Source of the DNA: Planktothricoides raciborskii GIHE-MW2
GTDB taxonomy: Bacteria; Cyanobacteriota; Cyanobacteriia; Cyanobacteriales; Laspinemataceae
Assembly (NCBI RefSeq): GCF_040564635.1
Contig: NZ_CP159837.1
Span: 4,637,001 to 4,701,000, forward strand
DNA length: 64,000 nucleotides
Reading direction: 5' to 3'
The position numbers were made by a program, and so were the translations under genes. Positions 1-64,000 of the stretch are shown piece by piece. The first letter of the stretch is position 1. Each line of letters opens with the position of its first letter. The notes below the pieces were generated by a model. It had not been told where the DNA came from and did not search any database. It saw only the letters and a list, made by a program, of their open reading frames with translations.

Positions 1-1
1 A

Positions 2-352
2 GGAACTCAAAGTTTTGCCCTAATTTGTGATGACCCAGATGCCCCTGGGAAAACTTGGGTTCACTGGGTTCTGTACGATTTGCCTGCCACCACTCGTGAG
101 TTAGTAGAGTCGGTGCCACCCACCGCTACCCTGGAGAATGGAGGAATTCACGGTATCAATGATTTTGGCAGTTTGGGGTATGGTGGCCCTTGTCCTCCCA
201 GTGGCACTCATCGATATTTTTTTAAGCTTTATGCTTTGGATCGAAAGTTGGGCTTAAAACCCGGTGCCACCCAAGCGAAGTTATTAACAGCAATGGCAGG
301 TCATATTTTAGCGGAAACTGAGCTTATGGGACGCTATGCCCGACAAAAATAG
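2..352 (+). CDS. YbhB/YbcL (PEBP) family protein, 5' end missing
   Basis: The reading frame is open from base 2, so the gene starts before the window; about 117 C-terminal codons are seen. The visible part has the phosphatidylethanolamine-binding fold signatures: DDPDAPGKTWVHWVLYDLP near the start and GYGGPCPPSGTHRYFFKLYALD in the middle, which form the anion-binding pocket in PEBP/YbhB proteins. These small soluble proteins bind phospholipid or phosphate-like ligands; their bacterial role is unclear. The TTG at base 80 is internal to the domain and is not a start. The stop codon TAG (350-352) lies inside an 11-bp tandem repeat. Confidence 0.88.
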   Translation, partial: GTQSFALICDDPDAPGKTWVHWVLYDLPATTRELVESVPPTATLENGGIHGINDFGSLGYGGPCPPSGTHRYFFKLYALDRKLGLKPGATQAKLLTAMAGHILAETELMGRYARQK

Positions 353-376
353 TCCAAAAATAGTCCAAAAATAGTC
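344..376. repeat. 11-bp tandem repeat, 3 copies, across a stop codon
   Basis: Three exact copies of CAAAAATAGTC in a row; the first contains the TAG stop of the PEBP gene. A recent slippage or duplication event at the gene end is the simplest explanation. The 240 bases after it, up to the kinase gene, hold a HIP1 octamer and nothing else recognised. Confidence 0.9.
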
Positions 377-583
377 AAGATAAATCAAAACAGCGATCGC
401 CTGTTTACCTTAATTAAGAAAAAATACTGACAACCATCAGAAACAAACGTTCTTTTATCAATCAAAAAACGCCACTTCAAATTAAAAGTTAAACGGAGTG
501 AAACGCGGTCGATCGCAGATAGTGTGAGGGAGCAGCTAAAATTGTCTTCGATATTTCCGCGATTCCTGGTAGAAGCCACCCTT

Positions 584-620
584 AATTGATGATTAATTGA
601 CGATTAATTGACGATTAATT
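584..620. repeat. 11-bp tandem repeat across the NAG kinase stop codon
   Basis: AATTGAYGATT is repeated about 3.4 times with a period of 11. The last partial copy contains the stop codon (TAA on the minus strand, 615-617) of the kinase gene. Confidence 0.85.
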
Positions 621-1577
621 ATTGTGGCAGGATATAATTTGCTCCCAGGCTAATATTCCCGCGCCATAAGCCGGTTCATGGAGCGGCCAAATAATTTTAG
701 CCTGGGGATATTGGCGGGTAATTTCTTGCTCAAAGCGATCGCGAATTTTCGCGGTTCCGGCCCAAACGCCGCCCATTGTCACGATTTCAAAGGAGCTATC
801 CTTAAACAAGGACTCACATAAAATCTCGGTCATCGAAACCAATTCGGCCACGGCGCGATCGATAATTTGATTCGCCACCGGATCCCCCGCCACTGCTGCC
901 GCATTCACCCACGGCGCTAATGCAGCAATATCTTTAGGCTTCCAGTTGCCTCGGTAGACAATAGCAATCAAATCTTCTACGGTCTTTAATTCTAGCTGCT
1001 GCATCAAATCCGTGGTCAAACGAGTCGGTTGCTGACGACCATCAAATGCCCGCATCACTGCTCGCAACCCTTGGATGGCAATATCATAACCACTGCCTTC
1101 GTCCCCTAAAAGATAACCCCAGCCGCCGACTCGTCCGGTGACACCCTCGTGGTTGCGTCCGTAAGCAATGGAACCAGTCCCAGCTACGGCGACAATGCCC
1201 ACATTCTGATGGGTGCCCCCAGCGAGGGCGATCGCGCAATCGTGACTGACATACACGCATTCGGGGGGCAGGGCTAACTGAACCGGGTCATCGTTTCTGT
1301 AGGGCAACTGCTGCACCACACTATGAACCACCACTTGATCTTCGGGACGACCGACTCCCGCTAACCCCAAACCAATGGCTGCGATATCGGCAAAATCCAT
1401 CTCTGGGGGAACCGCCCGTTTAATGGCGATCGCGATCGACTGACCGGCAGCATCCAGTCCCACGGTTTGATAATTAGAAGGCCCCGCCTCTCCGCGTCCG
1501 CAAACTTCCCCCGCTGAGTTAATCAGCACGCAAATGGTCTTAGTCCCACCGCCATCAATTCCTAGAACATAACTCAT
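615..1577 (-). CDS. N-acetylglucosamine kinase-like protein (BadF/BadG/BcrA/BcrD ATPase family)
   Basis: This 320-residue protein has the actin-like ATPase fold of eukaryotic-type N-acetylglucosamine kinases. The N-terminal phosphate-1 loop is DGGGTKT (residues 8-14), the second phosphate loop is AVAGTGSIAYG, and GGWGYLLGDEGSGYDIA follows, which is typical of NAGK in the BadF/BcrA family. Such enzymes phosphorylate GlcNAc (or related sugars) with ATP during amino-sugar salvage, in the cytoplasm. The length is normal for the family. The ATG at 1577 is followed directly by the conserved YVLGIDGGGTKT, so the start is secure. It stands alone, divergent from the aminopeptidase gene. The exact sugar cannot be told from sequence. 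Confidence 0.85.
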   Translation of the reverse strand: MSYVLGIDGGGTKTICVLINSAGEVCGRGEAGPSNYQTVGLDAAGQSIAIAIKRAVPPEMDFADIAAIGLGLAGVGRPEDQVVVHSVVQQLPYRNDDPVQLALPPECVYVSHDCAIALAGGTHQNVGIVAVAGTGSIAYGRNHEGVTGRVGGWGYLLGDEGSGYDIAIQGLRAVMRAFDGRQQPTRLTTDLMQQLELKTVEDLIAIVYRGNWKPKDIAALAPWVNAAAVAGDPVANQIIDRAVAELVSMTEILCESLFKDSSFEIVTMGGVWAGTAKIRDRFEQEITRQYPQAKIIWPLHEPAYGAGILAWEQIISCHNN

Positions 1578-1799
1578 ATCAACCTTGGAAATTTATTAGA
1601 CCTATTATTAGACTTAAATGTATAAATTTTCCCTTAATCAGGCGATCGAGCGATCGCCTGTTCCTTTCTCTGGCCGATCCGTACATCTACGCAAGATTTT
1701 ACCAAGGCAGCCCACTGAAGCGCTAATCTAAAATCAGTAGCTTAGATAGCGTACCTAGACACTTTCACTTTTCAGTCTTAGAGATTCACTATTTTGACC

Positions 1800-4412
1800 A
1801 TGTTGCAATTTTACTTTGATGACCACGACGATCCCCGATCCTTTGAGTTACCAGGGGCAAAACCCCACTACAACCCAGATCGGCCCGGTCAAGTTGAGCA
1901 TATTGCCTTAAATTTAGCCCTAAATATTCCCCAGCAAAGCTATGAAGGCACTTGTAGTATTCGCCTAAAACCCGTCCGCAATGGCATTCAATCCTTAACT
2001 TTGGATGCGGTCAGCCTGAATATTAAATCCGTCAAGGTAGACAAAAAGAAACTATCCTTTGCTTATGATGGGGAACAACTAAATATTAAGCTCAATGAAC
2101 CCACCAAAGTAGACCACCCTTTCACGATCGCGATCGCCTACAGCGTAGAAAAACCCCAACGGGGCATATATTTTGTCGGCCACGATCGCCACGATCCCTA
2201 TAAACCCGTGCAAGTTTGGACCCAAGGGGAAGATGAAGACTCGCGGTTTTGGTTTCCCTGTTTTGACTACCCAGGACAACTCGCCACTTCAGAAATAAAA
2301 ATCAAAGTTCCGAAGCAATTCATGGCCATTTCTAACGGTGAACTGATTGCCGTTAAAGAAGAAGGTGAATCTAAAATTTATCACTGGTATCAAAAAGAAG
2401 TTCATCCGACTTATTTGATGACTTTGGCGGTAGGGGATTTTGCGGAAATTCAAGACGAGTGGCAAGGAAAACCTGTCACCTATTATGTAGAGAAAAACCG
2501 TCAAGAAGATGCGCGGCGCAGCATGGGCAAAACGCCGCATATGATTTCATTTTTTAGCCAAATTTTTGGCTATGCTTATCCTTATCCTAAATATGCCCAA
2601 GTTTGTGTGGCAGATTTTATCTTTGGCGGGATGGAAAATACCTCAACCACCCTGCTGACCGATCGCTGCTTATTAGACGAACGGGCTGCCTTAGATGACC
2701 AGCGCACGGAAACTTTAGTTGCCCACGAATTAGCCCATCAATGGTTTGGGGATTTAGTGGTAATTAAACATTGGTCTCATGCCTGGTTAAAAGAAGGCAT
2801 GGCTACTTATTCTGAAGTTCTCTGGACTGACCATGAATATGGGGCTGATGCGGCAGCTTACTATCGTTTAATTGAAGCCCGCAACTATTTTAGTGAAGAT
2901 AAAAATCGCTATCGGCGGCCAATTGTCACCCATGTTTATCGGGAAGCAATTGAACTTTACGATCGCCACCTTTATGAGAAAGGCGGTTGTGTTTATCACA
3001 TGATTCGGGCAGAGTTAGGGGACGAGTTATTTTTTAAAGCGATCGCCACCTTTGTCCAAGACAATGCTCACAAAACCGTAGAAACCATTGACCTATTACG
3101 GGCGATCGAAAAAGCCACCGGACGGAATCTACTATTCTTATTCGATCAATATGTCTATCGGGGTGGACATCCTGAATATAGAGTTTCCTATTCTTGGGAT
3201 AACAATAATTCTTTTGCCAAAATCACCGTCACCCAAACTCAGGTGAAAAGCGACAAAAAAAATCCCCATCCTCATAAAGAATTATTTGACCTAAAAATTC
3301 CCATTGCCTTTGGGTATGTCCATGAAACCGAAGGCGTAAAACTCACCACCTTTACGGTGCGGATCCACGAACGGGAACAGAGTTTTTATTTCCCCTTGCC
3401 AGAAAAACCCCGATTTATTAGTTTTGATGCCGGAAATCACTATCTCAAAACCGTTCAATTAGACTATCCGGTGGCGGAACTTAAAGAACAATTGAAATTA
3501 GATCCAGACCCTATTTCTCGGATCTATGCCGCTGAAGCCCTCGCCGTCGGCCCGAAAAAAAATGGGGGCAACTTAGAAGCAGTAAAAGCTTTGGCAGAAG
3601 CCCTCAAACAGGAGCCATTCTGGGGGGTGCGCCTGGAAGTGGCTAAAAATCTCGGCAAAATTAAACTGGATCAAGCCTTTGATGCCCTAGTGGAAGGGTT
3701 AAAAGATGAAAATCCCTGGGTGCGGCGATCGGTGGTGGACGCTTTAGGCACCATTAAAACTGCTGAAAGTTATAAAGCCCTGAAACCTTTAGTAGAAAAA
3801 GGCGATCGCAGCTACTATGTGGAAGCCGCCGCTAACAAAGCCATTGGGTCAATTGCCGCCGCCAAATTAGACGAAAAACCCAAAGAAAGCCGGGTGATTA
3901 AGTTACTCAAAACCGTGCTGGAAGAACGGGCTGGTTGGAATGAGGTAGTTAGAAATGGCGCGATCGCTGGTCTAAGTGAACTCAAAACCTCCGAAGAAGC
4001 ACTAAATATTATCTTGCACTACACCCAAGCCGGAGTGCCTCAACCCTTACGCTTAGGGGCAATTCGGGCATTAGGCACCATTTCCACCGGCCAAAATGCC
4101 CCCGCCCTGGAACGCATTTTAGAGCGGTTATCAGAACTCTCCGCAGAAACCTTTTTTCTCACTCAAGTAGCGGTAGTCACTGCCTTGGGACAAATGGAAA
4201 CCCCAAAAGCGATCGGCATTTTGCAATCCTTAGCGGATCAAACCCCAGATGGTCGTGTCCGTCGGATCGCCGAAGAAGCCATCCACAAAGTTGAGAAAAA
4301 AATTGGCTCCGATAAAGCCTTAAAACAACTCCGTGACGAATTACAGCAATTGAAAAAACAAAATCAAGAACTGAGAAGTCGTCTGGAAACTCTAGAAGCC
4401 AAATCTCAATAA
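1800..4412 (+). CDS. pepN: M1 family aminopeptidase with C-terminal HEAT repeats
   Basis: A zinc metallopeptidase that removes N-terminal residues from peptides in the cytoplasm. The M1 exopeptidase motif GGMENTS starts near residue 276 and the zinc site HELAHQWFGD near residue 309, with the third ligand Glu in WLKEGMATYSE about 20 residues later. After the catalytic part, roughly residues 540-840 are PBS/HEAT-type helical repeats (VRRSVVDALGTI, RLGAIRALGTI), and the end is a short charged coiled coil. ATG 1800 is preferred to TTG 1794, two codons upstream. At 870 residues the size fits M1 enzymes, but the HEAT tail differs from E. coli PepN and is closer to cyanobacterial and TAF2-like members, so the symbol is approximate. 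Confidence 0.9.
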   Translation: MLQFYFDDHDDPRSFELPGAKPHYNPDRPGQVEHIALNLALNIPQQSYEGTCSIRLKPVRNGIQSLTLDAVSLNIKSVKVDKKKLSFAYDGEQLNIKLNEPTKVDHPFTIAIAYSVEKPQRGIYFVGHDRHDPYKPVQVWTQGEDEDSRFWFPCFDYPGQLATSEIKIKVPKQFMAISNGELIAVKEEGESKIYHWYQKEVHPTYLMTLAVGDFAEIQDEWQGKPVTYYVEKNRQEDARRSMGKTPHMISFFSQIFGYAYPYPKYAQVCVADFIFGGMENTSTTLLTDRCLLDERAALDDQRTETLVAHELAHQWFGDLVVIKHWSHAWLKEGMATYSEVLWTDHEYGADAAAYYRLIEARNYFSEDKNRYRRPIVTHVYREAIELYDRHLYEKGGCVYHMIRAELGDELFFKAIATFVQDNAHKTVETIDLLRAIEKATGRNLLFLFDQYVYRGGHPEYRVSYSWDNNNSFAKITVTQTQVKSDKKNPHPHKELFDLKIPIAFGYVHETEGVKLTTFTVRIHEREQSFYFPLPEKPRFISFDAGNHYLKTVQLDYPVAELKEQLKLDPDPISRIYAAEALAVGPKKNGGNLEAVKALAEALKQEPFWGVRLEVAKNLGKIKLDQAFDALVEGLKDENPWVRRSVVDALGTIKTAESYKALKPLVEKGDRSYYVEAAANKAIGSIAAAKLDEKPKESRVIKLLKTVLEERAGWNEVVRNGAIAGLSELKTSEEALNIILHYTQAGVPQPLRLGAIRALGTISTGQNAPALERILERLSELSAETFFLTQVAVVTALGQMETPKAIGILQSLADQTPDGRVRRIAEEAIHKVEKKIGSDKALKQLRDELQQLKKQNQELRSRLETLEAKSQ

Positions 4413-4439
4413 TTCACCTTCGTCCACATACCGTTCACA

Positions 4440-4760
4440 TACCCGTAGGGGCGAAGCATTCCGGCAGATCCGTTATGGCTTAAAAGCAGAGATTTTATCC
4501 CGGAATGCTTCGCCCTTTGCATTCCGGCAGTGGTAGGGTGGGCAAATACTTGCCCACCCTACTAACTTGGTATTAACAAACCCACCAACCCCAAAGCCAG
4601 GGCAAAGCATTCGGGTAATACATTCTCCGTTTTTACCCAAAATTAATCGCCCGAATGCTTTGCCCCTACAGGTTTTTATCGCGATCGCTTCCCACCCTGA
4701 GTGGTAGGGTGGGCAAATACTTGCCCACCCTAGGGGCGCAAGCATTGGGCCCCTACTAAC
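4440..4760. repeat. Cluster of palindromic repeat elements inside the 3' end of the wecG-like gene
   Basis: At least three repeat families occur here. GTAGGGTGGGCAAATACTTG with its complement is present twice (about 4530-4562 and 4702-4733). A hairpin with arms GCATTCGGGT/CGCCCGAATGC lies at about 4606-4665 and matches the 70-bp units at 38009-38220. A GGGGCGCAAGCATT element is at about 4732. All are read as codons by the gene on the minus strand. Confidence 0.75.
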
Positions 4761-5537
4761 TACTAATTCCCCGAAATATTCACCAATTTCAAATGGGTTG
4801 CGATACAGACCCAATTGTTCCTTAATAATCAACCAAAGAAACGGGATATCTTCAATCAAATATCGTTTCCAAAGCCGTTTGGGGCCTGAAAGTAATCGAT
4901 GAATCCACTCAATCCCTAAATTACTCATCCAAGCAGGCGATCGCTGAACATACCCGGCTTCAAAATCAATCGTCGCCCCGATCGCCAAGAACACCTTAAT
5001 ATGCTTAAACCGATCTTTATATTTATAGATCCATTTTTCTTGTTTTGGTGCGCCCACACCCACCGCCAAAACCGTAGCCCCTGATTCATTAATCATCTCG
5101 ATAATTTTTTCGCATTCCGCCTCATTTTTTTCAAAGCCATAAGAGGGTGAATGCGCTGCAATGACCATTTGGCGACCCACTTTGCGATTAATCTTTTCTT
5201 GAGCGGTTTCTGGCACTCCCGGACCACCGCCCAAAAGAAATATGGTCATGGTTTCATCATCTTTATAATAGTCATAAAATCTAGGAAATAAATCTGACCC
5301 AGACACTCGTTCTTTCAGGAGTCGATTAATTAACCGCGAAATAAAAATCAGAATTTGACTATCACAAGTGCGATAGTCTGCCTCTTGATAAATCTGATAA
5401 AATTCTCGATCTTTTTGCAACTTAATGATATGATCTACATTGGGAGTTACTACCATACCGCCATGTTTCAAATTTTCCAATAACTCCACTATCGATAAAT
5501 TATCAATTGGCAAGTTTAAAATATTGACCCTCTTCAT
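4473..5537 (-). CDS. WecG/TagA/CpsF family glycosyltransferase with a repeat-derived C-terminal tail
   Basis: Residues 1-255 are a complete WecG/TagA/CpsF glycosyltransferase (family GT26). TPNVDHIIKL near residue 31 holds the catalytic-region Asp, and FLLGGGPGVPE, GVGAPKQEKW, GATIDFEAGY and GIEWIHRL follow in the usual order. These enzymes transfer an N-acetylhexosamine such as ManNAcA or ManNAc to a lipid-linked sugar in surface polysaccharide synthesis at the membrane. Family members end near residue 240-260. Here the frame runs about 100 residues further through genomic repeat elements, so GWASICPPYH occurs twice (residues 270-279 and 327-336). The tail is probably not functional sequence. 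A perfect 38-bp palindrome ends 3 bases before the start codon and leaves no visible Shine-Dalgarno. Confidence 0.88.
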   Translation of the reverse strand: MKRVNILNLPIDNLSIVELLENLKHGGMVVTPNVDHIIKLQKDREFYQIYQEADYRTCDSQILIFISRLINRLLKERVSGSDLFPRFYDYYKDDETMTIFLLGGGPGVPETAQEKINRKVGRQMVIAAHSPSYGFEKNEAECEKIIEMINESGATVLAVGVGAPKQEKWIYKYKDRFKHIKVFLAIGATIDFEAGYVQRSPAWMSNLGIEWIHRLLSGPKRLWKRYLIEDIPFLWLIIKEQLGLYRNPFEIGEYFGELVVSRGPMLAPLGWASICPPYHSGWEAIAIKTCRGKAFGRLILGKNGECITRMLCPGFGVGGFVNTKLVGWASICPPYHCRNAKGEAFRDKISAFKP

Positions 5538-5540
5538 AGC

Positions 5541-5578
5541 CTGAATAGCCCCAAAATAATTATTTTGGGGCTATTCAG
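5541..5578. repeat. Perfect 38-bp palindrome abutting the wecG-like start codon
   Basis: Two 19-bp arms, CTGAATAGCCCCAAAATAA and its exact complement, with no loop. It starts 4 bases upstream of the ATG (5537, minus strand). In mRNA it would form a long hairpin covering the ribosome binding region; it may also be a mobile palindrome or a protein-binding site. The rest of the 5579-5857 gap is AT-rich and shows no gene. Confidence 0.85.
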
Positions 5579-5909
5579 AGCGAGTAAAATTATCCTGAAA
5601 TATTATTCTATTTCCAATCATAAACCTTAGAAACATATTTCCATGATAAAGGTTTTTGTCAAAATCCCCGATCGCGTAAATCAACGCAATTAAATCGATA
5701 ATTTCGTTGATTTATTCTATAAAAATCGGTTAATTTACAAGTGTCATGCAAATTTAATAACTTTTGGGCAAAATTGTCAAGTTTTTGTTACAAAAGCATC
5801 ATCATTGAGCCAATGAGGTTGCCCAATTTCTGTAGTGCTTGTACATCTCTGAAGCTAATTGATCGTTAAGCTAGATATCTGTAATTTGCCAAAAACCAAA
5901 AACTCTGAC

Positions 5910-6578
5910 ATGGATATAAAATCTCACCAAAGAATAAATCAAACTCTCTTGACCCCATTAGAAAAGCCGGTCTTGCAAATTTTAGCCGCTCAAATGCCCC
6001 GTTGGGTGACACCTGATGTCCTCACCGCTGTGGGCATTTTGGGAGCAATGGTGATTTTTATCAGTTATTGCTTGACCAACATCGATCGCAATTTTTTGTG
6101 GTTAGTTGACCTCGGTTTTGCGATCAATTGGTTTGGGGATAGTTTAGATGGAACTTTAGCCCGGTATAGAAAAATTGAGCGCCCCAAGTATGGTTTTTTT
6201 CTCGATCATACGGTGGATGCGTTTAATGAGTTTATCATCGTCATGGGATTGGGATTATCCCCTTATGTCAGCTTTGCGATCGCCTGTTTAGGATTAATTG
6301 GTTACTTACTGCTTTCCGTACTGGTTTACGTTCGCACCGCAGTAGATGGGGTTTTTCAAATTTCTTATGGTCAACTTGGGCCGACGGAAGTGAGAGTTAT
6401 TTTTATTTTGCTGAATACCATCATGTATTTTATGGTATTCCCGAAAATTACCCTGCCCTTCGGTGTCCTATCGGTTTATGATGTGATCTTCGCAATTTTA
6501 GCGGCGATCTTAATTCTGATTTTCATCGGATCTAGTGTCAAATCTGGCATTGAATTATCCAACGTGGATCAAAAATAG
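5910..6578 (+). CDS. CDP-alcohol phosphatidyltransferase family membrane protein
   Basis: An integral membrane enzyme of about 222 residues. Its signature DSLDGTLAR, then G-x3-D-x3-D in GFFLDHTVD, is the metal- and CDP-binding motif of CDP-alcohol phosphatidyltransferases. These move a phosphatidyl (or similar) group from a CDP-linked donor to an alcohol such as inositol, glycerol phosphate or another head group in the membrane. At least five hydrophobic segments follow the motif pattern of the family. ATG 5910 (MDIKSHQRINQ) is preferred over TTG 5859. The acceptor alcohol cannot be inferred. It ends just before a run of GGGGATGAGG repeats. Confidence 0.85.
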   Translation: MDIKSHQRINQTLLTPLEKPVLQILAAQMPRWVTPDVLTAVGILGAMVIFISYCLTNIDRNFLWLVDLGFAINWFGDSLDGTLARYRKIERPKYGFFLDHTVDAFNEFIIVMGLGLSPYVSFAIACLGLIGYLLLSVLVYVRTAVDGVFQISYGQLGPTEVRVIFILLNTIMYFMVFPKITLPFGVLSVYDVIFAILAAILILIFIGSSVKSGIELSNVDQK

Positions 6579-6831
6579 GAGCAGAGGAGCTTCAGGAGCA
6601 GAGGGGATGAGGGGATGAGGGGATGAGGAGCAGAGGGGAGAGTGAATAGTGAATAGTGAATAGTGAATAGTGAATAGTGAATAGTGATAATTCTTTTGTA
6701 CGGGCTTTTCACTTTCCCCCGCACCCCCGCACCCCACACCCTACACCCTACACCCTACACCGATGGCGGCCCTACACCCTACACCCTACACCCTACGCCG
6801 ATGGCGGCCTCACACCCCGTTCCCTGAAACC
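6579..6831. repeat. Intergenic block of short tandem repeats
   Basis: Three tandem families follow each other: a 10-bp GGGGATGAGG run (about 6601-6630), a 9-bp AGTGAATAGTG-type run of about six copies (6640-6690), and a 7-bp CCCTACA run broken twice by GATGGCGGCC (about 6725-6805). The same three families recur near 12.4 kb, 36.5 kb, 41.8 kb and 55.6 kb. Open frames across it are translations of repeats, not genes. Confidence 0.9.
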
Positions 6832-8553
6832 TCAAGAATTTAATCTTTCTTCTAATTCCCTTAAGATTCTTTGTTTTTCTGAATTTCCCATCATAAAATT
6901 ACCCATTAGTCCACCTAAACCCCTCTGATTAAGTCGGGTTGGGGCTATCTGGTTGGCGATCGGTAATTGGGGGTAAATCATGCCATCTAATAGGGTCATA
7001 ATTTGATCGTAAATTTCTGAGGGAGGTAAAGTTTTATGCCCAGATGCGGGCGTTTCCGGTGGCGTAATGCCGAGGTAAATTTTGGCTTGAGTTTCCATTT
7101 CTGAAACCGCAGCGATCGCCCAAAATACCGCTGCCCGAATCAAGCCTATCCCCATCTTAGGAAATGCCGGTTCTCCCAGCAGTCCTAACTTTCCTTCCGC
7201 CACCGAATTTCCCGAAAACGTACTCGCTCTTTGCAAGGGTTTTACGGGTTTATTTAGATCATGGTCATCATTAAGATTGGCCGCATTTTCCTGGACAAAC
7301 TTCACGGCTTTTTGGTACTTCTGAAAAGCCGTTAAAAAGTCGGGAATCTCAAAGTCATCATCGGCTTCATGGAAGCGATCGCCAGCTAATTTGTAAATCA
7401 CTTTGCTGGCCAGGGGAATATCCGCAGCCCCAACCAAAGCATCTAACAAACTTAAAATTTCTGGATCATCCACCGCCTCACCATCTCGGATCTGGTGGTA
7501 AACTCCCAGATATTTTTTCTGCTCTTTTTCTGATACTGTACTCAGAATCTCCGGTTCGAGCCAAGCATCTAGAGCTAAAGCCGATGAGGTAGCAGCGGCT
7601 ATCAAATACTGATGGATTAATTCTGGAAATAAATAGGAATTGAGAACGATCGCATTTAGCTGATGTAAAGCGGTAAAATTCACCACGGCTTCTCCAGCCC
7701 GAATAAACTGATAGGTCGATTTAATCAAGCGTTTTTTAGCTTCGGTGAGATAAGCTACCGCTAACGCTTCCTCCAAACATTCCTCAATTGCCCTAAGCCT
7801 GGAATTTTGGCTACCAATAATATATCGATCGCGAATTTCCCTAGGTAAATTAGCGGATAACACAATAAAGTCTAATAGGTCTAAAGCCGGTAAATTTTTC
7901 ACCGCTTGTCCAGCATTAAGTACCCCATAGGCTTCTGAACATTGGCTTTTACTCAGACTTTCAATCGGAGCATGAGCCACTTGCTGATTAATTTGACGAT
8001 AAATATTGAGTCCTTCATGGAAGAGGGTATGAAACACCACAAAAGCGTCATTGTCCTGAATGCCACATTTCTTCAAACGCCGTTTACAAGCATTTTCTAA
8101 ACCCGGGGAAATCTTAATGTCATAACTTTTTCCCGACTTTAAAGTGACATTTTGGGAACCGCCTTTTTCAGCAATTTCATAACCGATAAAAACATGATAG
8201 ACTTCTTCAGGAAGTTCTGATGATCCCGTTGATTTGCCGGAATTAACTTGGGAAATCCAGTTTTGGGTGCTTTGAGTGGCCGAATTAGAAACCTTTTGGG
8301 CTTTCTGGGTAATCGCTTGACCCGCTTGAGAGGCTTGTTTAGCGATTCCGCGCAGCGGATCGCTAACGCGAATCGCCTCACTCAAATTATGCGCCGCATC
8401 AGAAGCTTGATTTTGCAGTTGATCCTTAACATCAGCGGCTTTTTTACTGATGGCTTGACCCGCTTGGGATGCTTGCTTGGCGATCGCCTCTTTCATGCCC
8501 TGGGTCATTTCATTAGCAGCTTGCCAAAAAGATGATGGCTGTTTTTTACTCAT
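6832..8553 (-). CDS. Protein of unknown function, 573 aa, with amphipathic N-terminal repeats
   Basis: I do not recognise a family. Residues 1-110 are rich in Ala, Gln and Lys and look like a long amphipathic helix with the phrase AKQASQAGQAI twice (about 25-35 and 71-81). Between these copies, residues 61-70 are encoded by a genomic palindromic repeat (CGATCCGCTGCGCGGAATCG). From residue 115 the protein is a compact alpha-rich globular region without membrane segments: a short beta-like part (VYHVFIGYEIAEKGG), then many helices, some repeated in style (QFIRAGEAV, YHQIRDGEAVDD). The C-terminus is charged. Cytoplasmic or membrane-associated through the N-terminal helix are both possible. ATG 8553 is preceded by an AT-rich spacer shared with the divergent methyltransferase gene. 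Confidence 0.75.
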   Translation of the reverse strand: MSKKQPSSFWQAANEMTQGMKEAIAKQASQAGQAISKKAADVKDQLQNQASDAAHNLSEAIRVSDPLRGIAKQASQAGQAITQKAQKVSNSATQSTQNWISQVNSGKSTGSSELPEEVYHVFIGYEIAEKGGSQNVTLKSGKSYDIKISPGLENACKRRLKKCGIQDNDAFVVFHTLFHEGLNIYRQINQQVAHAPIESLSKSQCSEAYGVLNAGQAVKNLPALDLLDFIVLSANLPREIRDRYIIGSQNSRLRAIEECLEEALAVAYLTEAKKRLIKSTYQFIRAGEAVVNFTALHQLNAIVLNSYLFPELIHQYLIAAATSSALALDAWLEPEILSTVSEKEQKKYLGVYHQIRDGEAVDDPEILSLLDALVGAADIPLASKVIYKLAGDRFHEADDDFEIPDFLTAFQKYQKAVKFVQENAANLNDDHDLNKPVKPLQRASTFSGNSVAEGKLGLLGEPAFPKMGIGLIRAAVFWAIAAVSEMETQAKIYLGITPPETPASGHKTLPPSEIYDQIMTLLDGMIYPQLPIANQIAPTRLNQRGLGGLMGNFMMGNSEKQRILRELEERLNS

Positions 8554-8604
8554 GCCACAACATTAATTTTTTCTTTAATTTCGTCGGAGATATTACTTCC
8601 TAGT

Positions 8605-9525
8605 ATGACCCAAAGCGATCGCTTTAAACCACAACCCACAGCAGATGGTTCTTTTACCTTCTTTTCCCCGGAGTTTGGCGAAACCTTTCATAGTCACTTT
8701 GGGGCAAAGGAAGAAGCCCAGCGTAAATTTGTGGAACCCACCCAGTTATTCCGCAAAGCCCAACAACCCAACCTAAAAATCCTGGATATTTGTTATGGCC
8801 TTGGTTACAACACAGCCGCAGCCTTAGCAACCATTAGGCAAAGAAATCCTGATTGTGTGGTGGAATGGGTGGGACTGGAGTTAGACCCCCACGTTCCCCA
8901 ATGCGCGATCGCGGAAAATCTTTTAAATAGCTGGCCACCGGCAATTGTGCAAATCCTAACTGAATTAGGGAACCATCACCAATTAGATCAACCCAATCTT
9001 AGCGCTCAACTGCTGATCGGCGATGCCCGTCAAACGATTCAACAAATCTTAAAGCGGGGATTTGCAGCGGACGCGATTTTTCTCGACCCCTTCTCTCCCC
9101 CCAGTTGCCCGCAGTTATGGACAGTCGAATTTTTCCGGTTAGTGGCACAATGTTTAAATTCCAGGGGATATCTTGCCACTTATTCTTGTTCAGCCGCCGT
9201 AAGAACTGCTTTAATAGAAGTAGGACTAACAATTGGCTCCACCCCTCCGGTAGGTCGGCGATCGCCCGGTACAATTGCTTGGTGGCCTGATACCAGTGAC
9301 TCTGATTTTCTCTTATTAGATGAAACCGGGAAATCCGTAGATATTCGTTTGTCTCAACAAGAGCAAGAACATCTACAAACTCGTGCAGCTATTCCCTATC
9401 GCGATCCTACCCTCTCTGACTCCGCTGAGTCAATCTTAAATCGCCGAGTTCTGGAGCAGAAAAATTCTGCTCTACCACCTACTTCTCAATGGAAAAAGCG
9501 ATGGTGGACTAACATATCTATTTGA
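8605..9525 (+). CDS. mnmD: MnmD-like tRNA mnm5s2U methyltransferase (SAM-dependent)
   Basis: The 306-residue protein matches the methyltransferase half of bifunctional MnmC, without the FAD oxidase half. It begins with a TADGSFTFFSPEFGETFHS segment typical of this family (substrate side), has the SAM loop ILDICYGLGYNTAAAL near residues 60-75, and ends the core with IFLDPFSPPSCPQLW, the family's active-site region. By analogy it would methylate 5-aminomethyl-2-thiouridine at the tRNA wobble position U34, in the cytoplasm. The gene is divergent from the unknown 573-residue protein with about 50 bp between starts. The function is inferred from family; a different tRNA or protein substrate is possible. 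Confidence 0.8.
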   Translation: MTQSDRFKPQPTADGSFTFFSPEFGETFHSHFGAKEEAQRKFVEPTQLFRKAQQPNLKILDICYGLGYNTAAALATIRQRNPDCVVEWVGLELDPHVPQCAIAENLLNSWPPAIVQILTELGNHHQLDQPNLSAQLLIGDARQTIQQILKRGFAADAIFLDPFSPPSCPQLWTVEFFRLVAQCLNSRGYLATYSCSAAVRTALIEVGLTIGSTPPVGRRSPGTIAWWPDTSDSDFLLLDETGKSVDIRLSQQEQEHLQTRAAIPYRDPTLSDSAESILNRRVLEQKNSALPPTSQWKKRWWTNISI

Positions 9526-9725
9526 ATGTTTACCACAGAAACGCAGAGAAACACAAAAAATACCCAGATATAACGCTAATATCTTACTTAAGCTAAAAAT
9601 AGATGCGTTATTACCATTAATTCAAGTAGACAAAAGCGTAACTACCTTCTTGTTACGGCCAACAAACTGACAACAAGTGGTGCGCTATAAAAGATTGTAT
9701 CATATTTACGAAAAGGTGCTTCAAA

Positions 9726-10718
9726 GTGAACTTTCTTGAGACAGAACGATCTAAAATTCTAGTGGTAGACGATCATCCAGCCAGCCGGATGACCGCAATG
9801 GCTTTATTGTCTGTGGAAGGCTATGAAATTCTAGAAGCAGACAGTGGCCCTGCCGCCTTGGCACAGGTCAAAGAAACCAATCCAGATTTAATTTTACTGG
9901 ATGTAATGATGCCGGGAATGGACGGATTTGAGGTCTGTCGCCACTTAAAACAAAGCGAAGGAACTCGGTTAATTCCGATTGTATTTGTCACCGCCCTCAA
10001 TGACCGGCGATCGCGCATCCGAGGGATCGAAGCGGGAGGAGACGATTTTCTCACCAAACCCTTTGACCATTTAGAACTTTCTGCCAGAGTCAAATCCCTA
10101 ATTCGACAGAAACGGCTAAACGAAGACCTCGACCATGCGGAGAAAGTCCTATTTTCCATTGCCAAAACCGTAGAAAGCCGCGATCCGAATACCGGCGACC
10201 ATTGCGAAAGGCTGGTAGAACGAGGGCAAGAATTTGGGGAATATCTGGGTTTGCCCCGCAACCAAATTCGGGATTTAATGTGGGGCGGTTATCTCCACGA
10301 TATTGGCAAAGTGGGGATTCCTGATTCAGTGCTGCTGAAAACAGGTCGCCTCACAGAGGAAGAATGGGTGATTATGCGACAGCACGTGATTATTGGGGAA
10401 AAAATTTGTAAACCTCTGCGAACAATGCGAGGGGTGATTCCCATTATTCGCCACCACCATGAACGCTGGGATGGAAGTGGTTATCCCGATGGTTTAATCG
10501 GTGATGAAATTCCCTATTTAGCTCAAGTCTTTCAAATTATTGATATTTACGATGCCTTAACCAGTGAACGACCGTATAAAAAAGCGTTCTCTCCCCAAAC
10601 CGCTTTGGAAATTATGCAGGAGGAAACCGATAAAGGTTGGCGAAATCCTAAACTGATGCAACAGTTCAGAGATTTTATGTTCCAAGTGAGTGCAGAAATT
10701 CACTCCTTAGCGAGTTAA
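9726..10718 (+). CDS. Response regulator with HD-GYP c-di-GMP phosphodiesterase domain
   Basis: An N-terminal receiver domain (about residues 10-128) has the acidic pair D15/D16, phospho-acceptor D59 in LILLDVMMPGMDG and K111. It is followed by an HD-GYP domain with the HDIGK metal site (191-195), the HHHERWDGSGYP motif (243-254, GYP at 252-254) and the conserved tail DIYDALTSERPYKKA. Phosphorylation by an unknown histidine kinase would control hydrolysis of cyclic di-GMP. The start is GTG 9726; the preceding spacer contains AAAGGTG, a weak ribosome site. No kinase gene is adjacent. A long TTGTTTG inverted repeat follows the gene. Confidence 0.92.
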   Translation: MNFLETERSKILVVDDHPASRMTAMALLSVEGYEILEADSGPAALAQVKETNPDLILLDVMMPGMDGFEVCRHLKQSEGTRLIPIVFVTALNDRRSRIRGIEAGGDDFLTKPFDHLELSARVKSLIRQKRLNEDLDHAEKVLFSIAKTVESRDPNTGDHCERLVERGQEFGEYLGLPRNQIRDLMWGGYLHDIGKVGIPDSVLLKTGRLTEEEWVIMRQHVIIGEKICKPLRTMRGVIPIIRHHHERWDGSGYPDGLIGDEIPYLAQVFQIIDIYDALTSERPYKKAFSPQTALEIMQEETDKGWRNPKLMQQFRDFMFQVSAEIHSLAS

Positions 10719-10721
10719 ATA

Positions 10722-10825
10722 GTTGTTTGTTGTTTGTTGTTTGTTGTTTCTCCTCTTCAAATAATAACCAATAACTAATAAACAATAAATAATAACAAAC
10801 AACAAACAACAAATAACGAATAACA
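10722..10825. repeat. Long inverted repeat of GTTTGTT heptamers
   Basis: A TTGTTTG tandem run (about 10722-10750) is mirrored by AACAAACAACAAACAAC (about 10793-10812), so the transcript could fold into a long hairpin after the HD-GYP gene. The same heptamer family occurs near 12.3, 30.6, 41.75 and 56.4 kb. Confidence 0.75.
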
Positions 10826-10882
10826 ATCAATGGTAAAATCTCCTGATGTAGAGATCCCCAAAAAAATAAAAGAAAAAAAAGC

Positions 10883-12307
10883 ATGGTAGCAGTAGCAATT
10901 TTAGCGGCTGGACGAGGGACACGCATGAAGTCTGATCTGCCCAAAGTTTTACATCAGTTGGGAGGGCGATCGCTCATAGAAAGAGTGTTAGAAGTAGGGG
11001 CGCAATGCTTGCGCCCGCAAGCATTATCCCCCAAGCCCTCGGACATTGAGCCATCCCATTGTTTTGTCATAGTGGGATATAAAGGAGAATTGGTTCAAGC
11101 GGTTTGTGAAGCGAGATTTTCCCGGCAGCAGCAGTCGGGACAACTACCTCCCTTAACATTTGTGCAACAAACCGAGCAACTCGGGACAGGTCATGCCATC
11201 CAGCAACTACTTCCCCACTTGCAAGGATTTGAGGGAGATTTACTGGTTTTGAATGGGGACGTGCCGTTGTTGCAACCAGAAACCATTAAAATGCTGCTGG
11301 AAACTCACACTACCCATAAAAATGCGGCCACGCTGTTGACCGCACAGTTGCCAGACCCCAAAGGATATGGCCGGGTATTTTGCGATCGCGATAATTTCCT
11401 GCAACAAATCGTTGAAGACCGAGACTGCACCCCGGAACAAAAGCAAAATCGCCGGATTAATGCGGGGGTTTATTGCTTTAATTGGCCTGCTTTGGCCAAG
11501 GTTTTGCCAGATTTAAAGGCGAACAATGACCAGCAAGAATATTATTTAACCGATGCGGTGAATTTTCTGGCTCCAGTGATGGCGGTAGATGTGGCCGATT
11601 ATCAGGAAATTTTGGGGATTAATGACCGCAAACAGTTGGCGAACGCTTACAGCATTTTACAAGAACGCCTCAAAGATCGTTGGATGCGAGCCGGTGTCAC
11701 CCTGGTCGATCCGAACAGTATCACCATTGATGATACGGTGCAATTCGATCGCGATGTAATTATTGAACCTCAAACCCACCTCCGGGGTCATACGGTGATT
11801 CGTTCTGGGGCGAGGATCGGGCCTGGGAGTCTCATTGAAAATAGTGAAATTGGTGAAAATGTCCGGGTTTTGTATTCGGTCATCACCGATAGCCAAGTAG
11901 CTGCGGACAGCATTGTTGGACCTTATGCCCATTTGCGGGGTAAGGCGAAAATTGGTCAAGGTTGCCGGGTCGGTAATTTTGTGGAGATTAAAAAGAGTAC
12001 CGTGGGCGATCGCACCAATGTAGCCCATCTTTCTTACCTGGGAGATGCCACCTTGGGCGAACGAGTGAATATCGGTGCGGGAACCATTACTGCCAACTAT
12101 GACGGGGTGAATAAACATCAAACCATTATCGGTGACGGCAGTAAAACCGGGGCAAATAGCGTGCTGGTGGCCCCTGTCACCCTGGGAGAAAATGTCACCG
12201 TAGCCGCAGGATCGACCATTACCAAAGATGTGGAGGATAACGCTTTGGCGATCGCTCGCTCCCGTCAAGCATCGATCGCGAATTGGCAACCCTTAAAAAA
12301 AGATTAG
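10883..12307 (+). CDS. glmU: Bifunctional GlcNAc-1-phosphate uridyltransferase / glucosamine-1-phosphate acetyltransferase
   Basis: GlmU makes UDP-GlcNAc for peptidoglycan and surface polysaccharides in the cytoplasm. The N-terminal nucleotidyltransferase has the [18 protein letters not shown] signature (8-25), [10 protein letters not shown] and NGDVPLL. The C-terminal left-handed beta-helix has the acetyltransferase features [18 protein letters not shown] and [13 protein letters not shown]. The total of 474 residues is slightly long for the family. The excess is at residues 39-57, where [19 protein letters not shown] replaces a short loop and is encoded by a genomic palindromic repeat (see 10995-11030). 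The frame stays open and all catalytic motifs are present, so the enzyme is probably active. Confidence 0.95.
10995..11030. repeat. GGGGCGCAATGCTTGCGCCC palindrome inserted in glmU
   Basis: The sequence GGGGCGCAATGCTTGCGCCC and the following GCAAGCATTATCCCC match the intergenic elements at 44995-45020 and 45040-45062. Here it lies in frame in glmU codons 38-51. Confidence 0.85.
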
Positions 12308-12690
12308 TTGGTTGTTGATTGTTGGTTGTTGATTGTTGGTTGTTGGTTGTTGGGTAGGGAAAGTGAAAAGTGATGCATTGAAAAGTCCTAGGGGCGAATG
12401 GCCATATAGCCTGACGGCATGGGCTTCGCAAGGACGCCCGTACAAAATAAGTATCACTATTCACTATTCACTATTCACTATTCACTCTCTCCTCTGCTCG
12501 ATTGGCGGCTCGATTGGCGGCTCGATTGGCGGCTCGATTTGCGGCTCCCCCGCACCCCCGCTCCGGAGCGACCTCGGGGGGATCGCCCCTACAGCCGCAC
12601 CCCTGCACCCCTGCACCACTGTTCTCTGTTCCCTGTTCCCTGTTCCCTGTTCCCTGTTGGTTGTTGATTGTTGGGTAGGGATTCTTTGAC
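12308..12690. repeat. Intergenic mosaic of heptamer, nonamer and palindromic repeats
   Basis: In order: GGTTGTTGATTGTT heptamer-type run (12308-12355), a GGGGCGAATGGCCAT element (about 12390), a CACTATT nonamer run (about 12452-12487), ATTGGCGGCTCG 12-bp units four times (about 12500-12545), and TTCCCTG heptamers (12619-12657). Open frames over it on both strands are repeat translations. Confidence 0.88.
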
Positions 12691-12693
12691 TGT

Positions 12694-12728
12694 AAGGACA
12701 CGGGCTTTCGCCGTGTCCTTTTTTTTTG
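12694..12728. terminator. Rho-independent terminator downstream of glmU
   Basis: A 10-bp perfect stem, AAGGACACGG/CCGTGTCCTT, with loop GCTTTCG is followed by a T-run to 12728. It is correctly oriented for glmU transcription (plus). On the minus strand the stem starts with A-residues and could also limit read-through from the isoaspartyl peptidase gene. Confidence 0.88.
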
Positions 12729-12745
12729 GTTATACTTTTTTGCTT

Positions 12746-13693
12746 TTAGGCCAAGAAAACCTGAGTATCTTTGCCCATTTCTAAACTATCTCCCATGCGC
12801 TGACCGTCGTGAAACGCGGCCAAAATCACCTCAGAAGTTTTCCCCCAGGCGATCGCCCCTGTCGCATCAATGCCAATAGCGCCTAAATCGCGCTGATGCT
12901 CGTGAGACTCTGCAAAAGACCGCTCAAAAGCTTGTTTCAGAGAAAACCCATCCGTTACCCGGATCACAATCTTAGCCGCCAAACACTCGTCAATAATATC
13001 TTCCCCAATGCCGGTACAACTCACCGCTGCATGAGGACTGGCATAATTTCCCGCAGGCATAGCCGAATCACTCACCCGACCAATCCGTTCAAATCCTTTA
13101 CCCCCGGTGGAAGTTCCCGCAGCGAGACGACCTTGGTTATCTAAGGCAACCACGCCAATTGTCCCCCGACCGGCTTCGCTGGGTTTACTCTCTGCCACCA
13201 CATTCGCCATTGTCCGCGAAAAATTATCTTTGCGTTCTTCGATCCATTCGCCCAAGCGTAAGTCCGTCAAGGGGTCATGGATGGGGATATTTAATTCTCG
13301 TAATAAATAGGCAGCGCCATGATCGGACAACACACGGTCGGGACTTGCTTGTAGAAACTGAGCCAAATCAATGGGATTTTTCAGCCGAGAGACATTAATC
13401 ACCCCACTGAATTTTTGAGTTAGCCCATCCATTAATGAAGCGCTCATTCTAATTTGACCATCAGATTGGAGAACGGAACCAGTCCCGGCATTAAAACGGG
13501 GATCGTCTTCGAGCATCCGACAGCCGTGGACGACGGCCTCTTTTGCAGTGGCACCCTCTTCTAGCATCTGATAAACTTCACCGAGAACCTTGTAAAGAGA
13601 CTGGCGCACCGCTGCTACGCCTCCCTTTCCTTGTAAAGAACTTCCTGCCCCACCGTGAATGATTAGCTTGGGTTGCACCTGACCAGTTGACAT
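12746..13693 (-). CDS. iaaA: Isoaspartyl peptidase / plant-type L-asparaginase
   Basis: An N-terminal-nucleophile hydrolase of 315 residues. Autocleavage is expected before Thr178 in GRGTIGVVALD, which becomes the catalytic residue of the beta subunit; GTSTGGKGFERIGRVSDS then forms the substrate pocket. The N-terminal IIHGGAGS and FNAGTGSVL motifs are also typical. Known members cleave isoaspartyl dipeptides and asparagine, important for cyanophycin dipeptide (beta-Asp-Arg) turnover in cyanobacteria. The gene is convergent with glmU and shares its terminator region. Confidence 0.92.
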   Translation of the reverse strand: MSTGQVQPKLIIHGGAGSSLQGKGGVAAVRQSLYKVLGEVYQMLEEGATAKEAVVHGCRMLEDDPRFNAGTGSVLQSDGQIRMSASLMDGLTQKFSGVINVSRLKNPIDLAQFLQASPDRVLSDHGAAYLLRELNIPIHDPLTDLRLGEWIEERKDNFSRTMANVVAESKPSEAGRGTIGVVALDNQGRLAAGTSTGGKGFERIGRVSDSAMPAGNYASPHAAVSCTGIGEDIIDECLAAKIVIRVTDGFSLKQAFERSFAESHEHQRDLGAIGIDATGAIAWGKTSEVILAAFHDGQRMGDSLEMGKDTQVFLA

Positions 13694-13785
13694 GGGTTAA
13701 TCTTTTGAGGAATGTTTTAAATCTTGCGATAGCCCATTTTACCGTGTTCTCGGTGACATTCATTATTTTTTTGCCATCATTGCCA

Positions 13786-13965
13786 TCATCTCGGTGGCGG
13801 TTCGTCCTTGAAAGATGATGCCTGAGAACGACGCCGCCGACACCGTTCAGAGCAATATTTCACCTCATCCCAACAATCCGCCCATTTTTTCCGCCAACTA
13901 AAAGGACGTTGACACACGACACAGATTTTTTCCGGTAAATCAGACTTAGATCGCGATCGGCTCAT
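13786..13965 (-). CDS. DUF2256 small zinc-ribbon-like protein
   Basis: A 59-residue basic protein with two Cys pairs, KICVVCQRPFSWRKKW and YCSERCRRRR, which is the DUF2256 pattern. The Cys spacing suggests zinc binding. Function is unknown; members often occur beside cryptochrome/photolyase-type genes, but none is seen here. ATG 13965 (MSRSRSKSD) gives the family length; ATGs at 13971 and 13989 are also in frame. Confidence 0.82.
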   Translation of the reverse strand: MSRSRSKSDLPEKICVVCQRPFSWRKKWADCWDEVKYCSERCRRRRSQASSFKDEPPPR

Positions 13966-14019
13966 ATTCATTATTAATGTTCTTATCAATTAAGGCTCTT
14001 ACGGTAAATAGTTCTCCAG

Positions 14020-14497
14020 TGGATTAGGGGTCGATGGGAGAATCACTCCTCCCACCTCCCATTCAGAACCCCCTAAGTGCCACTTTCACGGCAATAGGCT
14101 CCTACCTATGTTGACGTTGGCGGTCATAGGTACGACTACCAGAGTGGTAATTCTTCCTCCTGATATCCTTGGGCGCTGCCGTCACATCTTGTCTTTAAGT
14201 CGTGACAGTGTGCGTACACAATTGCAGGTTTTTCTATTCATCGAACCCGCCTTTGCTTTTGGGAATGGTTTATGTGATCTACTTCTAGCAGGTCGCTGCT
14301 TGTGAAGTATTGTCCGCAATATGGACATTTACCATGCATGCTTTTTCAGCAGTTTTGCCACTCTTGTAGGGGTTTCTATATCATTTCCTCGCCTGGTACT
14401 CCAGTAAACAAAGTCTCCGTCGAATGGTGATTTGTCAGGTTGTATCAAGGTGTGTCGTTTGATTTCGACATCCCCTTGCTTCAAGAGGGGAAAGACC
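14020..14497 (-). mobile_element. Group II intron remnant: 3' part of the maturase ORF plus domains V and VI
   Basis: On the minus strand, 14469 to 14335 reads VEIKRHTLIQPDKSPFDGD.. and ..TPTRVAKLLKKH, the C-terminal part of a cyanobacterial group II intron reverse transcriptase/maturase. After a frameshift, 14338-14271 reads HGKCPYCGQYF..LLEVDHI, the intron HNH endonuclease domain. After another, AHCHDLKTRCDGS follows, ending at a stop at 14139-14137. Downstream, 14101-14064 has the domain V hallmarks GAGCC..GAAAG..GCAC..GGTTC, and a domain VI-like hairpin lies at about 14062-14026. The 5' two-thirds (domains I-IV and most of the ORF) are missing, so it cannot splice or move by itself. Confidence 0.8.
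14064..14101 (-). ncRNA. Group II intron domain V
   Basis: The 38-nt segment starts GAGCCTATTGCCGTGAAAG and ends GGGGGTTCTG on the minus strand. It has the paired GAGCC/GGTTC ends and the GAAA tetraloop expected of the catalytic domain V. It is part of a truncated element. Confidence 0.72.
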
Positions 14498-14510
14498 GAT
14501 CGCTAATGTC

Positions 14511-14925
14511 AATTGGAAATTTAAGTGGTTATGGTTGTATGGTTTTGTTCGTCCTCTAACGGGAGAAACCTACTGGTGGATTCTTCCATTAGTGAACACT
14601 CAATTGTGCGGATTTTGCCCGGGAATTGGGTGTCGGTCGGGACAAACAGATTGTGTTAGCAGTAGATCAAGCCGGATGGCATCGGAGTCAGGATTTAGAA
14701 ATTCCCGTGGGACTACATTTAATTTTTTTACCTCCTTATTCACCGGAATTACAACCGGCGGAAAGGTTATGACCCTGAGTCAATGAACCCATTGCTAACC
14801 AATCTTTTGAGAGTCTGGATGATTTAGAAGATGTCTTATTTGACCGTTGTCAAAGTTTATTAAAACAGCCCGATTTAATTCAAGGATTAACTGGTTTTCA
14901 GTGGTGGCTTGAAATGGGGGTTTAA
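14511..14925 (+). pseudogene. IS630 family transposase fragment, frameshifted
   Basis: The C-terminal part of a DDE transposase can be read across three frames. The first piece is GFVRPLTGETYWWILPLVNT (from about 14538), then DKQIVLAVDQAGWHRSQ with the second Asp, then FLPPYSPELQPAERL with the final Glu, and a tail to the stop at 14923-14925. The FLPPYSPELQPAE motif is diagnostic of IS630-type elements. At least two frameshifts and an in-frame TGA interrupt it, and the N-terminal half is absent. It begins about where the group II intron remnant ends. Confidence 0.82.
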
Positions 14926-15248
14926 TTATAACTGATTAAACGGACATGATATAAGAGAAGCGATCGCCTCTTTCCCCCGGAAAAGAAACCGGGTTTTTTT
15001 TGGTGGAACTAACAGTTAACTGTGGCCGCAAAAAATCGAGTCCCGGTTTCTGTCTACTTGGTTTCTGTGCCAAGAAGAGATCGCTATTTTATTTGCTAGA
15101 AAGGCGATCGCATATTCCCCAAACATAATAAACCAGGTTTTTTCTGTGCTTTATCCAGAATTGCCGGGAAAAATAGTAAAAACCCGGTTTCTGGTTGCTG
15201 GAATCCCCCCAACCCACCTAAAAAAGGGGGCAGTCAAAAGACTAATTT
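14926..15248. other. Gene-free spacer with GAAACCGGGTTT elements
   Basis: No gene is seen. Three degenerate copies of the AAACCCGGTTTC palindrome family lie at about 14984-14998, 15131-15141 and 15181-15192. HIP1 octamers are also present. Confidence 0.7.
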
Positions 15249-15959
15249 TTACATTTCTCTGACTACGGGCTGGCCATCTTTGATTTCGCCAATTAAGACC
15301 ACATCAGTAACATTCACAAATAGGCCATTTTCTAATACTCCGGGCAGGTTATTCAGGGTTTTTTCTAATTCAGCCGGGTTATCGATTTTGTCAAATTTTA
15401 CGTCAATGACAAAGTTGCCTTGATCGGTGATCACGGGGCCTGCTTTTTTGATGCCCATCCGTAGTTCCGGTTTGCCCCCAAGTTTGGCGATCGCCCGCAT
15501 GACCGGGGTCATTGCCATGGGCAGCACTTCCACGGGTAACAAAAATGTCGAACCCAGTTTATCCACCAGTTTGGAACTATCAACCACCACAATAAACTGA
15601 TCGGCGAGGCTATCCACCACTTTTTCACGGGTATGGGCGGCACCACCCCCTTTAATTAAGTTCTTGTTTGGATCCACTTCATCGGCACCATCGATCGCCA
15701 CATCAATATGATCCACTTCATCAAGAGTGGTTAAAGGAACGCCATATTTTTTCGCCAGCACTTCCGCTTGAAATGAGGTGGGAATCCCTTTAATATCAGT
15801 CAGTTCCCCGGACTGAATTCTTTCCCCAATATACTGAATCGCATAAGCAGTAGTCGAACCTGTTCCCAGTCCGACGATGGAACCAGATTTTACCCGATCC
15901 GCCGCTGCTTTGCCCACTTGTTGTTTCATTAATGTGACCGCATCTGTTGCTGTACTCAT
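15249..15959 (-). CDS. rpiA: Ribose-5-phosphate isomerase A
   Basis: RpiA interconverts ribose-5-phosphate and ribulose-5-phosphate in the pentose phosphate pathway and the Calvin cycle. The 236-residue protein has [12 protein letters not shown] (residues 31-42), the active-site region [19 protein letters not shown] and [19 protein letters not shown], all as in RpiA. The start ATG 15959 is followed by a short N-terminal helix usual in cyanobacterial forms. A TATAAT box lies on the minus strand at 16010-16005, about 45 bp upstream, a plausible -10 element; I see no clear -35. Confidence 0.95.
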
Positions 15960-16118
15960 AGTAAATACTCCGATTAATCCGATTAAATTCTCATAACCTT
16001 GGGTATTATATGCCTTTAGGGTAAGTTAATTTAAATTTTTTTTACTCCGGGGTAAACCAAGGGTTACATATCCCTAAAGCGAGATTCATCTTGAGAAAAG
16101 GCAACATTTAATCAACAT

Positions 16119-16832
16119 TTAATCAATGGCGGGATTAGATTTTCTGAAAATGACAAAACCCTGATAACCTGTATCGATTAAAATATGTTGATATATTTTT
16201 TGCTCGATTAATTCATCAATTACTTTTTTGACGGGAGAATTGTTTTGCTTCTGGGCATCATACCAGCCAAAATAATCATGTAAGATAAAATATCCACCAG
16301 GTCTTAGACATGGGGTATATTGAACTACATCCCTTTTACAGCCTTCATAGCTGTGGTCGCCGTCAATAAAGATTAAGTCCGCTTGTCCTTGAACGGTGAC
16401 AGTCTGAGAGGGGCGATCGATAAATTCTACATATTGATTCAGTTGCGCTTCGTTAATTAAGTCTCTGGCTTCTTGAGTGGGAAATGGGTCAATAGAAAAT
16501 AATTTTCTAGTTTGGGGTTTTTCTAATTTTTCATAGTTACTATCCGGTCGTTGTTTATGTTGGGCTGGTTCCTGCCAACCAATATCGATAAATTTTAAAG
16601 CACTGGCTAATGATAAGGTAGAAAATCCCTTGAATCGTCCGATTTCGATGATGGATGCGGCGCGAATACTTACCGCTAAGGAAAACAAGGTCATGCCTAC
16701 CCCAAATTCAGATCCTCCCGCAACTAAGGAACGTCGCAGTAAGCCGAAAAATGAGCCAAAATAAGCATCGATCGCCTGATGATTTTGGGGTAAAAATTCT
16801 GTTTCAAAGATGGAGTGATTTAGAGGTGACAT
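16119..16832 (-). CDS. Class I SAM-dependent methyltransferase (Methyltransf_24 type)
   Basis: A 237-residue soluble methyltransferase. IIEIGRFKGFSTLSLA is motif I for S-adenosylmethionine, and ADLIFIDGDHSYEGCKRDV with LRPGGYFILHDYFGWYD matches the Methyltransf_24/cephalosporin hydroxylase-like group, often found with glycan genes. The start is ATG 16832 (MSPLNHSIFETEF); the frame is open for another 97 codons upstream but that part would overlap the divergent glycosyltransferase gene and shows no family similarity. Next to two glycosyltransferases, it may modify a sugar or a glycan-linked product, which is inference. Confidence 0.8.
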   Translation of the reverse strand: MSPLNHSIFETEFLPQNHQAIDAYFGSFFGLLRRSLVAGGSEFGVGMTLFSLAVSIRAASIIEIGRFKGFSTLSLASALKFIDIGWQEPAQHKQRPDSNYEKLEKPQTRKLFSIDPFPTQEARDLINEAQLNQYVEFIDRPSQTVTVQGQADLIFIDGDHSYEGCKRDVVQYTPCLRPGGYFILHDYFGWYDAQKQNNSPVKKVIDELIEQKIYQHILIDTGYQGFVIFRKSNPAID

Positions 16833-16898
16833 CGATTTACAATGAGAATTTAATGCACAAATCAGTATATAATAACCGGAAATGTAGATGTTTGACTG

Positions 16899-18152
16899 AT
16901 GAAAATTGCTTTTGCTGACCCGATCGCCTGTGATTATACGATTGAAACTCCTTACCAACAACCTCTCGGCGGTTCTCAGTCTGCTTTGTGTTATTTGGCA
17001 GAAGAATTGGCAAGTCAAGGCCATGAGGTGTTTTTGCTGAATCATAGCAAGACCCCCAGGATCTCTCGTGGGGTACTCTGTTTGCCCCTGCCTTTGACGA
17101 ATTTGGATCCGGAAAAACTTCAAGGGTTAGATGCTTTGGTGGTGTTGAATTTGGCTGGATATGGGGCAAAATTGCGCTCTCACCTTAGCGAACAGACTCA
17201 GTTAATTCTCTGGACGGGACATACTCACCATAATCGAGATATGCAGGCATTGCAAAATCCCGCAGAATTGGCAATGTATGATGGGTTTGCTTTTGTGAGT
17301 GAGTGGCAGCGCGATCGCTTTTGTGAGGAGTTTGCCATTGCCCCAGAAAAAACGGCGATTTTAAGAAATGCGATCGCCCCAGCGTTTACGGGATTATTTC
17401 CGCCAAATCCCGATATTTTATCCCATATTTTATCTCATATTTTATCTCAAAAAACTTGGCCGCCCATCTTGGCGTATACCAGTACCCCATTTCGGGGATT
17501 AGATTTATTATTGGAGATTTTTACCCGCATTCGCCAAGCCATCCCAGGCACTCGTCTCAAAGTATTTTCTAGTATGAAAGTTTATCATGTCAGTGATGCC
17601 GCTGACCAGGAAAATTATGGTGAACTTTATCGTCAATGTCAGGAAATAGAGGGAGTAGAATATATTGGGGCTATTCCCCAAAAAGATTTAGCCAAAGAGT
17701 TACAAAAAGTCACTGTTTTAGCCTATCCTAATACTTATTTAGAAACCTCTTGTATTGCGGTGATGGAAGCAATGGCTAGTGGTTGCTATATTGTCACCTC
17801 TGATTTGGGGGCATTGCCAGAAACTACCGCCGGATTTGCGCGGTTAATTCCGATTACTCCTGACCGCGAAAGGTATAAAATCCAATTTGCCAATGGGGTA
17901 ATTTCAGCACTTCAGCAGCTTGATGAATCGCACCTTCGGGCAATGGTTAATTATATTAATCAGGGGTTTACTTGGTCGGTGCGATCTCATGAATGGGTGG
18001 ATTGGTTGGAAGGTTTGAGGCAACAGGGAATAGGGAATAGGGAACAAGAAAGCAGAGGTGCAGATGTGCAGAGTTGCAGAGGTGCAGAGGAGAAAAATTC
18101 TCGATGGCGGCTTCTCCGCTCCTCTGCTCCCCTGCCCCCCTTTTTAAGCTAA
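16899..18152 (+). CDS. GT4-like glycosyltransferase with a repeat-derived tail
   Basis: A GT-B fold glycosyltransferase of about 375 core residues. The N-terminal half starts MKIAFADPIACDY and has the acceptor-side loop PLGGSQSALCYLAEEL. The C-terminal half has ILAYTSTPFRGLDLLLEIF and the donor-binding ETSCIAVMEAMASGC with TSDLGALPETT. Sugar donor and acceptor are unknown. Residues 172-183 contain a SHILSHILSQ duplication from a 15-bp DNA tandem repeat. From residue 376 the sequence (GIGNREQESRGADVQ...) is a translation of genomic GGGAATA/GCAGAGGTGCAGA repeats and is probably not part of the fold. It is a close paralogue of the next gene. Start ATG 16899 fits the shared MKIAF N-terminus. Confidence 0.88.
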   Translation: MKIAFADPIACDYTIETPYQQPLGGSQSALCYLAEELASQGHEVFLLNHSKTPRISRGVLCLPLPLTNLDPEKLQGLDALVVLNLAGYGAKLRSHLSEQTQLILWTGHTHHNRDMQALQNPAELAMYDGFAFVSEWQRDRFCEEFAIAPEKTAILRNAIAPAFTGLFPPNPDILSHILSHILSQKTWPPILAYTSTPFRGLDLLLEIFTRIRQAIPGTRLKVFSSMKVYHVSDAADQENYGELYRQCQEIEGVEYIGAIPQKDLAKELQKVTVLAYPNTYLETSCIAVMEAMASGCYIVTSDLGALPETTAGFARLIPITPDRERYKIQFANGVISALQQLDESHLRAMVNYINQGFTWSVRSHEWVDWLEGLRQQGIGNREQESRGADVQSCRGAEEKNSRWRLLRSSAPLPPFLS

Positions 18153-18282
18153 TCTTGTAGGGGTTTATATATAGCACTTCCAGGTTGGCAGGGACTCCCC
18201 GAAGTGGTCGCCCCGCACCCCCAGATGAACCTATCGAAATAACGATTTTTCCGAGCCGGCAAAAACCTCTACAAGATTAGCT
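18147..18282. repeat. Inverted repeat between the two glycosyltransferase genes
   Basis: AGCTAATCTTGTAGGGGTTT (18147-18166) is repeated inverted at 18263-18282 with one mismatch. The left arm contains the stop codon of the upstream gene. The 136-bp span could be a small MITE-like element or a large transcript hairpin. Confidence 0.75.
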
Positions 18283-18350
18283 TTTTAAGAGGGGGGATCC
18301 CCGTTCCCAGATTAAACATAATTGATAGAAAATTTCAAGCAGAAAGTAAA

Positions 18351-20036
18351 ATGAAAATTGCCTTTTTAGATTTTTCTGATTGGGAATACCAAATAGATAG
18401 CCCTTATAAAATGCCTTTGGGAGGTTCCCAATCCGCTTTATGTTATTTAGCGGCAGCTTTAGCGAAATTAGGCCATGAAGTTTTTTTATTAAATGGGATT
18501 AGTAAGGAGACTAAATCCCTGGGAGTGAATTGTTTACCTTTTCAGCAAGTTTTTGCCCCTAATTCTGCTTATCAATCTGTCGTAAACTCCTGGGATGTGG
18601 TGATTGTTTTAAGTCACGCTGGTGCCGGAATTAAATTACGACAAATTTTAGCAAAACATACTCGGTTGGTGTTATGGACGCAACAGGTTCCCAGTCTGGG
18701 TGTGATGCAAGGATTGCAAGATAAAAATGAGCAAGCGGTCTATGATGGGATGGCGTTTGTGAGTAGTTGGCAGCGCGATCGCTTTTTTGAGGCTTTTGCC
18801 ATTTCCCCAGAAAAAACCACGGTTTTAAGGAATGCGATCGCCCCAGCTTTTGCCCAACAATTTAACAGCGGCGATCGCATTGTTCAGCATAAGTTAGAAC
18901 CGCCCATCTTGGCTTATACCAGTACCCCATTTCGCGGCTTAGACTTACTGTTAGATATTTTCCCAAAAATTCGCCAAGCTTATCCCGGTACTCGGTTAAA
19001 AGTGTTTTCCAGTAAAAAAGTTTATCAACTGCCGCAATCCGTGGATGAATCAGAATATGGTACTCTTTATAATCAATGTCGGCAAATGGCAGGAGTGGAG
19101 TATCTTGGTTCGATTTCTCAGCCGGAATTAGCCCAAGAATTGCGATCGGTTTCCGTGTTAGCTTATGCGAATACTTTTGAGGAAACTTCTTGTATTGCGG
19201 TGATGGAAGCAATGGCTAGTGGTTGCCATGTTGTCACCAGTGATTTAGCCGCTTTACCCGAAACCACTGCCGGATATGCTTCTTTGGTGTCCGTGGCCGA
19301 TGTTCAGGGGTTTTCCGCCGTCCGGGATTGGCGATTTTCCCAGCGGCAAGACTGGAAGGCTTATGGTGAAAGGTTTGTGGCGGCAACTTTGGCGGTGTTG
19401 CGGAATTATCAGAGTCAGGAAGCCCATCTGCGTCAGATGGTGGACTATGTTAATCAGGCTTGTACTTGGGATGTCCGGGCCGAAGAGTGGGTGACTTGGT
19501 TGCAATCATTGGTGGCAGCGGATATGGCAACGGATAGGATAAATCGGTCTTTACCCCCTACACCCTACACTCTACACCCTACACCCCAAAAAGCGGAGGG
19601 GGTAACGGATGAGCTAAAGTTATGTCAGCAGGGTGAACAATTATTTCGTGAAGGAAAATTAAGCGAAGCTTTGGCGATTTGTCAGCAATTGATTCGGATG
19701 CAGCCTAATTTTGCACCAGGATATAAATTGTTGGGCAATGTATTGCAGGGGAACGGAAAAATTGAGGCGGCAATTCGGGCTTATGAATCAGCGATCGCGC
19801 TAAATCCTGATTTTGTTGAGGCATTAGCGAATTTAGGCACGATGTATTACCAAAATGGTCAGGGACAAGCGGCGATCACTTGTTATGAAAAAGCGATAAA
19901 ATTACAACCAAAGTTAGCGGGACTTTACTGGAATTTAGCCAAATTATTGGCAGATCAAGGGCAAGGGCAAGCAGCGATCGCTTATCGGCAAAAAGCCTTA
20001 GAATTACAACCTTTTTTAGAGGATATTACGAGATGA
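18351..20036 (+). CDS. GT4-like glycosyltransferase fused to TPR repeats
   Basis: Residues 1-390 are a paralogue of the preceding glycosyltransferase (PLGGSQSALCYLAAAL, ILAYTSTPFRGLDLL, EETSCIAVMEAMASGC are shared). Residues 423-556 form about four tetratricopeptide repeats, for example APGYKLLGNVLQGNGKIEAA and ALANLGTMYYQNGQGQAAI. The linker at 401-413, LPPTPYTLHPTP, is a translation of the genomic CCCTACA heptamer repeat. TPRs probably mediate a protein contact, as in other cyanobacterial GT-TPR proteins. The last codons overlap the next ATG by 4 bases, suggesting translational coupling to the PstS-like and kinase genes. Confidence 0.87.
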   Translation: MKIAFLDFSDWEYQIDSPYKMPLGGSQSALCYLAAALAKLGHEVFLLNGISKETKSLGVNCLPFQQVFAPNSAYQSVVNSWDVVIVLSHAGAGIKLRQILAKHTRLVLWTQQVPSLGVMQGLQDKNEQAVYDGMAFVSSWQRDRFFEAFAISPEKTTVLRNAIAPAFAQQFNSGDRIVQHKLEPPILAYTSTPFRGLDLLLDIFPKIRQAYPGTRLKVFSSKKVYQLPQSVDESEYGTLYNQCRQMAGVEYLGSISQPELAQELRSVSVLAYANTFEETSCIAVMEAMASGCHVVTSDLAALPETTAGYASLVSVADVQGFSAVRDWRFSQRQDWKAYGERFVAATLAVLRNYQSQEAHLRQMVDYVNQACTWDVRAEEWVTWLQSLVAADMATDRINRSLPPTPYTLHPTPQKAEGVTDELKLCQQGEQLFREGKLSEALAICQQLIRMQPNFAPGYKLLGNVLQGNGKIEAAIRAYESAIALNPDFVEALANLGTMYYQNGQGQAAITCYEKAIKLQPKLAGLYWNLAKLLADQGQGQAAIAYRQKALELQPFLEDITR

Positions 20037-20863
20037 AATTTGTTTGGATCAGTGGGTTGGTAGTGGGGGCAATGCTGGTCTTGACCAGTTGCACCCAAAG
20101 TGAACCTATAACAGGCGATCGGCAAACCATTAAAATTGGCGGTTCGTCAGAGGCTTATGAAGTGATGGAAATTTTGACGGAAGCTTATGCAGCAGAAAAG
20201 AAAACCATCGACTTTAAATTTCTTCAGTCAAGTCAAACCAGTGGTGGGGTTCAAGGGGTCAAAGATGGAGTGATTGATATTGGGTTAACCAGTCGAGAAC
20301 TAACAGAGTCAGAAAAAGATTCTACGATTCAATACCGAGCGATCGCTCATAGTCCGATGCTATTGGCAACCCATGAAATTGTCTCTATTCAAAATTTGAC
20401 CACGGAACAAATTAAAGGCATCTACAGTGGGCAGATTAATAACTGGCAAGAAGTCGGCGGACCTGATGCAGAAATTATCCTCTTGGATTTACCGGAAGAT
20501 GAAGCAGACAAGCAGTTATTGCGGCAGCATTATTTAGGCGATATTACAATAGATTACCGGGCAATCGTTTTTTCAGAAGACGATCAAATTATTAAAGCTT
20601 TGTTAAGCACACCTTATAGCATCGGCACCGTGGCCAAAACCGAGGAATTTTCCCAAGGGTATATAAATATTTTAAGCATTGATAGCATTTCTGCATCTCC
20701 AGAAAATATTGCCCAGGGTAAATATGAGTTATTGTACACAATTGGCATGGTTTTCCCGGATCAGCCTAACCCAGTTACGCAAGATTTTATTAACTATATT
20801 TTCAGTGAAATAGGACAGAAAAAATTAGCCTCGTCTGGCTATGCAGTGATTCAGCAGCCATGA
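20033..20863 (+). CDS. PstS-like phosphate-binding lipoprotein
   Basis: A 276-residue secreted lipoprotein. The signal peptide ends in the lipobox LTSC with Cys20. The mature part is a PBP-like domain related to PstS: IKIGGSSEAYEVME at the start, SSQTSGGVQGVKDGVIDIGLTSREL for the anion site, and LTTEQIKGIYSGQINNWQEVGG. PstS proteins bind phosphate, but no pstCAB transporter genes follow. Instead it overlaps by 4 bases (ATGA) with the glycosyltransferase upstream and with the histidine kinase downstream. A role as a ligand sensor for that kinase is inferred. Confidence 0.85.
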   Translation: MKFVWISGLVVGAMLVLTSCTQSEPITGDRQTIKIGGSSEAYEVMEILTEAYAAEKKTIDFKFLQSSQTSGGVQGVKDGVIDIGLTSRELTESEKDSTIQYRAIAHSPMLLATHEIVSIQNLTTEQIKGIYSGQINNWQEVGGPDAEIILLDLPEDEADKQLLRQHYLGDITIDYRAIVFSEDDQIIKALLSTPYSIGTVAKTEEFSQGYINILSIDSISASPENIAQGKYELLYTIGMVFPDQPNPVTQDFINYIFSEIGQKKLASSGYAVIQQP

Positions 20864-22992
20864 CCTCAAAACAGCCGATAAAAATAGATGGAGAAATTCA
20901 AGTAATGTCACTAAAAAATTATCCAATTACAGGCAATCCCATCACCGTGTCATCCGATAAAGACCAGGATTCTGAACCCAATGGCGAGGCCAATAAGAAT
21001 AATCATCGGCGGTTTTGGCTAAATCAGGTTTATTCGCAAATGTCAATCCGCCAGAAAATTAGCCTGCCTTTTATTGTGATGTTTTTAGCCACATGGTTTT
21101 TAGGATCGAGTGCTTTTGGCTATTACTTTTCACGAAGTTTAGAAGAAAAGAAAAGTGATGAAATAGAAGCTTTAGGTCAAATAATTTTTAGAGATTTTGA
21201 AAAAACCAAAAATCAATTAGAGATTCATGCTCGTTTAATATCAGAAAACCATCAAATAATTGAAGCAATAAAATCAGAAAACACGCCAGATTTGTTGCAG
21301 AATGTGTTACCGTTAAAAACCTCTTTGTCTTTAGATTTGATTAAGATTGTAGATCAAGACGGGAATAAGTTGATCGATTTACGGGTGCCACTGTTGACCC
21401 ATGCGACTCTCTTCGATCAAATTGCGATTTCCCAGGCAATTCATGGAGTCAATTTATCAAGCATGATTGCCACAAAAAGCCCGGTGGTTTATGTTTTGGT
21501 GGGAACCGCACCGATTAAATCCCAGGAAGGGATCGTGGGTGGAGTTATTGTCGGCCATGCCATTAGTAATGATTTGTTAAAAGAGATTAGTGAAGGACTA
21601 GATAAAGATATTGTCGCGCTGCATCAGCAACAGCAAATCGCCTCTACGTTGCCCAATGGGAATCAGATTCAATGGCACAATGTGTTAAACGGTAAAAATC
21701 GCGATTCCCCCAAAATATTCCCTTCACGCCCAAAGACTCAAGAACTGTATATTAACCAGCAACCTTATATGGCCAAACCTATCGTAATACATGGATTGGC
21801 TAATACAAAATTAGAGTTATTATTACTGAGTCCGCTTCAGAGTTTGCGTCAGTCACAGCGACGGTTATGGATCGCCGTGGGAATTTTTTCTTTGCTGGGA
21901 GTGGCGATCGCCTCTACGATGGGTTACTTAATTGCTGGGGCAATTTCCCGACCGATTAAAAAAGTCACTGATGCCAGCACACAGTTAGCGGATGGCGATC
22001 TCACTATCCGAGTGCCGGTGATCTCTCGTGATGAATTAAGCCAACTAGCCCAAGGGTTTAATTTCATGGCGGAACAAATCCAACAACGCGATCGCGAACT
22101 CAAGCTAAAAATGCAAGAATTACAAGATACCTTGGAAAAACTTTCTGTCACCCAACTTCAACTGGTTCAAAGCGAAAAAATGGCGGGTTTGGGGCAAATA
22201 GTTGCGGGAATTGCTCACGAACTCAATAACCCCGTCACCTTTATTTATGGCAATGTGGAACACGCTTTCGATTATATTGAAGACCTGCTAAATTTGATTT
22301 CAGCCTATCAACAAGAATATCCCGAACCGACAGAAGCGCTGGCTGAAACCATTGAGGAGATTGACTTATATTTCTTGATTTCTGACCTGAAAAAAATCCT
22401 CCAATCGATGAAATATGGGGCGGAACGGATTAAAAGCATTATCTTAGACTTGCGTAATTTTTCCCGCTTAGATGAAGCGGATTTAAAGTCCGTGAATTTG
22501 CTAGAAGGATTAGAAAATACCTTAAAAATTCTCCAGTATCGCTTTAAGCCCCAAGCCAATCGTCCAGAAATTCAACTGGTTAAAGATTATCAGAATTTAC
22601 CGCTGGTTGAGTGTTATGCTGCCAAAATGAATCAGGTATTTATGAATATCTTGAGTAATGCTATTGATGCTCTAGAAATGGTTGCCAATCCCATGATTAA
22701 AATTAAAACTAAGTTTGCTGAAAATCTTCAGCAAGTTCAAGTGGCAATTTATGATAATGGCTGTGGAATTACTGAAGAGATTATCTCCAAAATATTTGAT
22801 CCTTTTTTTACGACAAAACCTGTGGGCAAAGGAACGGGAATGGGTTTGGCTGTGAGCTATCAAGTTATTGTAGATCAGCATGGGGGTTTGCTAGAATGTG
22901 TTTCTAAACCTGGTCAAGGATCTGAATTTTTGATTACCTTACCAATTCGCCATCAACAGGGGATTTCCGATCATATATCTGATAAAGTTTAA
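20860..22992 (+). CDS. Membrane sensor histidine kinase (periplasmic sensor, HAMP, HisKA, HATPase)
   Basis: A 710-residue kinase. A hydrophobic segment (about residues 67-87) and a second (about 332-355) flank a periplasmic sensor region of about 240 residues that is cache-like. A HAMP linker follows, with [26 protein letters not shown] short coiled coil leads to the phospho-acceptor box [18 protein letters not shown] with His453, and the ATPase domain has the N box [20 protein letters not shown] and [13 protein letters not shown]. No response regulator gene is next to it. The ATGA overlap with the PstS-like gene suggests both act in one signalling unit. Confidence 0.92.
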
Positions 22993-23115
22993 TCGGGGAG
23001 CCAGGGAGCCCAGAAGCGAGGGAGCCGGGGAACCGGGGAGCCAAAGTCAGCAAATCCGTAAAAAAACTTCAGACACAGGCACTTGGAACCATTTTTCCAG
23101 CATACTTTAATGTAA

Positions 23116-23366
23116 CCCACATTCCGCACTTCTTAACATTTAATGAATTATTTTTACTAATATATCGCTTGTAATCTTTATCCTGTAAGCATTCTAGTTA
23201 TCAGGATTCATTGCCCATAATATGAATAATTGTAATAAATTTTCTCATAAAAATTAGCTATTGAGAAGTTTCATTATTAAGTATTCCTGTAATGGCAGTT
23301 TTTCGTAAAAACATCCTGAATAGAGTTAAGATATGTAACGATATATGAAGATGTGCGGAATGTGGG
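23116..23366. mobile_element. MITE-like element with 14-bp perfect terminal inverted repeats
   Basis: CCCACATTCCGCAC (23116-23129) is repeated inverted as GTGCGGAATGTGGG (23353-23366), and similarity continues a few bases inward. The 251-bp interior is AT-rich with no open frame of note. It ends 44 bp before the start of the amino acid-binding protein gene, so it probably contains that gene's promoter. Upstream (22993-23060) are GGGGAGCC repeats. Confidence 0.65.
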
Positions 23367-23410
23367 ATGTAAGATAGCCATACACATACTTATATTTGCT
23401 CTGGCAGTTT

Positions 23411-24598
23411 ATGAAAAAGCATACCGCTTGTACCTCAGCCTTATTTGGTACTCTCGCTCTCCTGCTGACAGCCTGCGCTCAAACTAACAACACTTCTACA
23501 TCAAATACTATTCCCCTGGGCATTGCCTTGGCACAAACCAGCAACGTAGCTTTGATTGGTCAAGAAGGCATTCAAGGAGCCAAAATTGCTGAGAAATATT
23601 TTAATGACAAAGGCGGAATCAATGGGAAACCGATTAAATTAATTATTCAGGATACAGGAGGAGAGGAAGCGGGGGCGATCAATGCCTTTCAAACTTTAAT
23701 TACTCAAAATAAAGTGGTTGGCATTGTTGGGCCAACTCTTTCCCAACAGGCTTTTAGCGCCGATCCGATCGCCGAACGAGCCAAAGTGCCTGTGGTTGCT
23801 GCCTCGAATACCGCCAAAGGCATTCCGGAAATTGGGGATTATATTGCCCGTGTTTCCGCACCCGTTTCGATCGTTGCCCCCAATTCACTGAAAGCAGCGC
23901 TGAAGATCAACCCCAATATCAAGAAAGTTGCGGTTTTATATGCCCAAAATGATGCTTTTAGCAAGTCAGAAAGCGAAATATTTCAGCAAGTTGTCAAAGA
24001 TTTAAAACTTGATTTAGCCACGGTACAAAAGTTCCAAACCACAGACACAGACTTCCAATCCCAAGCCACGAATGTCATCAATCTTAAACCAGATTTAATT
24101 ATTATTTCTGGCTTGACCACCGATGGCGGCAACTTGGTGCGGCAACTGCGAGAACTGGGTTATAAAGGACAGATTGTTGGCGGAAATGGATTTAACACCT
24201 CCAATATTTTTGCCGTATGCAAGGATCTTTGTAATGGCGTGATTGTCGCTCAAGCCTACAGTCCCGAACATCCGGGAGAAATTAACCAAACTTTTCGCAC
24301 GACTTACCTAAATCAGTACAAAAAAGAACCGCCTCAGTTTAGTGCCCAAGCATTTACAGCCGTTCAGGTATTTGTAGAATCTCTCACCGCACTCGATCAA
24401 AAAAATCCCGTTAACCAAGTACCTTTAGAGCAACTACGGACAGAACTAAATAAACAAGTCCTAATTGGTAAGTACGATACTCCCATTGGGGAGATTTCTT
24501 TTACCCCAGTTGGCGATGTAGTTCAGCAGCAATTTTATGTATCACAACTCAAAGTAGAACCCGATGGAAGCAACGGTAAATTTGTGCCTCTGAAATAG
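23411..24598 (+). CDS. Branched-chain/neutral amino acid ABC transporter substrate-binding lipoprotein
   Basis: The mature protein is a LivK-type type-I periplasmic binding protein of about 373 residues. ATG 23411 gives a signal peptide ending LLLTAC with lipobox Cys22; the TTG at 23396 would add five residues and is less likely. IPLGIALAQTSNVALIGQEG, NDKGGINGKPIKLIIQD and IVGPTLSQQAFSADPIA are family hallmarks. It delivers amino acids to the permease encoded by the following four genes. In cyanobacteria the equivalent set is the Nat-I (NatABCDE) neutral amino acid transporter; whether this is NatB or another paralogue cannot be settled here. A 432-bp gap separates it from the permease genes. 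Confidence 0.9.
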   Translation: MKKHTACTSALFGTLALLLTACAQTNNTSTSNTIPLGIALAQTSNVALIGQEGIQGAKIAEKYFNDKGGINGKPIKLIIQDTGGEEAGAINAFQTLITQNKVVGIVGPTLSQQAFSADPIAERAKVPVVAASNTAKGIPEIGDYIARVSAPVSIVAPNSLKAALKINPNIKKVAVLYAQNDAFSKSESEIFQQVVKDLKLDLATVQKFQTTDTDFQSQATNVINLKPDLIIISGLTTDGGNLVRQLRELGYKGQIVGGNGFNTSNIFAVCKDLCNGVIVAQAYSPEHPGEINQTFRTTYLNQYKKEPPQFSAQAFTAVQVFVESLTALDQKNPVNQVPLEQLRTELNKQVLIGKYDTPIGEISFTPVGDVVQQQFYVSQLKVEPDGSNGKFVPLK

Positions 24599-25030
24599 TT
24601 AAGTAATAGTTAAGTTAATCAATATTAAAGTGCCAACAACTGTCGGGTTTTTGCTGCGGTTTTCCGATCAATAGAATACTGTATGGGCGAAGCTTATGTG
24701 CTAAAAATTTTGATTTTTACTCAGAATTTTACCATGTAACGGCGTGATATTTTCGGCCATAAATATGAGCGTTCAAGCAATAACTTATCTGCCGTAAAAA
24801 TCGCGCCCTTACTGCCAAAATTATTCGCCCCTGCTGACTGCTGATAGCTGAAGATTGATTTCAGTCGGTTGCAAGATATTGCACCCCAAATCAAGCACAC
24901 CCAATCACCCGACAGAGGTGAAAACCCCTGTGTAATAGCTTCCATTCGGTTAAAACCAAATGATTACCAGATTCTAGAGACGCGATTAGGAAGTTTTACA
25001 GCAAATTAAACCTTTGAAGCTTAAATATCA
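24599..25030. other. Gene-free spacer inside the amino acid transporter cluster
   Basis: No convincing gene. A 74-codon minus frame (24721-24945) lacks family similarity and a ribosome site. The spacer separates the binding-protein gene from the permease genes, so the latter may have their own promoter, but I cannot place one. Confidence 0.6.
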
Positions 25031-25981
25031 ATGGACATCACCCTATTTTTTCAGCAATTTCTTAACGGTTTATCCATCGGCAGTGTATATGCCATCTTTG
25101 CCTTGGGCTACACCCTTATCTTCTCGATCTTGGGGATTATTAATTTTGCACATGGGGCAATTTTTACCCTCGGTGCCTATTTCACCTATGCGATTATGGG
25201 AAATGCCTTTGGCTTTAATGGATTGTTGGCCAATAGCCAATTGCCAATCAAATTACCCTTTCCTATTGCCTTAATTCTAGGGAGTATTCTGGCGGGTTTA
25301 GTCGGGGTTGGGATTGAGCGCCTTGCCTTCCGTCCGTTGCGGCGAAAAGGGGCTGATTCTTTACTGACGGTTGTTTCTAGCCTGGGTGTGGCCTTGGTCA
25401 TCGTCAATTTGATTCAATATTTAGTCGGGGCAGAAAACTATACATTTCCCGGAAATACCTATGGAAATTTACCCGCAGCGATTAACTTTGGTACAGAGGA
25501 GCAACCGATTCCGATTCGCAGTGTTCAGGTGGTAATTTTTGGGGTTTCTGTGGTGATTTTATCCATTTTGACCTATTTTATTAATTACACGAAATATGGC
25601 AAGGCAATGCGGGCAGTTGCCGAAGATCCGATCGCGGCTAATTTATTAGGAATTAATACAGACGGCTTTATCGTTCTGACCTTTTTCATCAGTAGTTTCT
25701 TGGCTGGGGTCGCCGGAACTTTGGTGGGATCGAGTGTCAGCATTGCTGGCCCTTATTTTGGCATTGCCTTTGGATTAAAAGGTTTAGCGGTGATTGTACT
25801 CGGAGGGTTAGGCAGTATTCCGGGAGCAGTGTTGGGCGGTTTGGTGATTGGATTAGCGGAGGCGTTTGTGCCCGCAGATTACTCGGCTTATAAGGATGCA
25901 GTGGCTTTTGGCATTCTGTTTATTATGCTATTGGTTAGACCTCAAGGTTTATTGGGTCGGAGGTTGATCCAGAAAGTTTAA
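25031..25981 (+). CDS. livH: Branched-chain amino acid ABC transporter permease, LivH type
   Basis: A 316-residue inner membrane permease with about eight hydrophobic segments. GLSIGSVYAIFALGYTLIFSILGIINFAHGA at the N-terminus is the LivH signature, and the EAA-like loop RAVAEDPIAANLLGIN contacts the ATPase. GLKGLAVIVLGGLGSIPGAV precedes the last helices. It forms the membrane channel with the LivM-type subunit. The stop codon TAA lies inside a 14-bp tandem repeat (25973-26039). Confidence 0.93.
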   Translation: MDITLFFQQFLNGLSIGSVYAIFALGYTLIFSILGIINFAHGAIFTLGAYFTYAIMGNAFGFNGLLANSQLPIKLPFPIALILGSILAGLVGVGIERLAFRPLRRKGADSLLTVVSSLGVALVIVNLIQYLVGAENYTFPGNTYGNLPAAINFGTEEQPIPIRSVQVVIFGVSVVILSILTYFINYTKYGKAMRAVAEDPIAANLLGINTDGFIVLTFFISSFLAGVAGTLVGSSVSIAGPYFGIAFGLKGLAVIVLGGLGSIPGAVLGGLVIGLAEAFVPADYSAYKDAVAFGILFIMLLVRPQGLLGRRLIQKV

Positions 25982-26039
25982 ACCAGAAAGTTTAAACCAG
26001 AAAGTTTAAACCAGAAAGTTTAAACCAGAAAGTTTAAAA
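25973..26039. repeat. 14-bp tandem repeat, about five copies, across the livH stop codon
   Basis: CCAGAAAGTTTAAA is repeated about five times. The first copy encodes the last residues and the stop codon of livH, and each later copy repeats the TTTAA sequence. Confidence 0.93.
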
Positions 26040-26090
26040 TTTGCCCAGGCTTCTCTGAAGAAAATTTACACAATAGAATCAATAGAATCA

Positions 26091-27038
26091 ATGGCTGATT
26101 TTTTCAACACTTACGGGCCGCTCATCGTCTCAATGGTACTAGGGGCATTGCTAGGGCTATCCCTGTATTTGCCACTGATGACCGGACAGCTATCTTTGGC
26201 TAGTCCTGGTTTTTATGCCTTGGGCGGATATATCGCGGCAATTTTATCTACTCAAGTTTTTCCCTCCAGTGATAGTTTGTTTCCGATTCATCTGCTGCTA
26301 TTGGAAATGCTGATTGCCGCCTTTGTGTCTGGGTTATTGGGTCTTTTGGTGGGAATTCCCGCCCTGCGGCTAAGAGGAATCTATTTAGCGATCGCCACCA
26401 TTGCCTTTGTGGAAATCCTGCGGGTTATTTCCCTCAACCTAGAAATCACCGGAGGGGCAGTCGGGATTTTTGCCATCCCCCAACCTTTTGCCACACCCAT
26501 TGAGTATTTGTGGGTGGCGCTGCCTTTACTGCTGATTACTATGGTGATACTCTACCGCCTAGAGCGAATTCGCGTGGGACGAGCCTTCATCGCCATCCGG
26601 GAGGATGAACTGGCGGCGGGGGCAATGGGCATTAACCCAACTTACTATAAGGTATTAGCTTTTACCCTGGGTGCAATCTTGGCGGGAATTGTGGGTGCAT
26701 TGAGTGGCCATTTTCTCAATACCTGGAACGCCCGTCAAGGTACATTTGATGCCAGTATTGTCTATTTGACTTCTGTGTTGATTGGGGGCAGCAGAACTTT
26801 TGTCGGGCCAGTGTTAGGCGGGATGGTATTTACCGCTTTACCAGAGATCCTGCGGGCGATCGCCGATACCCCAAACTTACCCCTCTGGTTAGCCCAATTC
26901 CTCCGCGATGGTCGCCTAATCTTTTTCGGATTACTGATTATTTTAGGAACCATCTTCTTTCCTCAAGGTCTGGTTACGCCAGACTTATTCAAGAGACGGC
27001 AGCACAGTCTAAAACACGAAATTAAACCAGACCCATGA
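26091..27038 (+). CDS. livM: Branched-chain amino acid ABC transporter permease, LivM type
   Basis: A 315-residue membrane permease with about eight hydrophobic segments. LPLMTGQLSLASPGFYALGGYIAA and RLRGIYLAIATIAFVEILR are LivM signatures, and the ATPase-contact loop is FIAIREDELAAGAMGIN. It pairs with the LivH-type subunit. The gene overlaps the ATPase gene by 4 bases (ATGA at 27035). Confidence 0.93.
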   Translation: MADFFNTYGPLIVSMVLGALLGLSLYLPLMTGQLSLASPGFYALGGYIAAILSTQVFPSSDSLFPIHLLLLEMLIAAFVSGLLGLLVGIPALRLRGIYLAIATIAFVEILRVISLNLEITGGAVGIFAIPQPFATPIEYLWVALPLLLITMVILYRLERIRVGRAFIAIREDELAAGAMGINPTYYKVLAFTLGAILAGIVGALSGHFLNTWNARQGTFDASIVYLTSVLIGGSRTFVGPVLGGMVFTALPEILRAIADTPNLPLWLAQFLRDGRLIFFGLLIILGTIFFPQGLVTPDLFKRRQHSLKHEIKPDP

Positions 27039-27865
27039 CCAGCGAAAACGTAGCCATCACGAAAACAGATCCACCCTTATCTAACAGTCACCCTTTTTTA
27101 GAAAGCAAGGGTCTGACCCGGAATTTTGGGGGGCTGGTAGCAGTGAATCAGGTATCTTTTACCGTCAATGCCAACGAAATTTTTGGTTTAATTGGCCCCA
27201 ATGGGGCGGGAAAAACCACTTTATTTAATATGATTACGGGGCTGGTGCCGCCGTCTAGTGGACAGCTAATTTATCAAGGGGAAGAAATTACTCAGTTACG
27301 GGCTGATCAAATTGCCGCTAAAGGCATTGCCCGCACCTTCCAAAATATTCGTCTGTTTGGCGATCTATCTGCCTGGGAAAATGTGATGATTGGTCGGCAT
27401 ATTAAAAGTCGCCACACCTCTGAGGCAACGGCTCTTTTCAGGGGTTTATTCGGATTGCCGCCAACTCCTACTGACGAGAAAGAAACCAAACAGAAGGCTT
27501 TAGAATTACTGAATTTAGTGGGATTAGGCGATCGCGCCTTAGAAAAAGCCAAAAACTTTGCTTACGGCGATCAGCGTCGCCTAGAAATTGCCCGTGCCCT
27601 GGCCTTAGAACCGCAAATCCTCCTATTAGATGAACCCGCTGCGGGCATGAATCCCAACGAGAAGCATCAATTAAGTGAATTTATCCGAGACATTCGCCAC
27701 CAGTTTAATTTAACGGTGATTTTGATTGAGCATCATGTCCCGTTGGTGATGGGGTTATGTCACCGAATTGCCGTTTTAGATTTTGGTCAATTGATTGCTC
27801 TAGGTGAACCCAGTGAAGTCAAAAATAATCCGGCTGTAATTGAAGCTTATTTGGGTGATGAATGA
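27035..27865 (+). CDS. livG: Branched-chain amino acid ABC transporter ATPase, LivG type
   Basis: A 276-residue ABC ATPase. Walker A is GPNGAGKTT, the LivG-type insertion with IARTFQNIRLFGDLSAWENVM follows, the signature region is FAYGDQRRLEIARALA, Walker B is ILLLDEPAAGMNP, and the switch His is in LIEHHVPLVMGLC. It powers amino acid import with the LivF-type subunit. About 20 N-terminal residues precede the domain. Confidence 0.93.
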   Translation: MTSENVAITKTDPPLSNSHPFLESKGLTRNFGGLVAVNQVSFTVNANEIFGLIGPNGAGKTTLFNMITGLVPPSSGQLIYQGEEITQLRADQIAAKGIARTFQNIRLFGDLSAWENVMIGRHIKSRHTSEATALFRGLFGLPPTPTDEKETKQKALELLNLVGLGDRALEKAKNFAYGDQRRLEIARALALEPQILLLDEPAAGMNPNEKHQLSEFIRDIRHQFNLTVILIEHHVPLVMGLCHRIAVLDFGQLIALGEPSEVKNNPAVIEAYLGDE

Positions 27866-28634
27866 GGATTTAAAATCACAAATGAATATAGATCAAACCA
27901 GCAACTTAGCTCAACCAGAAAAACTAATCCCGCTCCTAGAAATTAACAACCTTTCTGTTAACTACGGCGGCATTCAAGCTTTGCAAAGTATCAATCTCAC
28001 CGTTAACGTGGGTGAGGTGGTGACTTTAATTGGGGCTAATGGTGCAGGCAAAAGTACCACCTTACGGGCAATTTCTCGACTGGTCAATCCTCGCAGCGGT
28101 GAGATTATTTATCAGGGGCGAAATATTACCCGTCGTCCCCCCCATGAAGTGGTCAGACTCGGCATTGCCCATTCCCCTGAAGGACGGCGAGTGCTCGCCA
28201 GACAAACGGTGCTAGATAATTTGGAATTAGGCGCTTATATTCATTCTAATTCCGCAGAAATCAAGGCCGATATTTCTCGACAATTTGAAGTGTTTCCCCG
28301 GTTGGCCGAACGCCGCCATCAACTAGCAGGAACTCTCAGTGGTGGAGAACAGCAAATGTTGGCGATCGCACGTGCGGTAATGAGCCGACCGAAACTGTTA
28401 CTATTGGATGAGCCTAGCCTGGGTCTTGCCCCCGCGATTGTGCGGGAAATTTTCTCGATTATCCAAAATCTGCGCGACCTCGGCGTTACGATTCTGATCG
28501 TTGAGCAAAACGCCCATTTAGCCCTGCAAATTTCTCATCGGGGATATGTGTTAGAAGCCGGTCGCATTACTCTGACGGGAAAAGCCTCAGATTTGTTGAA
28601 TGATGACCGGGTAAGACAAGCCTATTTGGGTTAA
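27858..28634 (+). CDS. livF: Branched-chain amino acid ABC transporter ATPase, LivF type
   Basis: A 258-residue ABC ATPase. Walker A is GANGAGKSTT, the LivF-specific GIAHSPEGRRVLARQTVLDNL follows, the signature is LSGGEQQMLAIARAVM, and Walker B is LLLLDEPSLGLAP. ATG 27858 overlaps the livG stop region by 8 bases and is preferred over TTG 27840; ATG 27882 would also keep the whole domain. It completes the five-gene transporter. Confidence 0.93.
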   Translation: MNEDLKSQMNIDQTSNLAQPEKLIPLLEINNLSVNYGGIQALQSINLTVNVGEVVTLIGANGAGKSTTLRAISRLVNPRSGEIIYQGRNITRRPPHEVVRLGIAHSPEGRRVLARQTVLDNLELGAYIHSNSAEIKADISRQFEVFPRLAERRHQLAGTLSGGEQQMLAIARAVMSRPKLLLLDEPSLGLAPAIVREIFSIIQNLRDLGVTILIVEQNAHLALQISHRGYVLEAGRITLTGKASDLLNDDRVRQAYLG

Positions 28635-29053
28635 AAATCCTCTTTTTTATGGCATCAGACAAAGGGTAAAACTATCAATGTGAAGCCGGACGGAAGGCAA
28701 ATTGATGCATTTTGGCCGATCACGAAGCGTGCCGGATGGCATGACGCAAAGACCCGAATAAATAGGGCAAACCAGCAGAAATCGAGAAGTTCACATAACC
28801 AATTTTTGCTGGTTTGCATACGGCGGTTTTCGATTGAATAGACCACAGATATTGCGGGGTTCGATCTGGGCTTGTAGGGCTGTTGACCCAACTTGACCCA
28901 ATGGCTGTTGACCCAATTTTTTACGGAAATGCTTCGCCTGAATCCAAGATTTGTGGTTCACTAATCAGACAAATGCTGTAAAGTTCAGAAAACCGATAGC
29001 TATCTGATTTTTGGTGGGAATCGAAATAAAAAACCACAAAAAATCAATATTAA
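28635..29053. other. Gene-free convergent spacer with an inverted repeat
   Basis: The spacer lies between livF (plus) and cobL (minus). GCAAACCAGCA (28767-28777) is repeated inverted at 28807-28817, a perfect 11-bp stem. A TGTTGACCCAA phrase is repeated near 28880-28915. No gene is supported. Confidence 0.6.
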
Positions 29054-30418
29054 TTATTTTTGATTCAAAGTAACAATCGTGACCGGATTTAGGGGTGATA
29101 ACCGGGTAAGTTCGGCAATGGGAACTGAGCGATAAAGATTGACTTGTAATAGTTGATATTGCCAGCCGGATGTTTGCGCCCAGGCGATCGCAATATTCAG
29201 ATTTTCTATAGAGGTAATCGTTAATACAATGATGCCATGATGAGCCATGTAGCTACTACAAAGACTCAGAATTTGCCGCAGGGAACCCCCGGTTCCCCCA
29301 ATAAAAATTCGGTCGGGAACTGCTAGGCGATATAAAATATCTGGGGCGCTGCCATAAATTGAAACTACGTTAGACAAATGAAACCGTTGGCAGTTTTGTT
29401 CAATTAGGGCAATTCCTTCCGCACTTTTTTCAATGGCATAGATATTAGACGTGGGAAATAACCGGGCGATTTCAATGGCAACTGAACCAGTTCCTGCGCC
29501 AATATCCCAAATTGTTTGGTTCGGCTTGAGGGCAAGTTCTCCTAAGATTAGCAGGCGAATTTCTCGCTTAGTAATTAATTCGGGGCGTGAAGCGAAGCTA
29601 TCCCGAAGGGAATCGCGAAAACTGACAAAGTAATGATCAGGAATGCCGATTTGCGGTAATTTATTTAAATCAATGGGCTGAGTTTTTTCGGGAGATTGGC
29701 GGATTAATAAAACGACATTTAATTCGCCTAATTCGCCCAAGGTTTGTGGTTTTATTTCGCTGAGGTCTGAGAAACATTGGACTTTTTCTTCCTGACTACC
29801 CAGGTTTTCACAGACCCAAAATTGATAGGAAACCGCTAAATCTAAGGAAAGAATGAGCCGGGCGATCGCGCTGGGGGTATTGCGATCGCCCGTGAGAATG
29901 GCAATTTTTTCCACCCCTTTTTTTACCGCGTTAATTAATTCATCCCCAGGACGACCGGACATACTAATGAATGTAGCATCTTGCCAGGGAATTTTGACTC
30001 GGTTAAACGCAAGTTGAATACTACTTATATGTGGATGAAAGGTGAGATGTTCCGGGGGAAATGATTCCAGCAGCAGTCGTCCCAAGCCAAAAAATAAGGG
30101 ATCGCCAGAGACTAAAATCACGATACAAGGCAGAGAAAGCGGATTCACTGAGGAAATTTCCCGCCCCGGTTCCCTATTGCCGAAATTTTCCTGAGTGATT
30201 TCCTGAGTGAGATAATTTTCCAGTCGGCGGCGCAGTTTCCGCAAGATAATATTAATTATATTCATTGAGCCAATGACCAGCCGTTCTGCCGGATGGTCTG
30301 GGAAATAACTCAGGTGGCGATCGCTCCCCACTAAAATAGTCGCTTGCTCCACAATTTGTCGTACAGGTGCGGTCAACCCGGCGACTCCATCTAAACCAAT
30401 TCCCACTACATGAATCAT
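29054..30418 (-). CDS. cobL: Precorrin-6Y / cobalt-precorrin C5,15-methyltransferase (decarboxylating), CbiE-CbiT fusion
   Basis: A two-domain cobalamin biosynthesis enzyme. The N-terminal CbiE domain (about residues 1-240) starts IHVVGIGLDGVAG and has the methyltransferase loop VSGDPLFFGLGRLL. The C-terminal CbiT domain starts LITKREIRLLILGELAL and has the SAM loop IWDIGAGTGSVAIEIARLFP. Together they methylate C5 and C15 and decarboxylate the corrin ring. ATG 30418 is chosen because IHVVGIG is the usual N-terminus. Between the domains, FRDSLRDSFASRPE (about residues 267-280) contains extra residues encoded by a palindromic repeat (29585-29620) absent from the usual interdomain link. No other cob genes are adjacent. 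Confidence 0.92.
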   Translation of the reverse strand: MIHVVGIGLDGVAGLTAPVRQIVEQATILVGSDRHLSYFPDHPAERLVIGSMNIINIILRKLRRRLENYLTQEITQENFGNREPGREISSVNPLSLPCIVILVSGDPLFFGLGRLLLESFPPEHLTFHPHISSIQLAFNRVKIPWQDATFISMSGRPGDELINAVKKGVEKIAILTGDRNTPSAIARLILSLDLAVSYQFWVCENLGSQEEKVQCFSDLSEIKPQTLGELGELNVVLLIRQSPEKTQPIDLNKLPQIGIPDHYFVSFRDSLRDSFASRPELITKREIRLLILGELALKPNQTIWDIGAGTGSVAIEIARLFPTSNIYAIEKSAEGIALIEQNCQRFHLSNVVSIYGSAPDILYRLAVPDRIFIGGTGGSLRQILSLCSSYMAHHGIIVLTITSIENLNIAIAWAQTSGWQYQLLQVNLYRSVPIAELTRLSPLNPVTIVTLNQK

Positions 30419-30540
30419 CAGTAATTTATTCGGCAACTATCAAGTCTATTAAAATCTCTGACAATTCAATTTAACTTATGTGATGACCATTTCCAAATTT
30501 TTCTTTCGCCAAAATTGCTCAATTAACTGTTCACCGTTGA

Positions 30541-30632
30541 CCGTTCACGACGATCATTTATGTGTTGTTGGTTATTTGTTATGTGTTGTTGGTTATTTGT
30601 TGTTTGTTGTTTGTTGCTTGTTGTTTAATAAT
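30541..30632. repeat. TTGTTGGTTATTTG / TTGTTTG tandem repeats
   Basis: ATGTGTTGTTGGTTATTTGT is repeated twice (about 30557-30600), then TTGTTTG heptamers run to 30625, directly upstream of the DUF2358 gene. Confidence 0.8.
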
Positions 30633-30637
30633 GGTCA

Positions 30638-31183
30638 ATGGCGATCGCCGCATTGAGCATAAATTTGCCTAAAATAAGAAAGAAGTCAATCCGGAGTAAA
30701 TTCTCCTTCCTACCAGTGAGCGAAAATCCACAACAAGTACAAACAGCGGTCAGGGCAGCTATCCCGAAGGCGATCGCCACCCTGCAACAAGAGTTACCCA
30801 CTTTATTTGAACGAGATTTATCTTACGATATCTACGCTGAAGATATTTTTTTTAAAGACCCGGTAAATACATTTAAAGGCAAATTTAACTATCGGATTAT
30901 CTTCTGGACACTGCGATTTCATGGCCGGCTATTTTTTACCGAACTCTATTTTGATTTACATAATGTCCAGCAAACTAAACCAGAGAGTGAACCAGAAATT
31001 ATCTTAGCCAACTGGACTGTGCGGGGAATTTTACGCTTGCCTTGGAAACCAACACTCTTGTTTAATGGTTATTCCACGTACAAGCTAAATCATGCTGGTT
31101 TGATTTACGAACATATTGATACCTGGGATCGTTCACCAATAGATATTTTAAAGCAGTTCTGGGGAGGATCTGATATTTCTTAA
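30638..31183 (+). CDS. DUF2358 domain protein
   Basis: A 181-residue protein with the DUF2358 pattern known from cyanobacteria and plastids: LPTLFERDLSYDIYAEDIFFKDPVNTFKG, then RIIFWTLRFHGRLFF, LRLPWKPTLLFNGYSTYKLN and IYEHIDTWDRSP. The fold is predicted to resemble NTF2/SnoaL-like domains. Function is not known. ATG 30638 is possible, but GTG 30716 (VSENPQQVQ) would remove a basic N-terminus with no domain role and may be the real start. Confidence 0.82.
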   Translation: MAIAALSINLPKIRKKSIRSKFSFLPVSENPQQVQTAVRAAIPKAIATLQQELPTLFERDLSYDIYAEDIFFKDPVNTFKGKFNYRIIFWTLRFHGRLFFTELYFDLHNVQQTKPESEPEIILANWTVRGILRLPWKPTLLFNGYSTYKLNHAGLIYEHIDTWDRSPIDILKQFWGGSDIS

Positions 31184-31254
31184 CGGCTGCTGTTCAAGGT
31201 TTTTTCTGTTTTTAACAGTGATATTTTTTAGCGAAAAAATGTGCGATTTAATCT

Positions 31255-32097
31255 ATGATTAAATTTATAAAAAATAATTTTTTGCTTGGTTCTCTAATTC
31301 TCGTATATTGTCTGTTTGTTTTGCTTTTACAAGTTATCATTAATCCAAATCCGAGAGCAGAAACACATGAGGCAATCGCCGAAAATCATTATTTAGTCCA
31401 TTGGAGTTATGGCGGTTCGAGAAACCCTAGCCGTTGGGGGAAAATAAGTGCAGAATATGTCTTATGTAAAACCGGACAATATCAATCACCAATTAATTTC
31501 GATTCAGATAATTTTGAGCGAAAAATAAATTCTGAGTCTACTCCGAAGCCGCTTAAATTTAATTATCAGAGAATTCCTTTAACGGTTAAAAATAATGGTC
31601 ATACGATTCAAGTCGATTATTCTGGGGGCAGTTCTGGGGGCAGTTCTATGGAAATTGACGGAGAAACTTATCGGTTGCTTCAGTTTCACTTTCACACCCC
31701 TAGCGAACATACGGTTGACGAGATGGCTTATGGGATGGAACTGCACTTAGTTCACCAGAATCAGGCGGGAAATTTTGCCGTTGTGGGAGTCTTTATTGAA
31801 GAAGGAGCAGAAAATTATTTTCTCCAGCAAATTTGGGATCATTTGCCGGAAAGTGAAGGAGAAAAAACCCTGGAAAAATTGATGGTTAATGCCTATAATT
31901 TTTTACCAGAGAATCGGGAATACTATAGTTATGACGGTTCTTTAACCACCCCTCCTTGCAGTGAAGCGGTGAAATGGTATGTGATGACAACGCCCATCGA
32001 AGCTTCGGCAGAACAAATTGAGCAGTTTATGGAAATTTATCCGATGAATGCGCGACCAGTGCAACCTTTGCATCGGCGCAAAATTCATCATCATTGA
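31255..32097 (+). CDS. Alpha-type carbonic anhydrase
   Basis: A 280-residue alpha-carbonic anhydrase that interconverts CO2 and bicarbonate. An N-terminal hydrophobic segment (about residues 9-29) directs it across the membrane, as a signal peptide or anchor. The zinc ligands are the two His in LQFHFHTPSEH and the His in ELHLVHQ. QSPINF and YDGSLTTPPCSEAVKWYVM are further family signatures. Cyanobacterial alpha-CA (EcaA) is periplasmic or in the cell envelope and may help inorganic carbon supply. A strong GGGTTTTT hairpin follows the gene. Confidence 0.92.
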   Translation: MIKFIKNNFLLGSLILVYCLFVLLLQVIINPNPRAETHEAIAENHYLVHWSYGGSRNPSRWGKISAEYVLCKTGQYQSPINFDSDNFERKINSESTPKPLKFNYQRIPLTVKNNGHTIQVDYSGGSSGGSSMEIDGETYRLLQFHFHTPSEHTVDEMAYGMELHLVHQNQAGNFAVVGVFIEEGAENYFLQQIWDHLPESEGEKTLEKLMVNAYNFLPENREYYSYDGSLTTPPCSEAVKWYVMTTPIEASAEQIEQFMEIYPMNARPVQPLHRRKIHHH

Positions 32098-32147
32098 TTC
32101 TGATTAATATTAGTAGAATATTAGTAGAATAATGAGCTAGTCAAGCT

Positions 32148-32182
32148 AAAAACCCGGTTTTTTTGAAAAAAACCGGGTTTTT
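32148..32182 (+). terminator. Terminator-like hairpin after the carbonic anhydrase gene
   Basis: AAAAACCCGGTTTTTTT and its complement form a stem with almost no loop, ending in a T-run. It is also a member of the AAACCCGGTTT repeat family, so its role as a terminator is likely but not certain. Confidence 0.75.
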
Positions 32183-32323
32183 CACGCAGCTATTATAGCG
32201 CTTTGGGATGTAATAAGGTACATCTCGACCCTCCCAACCCGATCGCGGTGAAAGGGGGAGATCAAAGGGGGGGTGGAGGAGCGAAGTGTATCCCATAGCA
32301 GAGGAAACTGCTGTAAACAAAAA

Positions 32324-33091
32324 TTACAGGAAACTTAAAGACATTAATTCATCCGCTAGATTAAAGTTGGCGGTGACATTTTGCACATCATCTAAGTCTT
32401 CTAATGCATCCATTAATTTGAGAAGCGATCGCGCCACATCTGGATCGGTTACTTCTATATTATTGCCCGGAATCCAACGCAATTCTGATTCGATTACTGC
32501 ATAGCCTTTTTGCTTTAAGATTTGAGTCAGATTTTCTAGATTGCTAATTTCTGTAAAAACTTCCGCCCCTGGGATATCGTCCACGTCCGTTAATTCATAA
32601 GATTCAGCCCCAGCTTCTAGCAAGACTTCTAGTAACTCATCTTCATCCACTGAACCTTGGATAATACAGACTCCTTTTTGTTCAAACATCCAACTCACGC
32701 AACCTGTTTCTCCTAAGTTGCCGCCATTTTTACTAAATGCCACCCTTAAATCTGCTGCGGTTCGATTCCGGTTATCGGTCAATGCTTCAATTAATATTGC
32801 CACTCCCCCAGAACCATATCCTTCATAACGAATCGCTTCATAGTTATCGCTGCCAGAGTCCCAAGTTCCGGCACCTTTGGCGATCGCTCGTTCAATATTA
32901 TCATTAGGAATTCCGGCAGCCTTGGCTTTTTCGATCGCCGTCCGCAATTGAAAATTACCCTCCGGATCTGGAACACCCGATCGCGCTGCCACGATAATCT
33001 CTCGCGAGATTTTCGTAAACATCTTGCCTTTTTTCGCATCTACTCTAGCTTTTTGGCGCTTAATATTTGCCCACTTACTATGTCCAGCCAT
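32324..33091 (-). CDS. YebC/PmpR family protein (TACO1-like)
   Basis: A 255-residue member of the YebC family, which includes DNA-binding regulators and ribosome-associated factors that help translate proline stretches. It begins [15 protein letters not shown], the invariant N-terminus, and continues [26 protein letters not shown] and [14 protein letters not shown]. The start is ATG 33091. The frame is open for 55 more codons upstream (to 33256) with protein-like sequence, but this lies before the invariant start. Confidence 0.92.
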
Positions 33092-33279
33092 AAAACTACT
33101 ATTTTTTTTAGGTTTCACTGAAATAGGATAAGGCAAATCAAACCAATCGCCTAAATCCCTCAGAAAATCCGGTTCTAAGTTGCGTAAGTCCTGGACAGCA
33201 CAACAATAATATTCGCTCTGGAAAATTGGCAAATCACCAGAAAATTCTAGAGCCAAGTATCTTTAGTTAAGCATTTTAG

Positions 33280-34254
33280 TTAAGAACTTTTTATCTGGAC
33301 AAATTTTTCCAAATCCACAAAAGATCCCCCGTAAGTCACGGTGGGTTTATCGTAGCCTTTTAAATGCACCGTATGCTGTTGGAATACTTGCTCATTCGGT
33401 TCCCAAGCGGAGAGGGCTTTATAAGTGGTTTCCCCAAAGGCAATATCACAGCCAATTTGTTTCGTGGTTGTTTCTAGGCGAAATGCCGCATTCACCGTAT
33501 CCCCCAGGGCGGTATAGTCTTGGCGATCGCCCGTCCCGGTATTGCCAACCATCGCATAGCCCGTATTTACCCCGGCACCAATCCGTAATGGAAAGGGCAG
33601 AGGATATTTCTGATTCAGTTTTTCGGTGATCTGGGCTAAACCAATCAAAGACTGACAAATTTGCAGCACTTCTTCTGAACTCACTTGATTGCTGCGATGA
33701 AACCAAACCGCCATCACCGCATCGCCAATATATTTATCCACCCAACTACCATGAGTTCTAATAATATCACCGGCATAGCGAAACCAGGTGCCAATCACTT
33801 CTGACAGAATTTTCTCGTCCAGTTGCCGAGTCAGGACGGTGAAATTGCGAATATCCACCACCATCACAGAAATTAAACAGCGTTGATATAAGGCGGCGGT
33901 TAAATCCTGGGAGTCTTGGTCATCGACAGACTCCGTAGGTTTGTCCATCCCTGAGTAAAAATCAATTTCCGTTTCCCCAAAGGTGATGCGATCGCCATTT
34001 TGTAAAGTGACAGGAATCGTCACCCGTCGGCCATTCACAAACGTACCATTACGGCTGCCCAGATCGATTAAGTAAAATTCACCCCCTTCTGTCCGCTGCA
34101 TCATGGCATGGTTTCGGGAAATCCATCGGTCTGGCAACACAAAATGATTATCGTCACTGCGACCAATTGTCCAGCAGCTTGTACCGATCAGGGGAAGATA
34201 GCGCTCACCGGATTCAGTTCGCAGAATCAAATGAGGATTTCGTTGCAAGTTCAC
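33280..34254 (-). CDS. FHA domain-class III adenylate cyclase
   Basis: A 324-residue soluble signalling protein. The FHA domain (about residues 26-98) has IGRSDDNHFVLPDRWISRNHA and LIDLGSRNGTFVNGRRV, and would bind a phosphothreonine protein. The cyclase domain follows, with metal Asp134 in MVVDIRNFTVLTRQ and Asp178 in WVDKYIGDAVMAVW, Lys174 typical of adenine recognition, and YTALGDTVNAAFRLE. Cyclic AMP production controlled by a Ser/Thr kinase partner is inferred. The start is GTG 34254, at MNLQRNPHLIL. Confidence 0.92.
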   Translation of the reverse strand: MNLQRNPHLILRTESGERYLPLIGTSCWTIGRSDDNHFVLPDRWISRNHAMMQRTEGGEFYLIDLGSRNGTFVNGRRVTIPVTLQNGDRITFGETEIDFYSGMDKPTESVDDQDSQDLTAALYQRCLISVMVVDIRNFTVLTRQLDEKILSEVIGTWFRYAGDIIRTHGSWVDKYIGDAVMAVWFHRSNQVSSEEVLQICQSLIGLAQITEKLNQKYPLPFPLRIGAGVNTGYAMVGNTGTGDRQDYTALGDTVNAAFRLETTTKQIGCDIAFGETTYKALSAWEPNEQVFQQHTVHLKGYDKPTVTYGGSFVDLEKFVQIKSS

Positions 34255-34446
34255 TATGAGCCTCCCAGTGCTGCCAGACCTCGCCCTCTGATTCTACCCT
34301 GGTCTTTATGGGGTAAGCCTAAAGGACAGAGGTGGCAATTTTTTTACAGATGTTTTACATAATTGAGCCGAAGATTTTGATGATCCGGAAATTTTTGGCG
34401 ATCGCAGGAATCGGCGCCATCTATTTCGGCCTATCCGCATTTTCTT

Positions 34447-35193
34447 TTAAGCCGCCAAAGCCGCCAACCAAAATAGGCCATCCACCAAAATTGTACTGAG
34501 AACTGCACCTGAAAATGCCCACCAGTGTAATGTTTCTGATGGGCTGCTTCTACGATAGCCTAAAGGAAAAAAACCGACGACCAGAAGAACCGTAGCGAGG
34601 ACTGCCGCACAGCCAATTCCCCAAGGGGTATGGACTTGAGCGATCGCACTGCGGAAAATTGGCATCGCTAAATCTGATTCAGCCAGCATCAATTGGCGCC
34701 AGTGGGGAATCAGATCCACTAAATAAAAATAAATATCCGTGACCGCAGTGCCAAATAAAGAACCCACATAAAACCAAGCACCCACCAGCCATTGATTGCG
34801 ACGGATACACCAAATCGCCATCGGCAAGGCGATCGCCTCCACGGGCAAATGTAGGGTCGGTTCCCAACGCAACCCCCCCCAATACAAAGAACCCGCCAAC
34901 CAACTACCCGTAAAGCCCATCAACAAATCGCCCCAAACCGCCGTAGCAGACTGAGACATTAACCACCGACTCAGCCAAAACCAGCCGCCGGTAAGAATCA
35001 AGCTCACTAAAGGCAGATATCTCACCAAAGGAGCTTCAAAAAATACCGGCACCGAAACCAGAAACACTGACGCCGCAAAGACCAATCCCGGTTTGGCGAC
35101 CCCAATTTTGCCTAGAACAAAAGTGAGCAAATTAACCGGAGACTTAAGCAAAGATGCGGTGACATCCCTAACAGACCAAGTATCGTTAAACAA
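34447..35193 (-). CDS. DUF3120 integral membrane protein
   Basis: A 248-residue protein with about six or seven hydrophobic segments. PGLVFAASVFLVSVPVFFEAPLVR near the N-terminus and GTAVTDIYFYLVDLIPHWRQLM are typical of the cyanobacterial DUF3120 family. Function is unknown. It stands alone between the FHA-cyclase and the divergent uppP gene. Confidence 0.85.
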   Translation of the reverse strand: MFNDTWSVRDVTASLLKSPVNLLTFVLGKIGVAKPGLVFAASVFLVSVPVFFEAPLVRYLPLVSLILTGGWFWLSRWLMSQSATAVWGDLLMGFTGSWLAGSLYWGGLRWEPTLHLPVEAIALPMAIWCIRRNQWLVGAWFYVGSLFGTAVTDIYFYLVDLIPHWRQLMLAESDLAMPIFRSAIAQVHTPWGIGCAAVLATVLLVVGFFPLGYRRSSPSETLHWWAFSGAVLSTILVDGLFWLAALAA

Positions 35194-35400
35194 CGGATTT
35201 TAATATTCTTTACTTAACTTCATCTTATTTAATATACCAGACTCAAATCCTTGCCAAGTAAATTTAAAGAGCTTTTTCAGATCAATATATTCAAGATATT
35301 CAGGGGAACTGATTCAATGTGAATGAAAGAATGTCTATGGTCTGTTCTATGGTCTGTAAGTTGCCCAAAACAAGAGTTGCCCAATACAAAAGGAGGAATC

Positions 35401-36405
35401 GTGGGTTTATCTAAATTAAAAATATCTAAATCGAAACTATCAAACTGGAAATTATTAAGCGGATTCGGGTCTGGTGTCACCAGTGCGCTATTGCTTTCTA
35501 GTCAGGCTTTGAGCAACCAAGTCACGGAAACCAGCACCTCGGCAACCGATGCCCAGATAACATTCTGGGAAGCCATTGTCTTGGGAATGGTTCAAGGACT
35601 CACAGAATTTTTACCCATTAGTAGCACCGCTCATTTAAAAGTTGTGCCGGTTGTCCTCGGTTGGGGAGATCCCGGTGTTTCTTTTACTGCGGTGATTCAA
35701 CTGGGTAGTATTGCCGCCGTCTTGTGGTACTTTTGGGGAGACTTGATCGGATTGACTAAAGGTGCATTCAGTGCTTTACGGGAGCAGAAATACAGCGATC
35801 GCGACCTAAAAATCGTCATCGGCATTGCCCTGGGAACCTTGCCCATCGTTATTTTAGGACTAGGGATTAAATTTAACGCCACCATTGCGGATTTTTATGA
35901 CACAAAAGTCAGAAGTTTATTAGTAATTGCCATTGTTTCCATTATCATGGGGCTATTATTAGGAGTGGCAGAAATATTGGGCAAACGCCAGCGCAACTTT
36001 GAGCAATTGAGCCTCAAAGAGGGGGTCTTAATGGGTTGCGCCCAAGCATTAGCCATTATTCCTGGGGTGTCGCGTTCCGGTTCCACCATTACGTCCGGCT
36101 TATTTATTGGCTTGGAACGGGCTACCGCTGCACGATTTTCTTTTTTATTAGGAATTCCCGCTATTACCTTAGCCGGGTTAGTTGAGCTTAAAGACTTATT
36201 AAGTGAAGGGGTCGGGGGTGTTGGGATGGTGCCATTAATCTGCGGACTCGTCTCATCAGTGGTATTTTCTTATGGCTCGATCGCCTGGTTAATTAAATTC
36301 TTACAAACCCAGAACACCTGGGTATTTGTGGGCTATCGGCTAATTTTTGGTCTGACTATTTTAGGCGCGATCGCTGCCCAAATTTCCTGGACAGTAGGAC
36401 AATAA
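35401..36405 (+). CDS. uppP: Undecaprenyl-diphosphate phosphatase (BacA/UppP)
   Basis: An integral membrane phosphatase that recycles undecaprenyl pyrophosphate for cell wall synthesis. GMVQGLTEFLPISSTAHL holds the catalytic Glu-rich motif and PGVSRSGSTIT the second active-site motif; about eight membrane helices follow. GTG 35401 is preferred because GGAGG lies 5 bases upstream; the frame is open to 35323 but without a ribosome site. Even so the protein has about 55 residues before the first helix, with a hydrophobic, possibly signal-like stretch (GSGVTSALLLSSQALS), which is longer than usual for the family. Confidence 0.93.
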   Translation: MGLSKLKISKSKLSNWKLLSGFGSGVTSALLLSSQALSNQVTETSTSATDAQITFWEAIVLGMVQGLTEFLPISSTAHLKVVPVVLGWGDPGVSFTAVIQLGSIAAVLWYFWGDLIGLTKGAFSALREQKYSDRDLKIVIGIALGTLPIVILGLGIKFNATIADFYDTKVRSLLVIAIVSIIMGLLLGVAEILGKRQRNFEQLSLKEGVLMGCAQALAIIPGVSRSGSTITSGLFIGLERATAARFSFLLGIPAITLAGLVELKDLLSEGVGGVGMVPLICGLVSSVVFSYGSIAWLIKFLQTQNTWVFVGYRLIFGLTILGAIAAQISWTVGQ

Positions 36406-36417
36406 TTCTGTCGGGTG

Positions 36418-36562
36418 TGGGGTGTAATTGATAATTGATAATTAATAATTAATAATTAATAATTAATAATTGATAATTGATAAATTTCTTTAATTGTCAA
36501 TTATCAATTGTTAATTATCAATTATTCCCCCGATGGCGGCCCTACACCCTACACCCCACACC
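36418..36562. repeat. TAATTGATAATTAATAATT tandem/inverted repeat and CCCTACA heptamers
   Basis: A run of AATTAATAATTGATAATT units (36426-36482) is mirrored by TCAATTATCAATTGTTAATTATC (about 36497-36522), able to form a large AT-rich hairpin after uppP. It is followed by GATGGCGGCCCTACACCCTA, the heptamer family. Confidence 0.85.
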
Positions 36563-36604
36563 CTGTCATTTATAAACTTATCCGTTGCTAAATCCCTTGC
36601 GAAA

Positions 36605-37954
36605 ATGAGCGAAATATCTATCCGTCCTGCCCAAATTACCAAAATTATTCCCGATTCCATCGCCGCTGAAATTGGCTTTGAACCGGGCGATCGCCTAATT
36701 TCCATTAATGGCACTCGTCCTCGGGATCTAATTGATTACCAATTTCTTTGTGCCGATGAATTCCTAGAACTGGAAGTTCAAGACACCAAAGGAAAAATTC
36801 ACCAGATAGAAATCGAAAAAGACTACGACGAAGACCTCGGTCTAGAATTTGAAAGCGCCTTATTTGATGGCCTAATTCAATGTAATAATCGTTGTCCTTT
36901 TTGCTTCATCGACCAAAAGCCGCCCGGAATGAGAGACACCCTATATCTCAAAGATGATGACTACCGTCTCAGCTTTTTATATGGGTCTTATCTCACCCTG
37001 ACCAACTTACCAAAAAAAGAATGGGAAAGAATCGAACAAATGCGGCTTTCTCCTCTCTATGTTTCCGTTCATGCCACTGAACCAGAAATCCGCATTCGCT
37101 TACTAAAAAATCCGCGAGCCGGGGACATCCTCAAACAGTTACAATGGTTTAAAGAACGCCGCCTGCAAATTCATGCTCAAGTCGTCGTTTGTCCGGGAAT
37201 TAATGATGGTCAACACTTAGAACAAACTTTATTAGATTTAGCCAAATTTGGCCGGGGTGAAGTGCCAGCAGTGGCATCGGTTGCCGTCGTCCCCGTTGGC
37301 TTAACCAAATTTAGACCCGATGAAGATGAATTAGTCCCGGTCTCTCCCGAAAAAGCCAGAGAAGTGATTCAGCAAGTGCAGAATTTGCAAGCATCTTTTA
37401 GAAAAAAATTAAAATCCACCTTTGCGTGGTTGGCGGATGAATGGTTTTTAATTGCCGGTGAAGAATTGCCCCCGGAATCAGATTATCAAGACTATCCCCA
37501 AATTGATAATGGTGTGGGTTCAATTCGCTTATTTATCCGGCAATTTGAGGAATTAGCTGCTGGAATTTTGCCCAAAGAAGTTACCCCAGAACGGCGTTTA
37601 ACTTGGGTGGTGGGCAATGCGGTGGAAAAAGCCTTTGACCCGATTTGCCAATCCCTGAATCAGGTGCAAGGATTAAAGATACAAGTGGTAGCTTTAAATA
37701 GTGAATTTTGGGGGCAAACTATTAGCGTGACTGGGGTGTTAACCGGCCAAGATTTGTTAATGGGATTGCAAGGGAAAGATTTAGGGGAAGCAATTTTATT
37801 GCCCACGGTGATGCTGAAACATGGTGAAAGTCGATTTTTAGATGATGTCACCGTTGAAGATTTATCCCGTCAACTTCAGGTGCCCGTGTTAATGGTTCAT
37901 AGTGTTGAGGAATTGCTAAATACGGCGATCGCTGACCCATTCTGGAGGAAATAA
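36605..37954 (+). CDS. TIGR03279/DUF512 radical SAM-like protein with N-terminal PDZ domain
   Basis: A 449-residue cyanobacterial protein of the TIGR03279 family. Residues 8-70 form a PDZ-like domain (ITKIIPDSIAAEIGFEPGD). A Cys motif CNNRCPFC (C93, C97, C100) has the CxxxCxxC spacing of radical SAM enzymes, and LYVSVHATEPEIR with IHAQVVVCPGINDG fits the TIM-barrel core. The C-terminal half is DUF512. No substrate is known. ATG 36605 (MSEISIRPAQ) is chosen; the 24 upstream codons are a translation of repeats. Confidence 0.88.
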   Translation: MSEISIRPAQITKIIPDSIAAEIGFEPGDRLISINGTRPRDLIDYQFLCADEFLELEVQDTKGKIHQIEIEKDYDEDLGLEFESALFDGLIQCNNRCPFCFIDQKPPGMRDTLYLKDDDYRLSFLYGSYLTLTNLPKKEWERIEQMRLSPLYVSVHATEPEIRIRLLKNPRAGDILKQLQWFKERRLQIHAQVVVCPGINDGQHLEQTLLDLAKFGRGEVPAVASVAVVPVGLTKFRPDEDELVPVSPEKAREVIQQVQNLQASFRKKLKSTFAWLADEWFLIAGEELPPESDYQDYPQIDNGVGSIRLFIRQFEELAAGILPKEVTPERRLTWVVGNAVEKAFDPICQSLNQVQGLKIQVVALNSEFWGQTISVTGVLTGQDLLMGLQGKDLGEAILLPTVMLKHGESRFLDDVTVEDLSRQLQVPVLMVHSVEELLNTAIADPFWRK

Positions 37955-38008
37955 AATTTTCCAGCTTTACAGCAATTTACTGTTGCATAAACCACAAATT
38001 TTCGTCTG

Positions 38009-38220
38009 TAAGGGCGAAGCATTCGGGCAGTCAATTCTCGGTTTTTACCCTGGAGATAACTGCCCGAATGCAGAAGTGTAAGGGCGAAGCATTCGGGCAG
38101 TCAATTCTCGGTTTTTACCCTGGAGATAACTGCCCGAATGCAGAAGTGTAAGGGCGAAGCATTCGGGCTGCTAATTATCGGGTTTTCCCCTGGAGATAAC
38201 TGCCCGAATGCTTCGCCCCT
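38009..38220. repeat. Three 70-bp tandem hairpin units
   Basis: Units start at 38009, 38079 and 38149. Each has the arms GCATTCGGGCA and TGCCCGAATGC around a loop with CGGTTTTTACCCTGGAG. The first two are nearly identical; the third has several changes and ends with GCTTCGCCCCTA. The same hairpin appears singly at about 4606-4665. The array follows the TIGR03279 gene and precedes (convergently) the Rpn gene. Confidence 0.93.
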
Positions 38221-38241
38221 ACTTGCGGGAATGCTTTGCCT

Positions 38242-39135
38242 CTACCCTTGCAGCCAATTTTCTAAATCAGCCAAACTTTGAAAATAAAAAATTGCCTCGG
38301 TTAAACTTTCTAAATCCGCTAAAGATAGCTGTTCAACTTGACTGATAATTGGCGGGGTAATTTCTCCAAAACGCTTGGATAGTTGACGCATCACGAGGGC
38401 GATCGCTTGTTCAAGTCGTCCTTGTTCCTTGGCATAAGATAGTCGTCCTTTCTCATCTTGCAACATCATCCCCCGGCGATCAACCGCTTCCAATTCTTCT
38501 ACCGTCATCTTCGCTTGGTTAGCCAAATTCAAAGCAAATTCTATTTCCGAGACTTCCCCTAAACTTGGTGGTATTTCCTCTAAAGTAGCCGCTTCTTTGA
38601 GAAAATAAATCCATTTATCGCTTAAAGCACTTAACTCTGAGAGAGTTTTCTTAAATTTGGGCAACTCCACAAATATCAGGCGCAATTCTTTGTCAATACA
38701 GGGAAAGTGTTGCGTTTCTTCTTGAAACACAAATTTGTTGATTACCGGTTGGGTTTGTGGAAACAGCATAAAATCGGTTATTGTCACTGCGATCGCTGGA
38801 TTAAGTAAGGGATAATCCTCCTCTGTAACCAACTGGTTCCTATAGGTTTTTGTCAGATTATAAGCGACTCGTTTGTTAAAAGCGGTCATCGAAGCCACTT
38901 GCATTTCGATCGCCACAATTGACCCGTCCGCTAAAACCGCTTTCACATCTAGATAGGTGTCTTTTAATGTCATCACCTGACCGGGTTTATAGGGGTTGAC
39001 AATGGTTAAGGATTTCATCACTTTCTCTCCCCCATAAACGATCGCATTGAGAAAGCTAATTAAGATTTCTTTACTTTGTTCAGAACCAAAGATTTTTTTA
39101 AAGGCATAATCGACCTTGGGACTAATGAATCTCAT
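38242..39135 (-). CDS. Rpn family recombination-promoting nuclease / putative transposase
   Basis: A 297-residue PD-(D/E)XK nuclease-like protein. MRFISPKVDYAFKKIFGSEQSK is the family N-terminus, and D63 in TYLDVKAVL with IEMQ (77-79 E-M-Q) forms the catalytic core typical of Rpn proteins. A C-terminal helical part contains QAIALVMRQLSKRFGEI. Rpn proteins promote RecA-independent recombination in E. coli; copies are common in cyanobacteria and often strain-variable. The gene is downstream of a candidate ncRNA on the same strand. Confidence 0.88.
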   Translation of the reverse strand: MRFISPKVDYAFKKIFGSEQSKEILISFLNAIVYGGEKVMKSLTIVNPYKPGQVMTLKDTYLDVKAVLADGSIVAIEMQVASMTAFNKRVAYNLTKTYRNQLVTEEDYPLLNPAIAVTITDFMLFPQTQPVINKFVFQEETQHFPCIDKELRLIFVELPKFKKTLSELSALSDKWIYFLKEAATLEEIPPSLGEVSEIEFALNLANQAKMTVEELEAVDRRGMMLQDEKGRLSYAKEQGRLEQAIALVMRQLSKRFGEITPPIISQVEQLSLADLESLTEAIFYFQSLADLENWLQG

Positions 39136-39261
39136 ATTTTTTCCTTTTAAGCCATTAGGGATAGTTATCTAAATTTTACCACAAGGCTTTAGGTGACTTA
39201 ATCACAAGTGAAGCGTCAAGCTAAGGGCGATCGCAAATATATCCAAAAAAATCACAAAAAA

Positions 39262-39482
39262 ATCACAAATAGGCACAGGAGAGCCCCGCCAGAGGGCTCT
39301 CCTGGTGAGTGGGAAGCTATGAGGGTTTTACCTGGCCCGGAGTGGAACTTAACTGCTCCTACTGCTGGTTTTTTCTTGTTTTTTAACCCTTGAGTATCTC
39401 CAAAGAGGAACTCCGGGCCGGGTATCCCTGGTTTAGCTTGGGCTTGTATTACATTGGCCCCAGTTAACCTGAGTGTCTTTAT
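39262..39482 (-). ncRNA. Candidate structured ncRNA, rod-like, upstream of the Rpn gene
   Basis: Going down the minus strand from a predicted start near 39482, nested complementary segments occur in order: AAGCTA (39439-39434), AGGG (39429-39426), GGCCCGGAGT (39419-39410), then ACTCCGGGCC (39343-39334), CCCT (39325-39322) and TAGCTT (39319-39314). They would form an interrupted rod. A perfect 11-bp hairpin CAGGAGAGCCC/GGGCTCTCCTG (39304-39276) and T-runs (39265-39245) follow, resembling a terminator. No open frame fits. The rod with bulges is reminiscent of 6S RNA, but I cannot confirm any family; a leader for the Rpn gene is the alternative. Confidence 0.45.
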
Positions 39483-39488
39483 AACTAT

Positions 39489-39517
39489 ATAATGAGGCTT
39501 TATTCTGGATTTGTCAA
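39489..39517 (-). promoter_or_regulatory. Predicted sigma-70-type promoter of the candidate ncRNA
   Basis: On the minus strand a perfect TTGACA (39517-39512) is followed after 17 bases by CATTAT (39494-39489), 4 of 6 matches to TATAAT. Transcription would start near 39482 and run to the left. Confidence 0.5.
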
Positions 39518-39778
39518 TAGTTTTTATAATATTTTTTTGAAAGTTTATCTAACTGTTAAATTAGGCATTTTTGGCAATTTTTTAGTTATTTTTATGGCGA
39601 CTTTTGCGCTGATGTTCAGCGTGGGTAATTATTTTGATTTGCCCTCGATAAAATAAAATATTTTAAGTCGCGATCGCATTATATCTTTCCTCTAGCTATT
39701 CTCTCGAAAAAAGCGATAGACTTATCTTGGCAAAAAAAGTGATATAAAATAAGTAGTGCGGATTTGAGGAAATAACTT

Positions 39779-40536
39779 ATGGTAATGCAATTACAGCCCC
39801 AAACCGAAGCGGAAATCATTTATCCTAAAAGTGATGGACAACCGATCGCCGATAACACCATTCAATTTCGCTGGATTACCGTCATTTACTACAACTTGGC
39901 TTGGCTATTTGCCGAAAACGATCGGGTTTTCATAGCCGGAGACTTGCTCTGGTATCCAGTGCAGGGAAATAACTAATTAAGCGAAGCCCCGGATTTAATG
40001 GTAGTATTTGGGGTGGAAAAAGGAGACCGAGGTTCTTATCAACAGTGGAAAGAAAATAACATTGCCCCTCAAGTAGTATTTGATATTCTTTCCCCCAGCA
40101 ATACTTTCACCGAAATGGGTCGGAAATATTTTATCAACGGTATGGAGTAGAAGAATACTATCTCTACGACCCGCAGCAAAATAGCTTAACCGGATGGGTA
40201 CGTTCTGAGGAATGGCTAGATGAGATTTCGTCAATTAATGGCTGGGTTTCCCCTCGGTTAGGAATTCGCTTTGAATTGTCATCAGATACTTTCCAGTTAT
40301 ATCTTCCTGACGGGCAACCTTTTGCCGACTATATTCAGGTAAGACTAAAAATTTTATCAGCACAACTGAAACAGGAACGTCAGGCTAAGGAAACTGTATC
40401 AGCACAACTGGAACGGCAACGCGAACGGGCTAAACGTTTAGAGCAATTATTGCGAGAAGCGGGCATCGATCCCGATATTGCATCCGCAACGCTTCGCGAT
40501 ATTGCATCCGCAACGCTTCGCGAACGCAATTCTTAG
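39779..40536 (+). pseudogene. Uma2 family (DUF820) endonuclease pseudogene
   Basis: The gene can be read as three pieces. From ATG 39779 the Uma2 N-terminus runs to an in-frame TAA at 39974-39976. The same frame continues with LSEAPDLMVVFGVEKGDRGSYQQW and PQVVFDILSPSNTF, the PD-(D/E)XK-like core. A one-base deletion near 40125-40140 then shifts the frame, after which YGVEEYYLYDPQQNSL and a C-terminal coiled coil (QLKQERQAKE...) continue to the stop at 40536. A 24-bp duplication gives DIASATLRDIASATLR near the end. Uma2 proteins are abundant and frequently decayed in cyanobacteria. Confidence 0.88.
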
Positions 40537-40618
40537 CAACTCATAAACATTTTTGCTCTCTGATCTCAAAAATTAGAGCAAAAAAAGCGATCGCCTCTGA
40601 GGTAATTTCCCCTTCATG

Positions 40619-40738
40619 CGATCGCAAGGAATAGGGAACGGGAAACGGGGAATGGGAAACGGGGAACGGGGAACGGGGAACGGGGAAAAGTTGCCTATTC
40701 CCTGATAACTGTTCCCTAATAACTATTCCCTTTTTTTT
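40619..40738. repeat. GGGGAAC heptamer run with inverted TTCCCTG partners
   Basis: GGGAATAGGGAACGGGAAACG and repeated GGGGAAC units (40629-40690) are followed by inverted ATTCCCTGATAACTGTTCCC (about 40696-40735), so the block can fold back. Same family as 43080-43455. Confidence 0.85.
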
Positions 40739-40744
40739 ACCGAA

Positions 40745-41020
40745 TTAAGGCCCAGAAAAAACCGCTTCCTGAATATCTTCGCGACTTAAAGAATACTTAA
40801 AAGAACGCTTAATATCTTGATTACCACCAGCGGCATTAATATAGCGGACATTAATCTGATCTATATCCAGTTCTATCTCAGCTTTCCAGGTGGGTTTTTC
40901 CACATACCAAATACTTAACTCATCGCGGCTTTGTTCGCATCCCATATCGCGCAGCCATTGCTCGATATCAGGGAGAGGATGGTTATAGAGAGGAGTGGTC
41001 GGTGCCAGTTTAGTCATCAT
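40745..41020 (-). CDS. DUF3143 domain protein
   Basis: A 91-residue protein of the cyanobacterial DUF3143 family: LYNHPLPDIEQWLRDMGCEQ, then LSIWYVEKPTWKAEIELDIDQI and FKYSLSREDIQEAVFSGP. Function is unknown. It lies 110 bp downstream of the J-domain gene on the same strand; the pairing is seen in other cyanobacteria as far as I recall. The second Met (41017) may be the start. Confidence 0.85.
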   Translation of the reverse strand: MMTKLAPTTPLYNHPLPDIEQWLRDMGCEQSRDELSIWYVEKPTWKAEIELDIDQINVRYINAAGGNQDIKRSFKYSLSREDIQEAVFSGP

Positions 41021-41130
41021 TTAATTCTAAGCATGAATATATGCGATCATTCTATGACTTATTGAATTGACATTGGACAAAATCATCAGAGAACTCAGAT
41101 AGATTCCCCGGTAAGCAGTGGTAAAGTGCT

Positions 41131-41676
41131 TTAGCCCGGAGGCAAACACAAGCAGCTAACGGTTTGAAACGCCGTATCTCCTCGGATAACCGCGATCGCG
41201 ATCGCCAGCATAATACAGCCCAAAACCGTAATAGCCATAAAAAACAGCGCCGAAATCTCCCCAGCGGATAACGGACGATCCACAGGTTCCAGGGACGATG
41301 ACTGCGACGAAGGTCGAGCATAAGCGCGATTAGATGCTAACCCCTGCCGAAGCTGATGTTCATAAATCTTTTGCTGATAAAAACGCAACTGTTGATCGTA
41401 AATCGCCCGCTGCCGGGGATCGCTCAGAATCCCGTAAGCTTCCTTCACCTCTTGAAACTTTTCCTTAGCCAAATCCGAAGGCAAATTAGTCGTATCTGGG
41501 TGATAGCGCTTACTAAATTCCCAGTACGCCTTGCGAATTTCCACTATCGACGCCGAATATGACAATCCCAGCACCGTGTAATAATTCTGTAACTCCTCGG
41601 ATGCGGCAGGCATTGCCCACCCACCGTCTGTTTGAGCAGACATCCGCTCTCGATCGTCCTGATTTTGAACCCACAT
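41131..41676 (-). CDS. J-domain protein with a C-terminal membrane segment
   Basis: A 181-residue DnaJ-like protein. The J domain (about residues 31-97) has YYTVLGLSYSASIVEIRKAY, the HPD tripeptide in KRYHPDTTN and EAYGILSDPRQRAIYD. It would stimulate a DnaK ATPase. After a linker, ALFFMAITVLGCIMLAIAIAV forms a single membrane helix, so the J domain is membrane-tethered. Met12 (MSAQTDGG) is an alternative start. Confidence 0.9.
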   Translation of the reverse strand: MWVQNQDDRERMSAQTDGGWAMPAASEELQNYYTVLGLSYSASIVEIRKAYWEFSKRYHPDTTNLPSDLAKEKFQEVKEAYGILSDPRQRAIYDQQLRFYQQKIYEHQLRQGLASNRAYARPSSQSSSLEPVDRPLSAGEISALFFMAITVLGCIMLAIAIAVIRGDTAFQTVSCLCLPPG

Positions 41677-41736
41677 CAGTACAAAGCAAATATCAGTTAG
41701 TTAGTTCTGATATTATGACTCAACTCGACAGAAGTT

Positions 41737-41990
41737 ATTAGTTGGTGGTTGGTGGTTGGTGGTTGTTGCTTGTTGGTTGGTGGTTGGTGGTTGGTTGGGG
41801 AAAGTCGTAGGGGCGAATGGCCATTCGCCCGTACAAAAGAATTATCACTATTCACTATTCACTATTCACTATTCACTATTCACTATTCACTATTCACTAT
41901 TCACTATTCACTTCTCCCCTGCACCTCTGCTCGATGGCGGCTCCCCCCGCTCCCCCGCTCGATGGCGGCTCCCCTGCACCCCTGTTGCCT
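41737..41990. repeat. Tandem repeat block: TTGGTGG, CACTATT nonamers, GATGGCGGCTCCCC
   Basis: TTGGTGG-type heptamers (41740-41797), a GGGGCGAATGGCCATTCGCCC palindrome (41810-41832), about eight ATTCACT nonamer copies (41846-41912) and two GATGGCGGCTCCCC units (about 41932-41972). All three forward frames stay open because the unit lengths keep phase; these frames are not genes. Confidence 0.9.
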
Positions 41991-42040
41991 TTCGATCGCT
42001 AATTCTCGCAATCTCCATACTCTACTCTGGTACAATATAA

Positions 42041-43075
<1,035 letters not shown>

Positions 43076-43077
43076 TC

Positions 43078-43455
43078 AATCAGGGAACAGTTATCAGGGA
43101 ACAGTTATCAGGGAATAGGTAACTTTTCCCCGATCCTTCCCGTTCCCCGTTCCCTATTCCCTGATAACCGAACCCCGTTCCCTCAACAGTTATCAGGGAA
43201 TAGGCAACTTTTCTAGGTAACTTTTCCCCGATCCTTCCCGTTCCCCGTTCCCTATTCCCTGATAACCGAACCCCGTTCCCTCAACAGTTATCAGGGAATA
43301 GGCAACTTTTCCCCGATCCTTCCCGTTCCCCGTTCCCTATTCCCTGATAACCGAACCCCGTTCCCTCAACAGTTATCAGGGAATAGGCAACTTTTCCCCG
43401 ATCCTTCCCGTTCCCCGTTCCCTATTCCCTGATAACCGAACCCCGTTCCCTCAAT
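43078..43455. repeat. 85-bp tandem repeat array after ilvC
   Basis: Units begin with CCTCAACAGTTATCAGGGAA at 43181, 43279 and 43364; a partial CCTCAA follows at 43449. Two periods are 85 bp and one is 98 bp, due to a 13-bp internal duplication (TTTTCTAGGTAAC). Each unit contains GTTATCAGGGAATAGG and the inverted CCTATTCCCTGATAAC, so each forms a hairpin. Confidence 0.93.
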
Positions 43456-43541
43456 GGAAAATTTATGGATAAATCTGCTTTTATGTGTAGAATATTGATG
43501 CCAAAAACCTCTAACACAGATAAAGCAATTTTAACATTATG

Positions 43542-43566
43542 AACTGATTAACAGGGTTAATCAGTT
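43542..43566. terminator. Perfect 11-bp hairpin
   Basis: AACTGATTAAC and GTTAATCAGTT flank a 3-base AGG loop. It lies between ilvC and the minus-strand small gene. There is no adjacent T-run, so it may be a regulator site rather than a terminator. Confidence 0.4.
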
Positions 43567-43688
43567 AATATAAACGACTTAAAACAAAGCTTTTTAGGAA
43601 TCATGGCCTAGTGAAATCAGTAATGATTAACTACAGCCTTATTCCTAATTTTTTTACCTAAAATTTACCAAAAAGTTGAGGAAATTCC

Positions 43689-43910
43689 CTACTTGGTGGA
43701 TTCAGGATCTTGGTCTAACATATTACCTCGATTATCTTTGGTTTTTGTCACCCAATTAGGAACTAATTTCTCCCCAAATTCAACTAAGGTTGTCCGGGCT
43801 TGGGTACTGGCATTTCTCATATTGTCCGGCAATACTGCCACCTTATCGCCAAAGCCAATATAAAGAAAGATGAGAATAACTGAACCGGAAATGAGACTGG
43901 TTTTTAACAT
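43689..43910 (-). CDS. Small membrane protein, 73 aa, unknown function
   Basis: A short protein with one hydrophobic segment, SLISGSVILIFLYIGFG (residues 4-20), followed by a hydrophilic part with RNASTQARTTLVEF and PNWVTKTKDNRG. Codon use looks normal and the shape resembles small conserved cyanobacterial membrane proteins, but I cannot name a family. ATG 43910 has a purine-rich GGGGGAAACT upstream as a possible ribosome site. Confidence 0.65.
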   Translation of the reverse strand: MLKTSLISGSVILIFLYIGFGDKVAVLPDNMRNASTQARTTLVEFGEKLVPNWVTKTKDNRGNMLDQDPESTK

Positions 43911-44164
43911 AGTTTCCCCCGAAATTTAATATTTAATCCTTGACAATCCTTGACAAATGTTTAAGCATTGACCCGGGCGGACATATAATACCTTATATGC
44001 TGACATCATCTGTTCTAATTGTACCCAAATAACTCAAAGTCGGTAAAGACCAAATCATTAGCAAGATTTACCAAGAGAGCAAATGGGTGTCACCAAAGCT
44101 GTGAATGGGGCAAATTCAGCCAAAAATCTAAAATTTAAACGTTTAAAAGAGGTAAAAGGGGACT

Positions 44165-44941
44165 ATGGAAGTTATTCCCGCGATCGATTTACTCGGAGGG
44201 CATTGTGTCCGACTATACCAAGGAGATTACCAACAGTCGGAAACCTTTAATGAAGATCCTGTCACCGTCGCCAAACAGTGGATGAATCAAGGGGCGACTC
44301 GACTGCACTTAGTAGACCTAGATGGGGCGAAAGCGGGAGAACAGCTTAACCTCAAAGCCATTGAAGCGATTGTTAAAGCTATATCCCCAATACCTGTACA
44401 AGTTGGGGGTGGTTTACGCAGTTATGCTGCGGTCAGTAACTTATTGGGTCTAGGGGTGCAGCGAGCCATTCTCGGCACAGTAGCGGTAGAAAATCCTGAC
44501 TTAGTTGGGCAGTTGTGCCAAGAATTTTTGGGACAGATCGCCGTGGGGATTGATGCGCGTAACGGTAAAGTCGCCACTCGTGGTTGGCTGGAAACCTCGG
44601 AAATCATGGCCACGGATTTAGCCAAACGTATGGAAGAATTAGGCGTCGCGACGATTATCTATACCGATATTCATCGGGACGGCACCCTAAAAGGGCCGAA
44701 TATTCCTGCTTTACGGGAAATGGCAGAACATATCGATATTCCCATTGTGGCCTCTGGAGGGGTTAGCTCCCTCACAGATTTACTCTCGTTGTTGTCCCTT
44801 GAACCAATGGGAGTGAATAGTGTGATTGTCGGTCGCGCCCTTTACACGGGTGATGTTTCCCTGAAAGAGGCAATTCAGGCGGTGGGTTCCGGGAGAATTC
44901 AAGATATTCCTCCAGATTTTGGCACTTCTGCTTTGGCTTAA
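44165..44941 (+). CDS. hisA: Phosphoribosylformimino-5-aminoimidazole carboxamide ribotide isomerase
   Basis: HisA catalyses the fourth step of histidine synthesis, an Amadori rearrangement. The 258-residue TIM barrel starts [22 protein letters not shown] with the catalytic Asp8, has [35 protein letters not shown] with the second catalytic Asp, and VASGGVSSL near the end. GAGGTAAAAGGGG upstream of ATG 44165 is a good ribosome site. Confidence 0.96.
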
Positions 44942-44993
44942 ACGGGGATATTCTGGTTCTACAGTCATTTCAATTAAGATTAATACAATTATA

Positions 44994-45063
44994 TAGGGGC
45001 GCAAGCATTGCGCCCCTACAATATGTTGATTTGCTTCTTTGGGCGCAATGCTTGCGCCCCTGA
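44994..45063. repeat. Two GGGGCGCAAGCATTGCGCCCC elements
   Basis: GGGGCGCAAGCATTGCGCCCC (44997-45017) and GGGCGCAATGCTTGCGCCCC (45041-45060) are near-perfect palindromes of the family that also occurs inside glmU. Confidence 0.9.
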
Positions 45064-45122
45064 TGTATTGTCTCAAGTACAGTTGAAATAGCTATACAGA
45101 ATTTTTGACCGGCAAATACCCA

Positions 45123-45145
45123 CAAAAAAGCCCCTTTACGGGGCT
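45123..45145 (-). terminator. Rho-independent terminator of the porin gene
   Basis: On the minus strand AGCCCC/GGGGCT forms a stem around a 5-base loop, followed by a run of T. It lies about 60 bp beyond the porin stop codon. Confidence 0.85.
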
Positions 45146-45205
45146 AATCGTCAACACAACGGAGAAGTTGACTAATTTGTTGACCAATTTGTCATCGGTA
45201 AAAAA

Positions 45206-46864
45206 TTAGAATCTAAAGGTGGTTCTGAGAGTGCCAATTACCAAGTCATCGTTGTTGCTGTTGTGATCCGGAGCAGTCAACCAGACGAAGGCTGGAGTAA
45301 CGGAAATGTTATTGGATAGTTGATACTCGTAGAAGCCTTCAATGTGCAGGGAAGTATCAGAATCTTCCAGACCGGCTAACGCTCCATCACTGCTGGTGAC
45401 TTTGGGTTCCATGCCCACAATCAGACCCAGTTGGCTTCCCGGAGGACCTGCATCGACCCCCAAAGTCACAGCCCAGTTCCAGGCGGCCATGTCACCGTCT
45501 AATCCTGAATCTTTGATGTTTGAATCGGTGTAACCCAACCAGCCACCGAGCTTAACCGGCATATCAGCAGTTTCGTAGCCGAATTGCAGGCCGTAGGCAT
45601 TGGTGGAAGTGGTGAAACCAATGGAAGAAACTGGGGTGGCAAAAATGCTCCCTGTCTGGGTGTCTTTGTTGTAGGCATTGACATAGGTTAGACCCACTTT
45701 TAAGCCATCAACGGGCTTGAATACCAACTGAGCTATAGCGCCGTAAGGCCCATCAAATAAACCATTTTGGGGGAGGGGGCTGCCAACAGAACGTCCTAAG
45801 TTATCATTACCGGCTAAATAACCCAAGCTGAGTTCGGCTTTACCCGCATCGTAGGTTAAGCCGACACCAGAACCACTGACCAGGTTATAAATGGGCGGGC
45901 GAGTCCCAAAGCGAGACACGGCACCACTGCCACCATCTCCATCCATGGGCACCACGGTGCTGGCGAAGTCATTCACCGCTCCGGCATTGGCAATAAAAGC
46001 AATCCGAGTCTTGTCACCTAGATTGGTGCTGTACAGCAAGGAACTCAAGCGGAAAGAGGTGTCTCCATCTTGGTCAAGTCCGGCATTAAACATCAGATCC
46101 CCTTCGGGGGTGAAGGTGTTGTTCTGGGCAAATGAATCCAGAGTGGCGACTTGCAGTCGAGTGCGGAGTAAGTCTTGACCGGAGAAACTGGTATCAAAGT
46201 TGAGACGAGTCCGAGTGCCTAGGGCAAACTCACCGTTGGCATCAGCGTTAGTCGCGCTGCCACCATCAGCAGCGACTAAGGCAAAGATGGATTCCCCAAA
46301 GAGTTTGGTGGTGGTGGAGAATTGATTGGCTTCGAGTTCGGCGGTACGCACTTCTAGGGCATCGACTCGGCGGCGCAGAACGGTTAATTCTCCGGCAAAT
46401 TCTTCTTGCAATCGTTGTAGGGCTTCTAGGTCGGAGCGAGAAACCCCTGTATCTAAGTTGGCAAGCTGTCTTTGAATCTGTTCGAGACAAGCGTCTAAGC
46501 CAGCGGCAAATTCATAACGAGTCATGGCCCGATTGCCTCGGTATTCGCCATTCGGGTAAGCCAATAGACAGCCGTGACGTTCAGCTAGATTTTGCAGGGC
46601 GGTATAAGCCCAGTCAGTGGGGCGGACATCCCGGAGTTGGTTGACAGAGTTGACTCGTTGTAGAGGGTCATCTCCCCCTTGGGATAGGTTGATCGGATTG
46701 TATTCTTCAACTTGATTGAGAATCGAGTTGATGGAGGCATTTTCGTTGGTTGCGGATCCTGAACCCGATACAGGTTCGCTGGCGATCGCTGATGTGGCCA
46801 ACAACAGGCTGGCACTGACGATCGCTGGCTTAGTCAGCCAGAAATATGGAGATTTTTTAGACAT
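45206..46864 (-). CDS. SLH domain / OprB-type outer membrane porin (iron uptake porin family)
   Basis: A 552-residue outer membrane protein. The signal peptide is KPAIVSASLLLATSAIAS. An SLH domain (about residues 60-120, DVRPTDWAYTALQNLAERHGCLLAYPNGEY) binds the cell wall, a coiled coil follows (LEALQRLQEEFAGELTVL), and the rest is a beta-barrel ending in Phe (TTFRF). This is the cyanobacterial 'iron uptake porin' / OprB family (Som-like), the main outer membrane channels. The leader carries a Yfr1-complementary sequence (46877-46885) over its ribosome binding site. A terminator follows. Confidence 0.92.
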   Translation of the reverse strand: MSKKSPYFWLTKPAIVSASLLLATSAIASEPVSGSGSATNENASINSILNQVEEYNPINLSQGGDDPLQRVNSVNQLRDVRPTDWAYTALQNLAERHGCLLAYPNGEYRGNRAMTRYEFAAGLDACLEQIQRQLANLDTGVSRSDLEALQRLQEEFAGELTVLRRRVDALEVRTAELEANQFSTTTKLFGESIFALVAADGGSATNADANGEFALGTRTRLNFDTSFSGQDLLRTRLQVATLDSFAQNNTFTPEGDLMFNAGLDQDGDTSFRLSSLLYSTNLGDKTRIAFIANAGAVNDFASTVVPMDGDGGSGAVSRFGTRPPIYNLVSGSGVGLTYDAGKAELSLGYLAGNDNLGRSVGSPLPQNGLFDGPYGAIAQLVFKPVDGLKVGLTYVNAYNKDTQTGSIFATPVSSIGFTTSTNAYGLQFGYETADMPVKLGGWLGYTDSNIKDSGLDGDMAAWNWAVTLGVDAGPPGSQLGLIVGMEPKVTSSDGALAGLEDSDTSLHIEGFYEYQLSNNISVTPAFVWLTAPDHNSNNDDLVIGTLRTTFRF

Positions 46865-46876
46865 ATTTGATTCACG

Positions 46877-46885
46877 TCCTCACAC
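46877..46885 (-). promoter_or_regulatory. Putative Yfr1 sRNA target site in the porin leader
   Basis: The minus strand reads GTGTGAGGA, 12 bases upstream of the porin ATG. This is the exact complement of TCCTCACAC within ACUCCUCACAC, the conserved unpaired motif of the cyanobacterial sRNA Yfr1. It includes the only good Shine-Dalgarno-like sequence (GAGGA), so pairing would block translation. Confidence 0.5.
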
Positions 46886-47250
46886 GGTGGGAAAGATTTG
46901 CGACTGAGGGATAAGCACGAAGCTTACAGAACCCTGGATTAAATCTTTATGCCTAGTTTAACTTAGGGTAAAGATAAATGACATTTTTGTCAGGATTTGT
47001 GTTTCTGACAGATGAGTCATCTCAGTGATTGGTGACGAATCATCGAAGAATTTGTGGCAATTGTGTTCGATACAGCGCTAACTTAGAGGGCTAACTTAGA
47101 GATGATTCGAGCATCTTGCCACTAGGGAGATAGAAATAATCTTTGGGTTTTGGAAGTTCAGGTTTTGAGTATTTTATACGACTTCTTGATTAAATACCCG
47201 GAATCTAAGCCTAGAAGAAGCTGTATATTTGGCAACAAAACACCAATTAG

Positions 47251-47288
47251 GATCTGGGGATATGGGCGATCACCCATATCCCCAGATC
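47251..47288. repeat. 16-bp perfect inverted repeat
   Basis: GATCTGGGGATATGGG and CCCATATCCCCAGATC flank the 6-base centre CGATCA. No T-run follows. Function unknown. Confidence 0.85.
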
Positions 47289-47655
47289 GCCCCAGATTAG
47301 TAATTCCGCCAGAAATGCTATTTTAGCAAAGTTTCCGTTCTGCCTAGGCCGACGTCCTAGGATCCATACCGATTGATATCTGTTATGCGGATATCCTCGG
47401 TTGGTCACAGTGCAATCCAATCAGATCCCCAAGTGTCTGATGACACTTGCCTTAGCAATAGCGATTAATTTTTTATCCCAGTTAATTAATAGACAAGAAT
47501 GCTTTCCCAAGCTAAAAAGCCGAGTGGCGCCCTTTTCCGCCATCGGGTGGAGGGATCGAAACAGGCATGAAAGCCAGAATTGTCTAATATTTATTGTGAG
47601 TTAATGGCATCTTTTATTAGGAAATTTTTATGATTAAATTAAGTTGTTTATTGAC

Positions 47656-47743
47656 AGGACTTACGCATAAACGCTATCCGTAGGGTGTTGTTCCGAGCGG
47701 TAACGCACCAATAAGCCATATATAGATTACTTGCGTAAGTCCT
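47656..47743. mobile_element. 88-bp MITE with AGGACTTACGCA terminal repeats
   Basis: AGGACTTACGCA (47656-47667) and TGCGTAAGTCCT (47732-47743) are perfect 12-bp terminal inverted repeats. The inside has TAGGGTGTTGTTCCGAGCGGTAACGCACC. This terminal sequence is a widespread cyanobacterial IS/MITE end. There is no coding capacity, so movement would need a transposase in trans. Confidence 0.82.
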
Positions 47744-48090
47744 AATTGATAAAATAGATTGTTTAACTTTTTCAGGTTTTTATAAAAATTAATAAATTAA
47801 ACTTAAATTTTACAGATAATTACGATTAAAAATAATTTATTTAAATTAATTAAAACTTAAAAAGCAATTAAAAAGTAATTTATTTAACCCAAATATTTAG
47901 CTTATAGTTTAAATGGTTTGTTTAAATAAATTACCTAATATATTATAGTCGGCTGTCCGAGAGAAGATATTTCTGCTTACTGTAAAAAAATAGGGCAGCA
48001 TTAGAGAGAGGGATTTGTCAAAAAATCCGCCATTAAAAAATCCGCCATCAAATAAGCTGGAAATATATCATTTGAGAGCATCAGGGCTGA

Positions 48091-49774
48091 ATGCCGGAAT
48101 TGTTATGGGAGAATCCCTGGACTGAGCAGCGATTTGCATCCGCAAAGCCGATGCGCGATCGCGCAGGTGAAATTACATTTCAAGGTGGCCATCTCACCAC
48201 CAGAGGCGGTCGAATAGAATTAGGCAGTGTTAGGGGCAGTGTTGATGGAAATAACACCGTTATATTAGTCCCGGTTAATAATGGTTGGACAGCCGCTTAT
48301 AGCCAAGTAAAAAGCTTCCAAAATATTCAATTATCCCAAGAATATTATATCAATTTGGGGGGCAAATAGACGGCGATATTCACCTCCAGGGACAGTCAAT
48401 TATATTAGATGGTGGCTCGGTCGTCGCGGCCAATCCATTGGGAGATTTGCCAAGAGGCGGCATCACGATTAAAGCAGTTGATTCGGTAATTGTCAGCGGG
48501 ATTAGTGATGCGTTTAACTTTCCCAGTTATATCCTCAAGGAAGTCGAAGTAGGGGCAACATCTAATGGCGGTTTTATTCATATTTACACCGGCAGATTAA
48601 TCATCCAAAATGGGGGGTATTTTCCGTGGGTCTATTTGGCAGTGGCGATGGGGGAGACTTAACGATTAATGCCACATAATCCGTATAACTCAGAACACTC
48701 ATATCCGGATAAATTATCACTCTATTACTCAATGAAGCGAATGAAGAAGGAACCGGCAGCGGCGGAAGTTTAAGAATTAATACCAAACGGTTAATTATGG
48801 AAAATGGAGAGAACATTTCCGTAGGAACATATAACCCAGTGGGTCGAGGGGGAGAGATTATTATTAATGCTTCAGAATCTATAGAAATGTCTGGCAGGAG
48901 AGGCGACCCGATTGGTAGTGAAATTTCCATTGCCGCTTATAATGATATTCGCAATTTAGCCGGAACAATTTTGATCAATACTGATCGCTTAATATTGCGA
49001 TAAAAGGTCGAAATTTGCGGCAAAAATCAAGGGTTGGGCGGCGGGGGTAATGTCAAGATTTTTCTAGACACCGAGGCCAGAATTGCCGCCAATACGGAAT
49101 TCGACCCTGGGGTAAATCTGACTTTAAATATCAGAAATGGATTAGTGATGCGCGGGGAAAGTAGCATTACTACCGAAGCGGGGAATAATGGCGATGGGGG
49201 AAATATTGCCATCAATGGTGCTACGGTGGTAGCCTTAAAAAATAGTGATATCGTTGCCAATGCTTTTGAAGGTAGTGGCGGCAAAATAAATATTAATACT
49301 CAAGAAATTTTTGGCACTAAATTTAGATAATAATTAACCTCAGATAGTGATATTACCGCTTGTTTTCAGTTTGGCTTATCGGGAACTGTGGTAATTAATA
49401 ATCCAGCGGTTAATCCCACTACAGGATTAGTCGAACTTCCCGAACGAGTCAATGACCCCACCGGACAAATTCAAGTCGGATGTGCTGCTACCCAAGGCAA
49501 TTCTTTTACGGTTACTGGACGGGGTGGTTTACCGGAAAATCCTACCCATGAACTTGAAGAGCAAACAATTTGGAAAGATTTACAAGATTTTTCTCAATTG
49601 CCTCAGACTCCAGGAAATATTTCTTATGTAATGGGTGAGGTTTTTCTGGCAACCAAGACACCAATCCAGATCGAGGCAACAAATTGGCGGATCAATGGCG
49701 ATGGCAATGTCGAATTAGTGGCTATTTCATCAAGGGCGATCGACTCCAGAGTGGCTGCGGTTTGTCACAAATAA
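48091..49774 (+). pseudogene. Filamentous haemagglutinin-like secreted protein, decayed
   Basis: Fragments in changing frames together match the beta-helical passenger of cyanobacterial haemagglutinin-like (two-partner secretion) proteins. In order: GEITFQGGHLTTRGGRIELGS and SFQNIQLSQ, then DGDIHLQGQSIILDGGSVV, later GRGGEIIINASESIEMSG, then NIAINGATVVALKNSDIVANA, and finally FTVTGRGGLPENPTHELEEQTIW with the usual end EATNWRINGDGNVELVA. At least five stops or frameshifts interrupt it. The N-terminal secretion domain is missing. It is a clear remnant. Confidence 0.85.
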
Positions 49775-50012
49775 TCCAAGAAACCGAGTTTCTCGGTTAA
49801 CTGTTTCAGGGACAAGAAACCGGGTTTCTAGGTTAATTTTTGCCCCCCAGCCAAAAGATAAATTAGTAAACCCGGTTTCTAACCTCTCCAAGCCTCTCCA
49901 AACAACCAACCCTAGGGACAAGAAACCGGGTTTCTATGTACGGGCGATTCGCGAATCGCCCGTACTTGGTTGGTAGCAAAGGTTGTCCCAAGAAACCCGG
50001 TTTCTAACTTTT
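49775..50012. repeat. Cluster of GAAACCCGGTTTC elements and one TACGGGCGATTCGCGAATCGCCCGTA palindrome
   Basis: AAGAAACCGGGTTTCT or its inverse occurs at about 49781, 49815, 49868, 49920 and 49990. The 24-bp perfect palindrome at about 49939-49964 belongs to the TACGGGCGA...TCGCCCGTA family seen at 55434 and 41810. Confidence 0.88.
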
Positions 50013-50069
50013 CCACGGGTAAGGGAAATAACTCGGTACAATCTCGGTACAATAAATAACGTTGAATTA
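49990..50069. repeat. 80-bp direct repeat, left copy flanking the restriction-modification island
   Basis: It starts AAGAAACCCGGTTTCTAACT and ends AACGTTGAATTA. It is nearly identical to 52231-52310, which lies just before polA; I count about five mismatches. Confidence 0.93.
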
Positions 50070-50075
50070 CCAACC

Positions 50076-50236
50076 GATATTAGAAAGTAGCGACTATCCC
50101 ACAGCTTTACAAAATGCTAAACTAGATTGCCTTATTTTCCGCTGCCAAGGGATTTAGCTTGCTTTAGAGCTATATGCCACATTTTTATTAGCCCCGGAAT
50201 TGCACCAACATATGCAAAAAATTTCCCAAATTTGAT
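50076..50236 (+). pseudogene. Fragments of a duplicated polA (3'-5' exonuclease domain)
   Basis: Bases 50077-50155 match polA 53753-53831 (ATATTAGAAAGTAGCGACTA and so on) with a few changes, and 50172-50235 match polA 54030-54093 (TATGCCACATTTTTATTAG). Material between these parts, and the first 1.4 kb of polA, is absent. With the upstream 80-bp repeat this shows an old copy of the polA 5' region reduced by deletions. Confidence 0.9.
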
Positions 50237-50307
50237 CGGGATGCGGTAAAATGGTAAGATTAAATTAGTTATGTAATTTTTAAAAATATTGAGTATTTTT
50301 AACTAAA

Positions 50308-51276
50308 ATGAATGATCTGATTGTCCATACAATTAACATTGCTCATTATCGACTAATCGAGCTTACCAAACTTGCCGACCAAGCCAAACCATTTTATGAT
50401 TGGGTTGAAAAACAGGCAAAACGCATTACAGGGTCTCATCGGTCTTTAAATGAAATCCTATTGACTTGTTCAAAAATGGAGATAGCAAAAATTATCAAAG
50501 CTTGCTATGAAAATGTCAATGATGAAAAGCCTTTGTTATTTGATGGAATTGGTCGGGTTTATCCACATGGTAAGGCGTGTTTTTACTTTTTTGCATGGAT
50601 GATCAGAGATGCCCCTCAACAAAGACTCTCTCCTTTGATTTCCCGAATGCAAAAAGCCGATAATGTTACCAAAATAATGGCCGAAACGGATGCTTTGGTC
50701 GAACTAATATTCGAGTACCGCACTCTGGTAAAAAGTTTTGATTGGTCAGCCGTAAGAGAAGTTGTTATTGATCGCTTAGAAGGTTCTCGACGCAGTATCA
50801 GTGGGCATCGCATTGAGGCTAATGTAAGAACAAGTCTAATCACTGCGATTCAGTATTATTATTCTATTTATGGCAACTATGGAAAATTCAAGAAAATTGA
50901 CATTGCGGATAAGCAGATCAAGCTGGGAAAACATACGATTGATATTTCGGTTGAGTTAACACCAAAAATTGGCAGTGGTAAGGTAGGTTTATTGATTCCA
51001 GTCAAAACAAGAGAAACAGAGGGAGGGGGTCATTCCCATCTCTTCACTCGCGACATAATTACTGCAATTAGCGATATTAAGAAGGAAATCAATAACTACC
51101 ATATAGTTGCGATCATCGTTGCTGAGAATTGGTCAGCATCAGAAATAGCTACCCTGGATAATCAGATTGACCTGATATTTCATTTTAACATGAATCCTAA
51201 CAAATTTATTGGATTTGATGAAGCATCTCAAGTAAAATTTAATAAATATATCGAGAAGATTCTCGGAGGAGCGTAA
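50308..51276 (+). CDS. Putative type II restriction endonuclease (uncharacterised)
   Basis: A 322-residue soluble protein; I recognise no named enzyme. It is 7 bp upstream of a DNA methyltransferase gene, the standard arrangement for a type II pair. The C-terminal half looks like a PD-(D/E)XK nuclease: an acidic helix with SGHRIEANVRTSL (E170), TIDISVEL (D212 on a beta strand), then VGLLIPVKTRETEGGGHSH with K233. The usual E-x-K is P-V-K here, so the acidic residue may be supplied from E170 or E236, as in Cfr10I-type enzymes. This assignment is inference from context and pattern. Start ATG 50308 is in a low-GC region, unlike its neighbours. Confidence 0.7.
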   Translation: MNDLIVHTINIAHYRLIELTKLADQAKPFYDWVEKQAKRITGSHRSLNEILLTCSKMEIAKIIKACYENVNDEKPLLFDGIGRVYPHGKACFYFFAWMIRDAPQQRLSPLISRMQKADNVTKIMAETDALVELIFEYRTLVKSFDWSAVREVVIDRLEGSRRSISGHRIEANVRTSLITAIQYYYSIYGNYGKFKKIDIADKQIKLGKHTIDISVELTPKIGSGKVGLLIPVKTRETEGGGHSHLFTRDIITAISDIKKEINNYHIVAIIVAENWSASEIATLDNQIDLIFHFNMNPNKFIGFDEASQVKFNKYIEKILGGA

Positions 51277-51283
51277 AAGTAAC

Positions 51284-52159
51284 ATGGAAAATCGGGTAAT
51301 TCTCGGTGATGCTAGAAAAATTGTCCCCACCTTTGAAGATAATTTTTTCCAGGCGATTATCACCAGCCCGCCATATTTCGGCCAGCGGCGATATTCTGAG
51401 GGGGAAAATAAAGATGAAATCGGTCAAGAAAGTGATGTGGAAATTTATATCTCCAACTTAGTTAGCCTATTTAGAGAACTCAGAAATAAACTGAAATCCG
51501 ATGGTTTGTTGTGGGTGAATTTGGGAGACACTTATAGAAACAAATCATTGCTAGGTATTCCTTGGCGAGTCGCATTATCTTTACAAGCGGATGGTTGGAT
51601 TCTCCGCAGTGATATTATTTGGCATAAGCCTAATGCTATGCCTTCATCGATTAAAGACCGTCCGACAACCGATCACGAGTATATTTTTATGTTCGCGAAA
51701 AGTCCCGAATATTATTATAATGCTGATGCGATTAGAGAACCACATATAACTTTTACAGAAAAGTCAAGAATGAAAGGGGGAAGAAACCATTTTGGCAAAA
51801 TCAATGGCACCCCCGAACTAGGGAAAAATTCAGGCAATCAAAACTTACATAATGGCAGGTGGGATCAAGCGTTTCACCCAAAGGGACGAAATAAGAGAAC
51901 TGTGTGGGAAATTCCCCTGAGTAAATTCCGCGATGTTCATTTTGCTGTCTATCCTGAAAAACTTGTGGAAATATGCCTGCTGGCATCGACTAGGGAGCAA
52001 GATTTTGTGCTCGATCCATTTACTGGTTCTGGTACTACGGGAGTTGTGGCGGGTAAATTATTTAGAAAATTTATCGGGATTGAATTAGTGGAAAAGTATC
52101 AAATTATGGCTCAAGATAGAATTGATCGGTTGAATATGCAACTGAATCTATTTTCATAA
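51284..52159 (+). CDS. Type II DNA methyltransferase, beta class (probably N4-cytosine)
   Basis: A 291-residue site-specific methyltransferase. The catalytic motif TSPPYFGQRRY (residues 27-37) comes before the SAM motif DPFTGSGTTGVVAG (about 246-259), which is the beta-class order. The Ser-Pro-Pro-Tyr form favours N4-cytosine over N6-adenine methylation, but does not prove it. IIWHKPNAMPSS and RPTTDHEYIFMFAKS are also typical. It protects DNA from the partner nuclease. GGAGG (51267-51271) overlaps the end of the nuclease gene and is a possible ribosome site. The recognition sequence is unknown. Confidence 0.9.
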   Translation: MENRVILGDARKIVPTFEDNFFQAIITSPPYFGQRRYSEGENKDEIGQESDVEIYISNLVSLFRELRNKLKSDGLLWVNLGDTYRNKSLLGIPWRVALSLQADGWILRSDIIWHKPNAMPSSIKDRPTTDHEYIFMFAKSPEYYYNADAIREPHITFTEKSRMKGGRNHFGKINGTPELGKNSGNQNLHNGRWDQAFHPKGRNKRTVWEIPLSKFRDVHFAVYPEKLVEICLLASTREQDFVLDPFTGSGTTGVVAGKLFRKFIGIELVEKYQIMAQDRIDRLNMQLNLFS

Positions 52160-52230
52160 CCGGGCTTAATCTGTGGTGATTGGCAAGCGATCGCGAAGCA
52201 GGGATAAGAAACCGGGTTTATGGGTAAATT

Positions 52231-52310
52231 AAGAAACCCGGTTTCTAACTTTTCCACAGATAAGGAAAATAATTCGGTACAATCTCGGTACAATAAATAA
52301 CGTTGAATTA
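52231..52310. repeat. 80-bp direct repeat, right copy, upstream of polA
   Basis: Matches 49990-50069. It contains AAGAAACCCGGTTTC and the TCGGTACAATCTCGGTACAA doublet, and ends 18 bases before the polA start. TACAAT in it may be the polA -10 element, which would explain why the intact gene is on this side. Confidence 0.93.
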
Positions 52311-52328
52311 TTACGATGGTGGGTATAA

Positions 52329-55300
52329 GTGTCAGCAAATCTTTCTCAGTTACTTTTAATTGATGGTCATTCTTTGGCATTTCGGGCTTATTATGCCTTT
52401 GGCAAAAGCAAACAGGGTGGACTGCGTACCTCAGACGGTATCCCCACTAGCGTCTGTTTTGGCTTCCTGAAATCTTTATTGGAAGCGATCGACAAAGAAC
52501 AGCCAGACTCCGTGGCGATCGCCTTTGATTTGGCTGAACCCACTTTTCGCCACCAAGCGGATCCTACCTATAAGGGCGATCGCGCCGAAACTCCCGTTGA
52601 CTTTATCCCGGATTTGGCGAATTTACAACAACTATTACGGGCGTTTAATTTGCCAGTAATTACCGCCCCTGGGTATGAAGCGGATGATGCGATCGCCACT
52701 TTAAGTAAAAAAGCCGCAGCGGAGGGAACTCGCGTCAAAATTGTCAGTGGCGACCAAGACTTATTCCAACTAATTGACCCAGAAAAAGGCATTACCGTCA
52801 TCCATTTAAGCGCCAGTAGAAATACCAGCCCGAAAGAATTTGGCCCTGCGGAAGTTGAAGAAAAATTAGGGATTTTACCCACGCAAGTGGTAGACTACAA
52901 AGCCCTCTGTGGGGACAAATCCGATAATATTCCCGGAGTCAATGGCATCGGGGAAAAAACCGCCGTTAAATTACTCCAAGAATATCAAAATCTGGATAAT
53001 ATTTACGCCTCGATTGATAAAATTAAAGGCAGCCTGCAAAAAAAACTGAGCGAGAATAGAGAAGCAGCCTATCATTCTCGGTTTCTGGCGCAAATTGTGG
53101 ATAATGTACCCTTAGAAGTGTCCTTAGCGGATTTTAAATTACAAGGATTTGACCCTGCGATCGCCCTGCCCTTACTGCAAAAATTAGAACTCCGTGATTT
53201 TGTCCGCCAAATCAACCAAATTCAAGAAAAATTAGGCGGAACCGTCGAGGTAGCATTGCCCAGCGAACCCTCATTATCTAATCAGTATCAGAATCAGTAT
53301 AATGATGATAATGATGTAAATAATAATCATCTAAATAATTATGAGCGATCGGGGGATATCCAACTTTCCTTATTTACTCAACCCAATATTCCCGCTAAAA
53401 ACATTCCTGCTAAAAACCCGACAGCTAAACCCATAGTTGACCCCACAACTATCAACATCACCCAGGAAACAGAAACAAAACCCCTGGATACTAAAACCAT
53501 ATCCATTTATCCAGAAATCATCGACACCCCAGAAAAGTTAAACCAATTAGTTGCCAGACTAAAAACTTATACTAACCCCGAAATTCCCGTAGCTTGGGAC
53601 ACAGAAACCACCGGATTAGAACCGCGAGACGCGCAACTCGTGGGCATTGGTTGTTGTTGGGGCAACCAACCCAATGACATGGCATATATTCCCATCGGTC
53701 ACACTACCGGAAAGCAGCTAGAATTGAGTGAAGTATTAGGGGCATTGCGAGAGATATTAGAAAGTAGCGACTATCCCAAAGCTTTACAAAATGCTAAATT
53801 TGATCGCCTCATTTTCCGCTGCCAAGGGATTAATCTAGCTGGGGTAGTTTTTGATACCATGTTAGCCAGTTATTTGCTTAATCCCGATGATAGCCATACC
53901 CTCACGGATTTATCCCTGCGTTACTTATCAGGAATTGAATCACTCAGTTACAAATCCTTAAACATTCCCAAAGGGCAAACCATTGCTAACTTAAGCATTG
54001 CTGAGGTAGCTAATTACTGTGGATTAGATGTCTATGCCACATTTTTATTAGTGCCAAAATTGCGCCAAAAACTCCAACAAATTCCCCAAATAGACAAACT
54101 GTTACAAACCGTCGAACAACCCTTAGAACCTGTCTTAGCGGACATGGAATATCAAGGAATTAGGGTTGATAGTGCTTATCTGGGGCAACTTTCCCAACAA
54201 ATTAATCAGCAGTTAGAGGAGATAGAACAAAAAGTTTATCAACTGGCAGGTCTGCCGTTTAATTTAAATTCTCCCAAACAAATGAGTGAGGTATTATTTG
54301 ATACCTTAAACTTAGATACCAAAAAATCTCGCAAAATGAAAACTGGCTATTCCACAGATGCAGCAACTTTGGAAAAACTCCAGGGCGACCATGAAATAAT
54401 TGATTATCTTTTGGATCATCGCACCTTAGCCAAATTAAAATCAACTTATGTGGATGCTTTACCCCAATTAGTCCGCCGGGATACTCAACGAGTGCATACG
54501 GATTTTAATCAAGCGGCAACGGCGACGGGACGGTTATCTTCTTCTAATCCTAACTTACAAAATATTCCCATTAGAACGGAATTTTCTCGGCAAATTCGCC
54601 AAGGATTTGTCCCCGAACCCGGTTGGCTATTAGTCTCGGCGGACTATTCCCAAATAGAATTAAGAATTCTTGCCCATTTAAGCCAAGAACCTGTTTTAAT
54701 TCAGGCTTATCAGACTTCTCAAGATGTCCATAATTTAACCGCCCAGTTACTTTTTGAAAAAGAAAATGTTACCCCCGAAGAACGACGCTTAGGTAAAACC
54801 ATTAACTTTGGGGTAATTTATGGTATGGGGGCGCAACGGTTTGCGCGGGAAGCGGGCTTTACGGTGGCGGAAGGGAAAAAGTTTATTGAACGATTTAACC
54901 ATCGCTATGCTCAAGTTTTTGCCTATTTGGAAACCCAGAAAAAAGAGGCGATCGCCCACGGTTATGTAGCGACGATTTTAGGGCGACGGCGTTATTTTAC
55001 CTTTGAGTCGCCCACCTTGCAAAAACTCAAAGGGTCTAACCCTGCTGCCATTGACTTAAACCTGGGTCGATTAACTCAGCAAGACTCGCAAAATCTTCGC
55101 GCTGCCGCCAACGCACCGATTCAAGGTTCTAGTGCTGATATCATCAAAATTGCGATGGTAAAAGTACATCAACTTTTACAAGAATATCAAGCCCGGTTAC
55201 TGTTACAAGTCCATGATGAATTAGTCTTTGAAATTCCTCCCCATGAGTGGGCAGAATTGCAGCCAAAAATTTGCCAAACAATGGAAACAGCAGTTAAGTT

Positions 55301-55358
55301 ATCCGTTCCCCTCTTAGTTGATATTCATTCTGGGCATAATTGGCTGGAAGCGAAATAA
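52329..55358 (+). CDS. polA: DNA polymerase I
   Basis: A 1009-residue, three-domain repair and replication polymerase. The 5'-3' exonuclease (1-310) has LLLIDGHSLAFRAYYAF and GYEADDAIATL. The 3'-5' proofreading domain (about 390-600) is intact: VAWDTETTGLEP, NAKFDRLIF and YCGLDVYATF. The polymerase domain has GRLSSSNPNLQNIPIRTE, SADYSQIELRILAHLS, GKTINFGVIYGMGAQRFA and LQVHDELVFE. Residues about 318-390 are a low-complexity linker rich in Asn, Asp and Pro (NQYNDDNDVNNNHLNNYE). The start is GTG 52329. The domains are complete, so this is the working copy; a broken copy of part of it lies at 50076-50236. Confidence 0.96.
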   Translation: MSANLSQLLLIDGHSLAFRAYYAFGKSKQGGLRTSDGIPTSVCFGFLKSLLEAIDKEQPDSVAIAFDLAEPTFRHQADPTYKGDRAETPVDFIPDLANLQQLLRAFNLPVITAPGYEADDAIATLSKKAAAEGTRVKIVSGDQDLFQLIDPEKGITVIHLSASRNTSPKEFGPAEVEEKLGILPTQVVDYKALCGDKSDNIPGVNGIGEKTAVKLLQEYQNLDNIYASIDKIKGSLQKKLSENREAAYHSRFLAQIVDNVPLEVSLADFKLQGFDPAIALPLLQKLELRDFVRQINQIQEKLGGTVEVALPSEPSLSNQYQNQYNDDNDVNNNHLNNYERSGDIQLSLFTQPNIPAKNIPAKNPTAKPIVDPTTINITQETETKPLDTKTISIYPEIIDTPEKLNQLVARLKTYTNPEIPVAWDTETTGLEPRDAQLVGIGCCWGNQPNDMAYIPIGHTTGKQLELSEVLGALREILESSDYPKALQNAKFDRLIFRCQGINLAGVVFDTMLASYLLNPDDSHTLTDLSLRYLSGIESLSYKSLNIPKGQTIANLSIAEVANYCGLDVYATFLLVPKLRQKLQQIPQIDKLLQTVEQPLEPVLADMEYQGIRVDSAYLGQLSQQINQQLEEIEQKVYQLAGLPFNLNSPKQMSEVLFDTLNLDTKKSRKMKTGYSTDAATLEKLQGDHEIIDYLLDHRTLAKLKSTYVDALPQLVRRDTQRVHTDFNQAATATGRLSSSNPNLQNIPIRTEFSRQIRQGFVPEPGWLLVSADYSQIELRILAHLSQEPVLIQAYQTSQDVHNLTAQLLFEKENVTPEERRLGKTINFGVIYGMGAQRFAREAGFTVAEGKKFIERFNHRYAQVFAYLETQKKEAIAHGYVATILGRRRYFTFESPTLQKLKGSNPAAIDLNLGRLTQQDSQNLRAAANAPIQGSSADIIKIAMVKVHQLLQEYQARLLLQVHDELVFEIPPHEWAELQPKICQTMETAVKLSVPLLVDIHSGHNWLEAK

Positions 55359-55429
55359 AATTTGTGGTTGGGTAGGGATTCTTTGGTTGTTTCTTGGGGA
55401 ACGGGGAACGGTTATCAGGGAACGGGGAC

Positions 55430-55750
55430 AGTCGTACGGGCGAATGGCCATTCGCCCGTACAAAAGTCGTAGGGGCGAATGGCCAAGAGAGAAAAGAGAG
55501 GAGAGAAAAGAGAGGAGAGAATATCTTTCCTATGCATCCTCTTTCCTATGCATCCTCTTTCCTATGCATCCTCTTTCCTCTTTCCTATGCATCCTCTTTC
55601 CTCTTTCCTATGCATCCTCTTTCCTATGCATCCTCCCTTTCACTATTCACTATTCACTCTCTCCTCTGCTCCTCTGCTCCTCTGCTCCTCTGCTTCCCTG
55701 TTCCCAGTTCCCAGTTCCCGGTTCCCTGTTGCCTGTTCCCTGTTGGTTGG
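55430..55750. repeat. Repeat block: palindrome, CCTATGCATCCTCTTT units, CTCTGCTC and TTCCCTG runs
   Basis: GTACGGGCGAATGGCCATTC palindrome (about 55434-55461), GAGAGAAAAGAG units (55486-55520), six TTTCCTATGCATCCTC units (55528-55636), CACTATT nonamers, CTCTGCTC octamers (55660-55692) and TTCCCAG/TTCCCTG heptamers (55696-55745). Open frames in all three phases are repeat translations. Confidence 0.9.
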
Positions 55751-55858
55751 CCGATTTCAACTTAAACTTTATAAAAAATACTGAAAAAATACTGAGAGGC
55801 GAGACGGGAGCAAGCCCCGACTACTCAGCTAATTTGAGATTTTCTTATGGAGTATAAC

Positions 55859-56317
55859 TCAGGAAGATTGAAGCCGGAGTCGGATTTCTTCGCGCACCGC
55901 CATCAGAATTTTTCCTAAGTAGTTATGGCCGGTATGATCAGCCCCGCATCCCCAGTAATAATCTTTGGGTGAGTCTTCGATCAGTGTTTCATCTCCTGTG
56001 TCTAAAAGTTGTTGCTGAATATCCCGGTGAGAGAGAAACTTCTGTAAAACTGCCGATCGCATAATGGGTCGTTTGACTTGCTCCCAGTCAGACCGGAGGA
56101 TCAGGGTGCGATCGCGGCCTAAAGCCGCTGCCGCTTCTGGGGTTGGGGCTGCCGCAATCAAGGGAATCACCGATTCATTCGGACTGCCGACAAATTTTTG
56201 CGCTTGATAGTAATGTTCGACCGTTAGCCATTCGGCACTATCTAGATAAATTCCGTGCAGAGAGAAATTGGACAAATAGCCATAAGGATTTTCCACCTTG
56301 TAAAAATAAATCGTCAT
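55859..56317 (-). CDS. NADAR (YbiA/DUF1768) family N-glycosidase
   Basis: A 152-residue NADAR domain protein. FYKVENPYGYLSNFS, WLTVEHYYQAQKFVG and MRSAVLQKF..RDIQQQLLDTGD with YYWGCGADHTGHNYLGKILM are the family hallmarks. YbiA-type members hydrolyse the N-glycosidic bond of damaged riboflavin intermediates; other members act on ADP-ribosylated guanine in DNA. With no DarT-like partner nearby, a housekeeping YbiA-type role seems more likely. Confidence 0.92.
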   Translation of the reverse strand: MTIYFYKVENPYGYLSNFSLHGIYLDSAEWLTVEHYYQAQKFVGSPNESVIPLIAAAPTPEAAAALGRDRTLILRSDWEQVKRPIMRSAVLQKFLSHRDIQQQLLDTGDETLIEDSPKDYYWGCGADHTGHNYLGKILMAVREEIRLRLQSS

Positions 56318-56525
56318 TATCTTAATTAAATGTTAACTGTTAATTGTTGACTGGTACGGGCGAATAGGGATTCGCCCCTACAGACTGTTGTTAGTTATTG
56401 GCTATTGGTTATTCATTATTCTTTATGTGGATTCTTTATGTGGCTAAATAACCACTAACCAATAATAACTAATAACGAATAACCAACAACTAATAACCAG
56501 TAACCAACATAATATTTTAAGCCTT
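56318..56525. repeat. GTTATTGG/AACCAATAA inverted repeat region
   Basis: TACGGGCGAATAGGGATTCG (56355-56374) is followed by TTGTTAGTTATTGGCTATTGG (56390-56412) and the inverted AACCACTAACCAATAATAAC (about 56450-56470), so a long hairpin is possible between the two minus-strand genes. Confidence 0.75.
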
Positions 56526-57692
56526 TTAAGCCGCAGCTAAAACCCGTTTCAAAGCTTCTAACAGCAGCAGCACATTTTCCGGGCGGCTATTATATCCCAT
56601 CAAACCAATCCGCCAGACTTTACCCGCTAACTCACCTAAACCGTTGCCAATTTCCACATTGTAGTCATGCATGAGTTTTTGACTCACGGCCTTGCCATTG
56701 ACGCCATCAGGGATGCGTACCGTGATTAAAGTGGGCAAGCGAAATTCTTTCGCCACATGACAAACTAAGCCTAAATCCTCCAATCCTGCCCACAATAATT
56801 CAGCATTGAGGCGATGACGTTCCCAGCGAGCGCCCAATCCTTCTTCCGCAATTAAACGCAACGCTTCGCGCAAGGCATAGTTCATATTAATCGGGGCGGT
56901 GTGATGGTAAATCCGTTCATCTCCCCAATATTTGGTCAATAGGGACATATCCAAATACCAGTTAGGCACCACAGATTTACGTTGGTGCAATTTTTCCACA
57001 GCCCGAGGACTCATGGTAAACGGGCTAATTCCGGGGGGACATCCGAGGCCTTTCTGACTGCAACTATAGGCCAGGTCTATACCCCATTCATCGATGAATA
57101 ATGGCACTCCCCCTAAACTTGTCACCGTATCTACGAGCAATAAGCAACCATGTTTGTGACAAAGGTCGCCGATCCCTTCTAAGGGCTGGCGCACCCCCGT
57201 GGAAGTTTCCGCATGGACTAAGGCGAGGATTTTCGGTTGATGGGTTTCTAAGGCTTGGCGAATTTCCTCCAGGGTAAATGCTTCGCCCCAAGGTTTCGTT
57301 AGTTTGCGGACATCAGCGCCGTAACGAGTTGCCATATCCACCAGGCGATGTCCAAAGTAACCTTTGACTCCGACTAACACTACATCTCCCGGTTCTACGG
57401 TGTTTGCTAAGGTGGCTTCCATTGCGGCACTGCCAGCGCCACTGATGGCGATCGTCAGCCGGTTGTCCGTTTGCCACGCATAGCGTAGCAAGTCTTGGAT
57501 TTCGTTCATTAGTTGCAGAAATGCCGGATCCAAATGCCCGACTTGGCGTAAACCCAGGGCGGCCAATACCCGGGGATGGGCATTGGACGGGCCTGGGCCT
57601 AATAATAGTCGTGGGGGCATATCGATTTGCGGCAGTTGTGTGCGATAACGATCGCTGATTTCCATTTCTGTGCTCATTTGTGACTTTGCCAA
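56526..57692 (-). CDS. Alanine-glyoxylate (serine-glyoxylate type) aminotransferase
   Basis: A 388-residue class V PLP aminotransferase. LLGPGPSNAHPRVLAA, ISGAGSAAMEATLANTVEPGD, ALVHAETSTGVRQPLEGI, LLVDTVTSLGGVPL and the PLP lysine in SCSQKGLGCPPGISP are in the expected order. It makes glycine from glyoxylate, part of photorespiratory metabolism. ATG 57692 or 57677 (MSTEMEISD) may be the start. Codons 296-303 (ALREALRL) include a CGCAACGCTTCGCGCAAGGC phrase related to a genomic repeat. Confidence 0.93.
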   Translation of the reverse strand: MAKSQMSTEMEISDRYRTQLPQIDMPPRLLLGPGPSNAHPRVLAALGLRQVGHLDPAFLQLMNEIQDLLRYAWQTDNRLTIAISGAGSAAMEATLANTVEPGDVVLVGVKGYFGHRLVDMATRYGADVRKLTKPWGEAFTLEEIRQALETHQPKILALVHAETSTGVRQPLEGIGDLCHKHGCLLLVDTVTSLGGVPLFIDEWGIDLAYSCSQKGLGCPPGISPFTMSPRAVEKLHQRKSVVPNWYLDMSLLTKYWGDERIYHHTAPINMNYALREALRLIAEEGLGARWERHRLNAELLWAGLEDLGLVCHVAKEFRLPTLITVRIPDGVNGKAVSQKLMHDYNVEIGNGLGELAGKVWRIGLMGYNSRPENVLLLLEALKRVLAAA

Positions 57693-57894
57693 TCTTCTAC
57701 AGGCAAATTTTACAATGTGCAGACCCCTGGGCGATCGCGCCTACGCAGTGAAATGATTTGTTTTTTCCTTGCTCGATCATAGGTATTTTGGATTATTTTT
57801 CCGCTAAAATAAACTCACGAAATCAATTTAAGGCTGTCCTCAGAAACCCCGATGATCTGTACCGGAACACAGAAAACCCCTTGGAGGAAATCAG

Positions 57895-58008
57895 TTGAAC
57901 ATCTGCGATTTCACGGGTAGCGATCGGTTGTCATTTTTAGCCTTAAATCGATGTCCGACTAAACCTCAAGTCATAGCTGAAATGAATCAGCGGTTCAATG
58001 GCGAGTAA
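57895..58008 (+). CDS. Possible small ORF, 37 codons, with a strong ribosome site
   Basis: TTG 57895 is preceded by GGAGGA (57883-57888) at 6-base spacing. The frame reads LNICDFTGSDRLSFLALNRC and ends with FNGE, stop TAA 58006-58008, about 100 bp before the adenylate cyclase. No family is recognised. It may be a leader peptide or chance. The rest of the 57693-58106 spacer shows no other gene. Confidence 0.3.
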   Translation: MNICDFTGSDRLSFLALNRCPTKPQVIAEMNQRFNGE

Positions 58009-58106
58009 ACATAATAAACGCGATCAGAAATTTCCTATTTCACCCACTGACTAGCAAGAATTGACTCTCGATACCATAATAAATCAATTAATCTGAATGG
58101 TTCCAA

Positions 58107-60116
58107 GTGATGTCTTTCCCAACTTCCGCGAATCCAATGCTCCATAATTCGGTCAAAGTGCCACTGCGCTTAATGCTAATCATCCCCTTTGCACTGCAAA
58201 TTTTAGTCGCTGTGGGGCTGACTGCGGGGCTATCATGGTACAACGGCAAAAAGGCTGTGAATGACTTATCAAGCCAGTTAATGACTGAAGTTGCTGCCCA
58301 AGTAAAACAGCGAGTGAATCAGTTGGGCAATCCCCCCGATCGCGTACTAACCCCTTCAGAAATTGGTAATCTTCTTCAAAGTTTAAACATAAACCAATTT
58401 AAACAAATTGCCATTGTGGAACGCTCCGGGAAAATTGTAGTCCGTCGAGAGTCAAACTTGCCTTTGATTCCTAACTCTGAAGCCCCGGAAAGCATTAAGA
58501 CAATGCCTAACGGTGACGAGTTAATTCAATCCGCCATGCAATTTTTACAACTTGATCGTCAAGACTGGGCGGAAATTGATCAAAGTCAGCGCTACCGTTT
58601 TACATTCAATGGTCAGTCTTACGTTTTCCACGTCACCCCGATTGCCCAGGGTCCTGAGTTGGATTGGCTGCTCTTTATATTGATTCCCGAATCAGCTTTG
58701 ATGGCTCCAATTAATGCGGATCTTGGCAAGGCCATTTTAATTGGCATAGGGGCGCTGGGATTAACCAGTTTAACGGCGCTAACGATCACGGAATTTATGC
58801 GTCAGCGAATTCGTCAGTTAAGGGAAGCAGCTCAGGAGATCGCCCAAGGGAAAACCGGGCAAACCATTGACAGGATTACCGTTGACAGGATTATGGTCAA
58901 AGAATTGGCAATTCTGGCGCATTCTTTGGACGAGATGATGCAGGAAATGCAGCAGTCTGCCGAAAAATCAGCGGTCTATACTCAAGAATTACAACAGCAA
59001 CTTGAAGCAAAAACCGAACAGTTAGAACGAGAAATTCGCGATCGCCACATTGTCGAGCAGCAACTCCAAACTTCTGAAAGAAAAATGCGGGCATTTTTTG
59101 CAGCGATGACTGATCTCATCCTGGTGCTAGATACCGATGGCAACTTTGAAATAGCCCCTACCAATCCTGCCGCTTTATATAGCCCAGATATTGATATTAT
59201 TGGCTTAACTATTGAACATTTTTGTCTGGAAGAAAATTTTCAATGGCTTCAGGATAAAATTCAACGGGTTTTAGAAACCCAAGAAACTTTGAATTTTGAT
59301 TACCGCTTGACCGTCGATACCGAAGCAAAATGGTTTACCGCCCGGGTTTCTCCCATGTCGGAAAATTCCGTGATCTGGGTAGCGCGAGATATTAGCGATC
59401 GCAAAGAAGCCGAGTTAGCCCTGCATCTTGCCCAACAACAATCAGAAAGTTTACTGCTGAATATTCTGCCGAAAACCATTGCCGAACAGTTGAAACAATC
59501 CACGGATGCGATCGCCGAACATTTTGATGAGGTGAGTATTTTATTTTCCGATATTGTCGGGTTTACTCCTCTTTCCGCTCGATTATCCCCCATCGACTTA
59601 GTAAAACTGCTCAATGAGATGTTTTCCAAGTTTGATAAATTGGCCGAAAAGTATCAATTAGAAAAGATTAAAACCATTGGGGATGCATATATGGTGGCCG
59701 CTGGTTTACCCGTCCAGCGCAAAAATCATGCCCAGGCGATCGCCGAAATGGCCTTGGATATGCAAGGCTCGATCCAGCAATTTTCCCTAGAAAATCGAGA
59801 GGAATTTCAAATTAGAATTGGCATTCATAGTGGGCCGGTGGTGGCGGGCGTGATTGGCAAGAAAAAGTTTAGTTATGACTTATGGGGAGATACGGTTAAT
59901 GTTGCCTCCCGGATGGAATCATCAGGAATTCCCGGCAAAATTCAAATTACTGGTGACACTTATGAATTATTAAAAGATCGGTATGTTGTGGAAAAACGCG
60001 GTCAAATATTTGTCAAGGGCAAAGGAGACATGATTACCTATTGGCTGATTGACAGAAAGGCAGATAAATTGTCAGGGGAAAAATCCCAGATCACCCAGAA
60101 TAGCCATCCCGCATAA
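58107..60116 (+). CDS. Membrane adenylate cyclase with sensor, HAMP and PAS domains
   Basis: A 669-residue receptor cyclase. A first hydrophobic helix (MLIIPFALQILVAVGLTAGL, about 22-42) and a second (AILIGIGALGLTSLTALTI, about 210-228) flank a periplasmic sensor region. A HAMP segment, a coiled coil (about 285-325) and a PAS domain (about 328-440, MRAFFAAMTDLILVLDTDG) follow. The class III cyclase domain has VSILFSDIVGFTPLSARL, KIKTIGDAYMVAAGLP and YDLWGDTVNVASRMES; the Lys and Asp fit ATP. GTG 58107 or ATG 58110 is the start. It is the second adenylate cyclase here. Confidence 0.93.
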   Translation: MMSFPTSANPMLHNSVKVPLRLMLIIPFALQILVAVGLTAGLSWYNGKKAVNDLSSQLMTEVAAQVKQRVNQLGNPPDRVLTPSEIGNLLQSLNINQFKQIAIVERSGKIVVRRESNLPLIPNSEAPESIKTMPNGDELIQSAMQFLQLDRQDWAEIDQSQRYRFTFNGQSYVFHVTPIAQGPELDWLLFILIPESALMAPINADLGKAILIGIGALGLTSLTALTITEFMRQRIRQLREAAQEIAQGKTGQTIDRITVDRIMVKELAILAHSLDEMMQEMQQSAEKSAVYTQELQQQLEAKTEQLEREIRDRHIVEQQLQTSERKMRAFFAAMTDLILVLDTDGNFEIAPTNPAALYSPDIDIIGLTIEHFCLEENFQWLQDKIQRVLETQETLNFDYRLTVDTEAKWFTARVSPMSENSVIWVARDISDRKEAELALHLAQQQSESLLLNILPKTIAEQLKQSTDAIAEHFDEVSILFSDIVGFTPLSARLSPIDLVKLLNEMFSKFDKLAEKYQLEKIKTIGDAYMVAAGLPVQRKNHAQAIAEMALDMQGSIQQFSLENREEFQIRIGIHSGPVVAGVIGKKKFSYDLWGDTVNVASRMESSGIPGKIQITGDTYELLKDRYVVEKRGQIFVKGKGDMITYWLIDRKADKLSGEKSQITQNSHPA

Positions 60117-60535
60117 ATTGGGGCTATTTATCTCTGGGTAAAAAAATATTTAGGGGTCGAGGGAGGAAGCATGAGGAAACAGGAGGAAACATTTAGGGCT
60201 AAATCCTCAATTTCCCCATAGCCAAGGTTTCAGTCTGTCGGGATTAATGCAGCGCCCCTTGACTGATGCGCGATCGCCCATCAAAAATGCCACCTTATGC
60301 TCCCAAATATCTTATGGTAGCCACCCATTAACATATCAATGCAGGATAATTCCCCCGCCCTGGTTCAGGTGGCCGCCAAAGACCAGCGCCGGAATCGTGC
60401 TAACATTCATCATTACTACTGAATTACTACTGAATTACTGATAAATTATTCAGCCCGGTTGAGAAAAACTCGCTGAAATCGACTAGATTTAAAATAATTA
60501 CTGCTAATTGCCTTCATTTCCTTTTCCATTAAATT
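60117..60535. other. Spacer without a convincing gene
   Basis: A 64-codon frame (60247-60441) has no ribosome site and no recognisable domain. TGAATTACTAC is repeated near 60418-60440. No element could be named. Confidence 0.6.
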
Positions 60536-61156
60536 GTGACTTCTAGTTTCAGCGCTATCAGACCCGATCCAGAACCGGCAGACCGTGCCGCCGGTTCTCC
60601 TGCCGTTTTGGTTCGTGCGGTGCAATTTAAAGAACTGATAAAAGTGGCAGATATTTTAACCGAAAGTTTTCACTCTCAAGGAGGAATAAACTTCTGGTTA
60701 AATCCCTTGTTTCGCCTGGGAATTTATGAAGATTTACGCACCCGGATGCAATCCATTTCACCCCATTACATATGCCTAGTGGCGATCGCCTCCAACCCGC
60801 TGAACCTTCCCGTCAGCGATCGTCCCATCATTGGCACCGTGGAAATGGGCAGCAAAAGCCCCTCGGTGGGACAAAATCTCGCTTCTCGATGCTTATACTT
60901 ATCCAACCTCGCGGTTTCTCCCCCATATCGGCGCCAAGGGGTAGCCGCCCAATTATTGCATCGTTGTGAAGAAATTGCCCTAGAGTGGGGGTTTAATGAG
61001 CTTTTTTTGCACGTCCTAGAAAATAACCAAGCCGCCAAACAGCTTTACTTTCATCATGGGTATCGGTTACAGTACATCGAACCTTATTGGATGTCTTGGT
61101 TCTTTTGGCGACCTCGGCGAATGCTCTTACATAAGCACATTGCCGGTTGCCGCTAA
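60536..61156 (+). CDS. GNAT family N-acetyltransferase
   Basis: A 206-residue acetyltransferase. The acetyl-CoA site is LYLSNLAVSPPYRRQGVAAQ followed by LLHRCEEIALEWGFNELFLHV and NNQAAKQLYFHHGYRLQ, the classic GNAT motifs A and B. The N-terminal 20 residues are low-complexity. The start is GTG 60536. Substrate unknown; similar cyanobacterial and plastid proteins acetylate protein N-termini or lysines, which is only a possibility here. Confidence 0.9.
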   Translation: MTSSFSAIRPDPEPADRAAGSPAVLVRAVQFKELIKVADILTESFHSQGGINFWLNPLFRLGIYEDLRTRMQSISPHYICLVAIASNPLNLPVSDRPIIGTVEMGSKSPSVGQNLASRCLYLSNLAVSPPYRRQGVAAQLLHRCEEIALEWGFNELFLHVLENNQAAKQLYFHHGYRLQYIEPYWMSWFFWRPRRMLLHKHIAGCR

Positions 61157-61303
61157 TGGGATTAATGCGATCGCTAACCATTCATCCCCCGGTTCATCAG
61201 TCCTGCCCCTGCCAAATCTCCCCAATTCTAGGCACTCAAAGGATGTTTGGCTGCCGCTTCATAAATTTTAACAAAAAATTTATCAAATTTGGCTAAAAAG
61301 AAA

Positions 61304-61333
61304 TTGACATTTTGAACCCGCTTAAACAATAAT
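61304..61333 (+). promoter_or_regulatory. Predicted promoter of purA
   Basis: TTGACA (61304-61309) and AATAAT (61328-61333, 5 of 6 matches) are separated by 18 bases. A transcript would start near 61340, 27 bases before the purA start codon. Confidence 0.6.
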
Positions 61334-61354
61334 AGAAGATTGTGTAAACTCTAG

Positions 61355-62707
<1,353 letters not shown>

Positions 62708-63001
62708 TTTCTGATCCGCTAAACCAGGAGAAATGCAGGCTAATTTGCCTTGAATCAGCCAAAAAACTCAAGGAAAAAATGCTAAGATTGTATGTTTGTC
62801 AATCTCTATTGACGGCGATCGCCGTGATTTGAATCATCGGCTGGAATCATCTTCCTGGCTGAACTGAAGCCAGACATAGTTCAAAAGCCTGATGGCTAAA
62901 CAAGCACCAATCCCAGCGATCGACCAATAGAACTGACAGAACTGACACTGAAATCTTAGACAAAGTTAATCACGACAACCTAAAACCAACAATCAATCAA
63001 A
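62708..63001. other. Spacer between purA and rplY
   Basis: No gene. AGGAGAAATG at 62728-62737 opens only a six-codon frame. No promoter could be placed with confidence. Confidence 0.5.
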
Positions 63002-63592
63002 ATGGAACTTACACTTGAATGTCAAAAACGCCCTGAAGGCAGCAAAACCAAAGCCCTGCGTCGTGATGGATTAATTCCTGCCGCCCTCTACGGTCACAAC
63101 GGGGCAGAATCGATTTCCCTCACCGTTAATGCTAAAGCCGCCGAACTGTTGCTCAAAAGTGCTTCAGTCAATAACACTTTGGTAAATTTAACCATTCCTG
63201 AACTCTCTTGGAATGGTAAAACCCTGTTGCGGGAAGTTCAAAGTCATCCTTGCAGACCTTTAGTCTATCACCTCAGCTTTTTTGCGATTTCCGCACAAGA
63301 CAGCGTGGAAGTCACTATTCCCCTAGCATTCGTCGGTGAATCTCCTGGAGTGAAGTTGAATGGTGGTTTACTAGACCCAGTCCTGACTGAACTAGAAGTC
63401 AAATGCGCTCCCGATAGCATCCCGGAAAAAATTGAAGTGGATATTTCTAGTCTGCAAGTGGGCAGTGCCCTGCATATCAGTGAACTGGTTCTGCCTGCCG
63501 GTGTCACCCCGTTGATTACCGATGGCAATCAAGTGGTCGTGACGGTCTTAGGTAGTCAAGGTGGATATGAGGGAGACGGAGGAGCCAATTAG
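63002..63592 (+). CDS. rplY: 50S ribosomal protein L25, Ctc form
   Basis: A 196-residue protein that binds 5S rRNA in the large subunit. The N-terminal L25 domain ([26 protein letters not shown]) is followed by the longer Ctc/TL5 C-terminal domain ([48 protein letters not shown]), the usual form in cyanobacteria. It has its own terminator. Confidence 0.95.
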
Positions 63593-63627
63593 ACGTAGCG
63601 GCACCTAAGTAAAAAATCTTTGAACCA

Positions 63628-63653
63628 ACCAGGGGAATATCCCTGGTTTTTTT
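63628..63653 (+). terminator. Rho-independent terminator of rplY
   Basis: ACCAGGG and CCCTGGT form a 7-bp stem with a 6-base loop, followed by seven T. Confidence 0.9.
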
Positions 63654-63756
63654 GTAATGACGATCTGACAGATTTCGCCGCAATAACCTAGGATTAGGAT
63701 CAGAAAACCGATCCAAAATCAAAAACACCAGCAAGGAAAAAAGGAAAAGAAAAAAC

Positions 63757-64000
63757 ATGACTGATACCAATCTTCCCCCAGTTATTCAACAAATGTTACA
63801 GCCAGAGTTCTATCCCCATCCGGTGCCAGAACCTGTGAAATTAATCCAAACCCATGTTTCTTTTGTACTGTTGGCTGGGGCTTATGCATACAAACTAAAA
63901 AAACCCGTCAATTTTGGCTTTTTGGATTTCTCAACTTTGGCAAAACGCCAGCATTTTTGTGGGGAAGAATTGCGGATGAACCGACGCAGTGCGCCGGACA
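63757..64000 (+). CDS. COG2187-type bifunctional aminoglycoside phosphotransferase-like/ATP-binding protein, 3' end missing
   Basis: The first 81 codons of a gene that runs out of the window. The start reads LPPVIQQMLQPEFYPHPVPE, then VKLIQTHVSFVLLAGAYAYKLKKPVNFGFLDFSTL and CGEELRMNRRSAPD. This matches the N-terminus of COG2187 proteins, which combine an APH-like kinase fold with a C-terminal P-loop ATPase of unknown role. Despite the name, such proteins are not known to give antibiotic resistance. GGAAAAAAGG precedes ATG 63757. Confidence 0.85.
   Translation, partial: MTDTNLPPVIQQMLQPEFYPHPVPEPVKLIQTHVSFVLLAGAYAYKLKKPVNFGFLDFSTLAKRQHFCGEELRMNRRSAPD

What the first reader, a model, noticed from the sequence alone, without database searches (positions are those of the whole stretch)
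49990..52310. Restriction-modification island sits between two copies of the polA upstream region
The nuclease/methyltransferase pair (50308-52159) lies between 80-bp direct repeats at 49990-50069 and 52231-52310. The right copy is the leader of intact polA; the left copy is followed by shortened pieces of polA exonuclease-domain sequence (50076-50236). So a stretch running from the polA leader into the gene, at least about 1.8 kb, was once present twice, with the island between the copies, and the left copy then lost most of its length. This fits insertion with long target duplication, a route proposed for restriction-modification genes. Use of polA as the target would be notable, since the duplication would keep one copy intact.
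Basis: partly seen in the sequence, partly recalled or inferred. Interest (0 to 1): 0.75.

Follow-up and report, generated by a model that had tools for sequence, protein, structure and literature searches.

The report
Restriction genes inside a duplicated polA
In a filamentous cyanobacterium a pair of mobile DNA-cutting and DNA-marking genes sits between a decayed partial copy and the intact copy of the gene for DNA polymerase I, an old and unusually long example of the duplicated flanks that such genes are known to leave behind.

Summary
A Type II-like restriction-modification (R-M) pair (50308-52159) lies between a decayed left copy of the polA 5' region (49990-50231) and the intact leader and gene (52231-55358). 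The genus is Planktothricoides. In its other held species the same island is preceded by a different remnant of the same left copy: leader plus polA codons 1-116, then the same last polA piece, deletion joint and spacer. So the left copy once ran at least from the leader to about codon 588 (1.84-1.89 kb), predates the species split, and eroded independently. The R-M pair occurs in unrelated genomes at other places, with homology stopping at its gene ends. All 3 held genus genomes carry island and duplication; 10 of 11 other family genomes could be checked and show no polA remnant upstream of polA. No empty-site relative is held, so one-step insertion with duplication is likely, not proven. The first 16 to ~33 bp of the 80-bp repeat are a dispersed repeat. 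Some 5' similarity reflects later gene conversion. The left border is also a rearrangement breakpoint between the species.

The parts
49807..49989 (+). array of dispersed AAGAAACCGGGTTTCT-type repeats at the outer (left) edge of the left copy; near the rearrangement breakpoint between the two species
   Evidence: at least 119 matches in the genome for 49760-49992
49990..50069 (+). left copy of the polA leader (first 16 to ~33 bp also part of a dispersed repeat)
   Evidence: 76 of 80 identical to 52231-52310; dispersed part
50076..50163 (+). left-copy polA remnant 1 (= 53753-53840, 3'-5' exonuclease domain)
   Evidence: 91% identity; 74 of 79 over its first 79 bp
50164..50231 (+). left-copy polA remnant 2 (= 54024-54091, polA codons 566-588), shared with the sister species through the same deletion joint
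   Evidence: 54 of 68 identical; shared joint
50232..50307 (+). spacer between polA remnant and nuclease gene, 70 of 76 identical in the sister species; the last 22-23 bp are alike in 2 of 13 other R-M loci and the last 10 bp in a third; origin of the rest unknown
50308..51276 (+). restriction endonuclease gene (322 aa)
   Evidence: PADLOC REase_II model PDLC03531, E 1.7e-87; no Pfam or NCBIfam match; weak Foldseek matches led by a restriction enzyme
51284..52159 (+). DNA methyltransferase gene (291 aa)
   Evidence: Pfam N6_N4_Mtase E 6.5e-52; PADLOC MTase_II
52160..52198 (+). short right-hand joint between methyltransferase stop and right copy; 35 of the first 37 bp identical in the sister species
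52231..52310 (+). right (native) polA leader
52329..55358 (+). intact polA (DNA polymerase I, 1009 aa)
   Evidence: Pfam DNA_pol_A and NCBIfam TIGR00593

Best explanation
A horizontally mobile Type II-like R-M pair entered the polA locus of the common ancestor of the held Planktothricoides species and became the filler at the joint of a ~1.84-1.89 kb direct duplication running from just upstream of the polA leader to about codon 588. The right copy kept leader and gene intact. The left copy had no function and decayed by deletions, differently in each species; one deletion (polA 53841-54023) is shared and so older than the split. Gene conversion between the copies kept part of the 5' portions alike, at least in the sister species. 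Shown: the duplication and its minimum extent, the island between the copies, shared ancestry, independent erosion, a patchy cross-phylum distribution of the pair, a low dN/dS of both R-M genes. Inferred: gene conversion, and that duplication and insertion were one event (insertion with long target duplication, for example joining of the pair between staggered ends of sister chromosomes). I put the architecture and history at about 0.9 and the one-event step at about 0.6.
For: Left copy in the sister species = leader + polA codons 1-116 (97% aa) + remnant 2 + same spacer + R-M pair. A deletion joint is shared by both left copies. Across 13 other R-M loci homology starts between 23 bp upstream and the first bases of the nuclease gene and ends at or before the methyltransferase stop, so 50232 to ~50285 and the polA pieces are not part of the mobile pair. 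Of 20 fetched stretches (19 distinct loci, some with short flanks) holding whole or partial R-M relatives, only the 2 from the genus carry polA. Nuclease 86% identical to that of G272 while polA is 60-65%, i.e. horizontal transfer. dN/dS between species: nuclease 0.117, methyltransferase 0.144, polA codons 1-300 0.115. Other genera: no polA remnant upstream of polA in the 10 of 11 genomes that could be checked. Between the methyltransferase stop and the right copy only ~39 bp lie, with no polA 3' part seen.
Against: No genome with an empty site is held; 3 of 3 genus genomes have both features. The duplicated length is over ten times the 'order of 100 bp' reported for this kind of insertion (PMC3874152, passage). 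Remnant 2 is more diverged (14 of 68) than the leader and remnant 1 (9 of 159); Fisher P 0.0013 in the window, and 8e-7 for 13 of 68 against 9 of 396 in the sister species, which needs gene conversion or a second history. In the 13 of 14 non-genus R-M loci with usable flanks (two of them with under 1 kb on one side) no long unique direct repeat lies next to the pair; the only long adjacent one is a multi-copy, transposase-like element, so this pair does not always leave such duplications.
Confidence: 0.62

Rival explanations
1. Campbell-type integration: a small circular DNA carrying the R-M pair and a polA 5' fragment recombined once with the chromosomal polA, giving partial copy - R-M - full copy. 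No plasmid backbone is left.
For: Gives the same final structure. Relatives of the nuclease sit on plasmids (7 records): Lactococcus pJM4H (6.2 kb, 54%, with a methyltransferase gene next to it) and a Lactiplantibacillus plasmid (7.6 kb, 53%); the other 5 are about 31% identical.
Against: No replication or mobilisation gene between the repeats: only two + strand ORFs of 60 aa or more, and about 115 bp outside the two genes. No polA-bearing R-M plasmid was looked for.
Confidence: 0.18
2. Duplication first: polA was tandemly duplicated, and the R-M pair later replaced the 3' part of the already useless left copy.
For: The redundant copy would be a harmless landing site; duplication and insertion need not be linked. 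The polA locus has been rearranged in this lineage.
Against: Needs an extra deletion taking all polA sequence from codon ~588 to the end together with the downstream duplicated part, ending within ~39 bp of the methyltransferase stop. No strain with duplication alone is held.
Confidence: 0.17
3. Remnant 2 (and so the left edge of the island) came with the R-M pair from a donor whose polA differed by ~20%, and the left copy is a host-donor hybrid (a special case of the first rival).
For: Remnant 2 is much more diverged from the native gene than the rest of the left copy.
Against: In 291 genomes searched with 50141-50307 (2 candidates scored per genome) the left copies and the genus's own polA gave E <= 6e-10; all other matches were short (19-53 bp) with E 8e-6 or worse. 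At the 10 sites fixed between left and right pairs, 6 of 9 other family polA genes are more right-like by at least 2 sites and 3 are level or within one; none is more left-like. Both left copies have Glu for the Asp of the YCGLD motif (its catalytic role is recalled), as expected of decay.
Confidence: 0.06

Closest known systems
Insertion with long target duplication of R-M genes (Nobusato et al. 2000, Gene 259:99-108; not looked up, seen only as cited in passages of PMC3031569, PMC3874152, PMC1643837)
   Same: R-M genes flanked by direct copies of a host sequence that is not duplicated in other genomes; no transposase in the insert; flanking rearrangements.
   Different: Target is ~1.84-1.89 kb and starts at the leader of polA; [quoted passage not shown] Old, eroded event; no empty site known.
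R-M pair of the same family on the small plasmid pJM4H (Lactococcus cremoris), and between transposase-like repeats in G285
   Same: Same two genes in the same order.
   Different: Carried by a plasmid or between copies of a multi-copy element (IS630-like by recall, not scanned); no duplicated host gene seen.
IS-linked movement of an R-M system (PaeR7I; PMC3031569, abstract start and passages)
   Same: R-M genes move into the chromosome and can end up between direct repeats.
   Different: There the repeats are IS copies with short target duplications; here the repeat is host polA sequence and no IS was found between the repeats.

Membership tests
Insertion with long target duplication (R-M) | insert bounded by direct copies of one host sequence | tested here: met
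Insertion with long target duplication (R-M) | the duplicated sequence is not duplicated in relatives without the insert | tested here: met
   10 of 11 other family genomes checked, no polA piece within 6 kb (4.4 kb for one) upstream of polA; but these are other genera with another neighbourhood
Insertion with long target duplication (R-M) | empty site in a close relative that matches the flanks precisely | tested here: inconclusive
   none available: 3 of 3 genus genomes carry the insert
Insertion with long target duplication (R-M) | duplication length in the order of 100 bp (length as given in PMC3874152) | tested here: not met
   at least 1,836 bp (52256-54091) spanned by the pieces of the two species together
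Insertion with long target duplication (R-M) | insert carries R-M genes and no transposase | tested here: met
   only the two + strand genes were scanned
Type II restriction-modification system | adjacent endonuclease and methyltransferase genes of Type II families | tested here: met
Type II restriction-modification system | cleavage and protective methylation of one short site | not testable with these tools
   needs methylome or enzyme assay
Composite (IS-flanked) transposon | IS copies at both ends of the R-M pair | tested here: not met
   between the repeats only two + strand ORFs of 60 aa or more, neither with a transposase match; the flanks bear polA sequence

The most novel reading that the evidence does not exclude
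The left leader is not only a scar: it is a second working polA promoter that now drives the R-M genes, and gene conversion keeps the two leaders alike, so that the island is tied to the expression of the repair polymerase and can leave by recombination between the leaders without harming polA.
Probability: 0.15. Interest if true: 0.6.

Novelty: new member of a known kind. Interest (0 to 1): 0.42.

Why it matters
It is a case, older than a species split, of an R-M insertion with a very long host duplication at a core replication and repair gene; the one open-access search that combined R-M, target duplication and cyanobacteria listed a single paper, on Thermus phages. Two species preserve complementary remnants, so the minimum extent of the original duplication can be read directly, and the signs of gene conversion between the copies suggest that such repeats stay recombinationally active long after insertion. 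It gives a concrete locus for testing whether R-M insertions create the duplications that flank them.

Tried and rejected
Chance repeat: rejected, E about 1e-27 and matching remnants in two species. Dispersed repeat as the whole cause: rejected for the polA-specific leader part and the polA pieces, true for the first 16 to ~33 bp of the repeat and for the array upstream. IS-mediated composite: rejected for the window; a repeat of that kind was seen beside the pair in G285. Inverted duplication from the rearrangement between the species: rejected, the copies are direct and adjacent to the island, although the left border is a breakpoint; the rearrangement itself was not resolved step by step. 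Remnant 2 as donor polA: see rivals. Promoter scan: 9 sigma-70-like sites against 8.2 expected, none on the + strand in either leader, so no support from it for a promoter. Solved-structure search by sequence gave only chance-level matches (E 0.34 or worse). The predicted nuclease fold (mean pLDDT 82.6) gave no Foldseek match at E <= 0.001 and low TM-scores; best BstEII, then a mix in which restriction and other nucleases are frequent. No phage record holds the nuclease at E 1e-5. Paper searches: R-M with target duplication and polA (8 papers, where the term also matches words such as Poland), Planktothricoides with restriction (13 papers, 10 listed), R-M with target duplication, insertion and cyanobacteria (1 paper), R-M with tandem duplication and pseudogene (1 paper); from the listings alone none appears to describe this locus. 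Passages only were read of PMC3031569, PMC3874152, PMC3154945, PMC2749054 and PMC1643837.

Full report
What is there. The window lies in a 7.2-Mb single-contig genome. The nearest named records holding the same nuclease are Planktothricoides sp. SR001 (99%) and the MAG Oscillatoriales cyanobacterium S07.Bin090 (97%). Between 49990 and 55358 the sequence reads: left polA leader, two polA pieces, spacer, endonuclease, methyltransferase, ~39 bp, right leader, intact polA.

Check of the repeats. The leader repeat is 76 of 80 identical. Its start belongs to a dispersed repeat: of 62 matches of the 2371-bp query in the genome, 3 are the locus and its polA pieces and most of the others end at 50005, the longest at 50014 or, for the right copy, at the equivalent of 50022; the stretch just upstream gave 119 matches. 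Only 40 candidates were scored in each of these searches, so the counts are lower bounds. The part 50015-50069 is 51 of 55 identical. The two polA pieces match 53753-53840 and 54024-54091. G001 agrees with the window over 47001-55483 at 99.8%.

The decisive comparison. In G002 the same pair (nuclease and methyltransferase both 97%) is followed by a full polA (994 aa) and preceded by the leader and polA codons 1-116 in a 120-aa open frame, then the same remnant 2 and spacer. Both left copies share a joint in which polA 53841-54023 is missing. So one left copy existed before the species split; the window lineage later lost the equivalent of 52311-53752, and the G002 lineage lost the part from about codon 116 to about 53832. 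Together the pieces show a left copy from the leader to 54091: at least 1,836 bp (from 52256), about 1,893 bp if the dispersed repeat at 52199 is counted.

Age and gene conversion. In remnant 2 (68 bp) the two left copies agree at 64 sites and the two right copies at 66, while left and right differ at 14 (window) and 13 (G002); 10 sites are fixed between left and right. If rates were even, the duplication is well older than the split. The 5' parts are less diverged: 9 of 159 in the window and 9 of 396 in G002 (Fisher P 0.0013 and 8e-7). In G002 over 397 columns, left and right share 10 bases against the window's right copy, while 1 site joins G002-left with the window against G002-right, and 7 sites are private to G002-left; 10 against 1 has two-sided binomial P 0.012. 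I read this as gene conversion in G002. A short string at the G002 left border also appears at its right border (by eye).

The island itself. The nuclease matches PADLOC REase_II (E 1.7e-87) and has no Pfam or NCBIfam match; the methyltransferase is N6_N4_Mtase. The predicted nuclease fold has only weak Foldseek matches, led by BstEII and including R.BspD6I, BbvCI, BsoBI and MspJI but also Cdn1, Card1 and unrelated proteins, none at E <= 0.001. dN/dS between species is 0.117 and 0.144, near that of polA codons 1-300 (0.115), consistent with selection on both genes. The nuclease was found in 18 of 291 order genomes (3 of them the genus; several matches partial), in MAGs labelled Chloroflexi, Anaerolineae, Gammaproteobacteria, Cytophagales and Bacteroidetes and in Alicyclobacillus (some partial); and on 7 plasmid records, 2 of them above 50% identity. 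With 86% identity to G272 against 60-65% for polA, transfer is clear. In 13 other loci homology starts between 23 bp upstream and the first bases of the nuclease gene and ends at or before the methyltransferase stop. Of 20 fetched stretches (19 distinct loci) with whole or partial R-M relatives, only the two genus loci carry polA. Of 14 non-genus loci given to the flank comparison, 13 had usable flanks (L072 and L068 under 1 kb on one side). None has a long unique direct repeat beside the pair. G285 has a 445-bp transposase-like repeat on both sides, present in 9 near full-length copies in that genome; L067 has a 27-bp repeat close by; L067, L071, L089 and L092 have repeats of 43-226 bp more than 1.5 kb out, not examined.

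Relatives. The family search covered 14 genomes, 3 of the genus and 11 others. Of the 11, 10 had a polA 5' end that could be examined and none had a polA piece upstream; in G007 polA is cut off at a contig end. G003 has in addition a polA-like match of 36% elsewhere. Only G005 of the 11 has the nuclease, on another contig than polA. In 9 of these 10 polA loci a pentapeptide-like gene lies upstream (by eye, name recalled); the best match to that gene in the window's genome lies about 370 kb from polA, so polA has changed neighbourhood and no strict empty site is available.

Rearrangement at the left border. In G002 the left copy is preceded by a cytosine-5 methyltransferase (by motif, recalled) whose ortholog in the window's genome lies 2.15 Mb away (6838254) and ends differently; the stretch that precedes the left copy in the window (porin side, about 40.9-47.0 kb) lies on the same G002 contig in reverse orientation at about 66.6-72.9 kb. 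So the outer edge of the left copy, made of dispersed repeats, is a breakpoint. R-M genes have been linked to rearrangements before (PMC3031569 and PMC3874152, passages).

Mechanism. The arrangement left copy - pair - right copy is what insertion with long target duplication predicts, and is equally the product of a single crossover with a circle carrying a polA fragment. Only about 115 bp besides the two genes lie between the copies, and the relatives of the pair examined elsewhere have no polA beside them, which favours the first. Duplication before insertion would need a further deletion ending close to the methyltransferase stop. Without an empty-site strain I give one-event insertion about 0.6.

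Promoter idea. Several polA leaders in the family show a TACAAT or TAAAAT hexamer at a similar distance from the start codon (by eye), and the left leader keeps it. The consensus scan does not support a promoter there. This stays a conjecture.

Verdict. It is a long, old and eroded member of a known kind of R-M insertion, with the one-step origin likely but unproven.

Noticed in passing
L021 3117-4307 (G002) and L134 ~10255-11450 (G000:C1:6838254): Cytosine-5 methyltransferase-like gene (label by eye) joined in G002 to the polA left copy with a replaced C-terminus; in G000 its ortholog is followed by another gene, possibly a partner nuclease, whose frame shows an early stop (read by eye).
   Followed up: partly
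window 48091-49774: Several short frames in one direction with glycine-rich repeats, apparently a decayed large surface-protein gene (haemagglutinin-like by eye); no Pfam match for the two ORFs scanned.
   Followed up: no
window 49760-49992: Dispersed repeat family (AAGAAACCGGGTTTCT and a GTACGGGCGATTCGCGAATCGCCCGTAC palindrome), at least 119 matches in the genome, at a rearrangement breakpoint.
   Followed up: partly
window 55521-55740: Short tandem repeats (TATGCATCCTCTTTCC and CTCCTCTG types) soon after polA; in G002 a 965-aa sensor-kinase-like gene (label by eye) lies after polA instead.
   Followed up: no
L067, about -197 and +137 from the R-M pair: 27-bp identical, palindromic-looking repeat on both sides of the R-M pair in Oscillatoriales USR001, possibly a dispersed element or a short target duplication.
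   Followed up: no
L094 8531-10013 and L091: Nuclease genes broken into pieces beside uninterrupted methyltransferase matches in G201 and G192.
   Followed up: no
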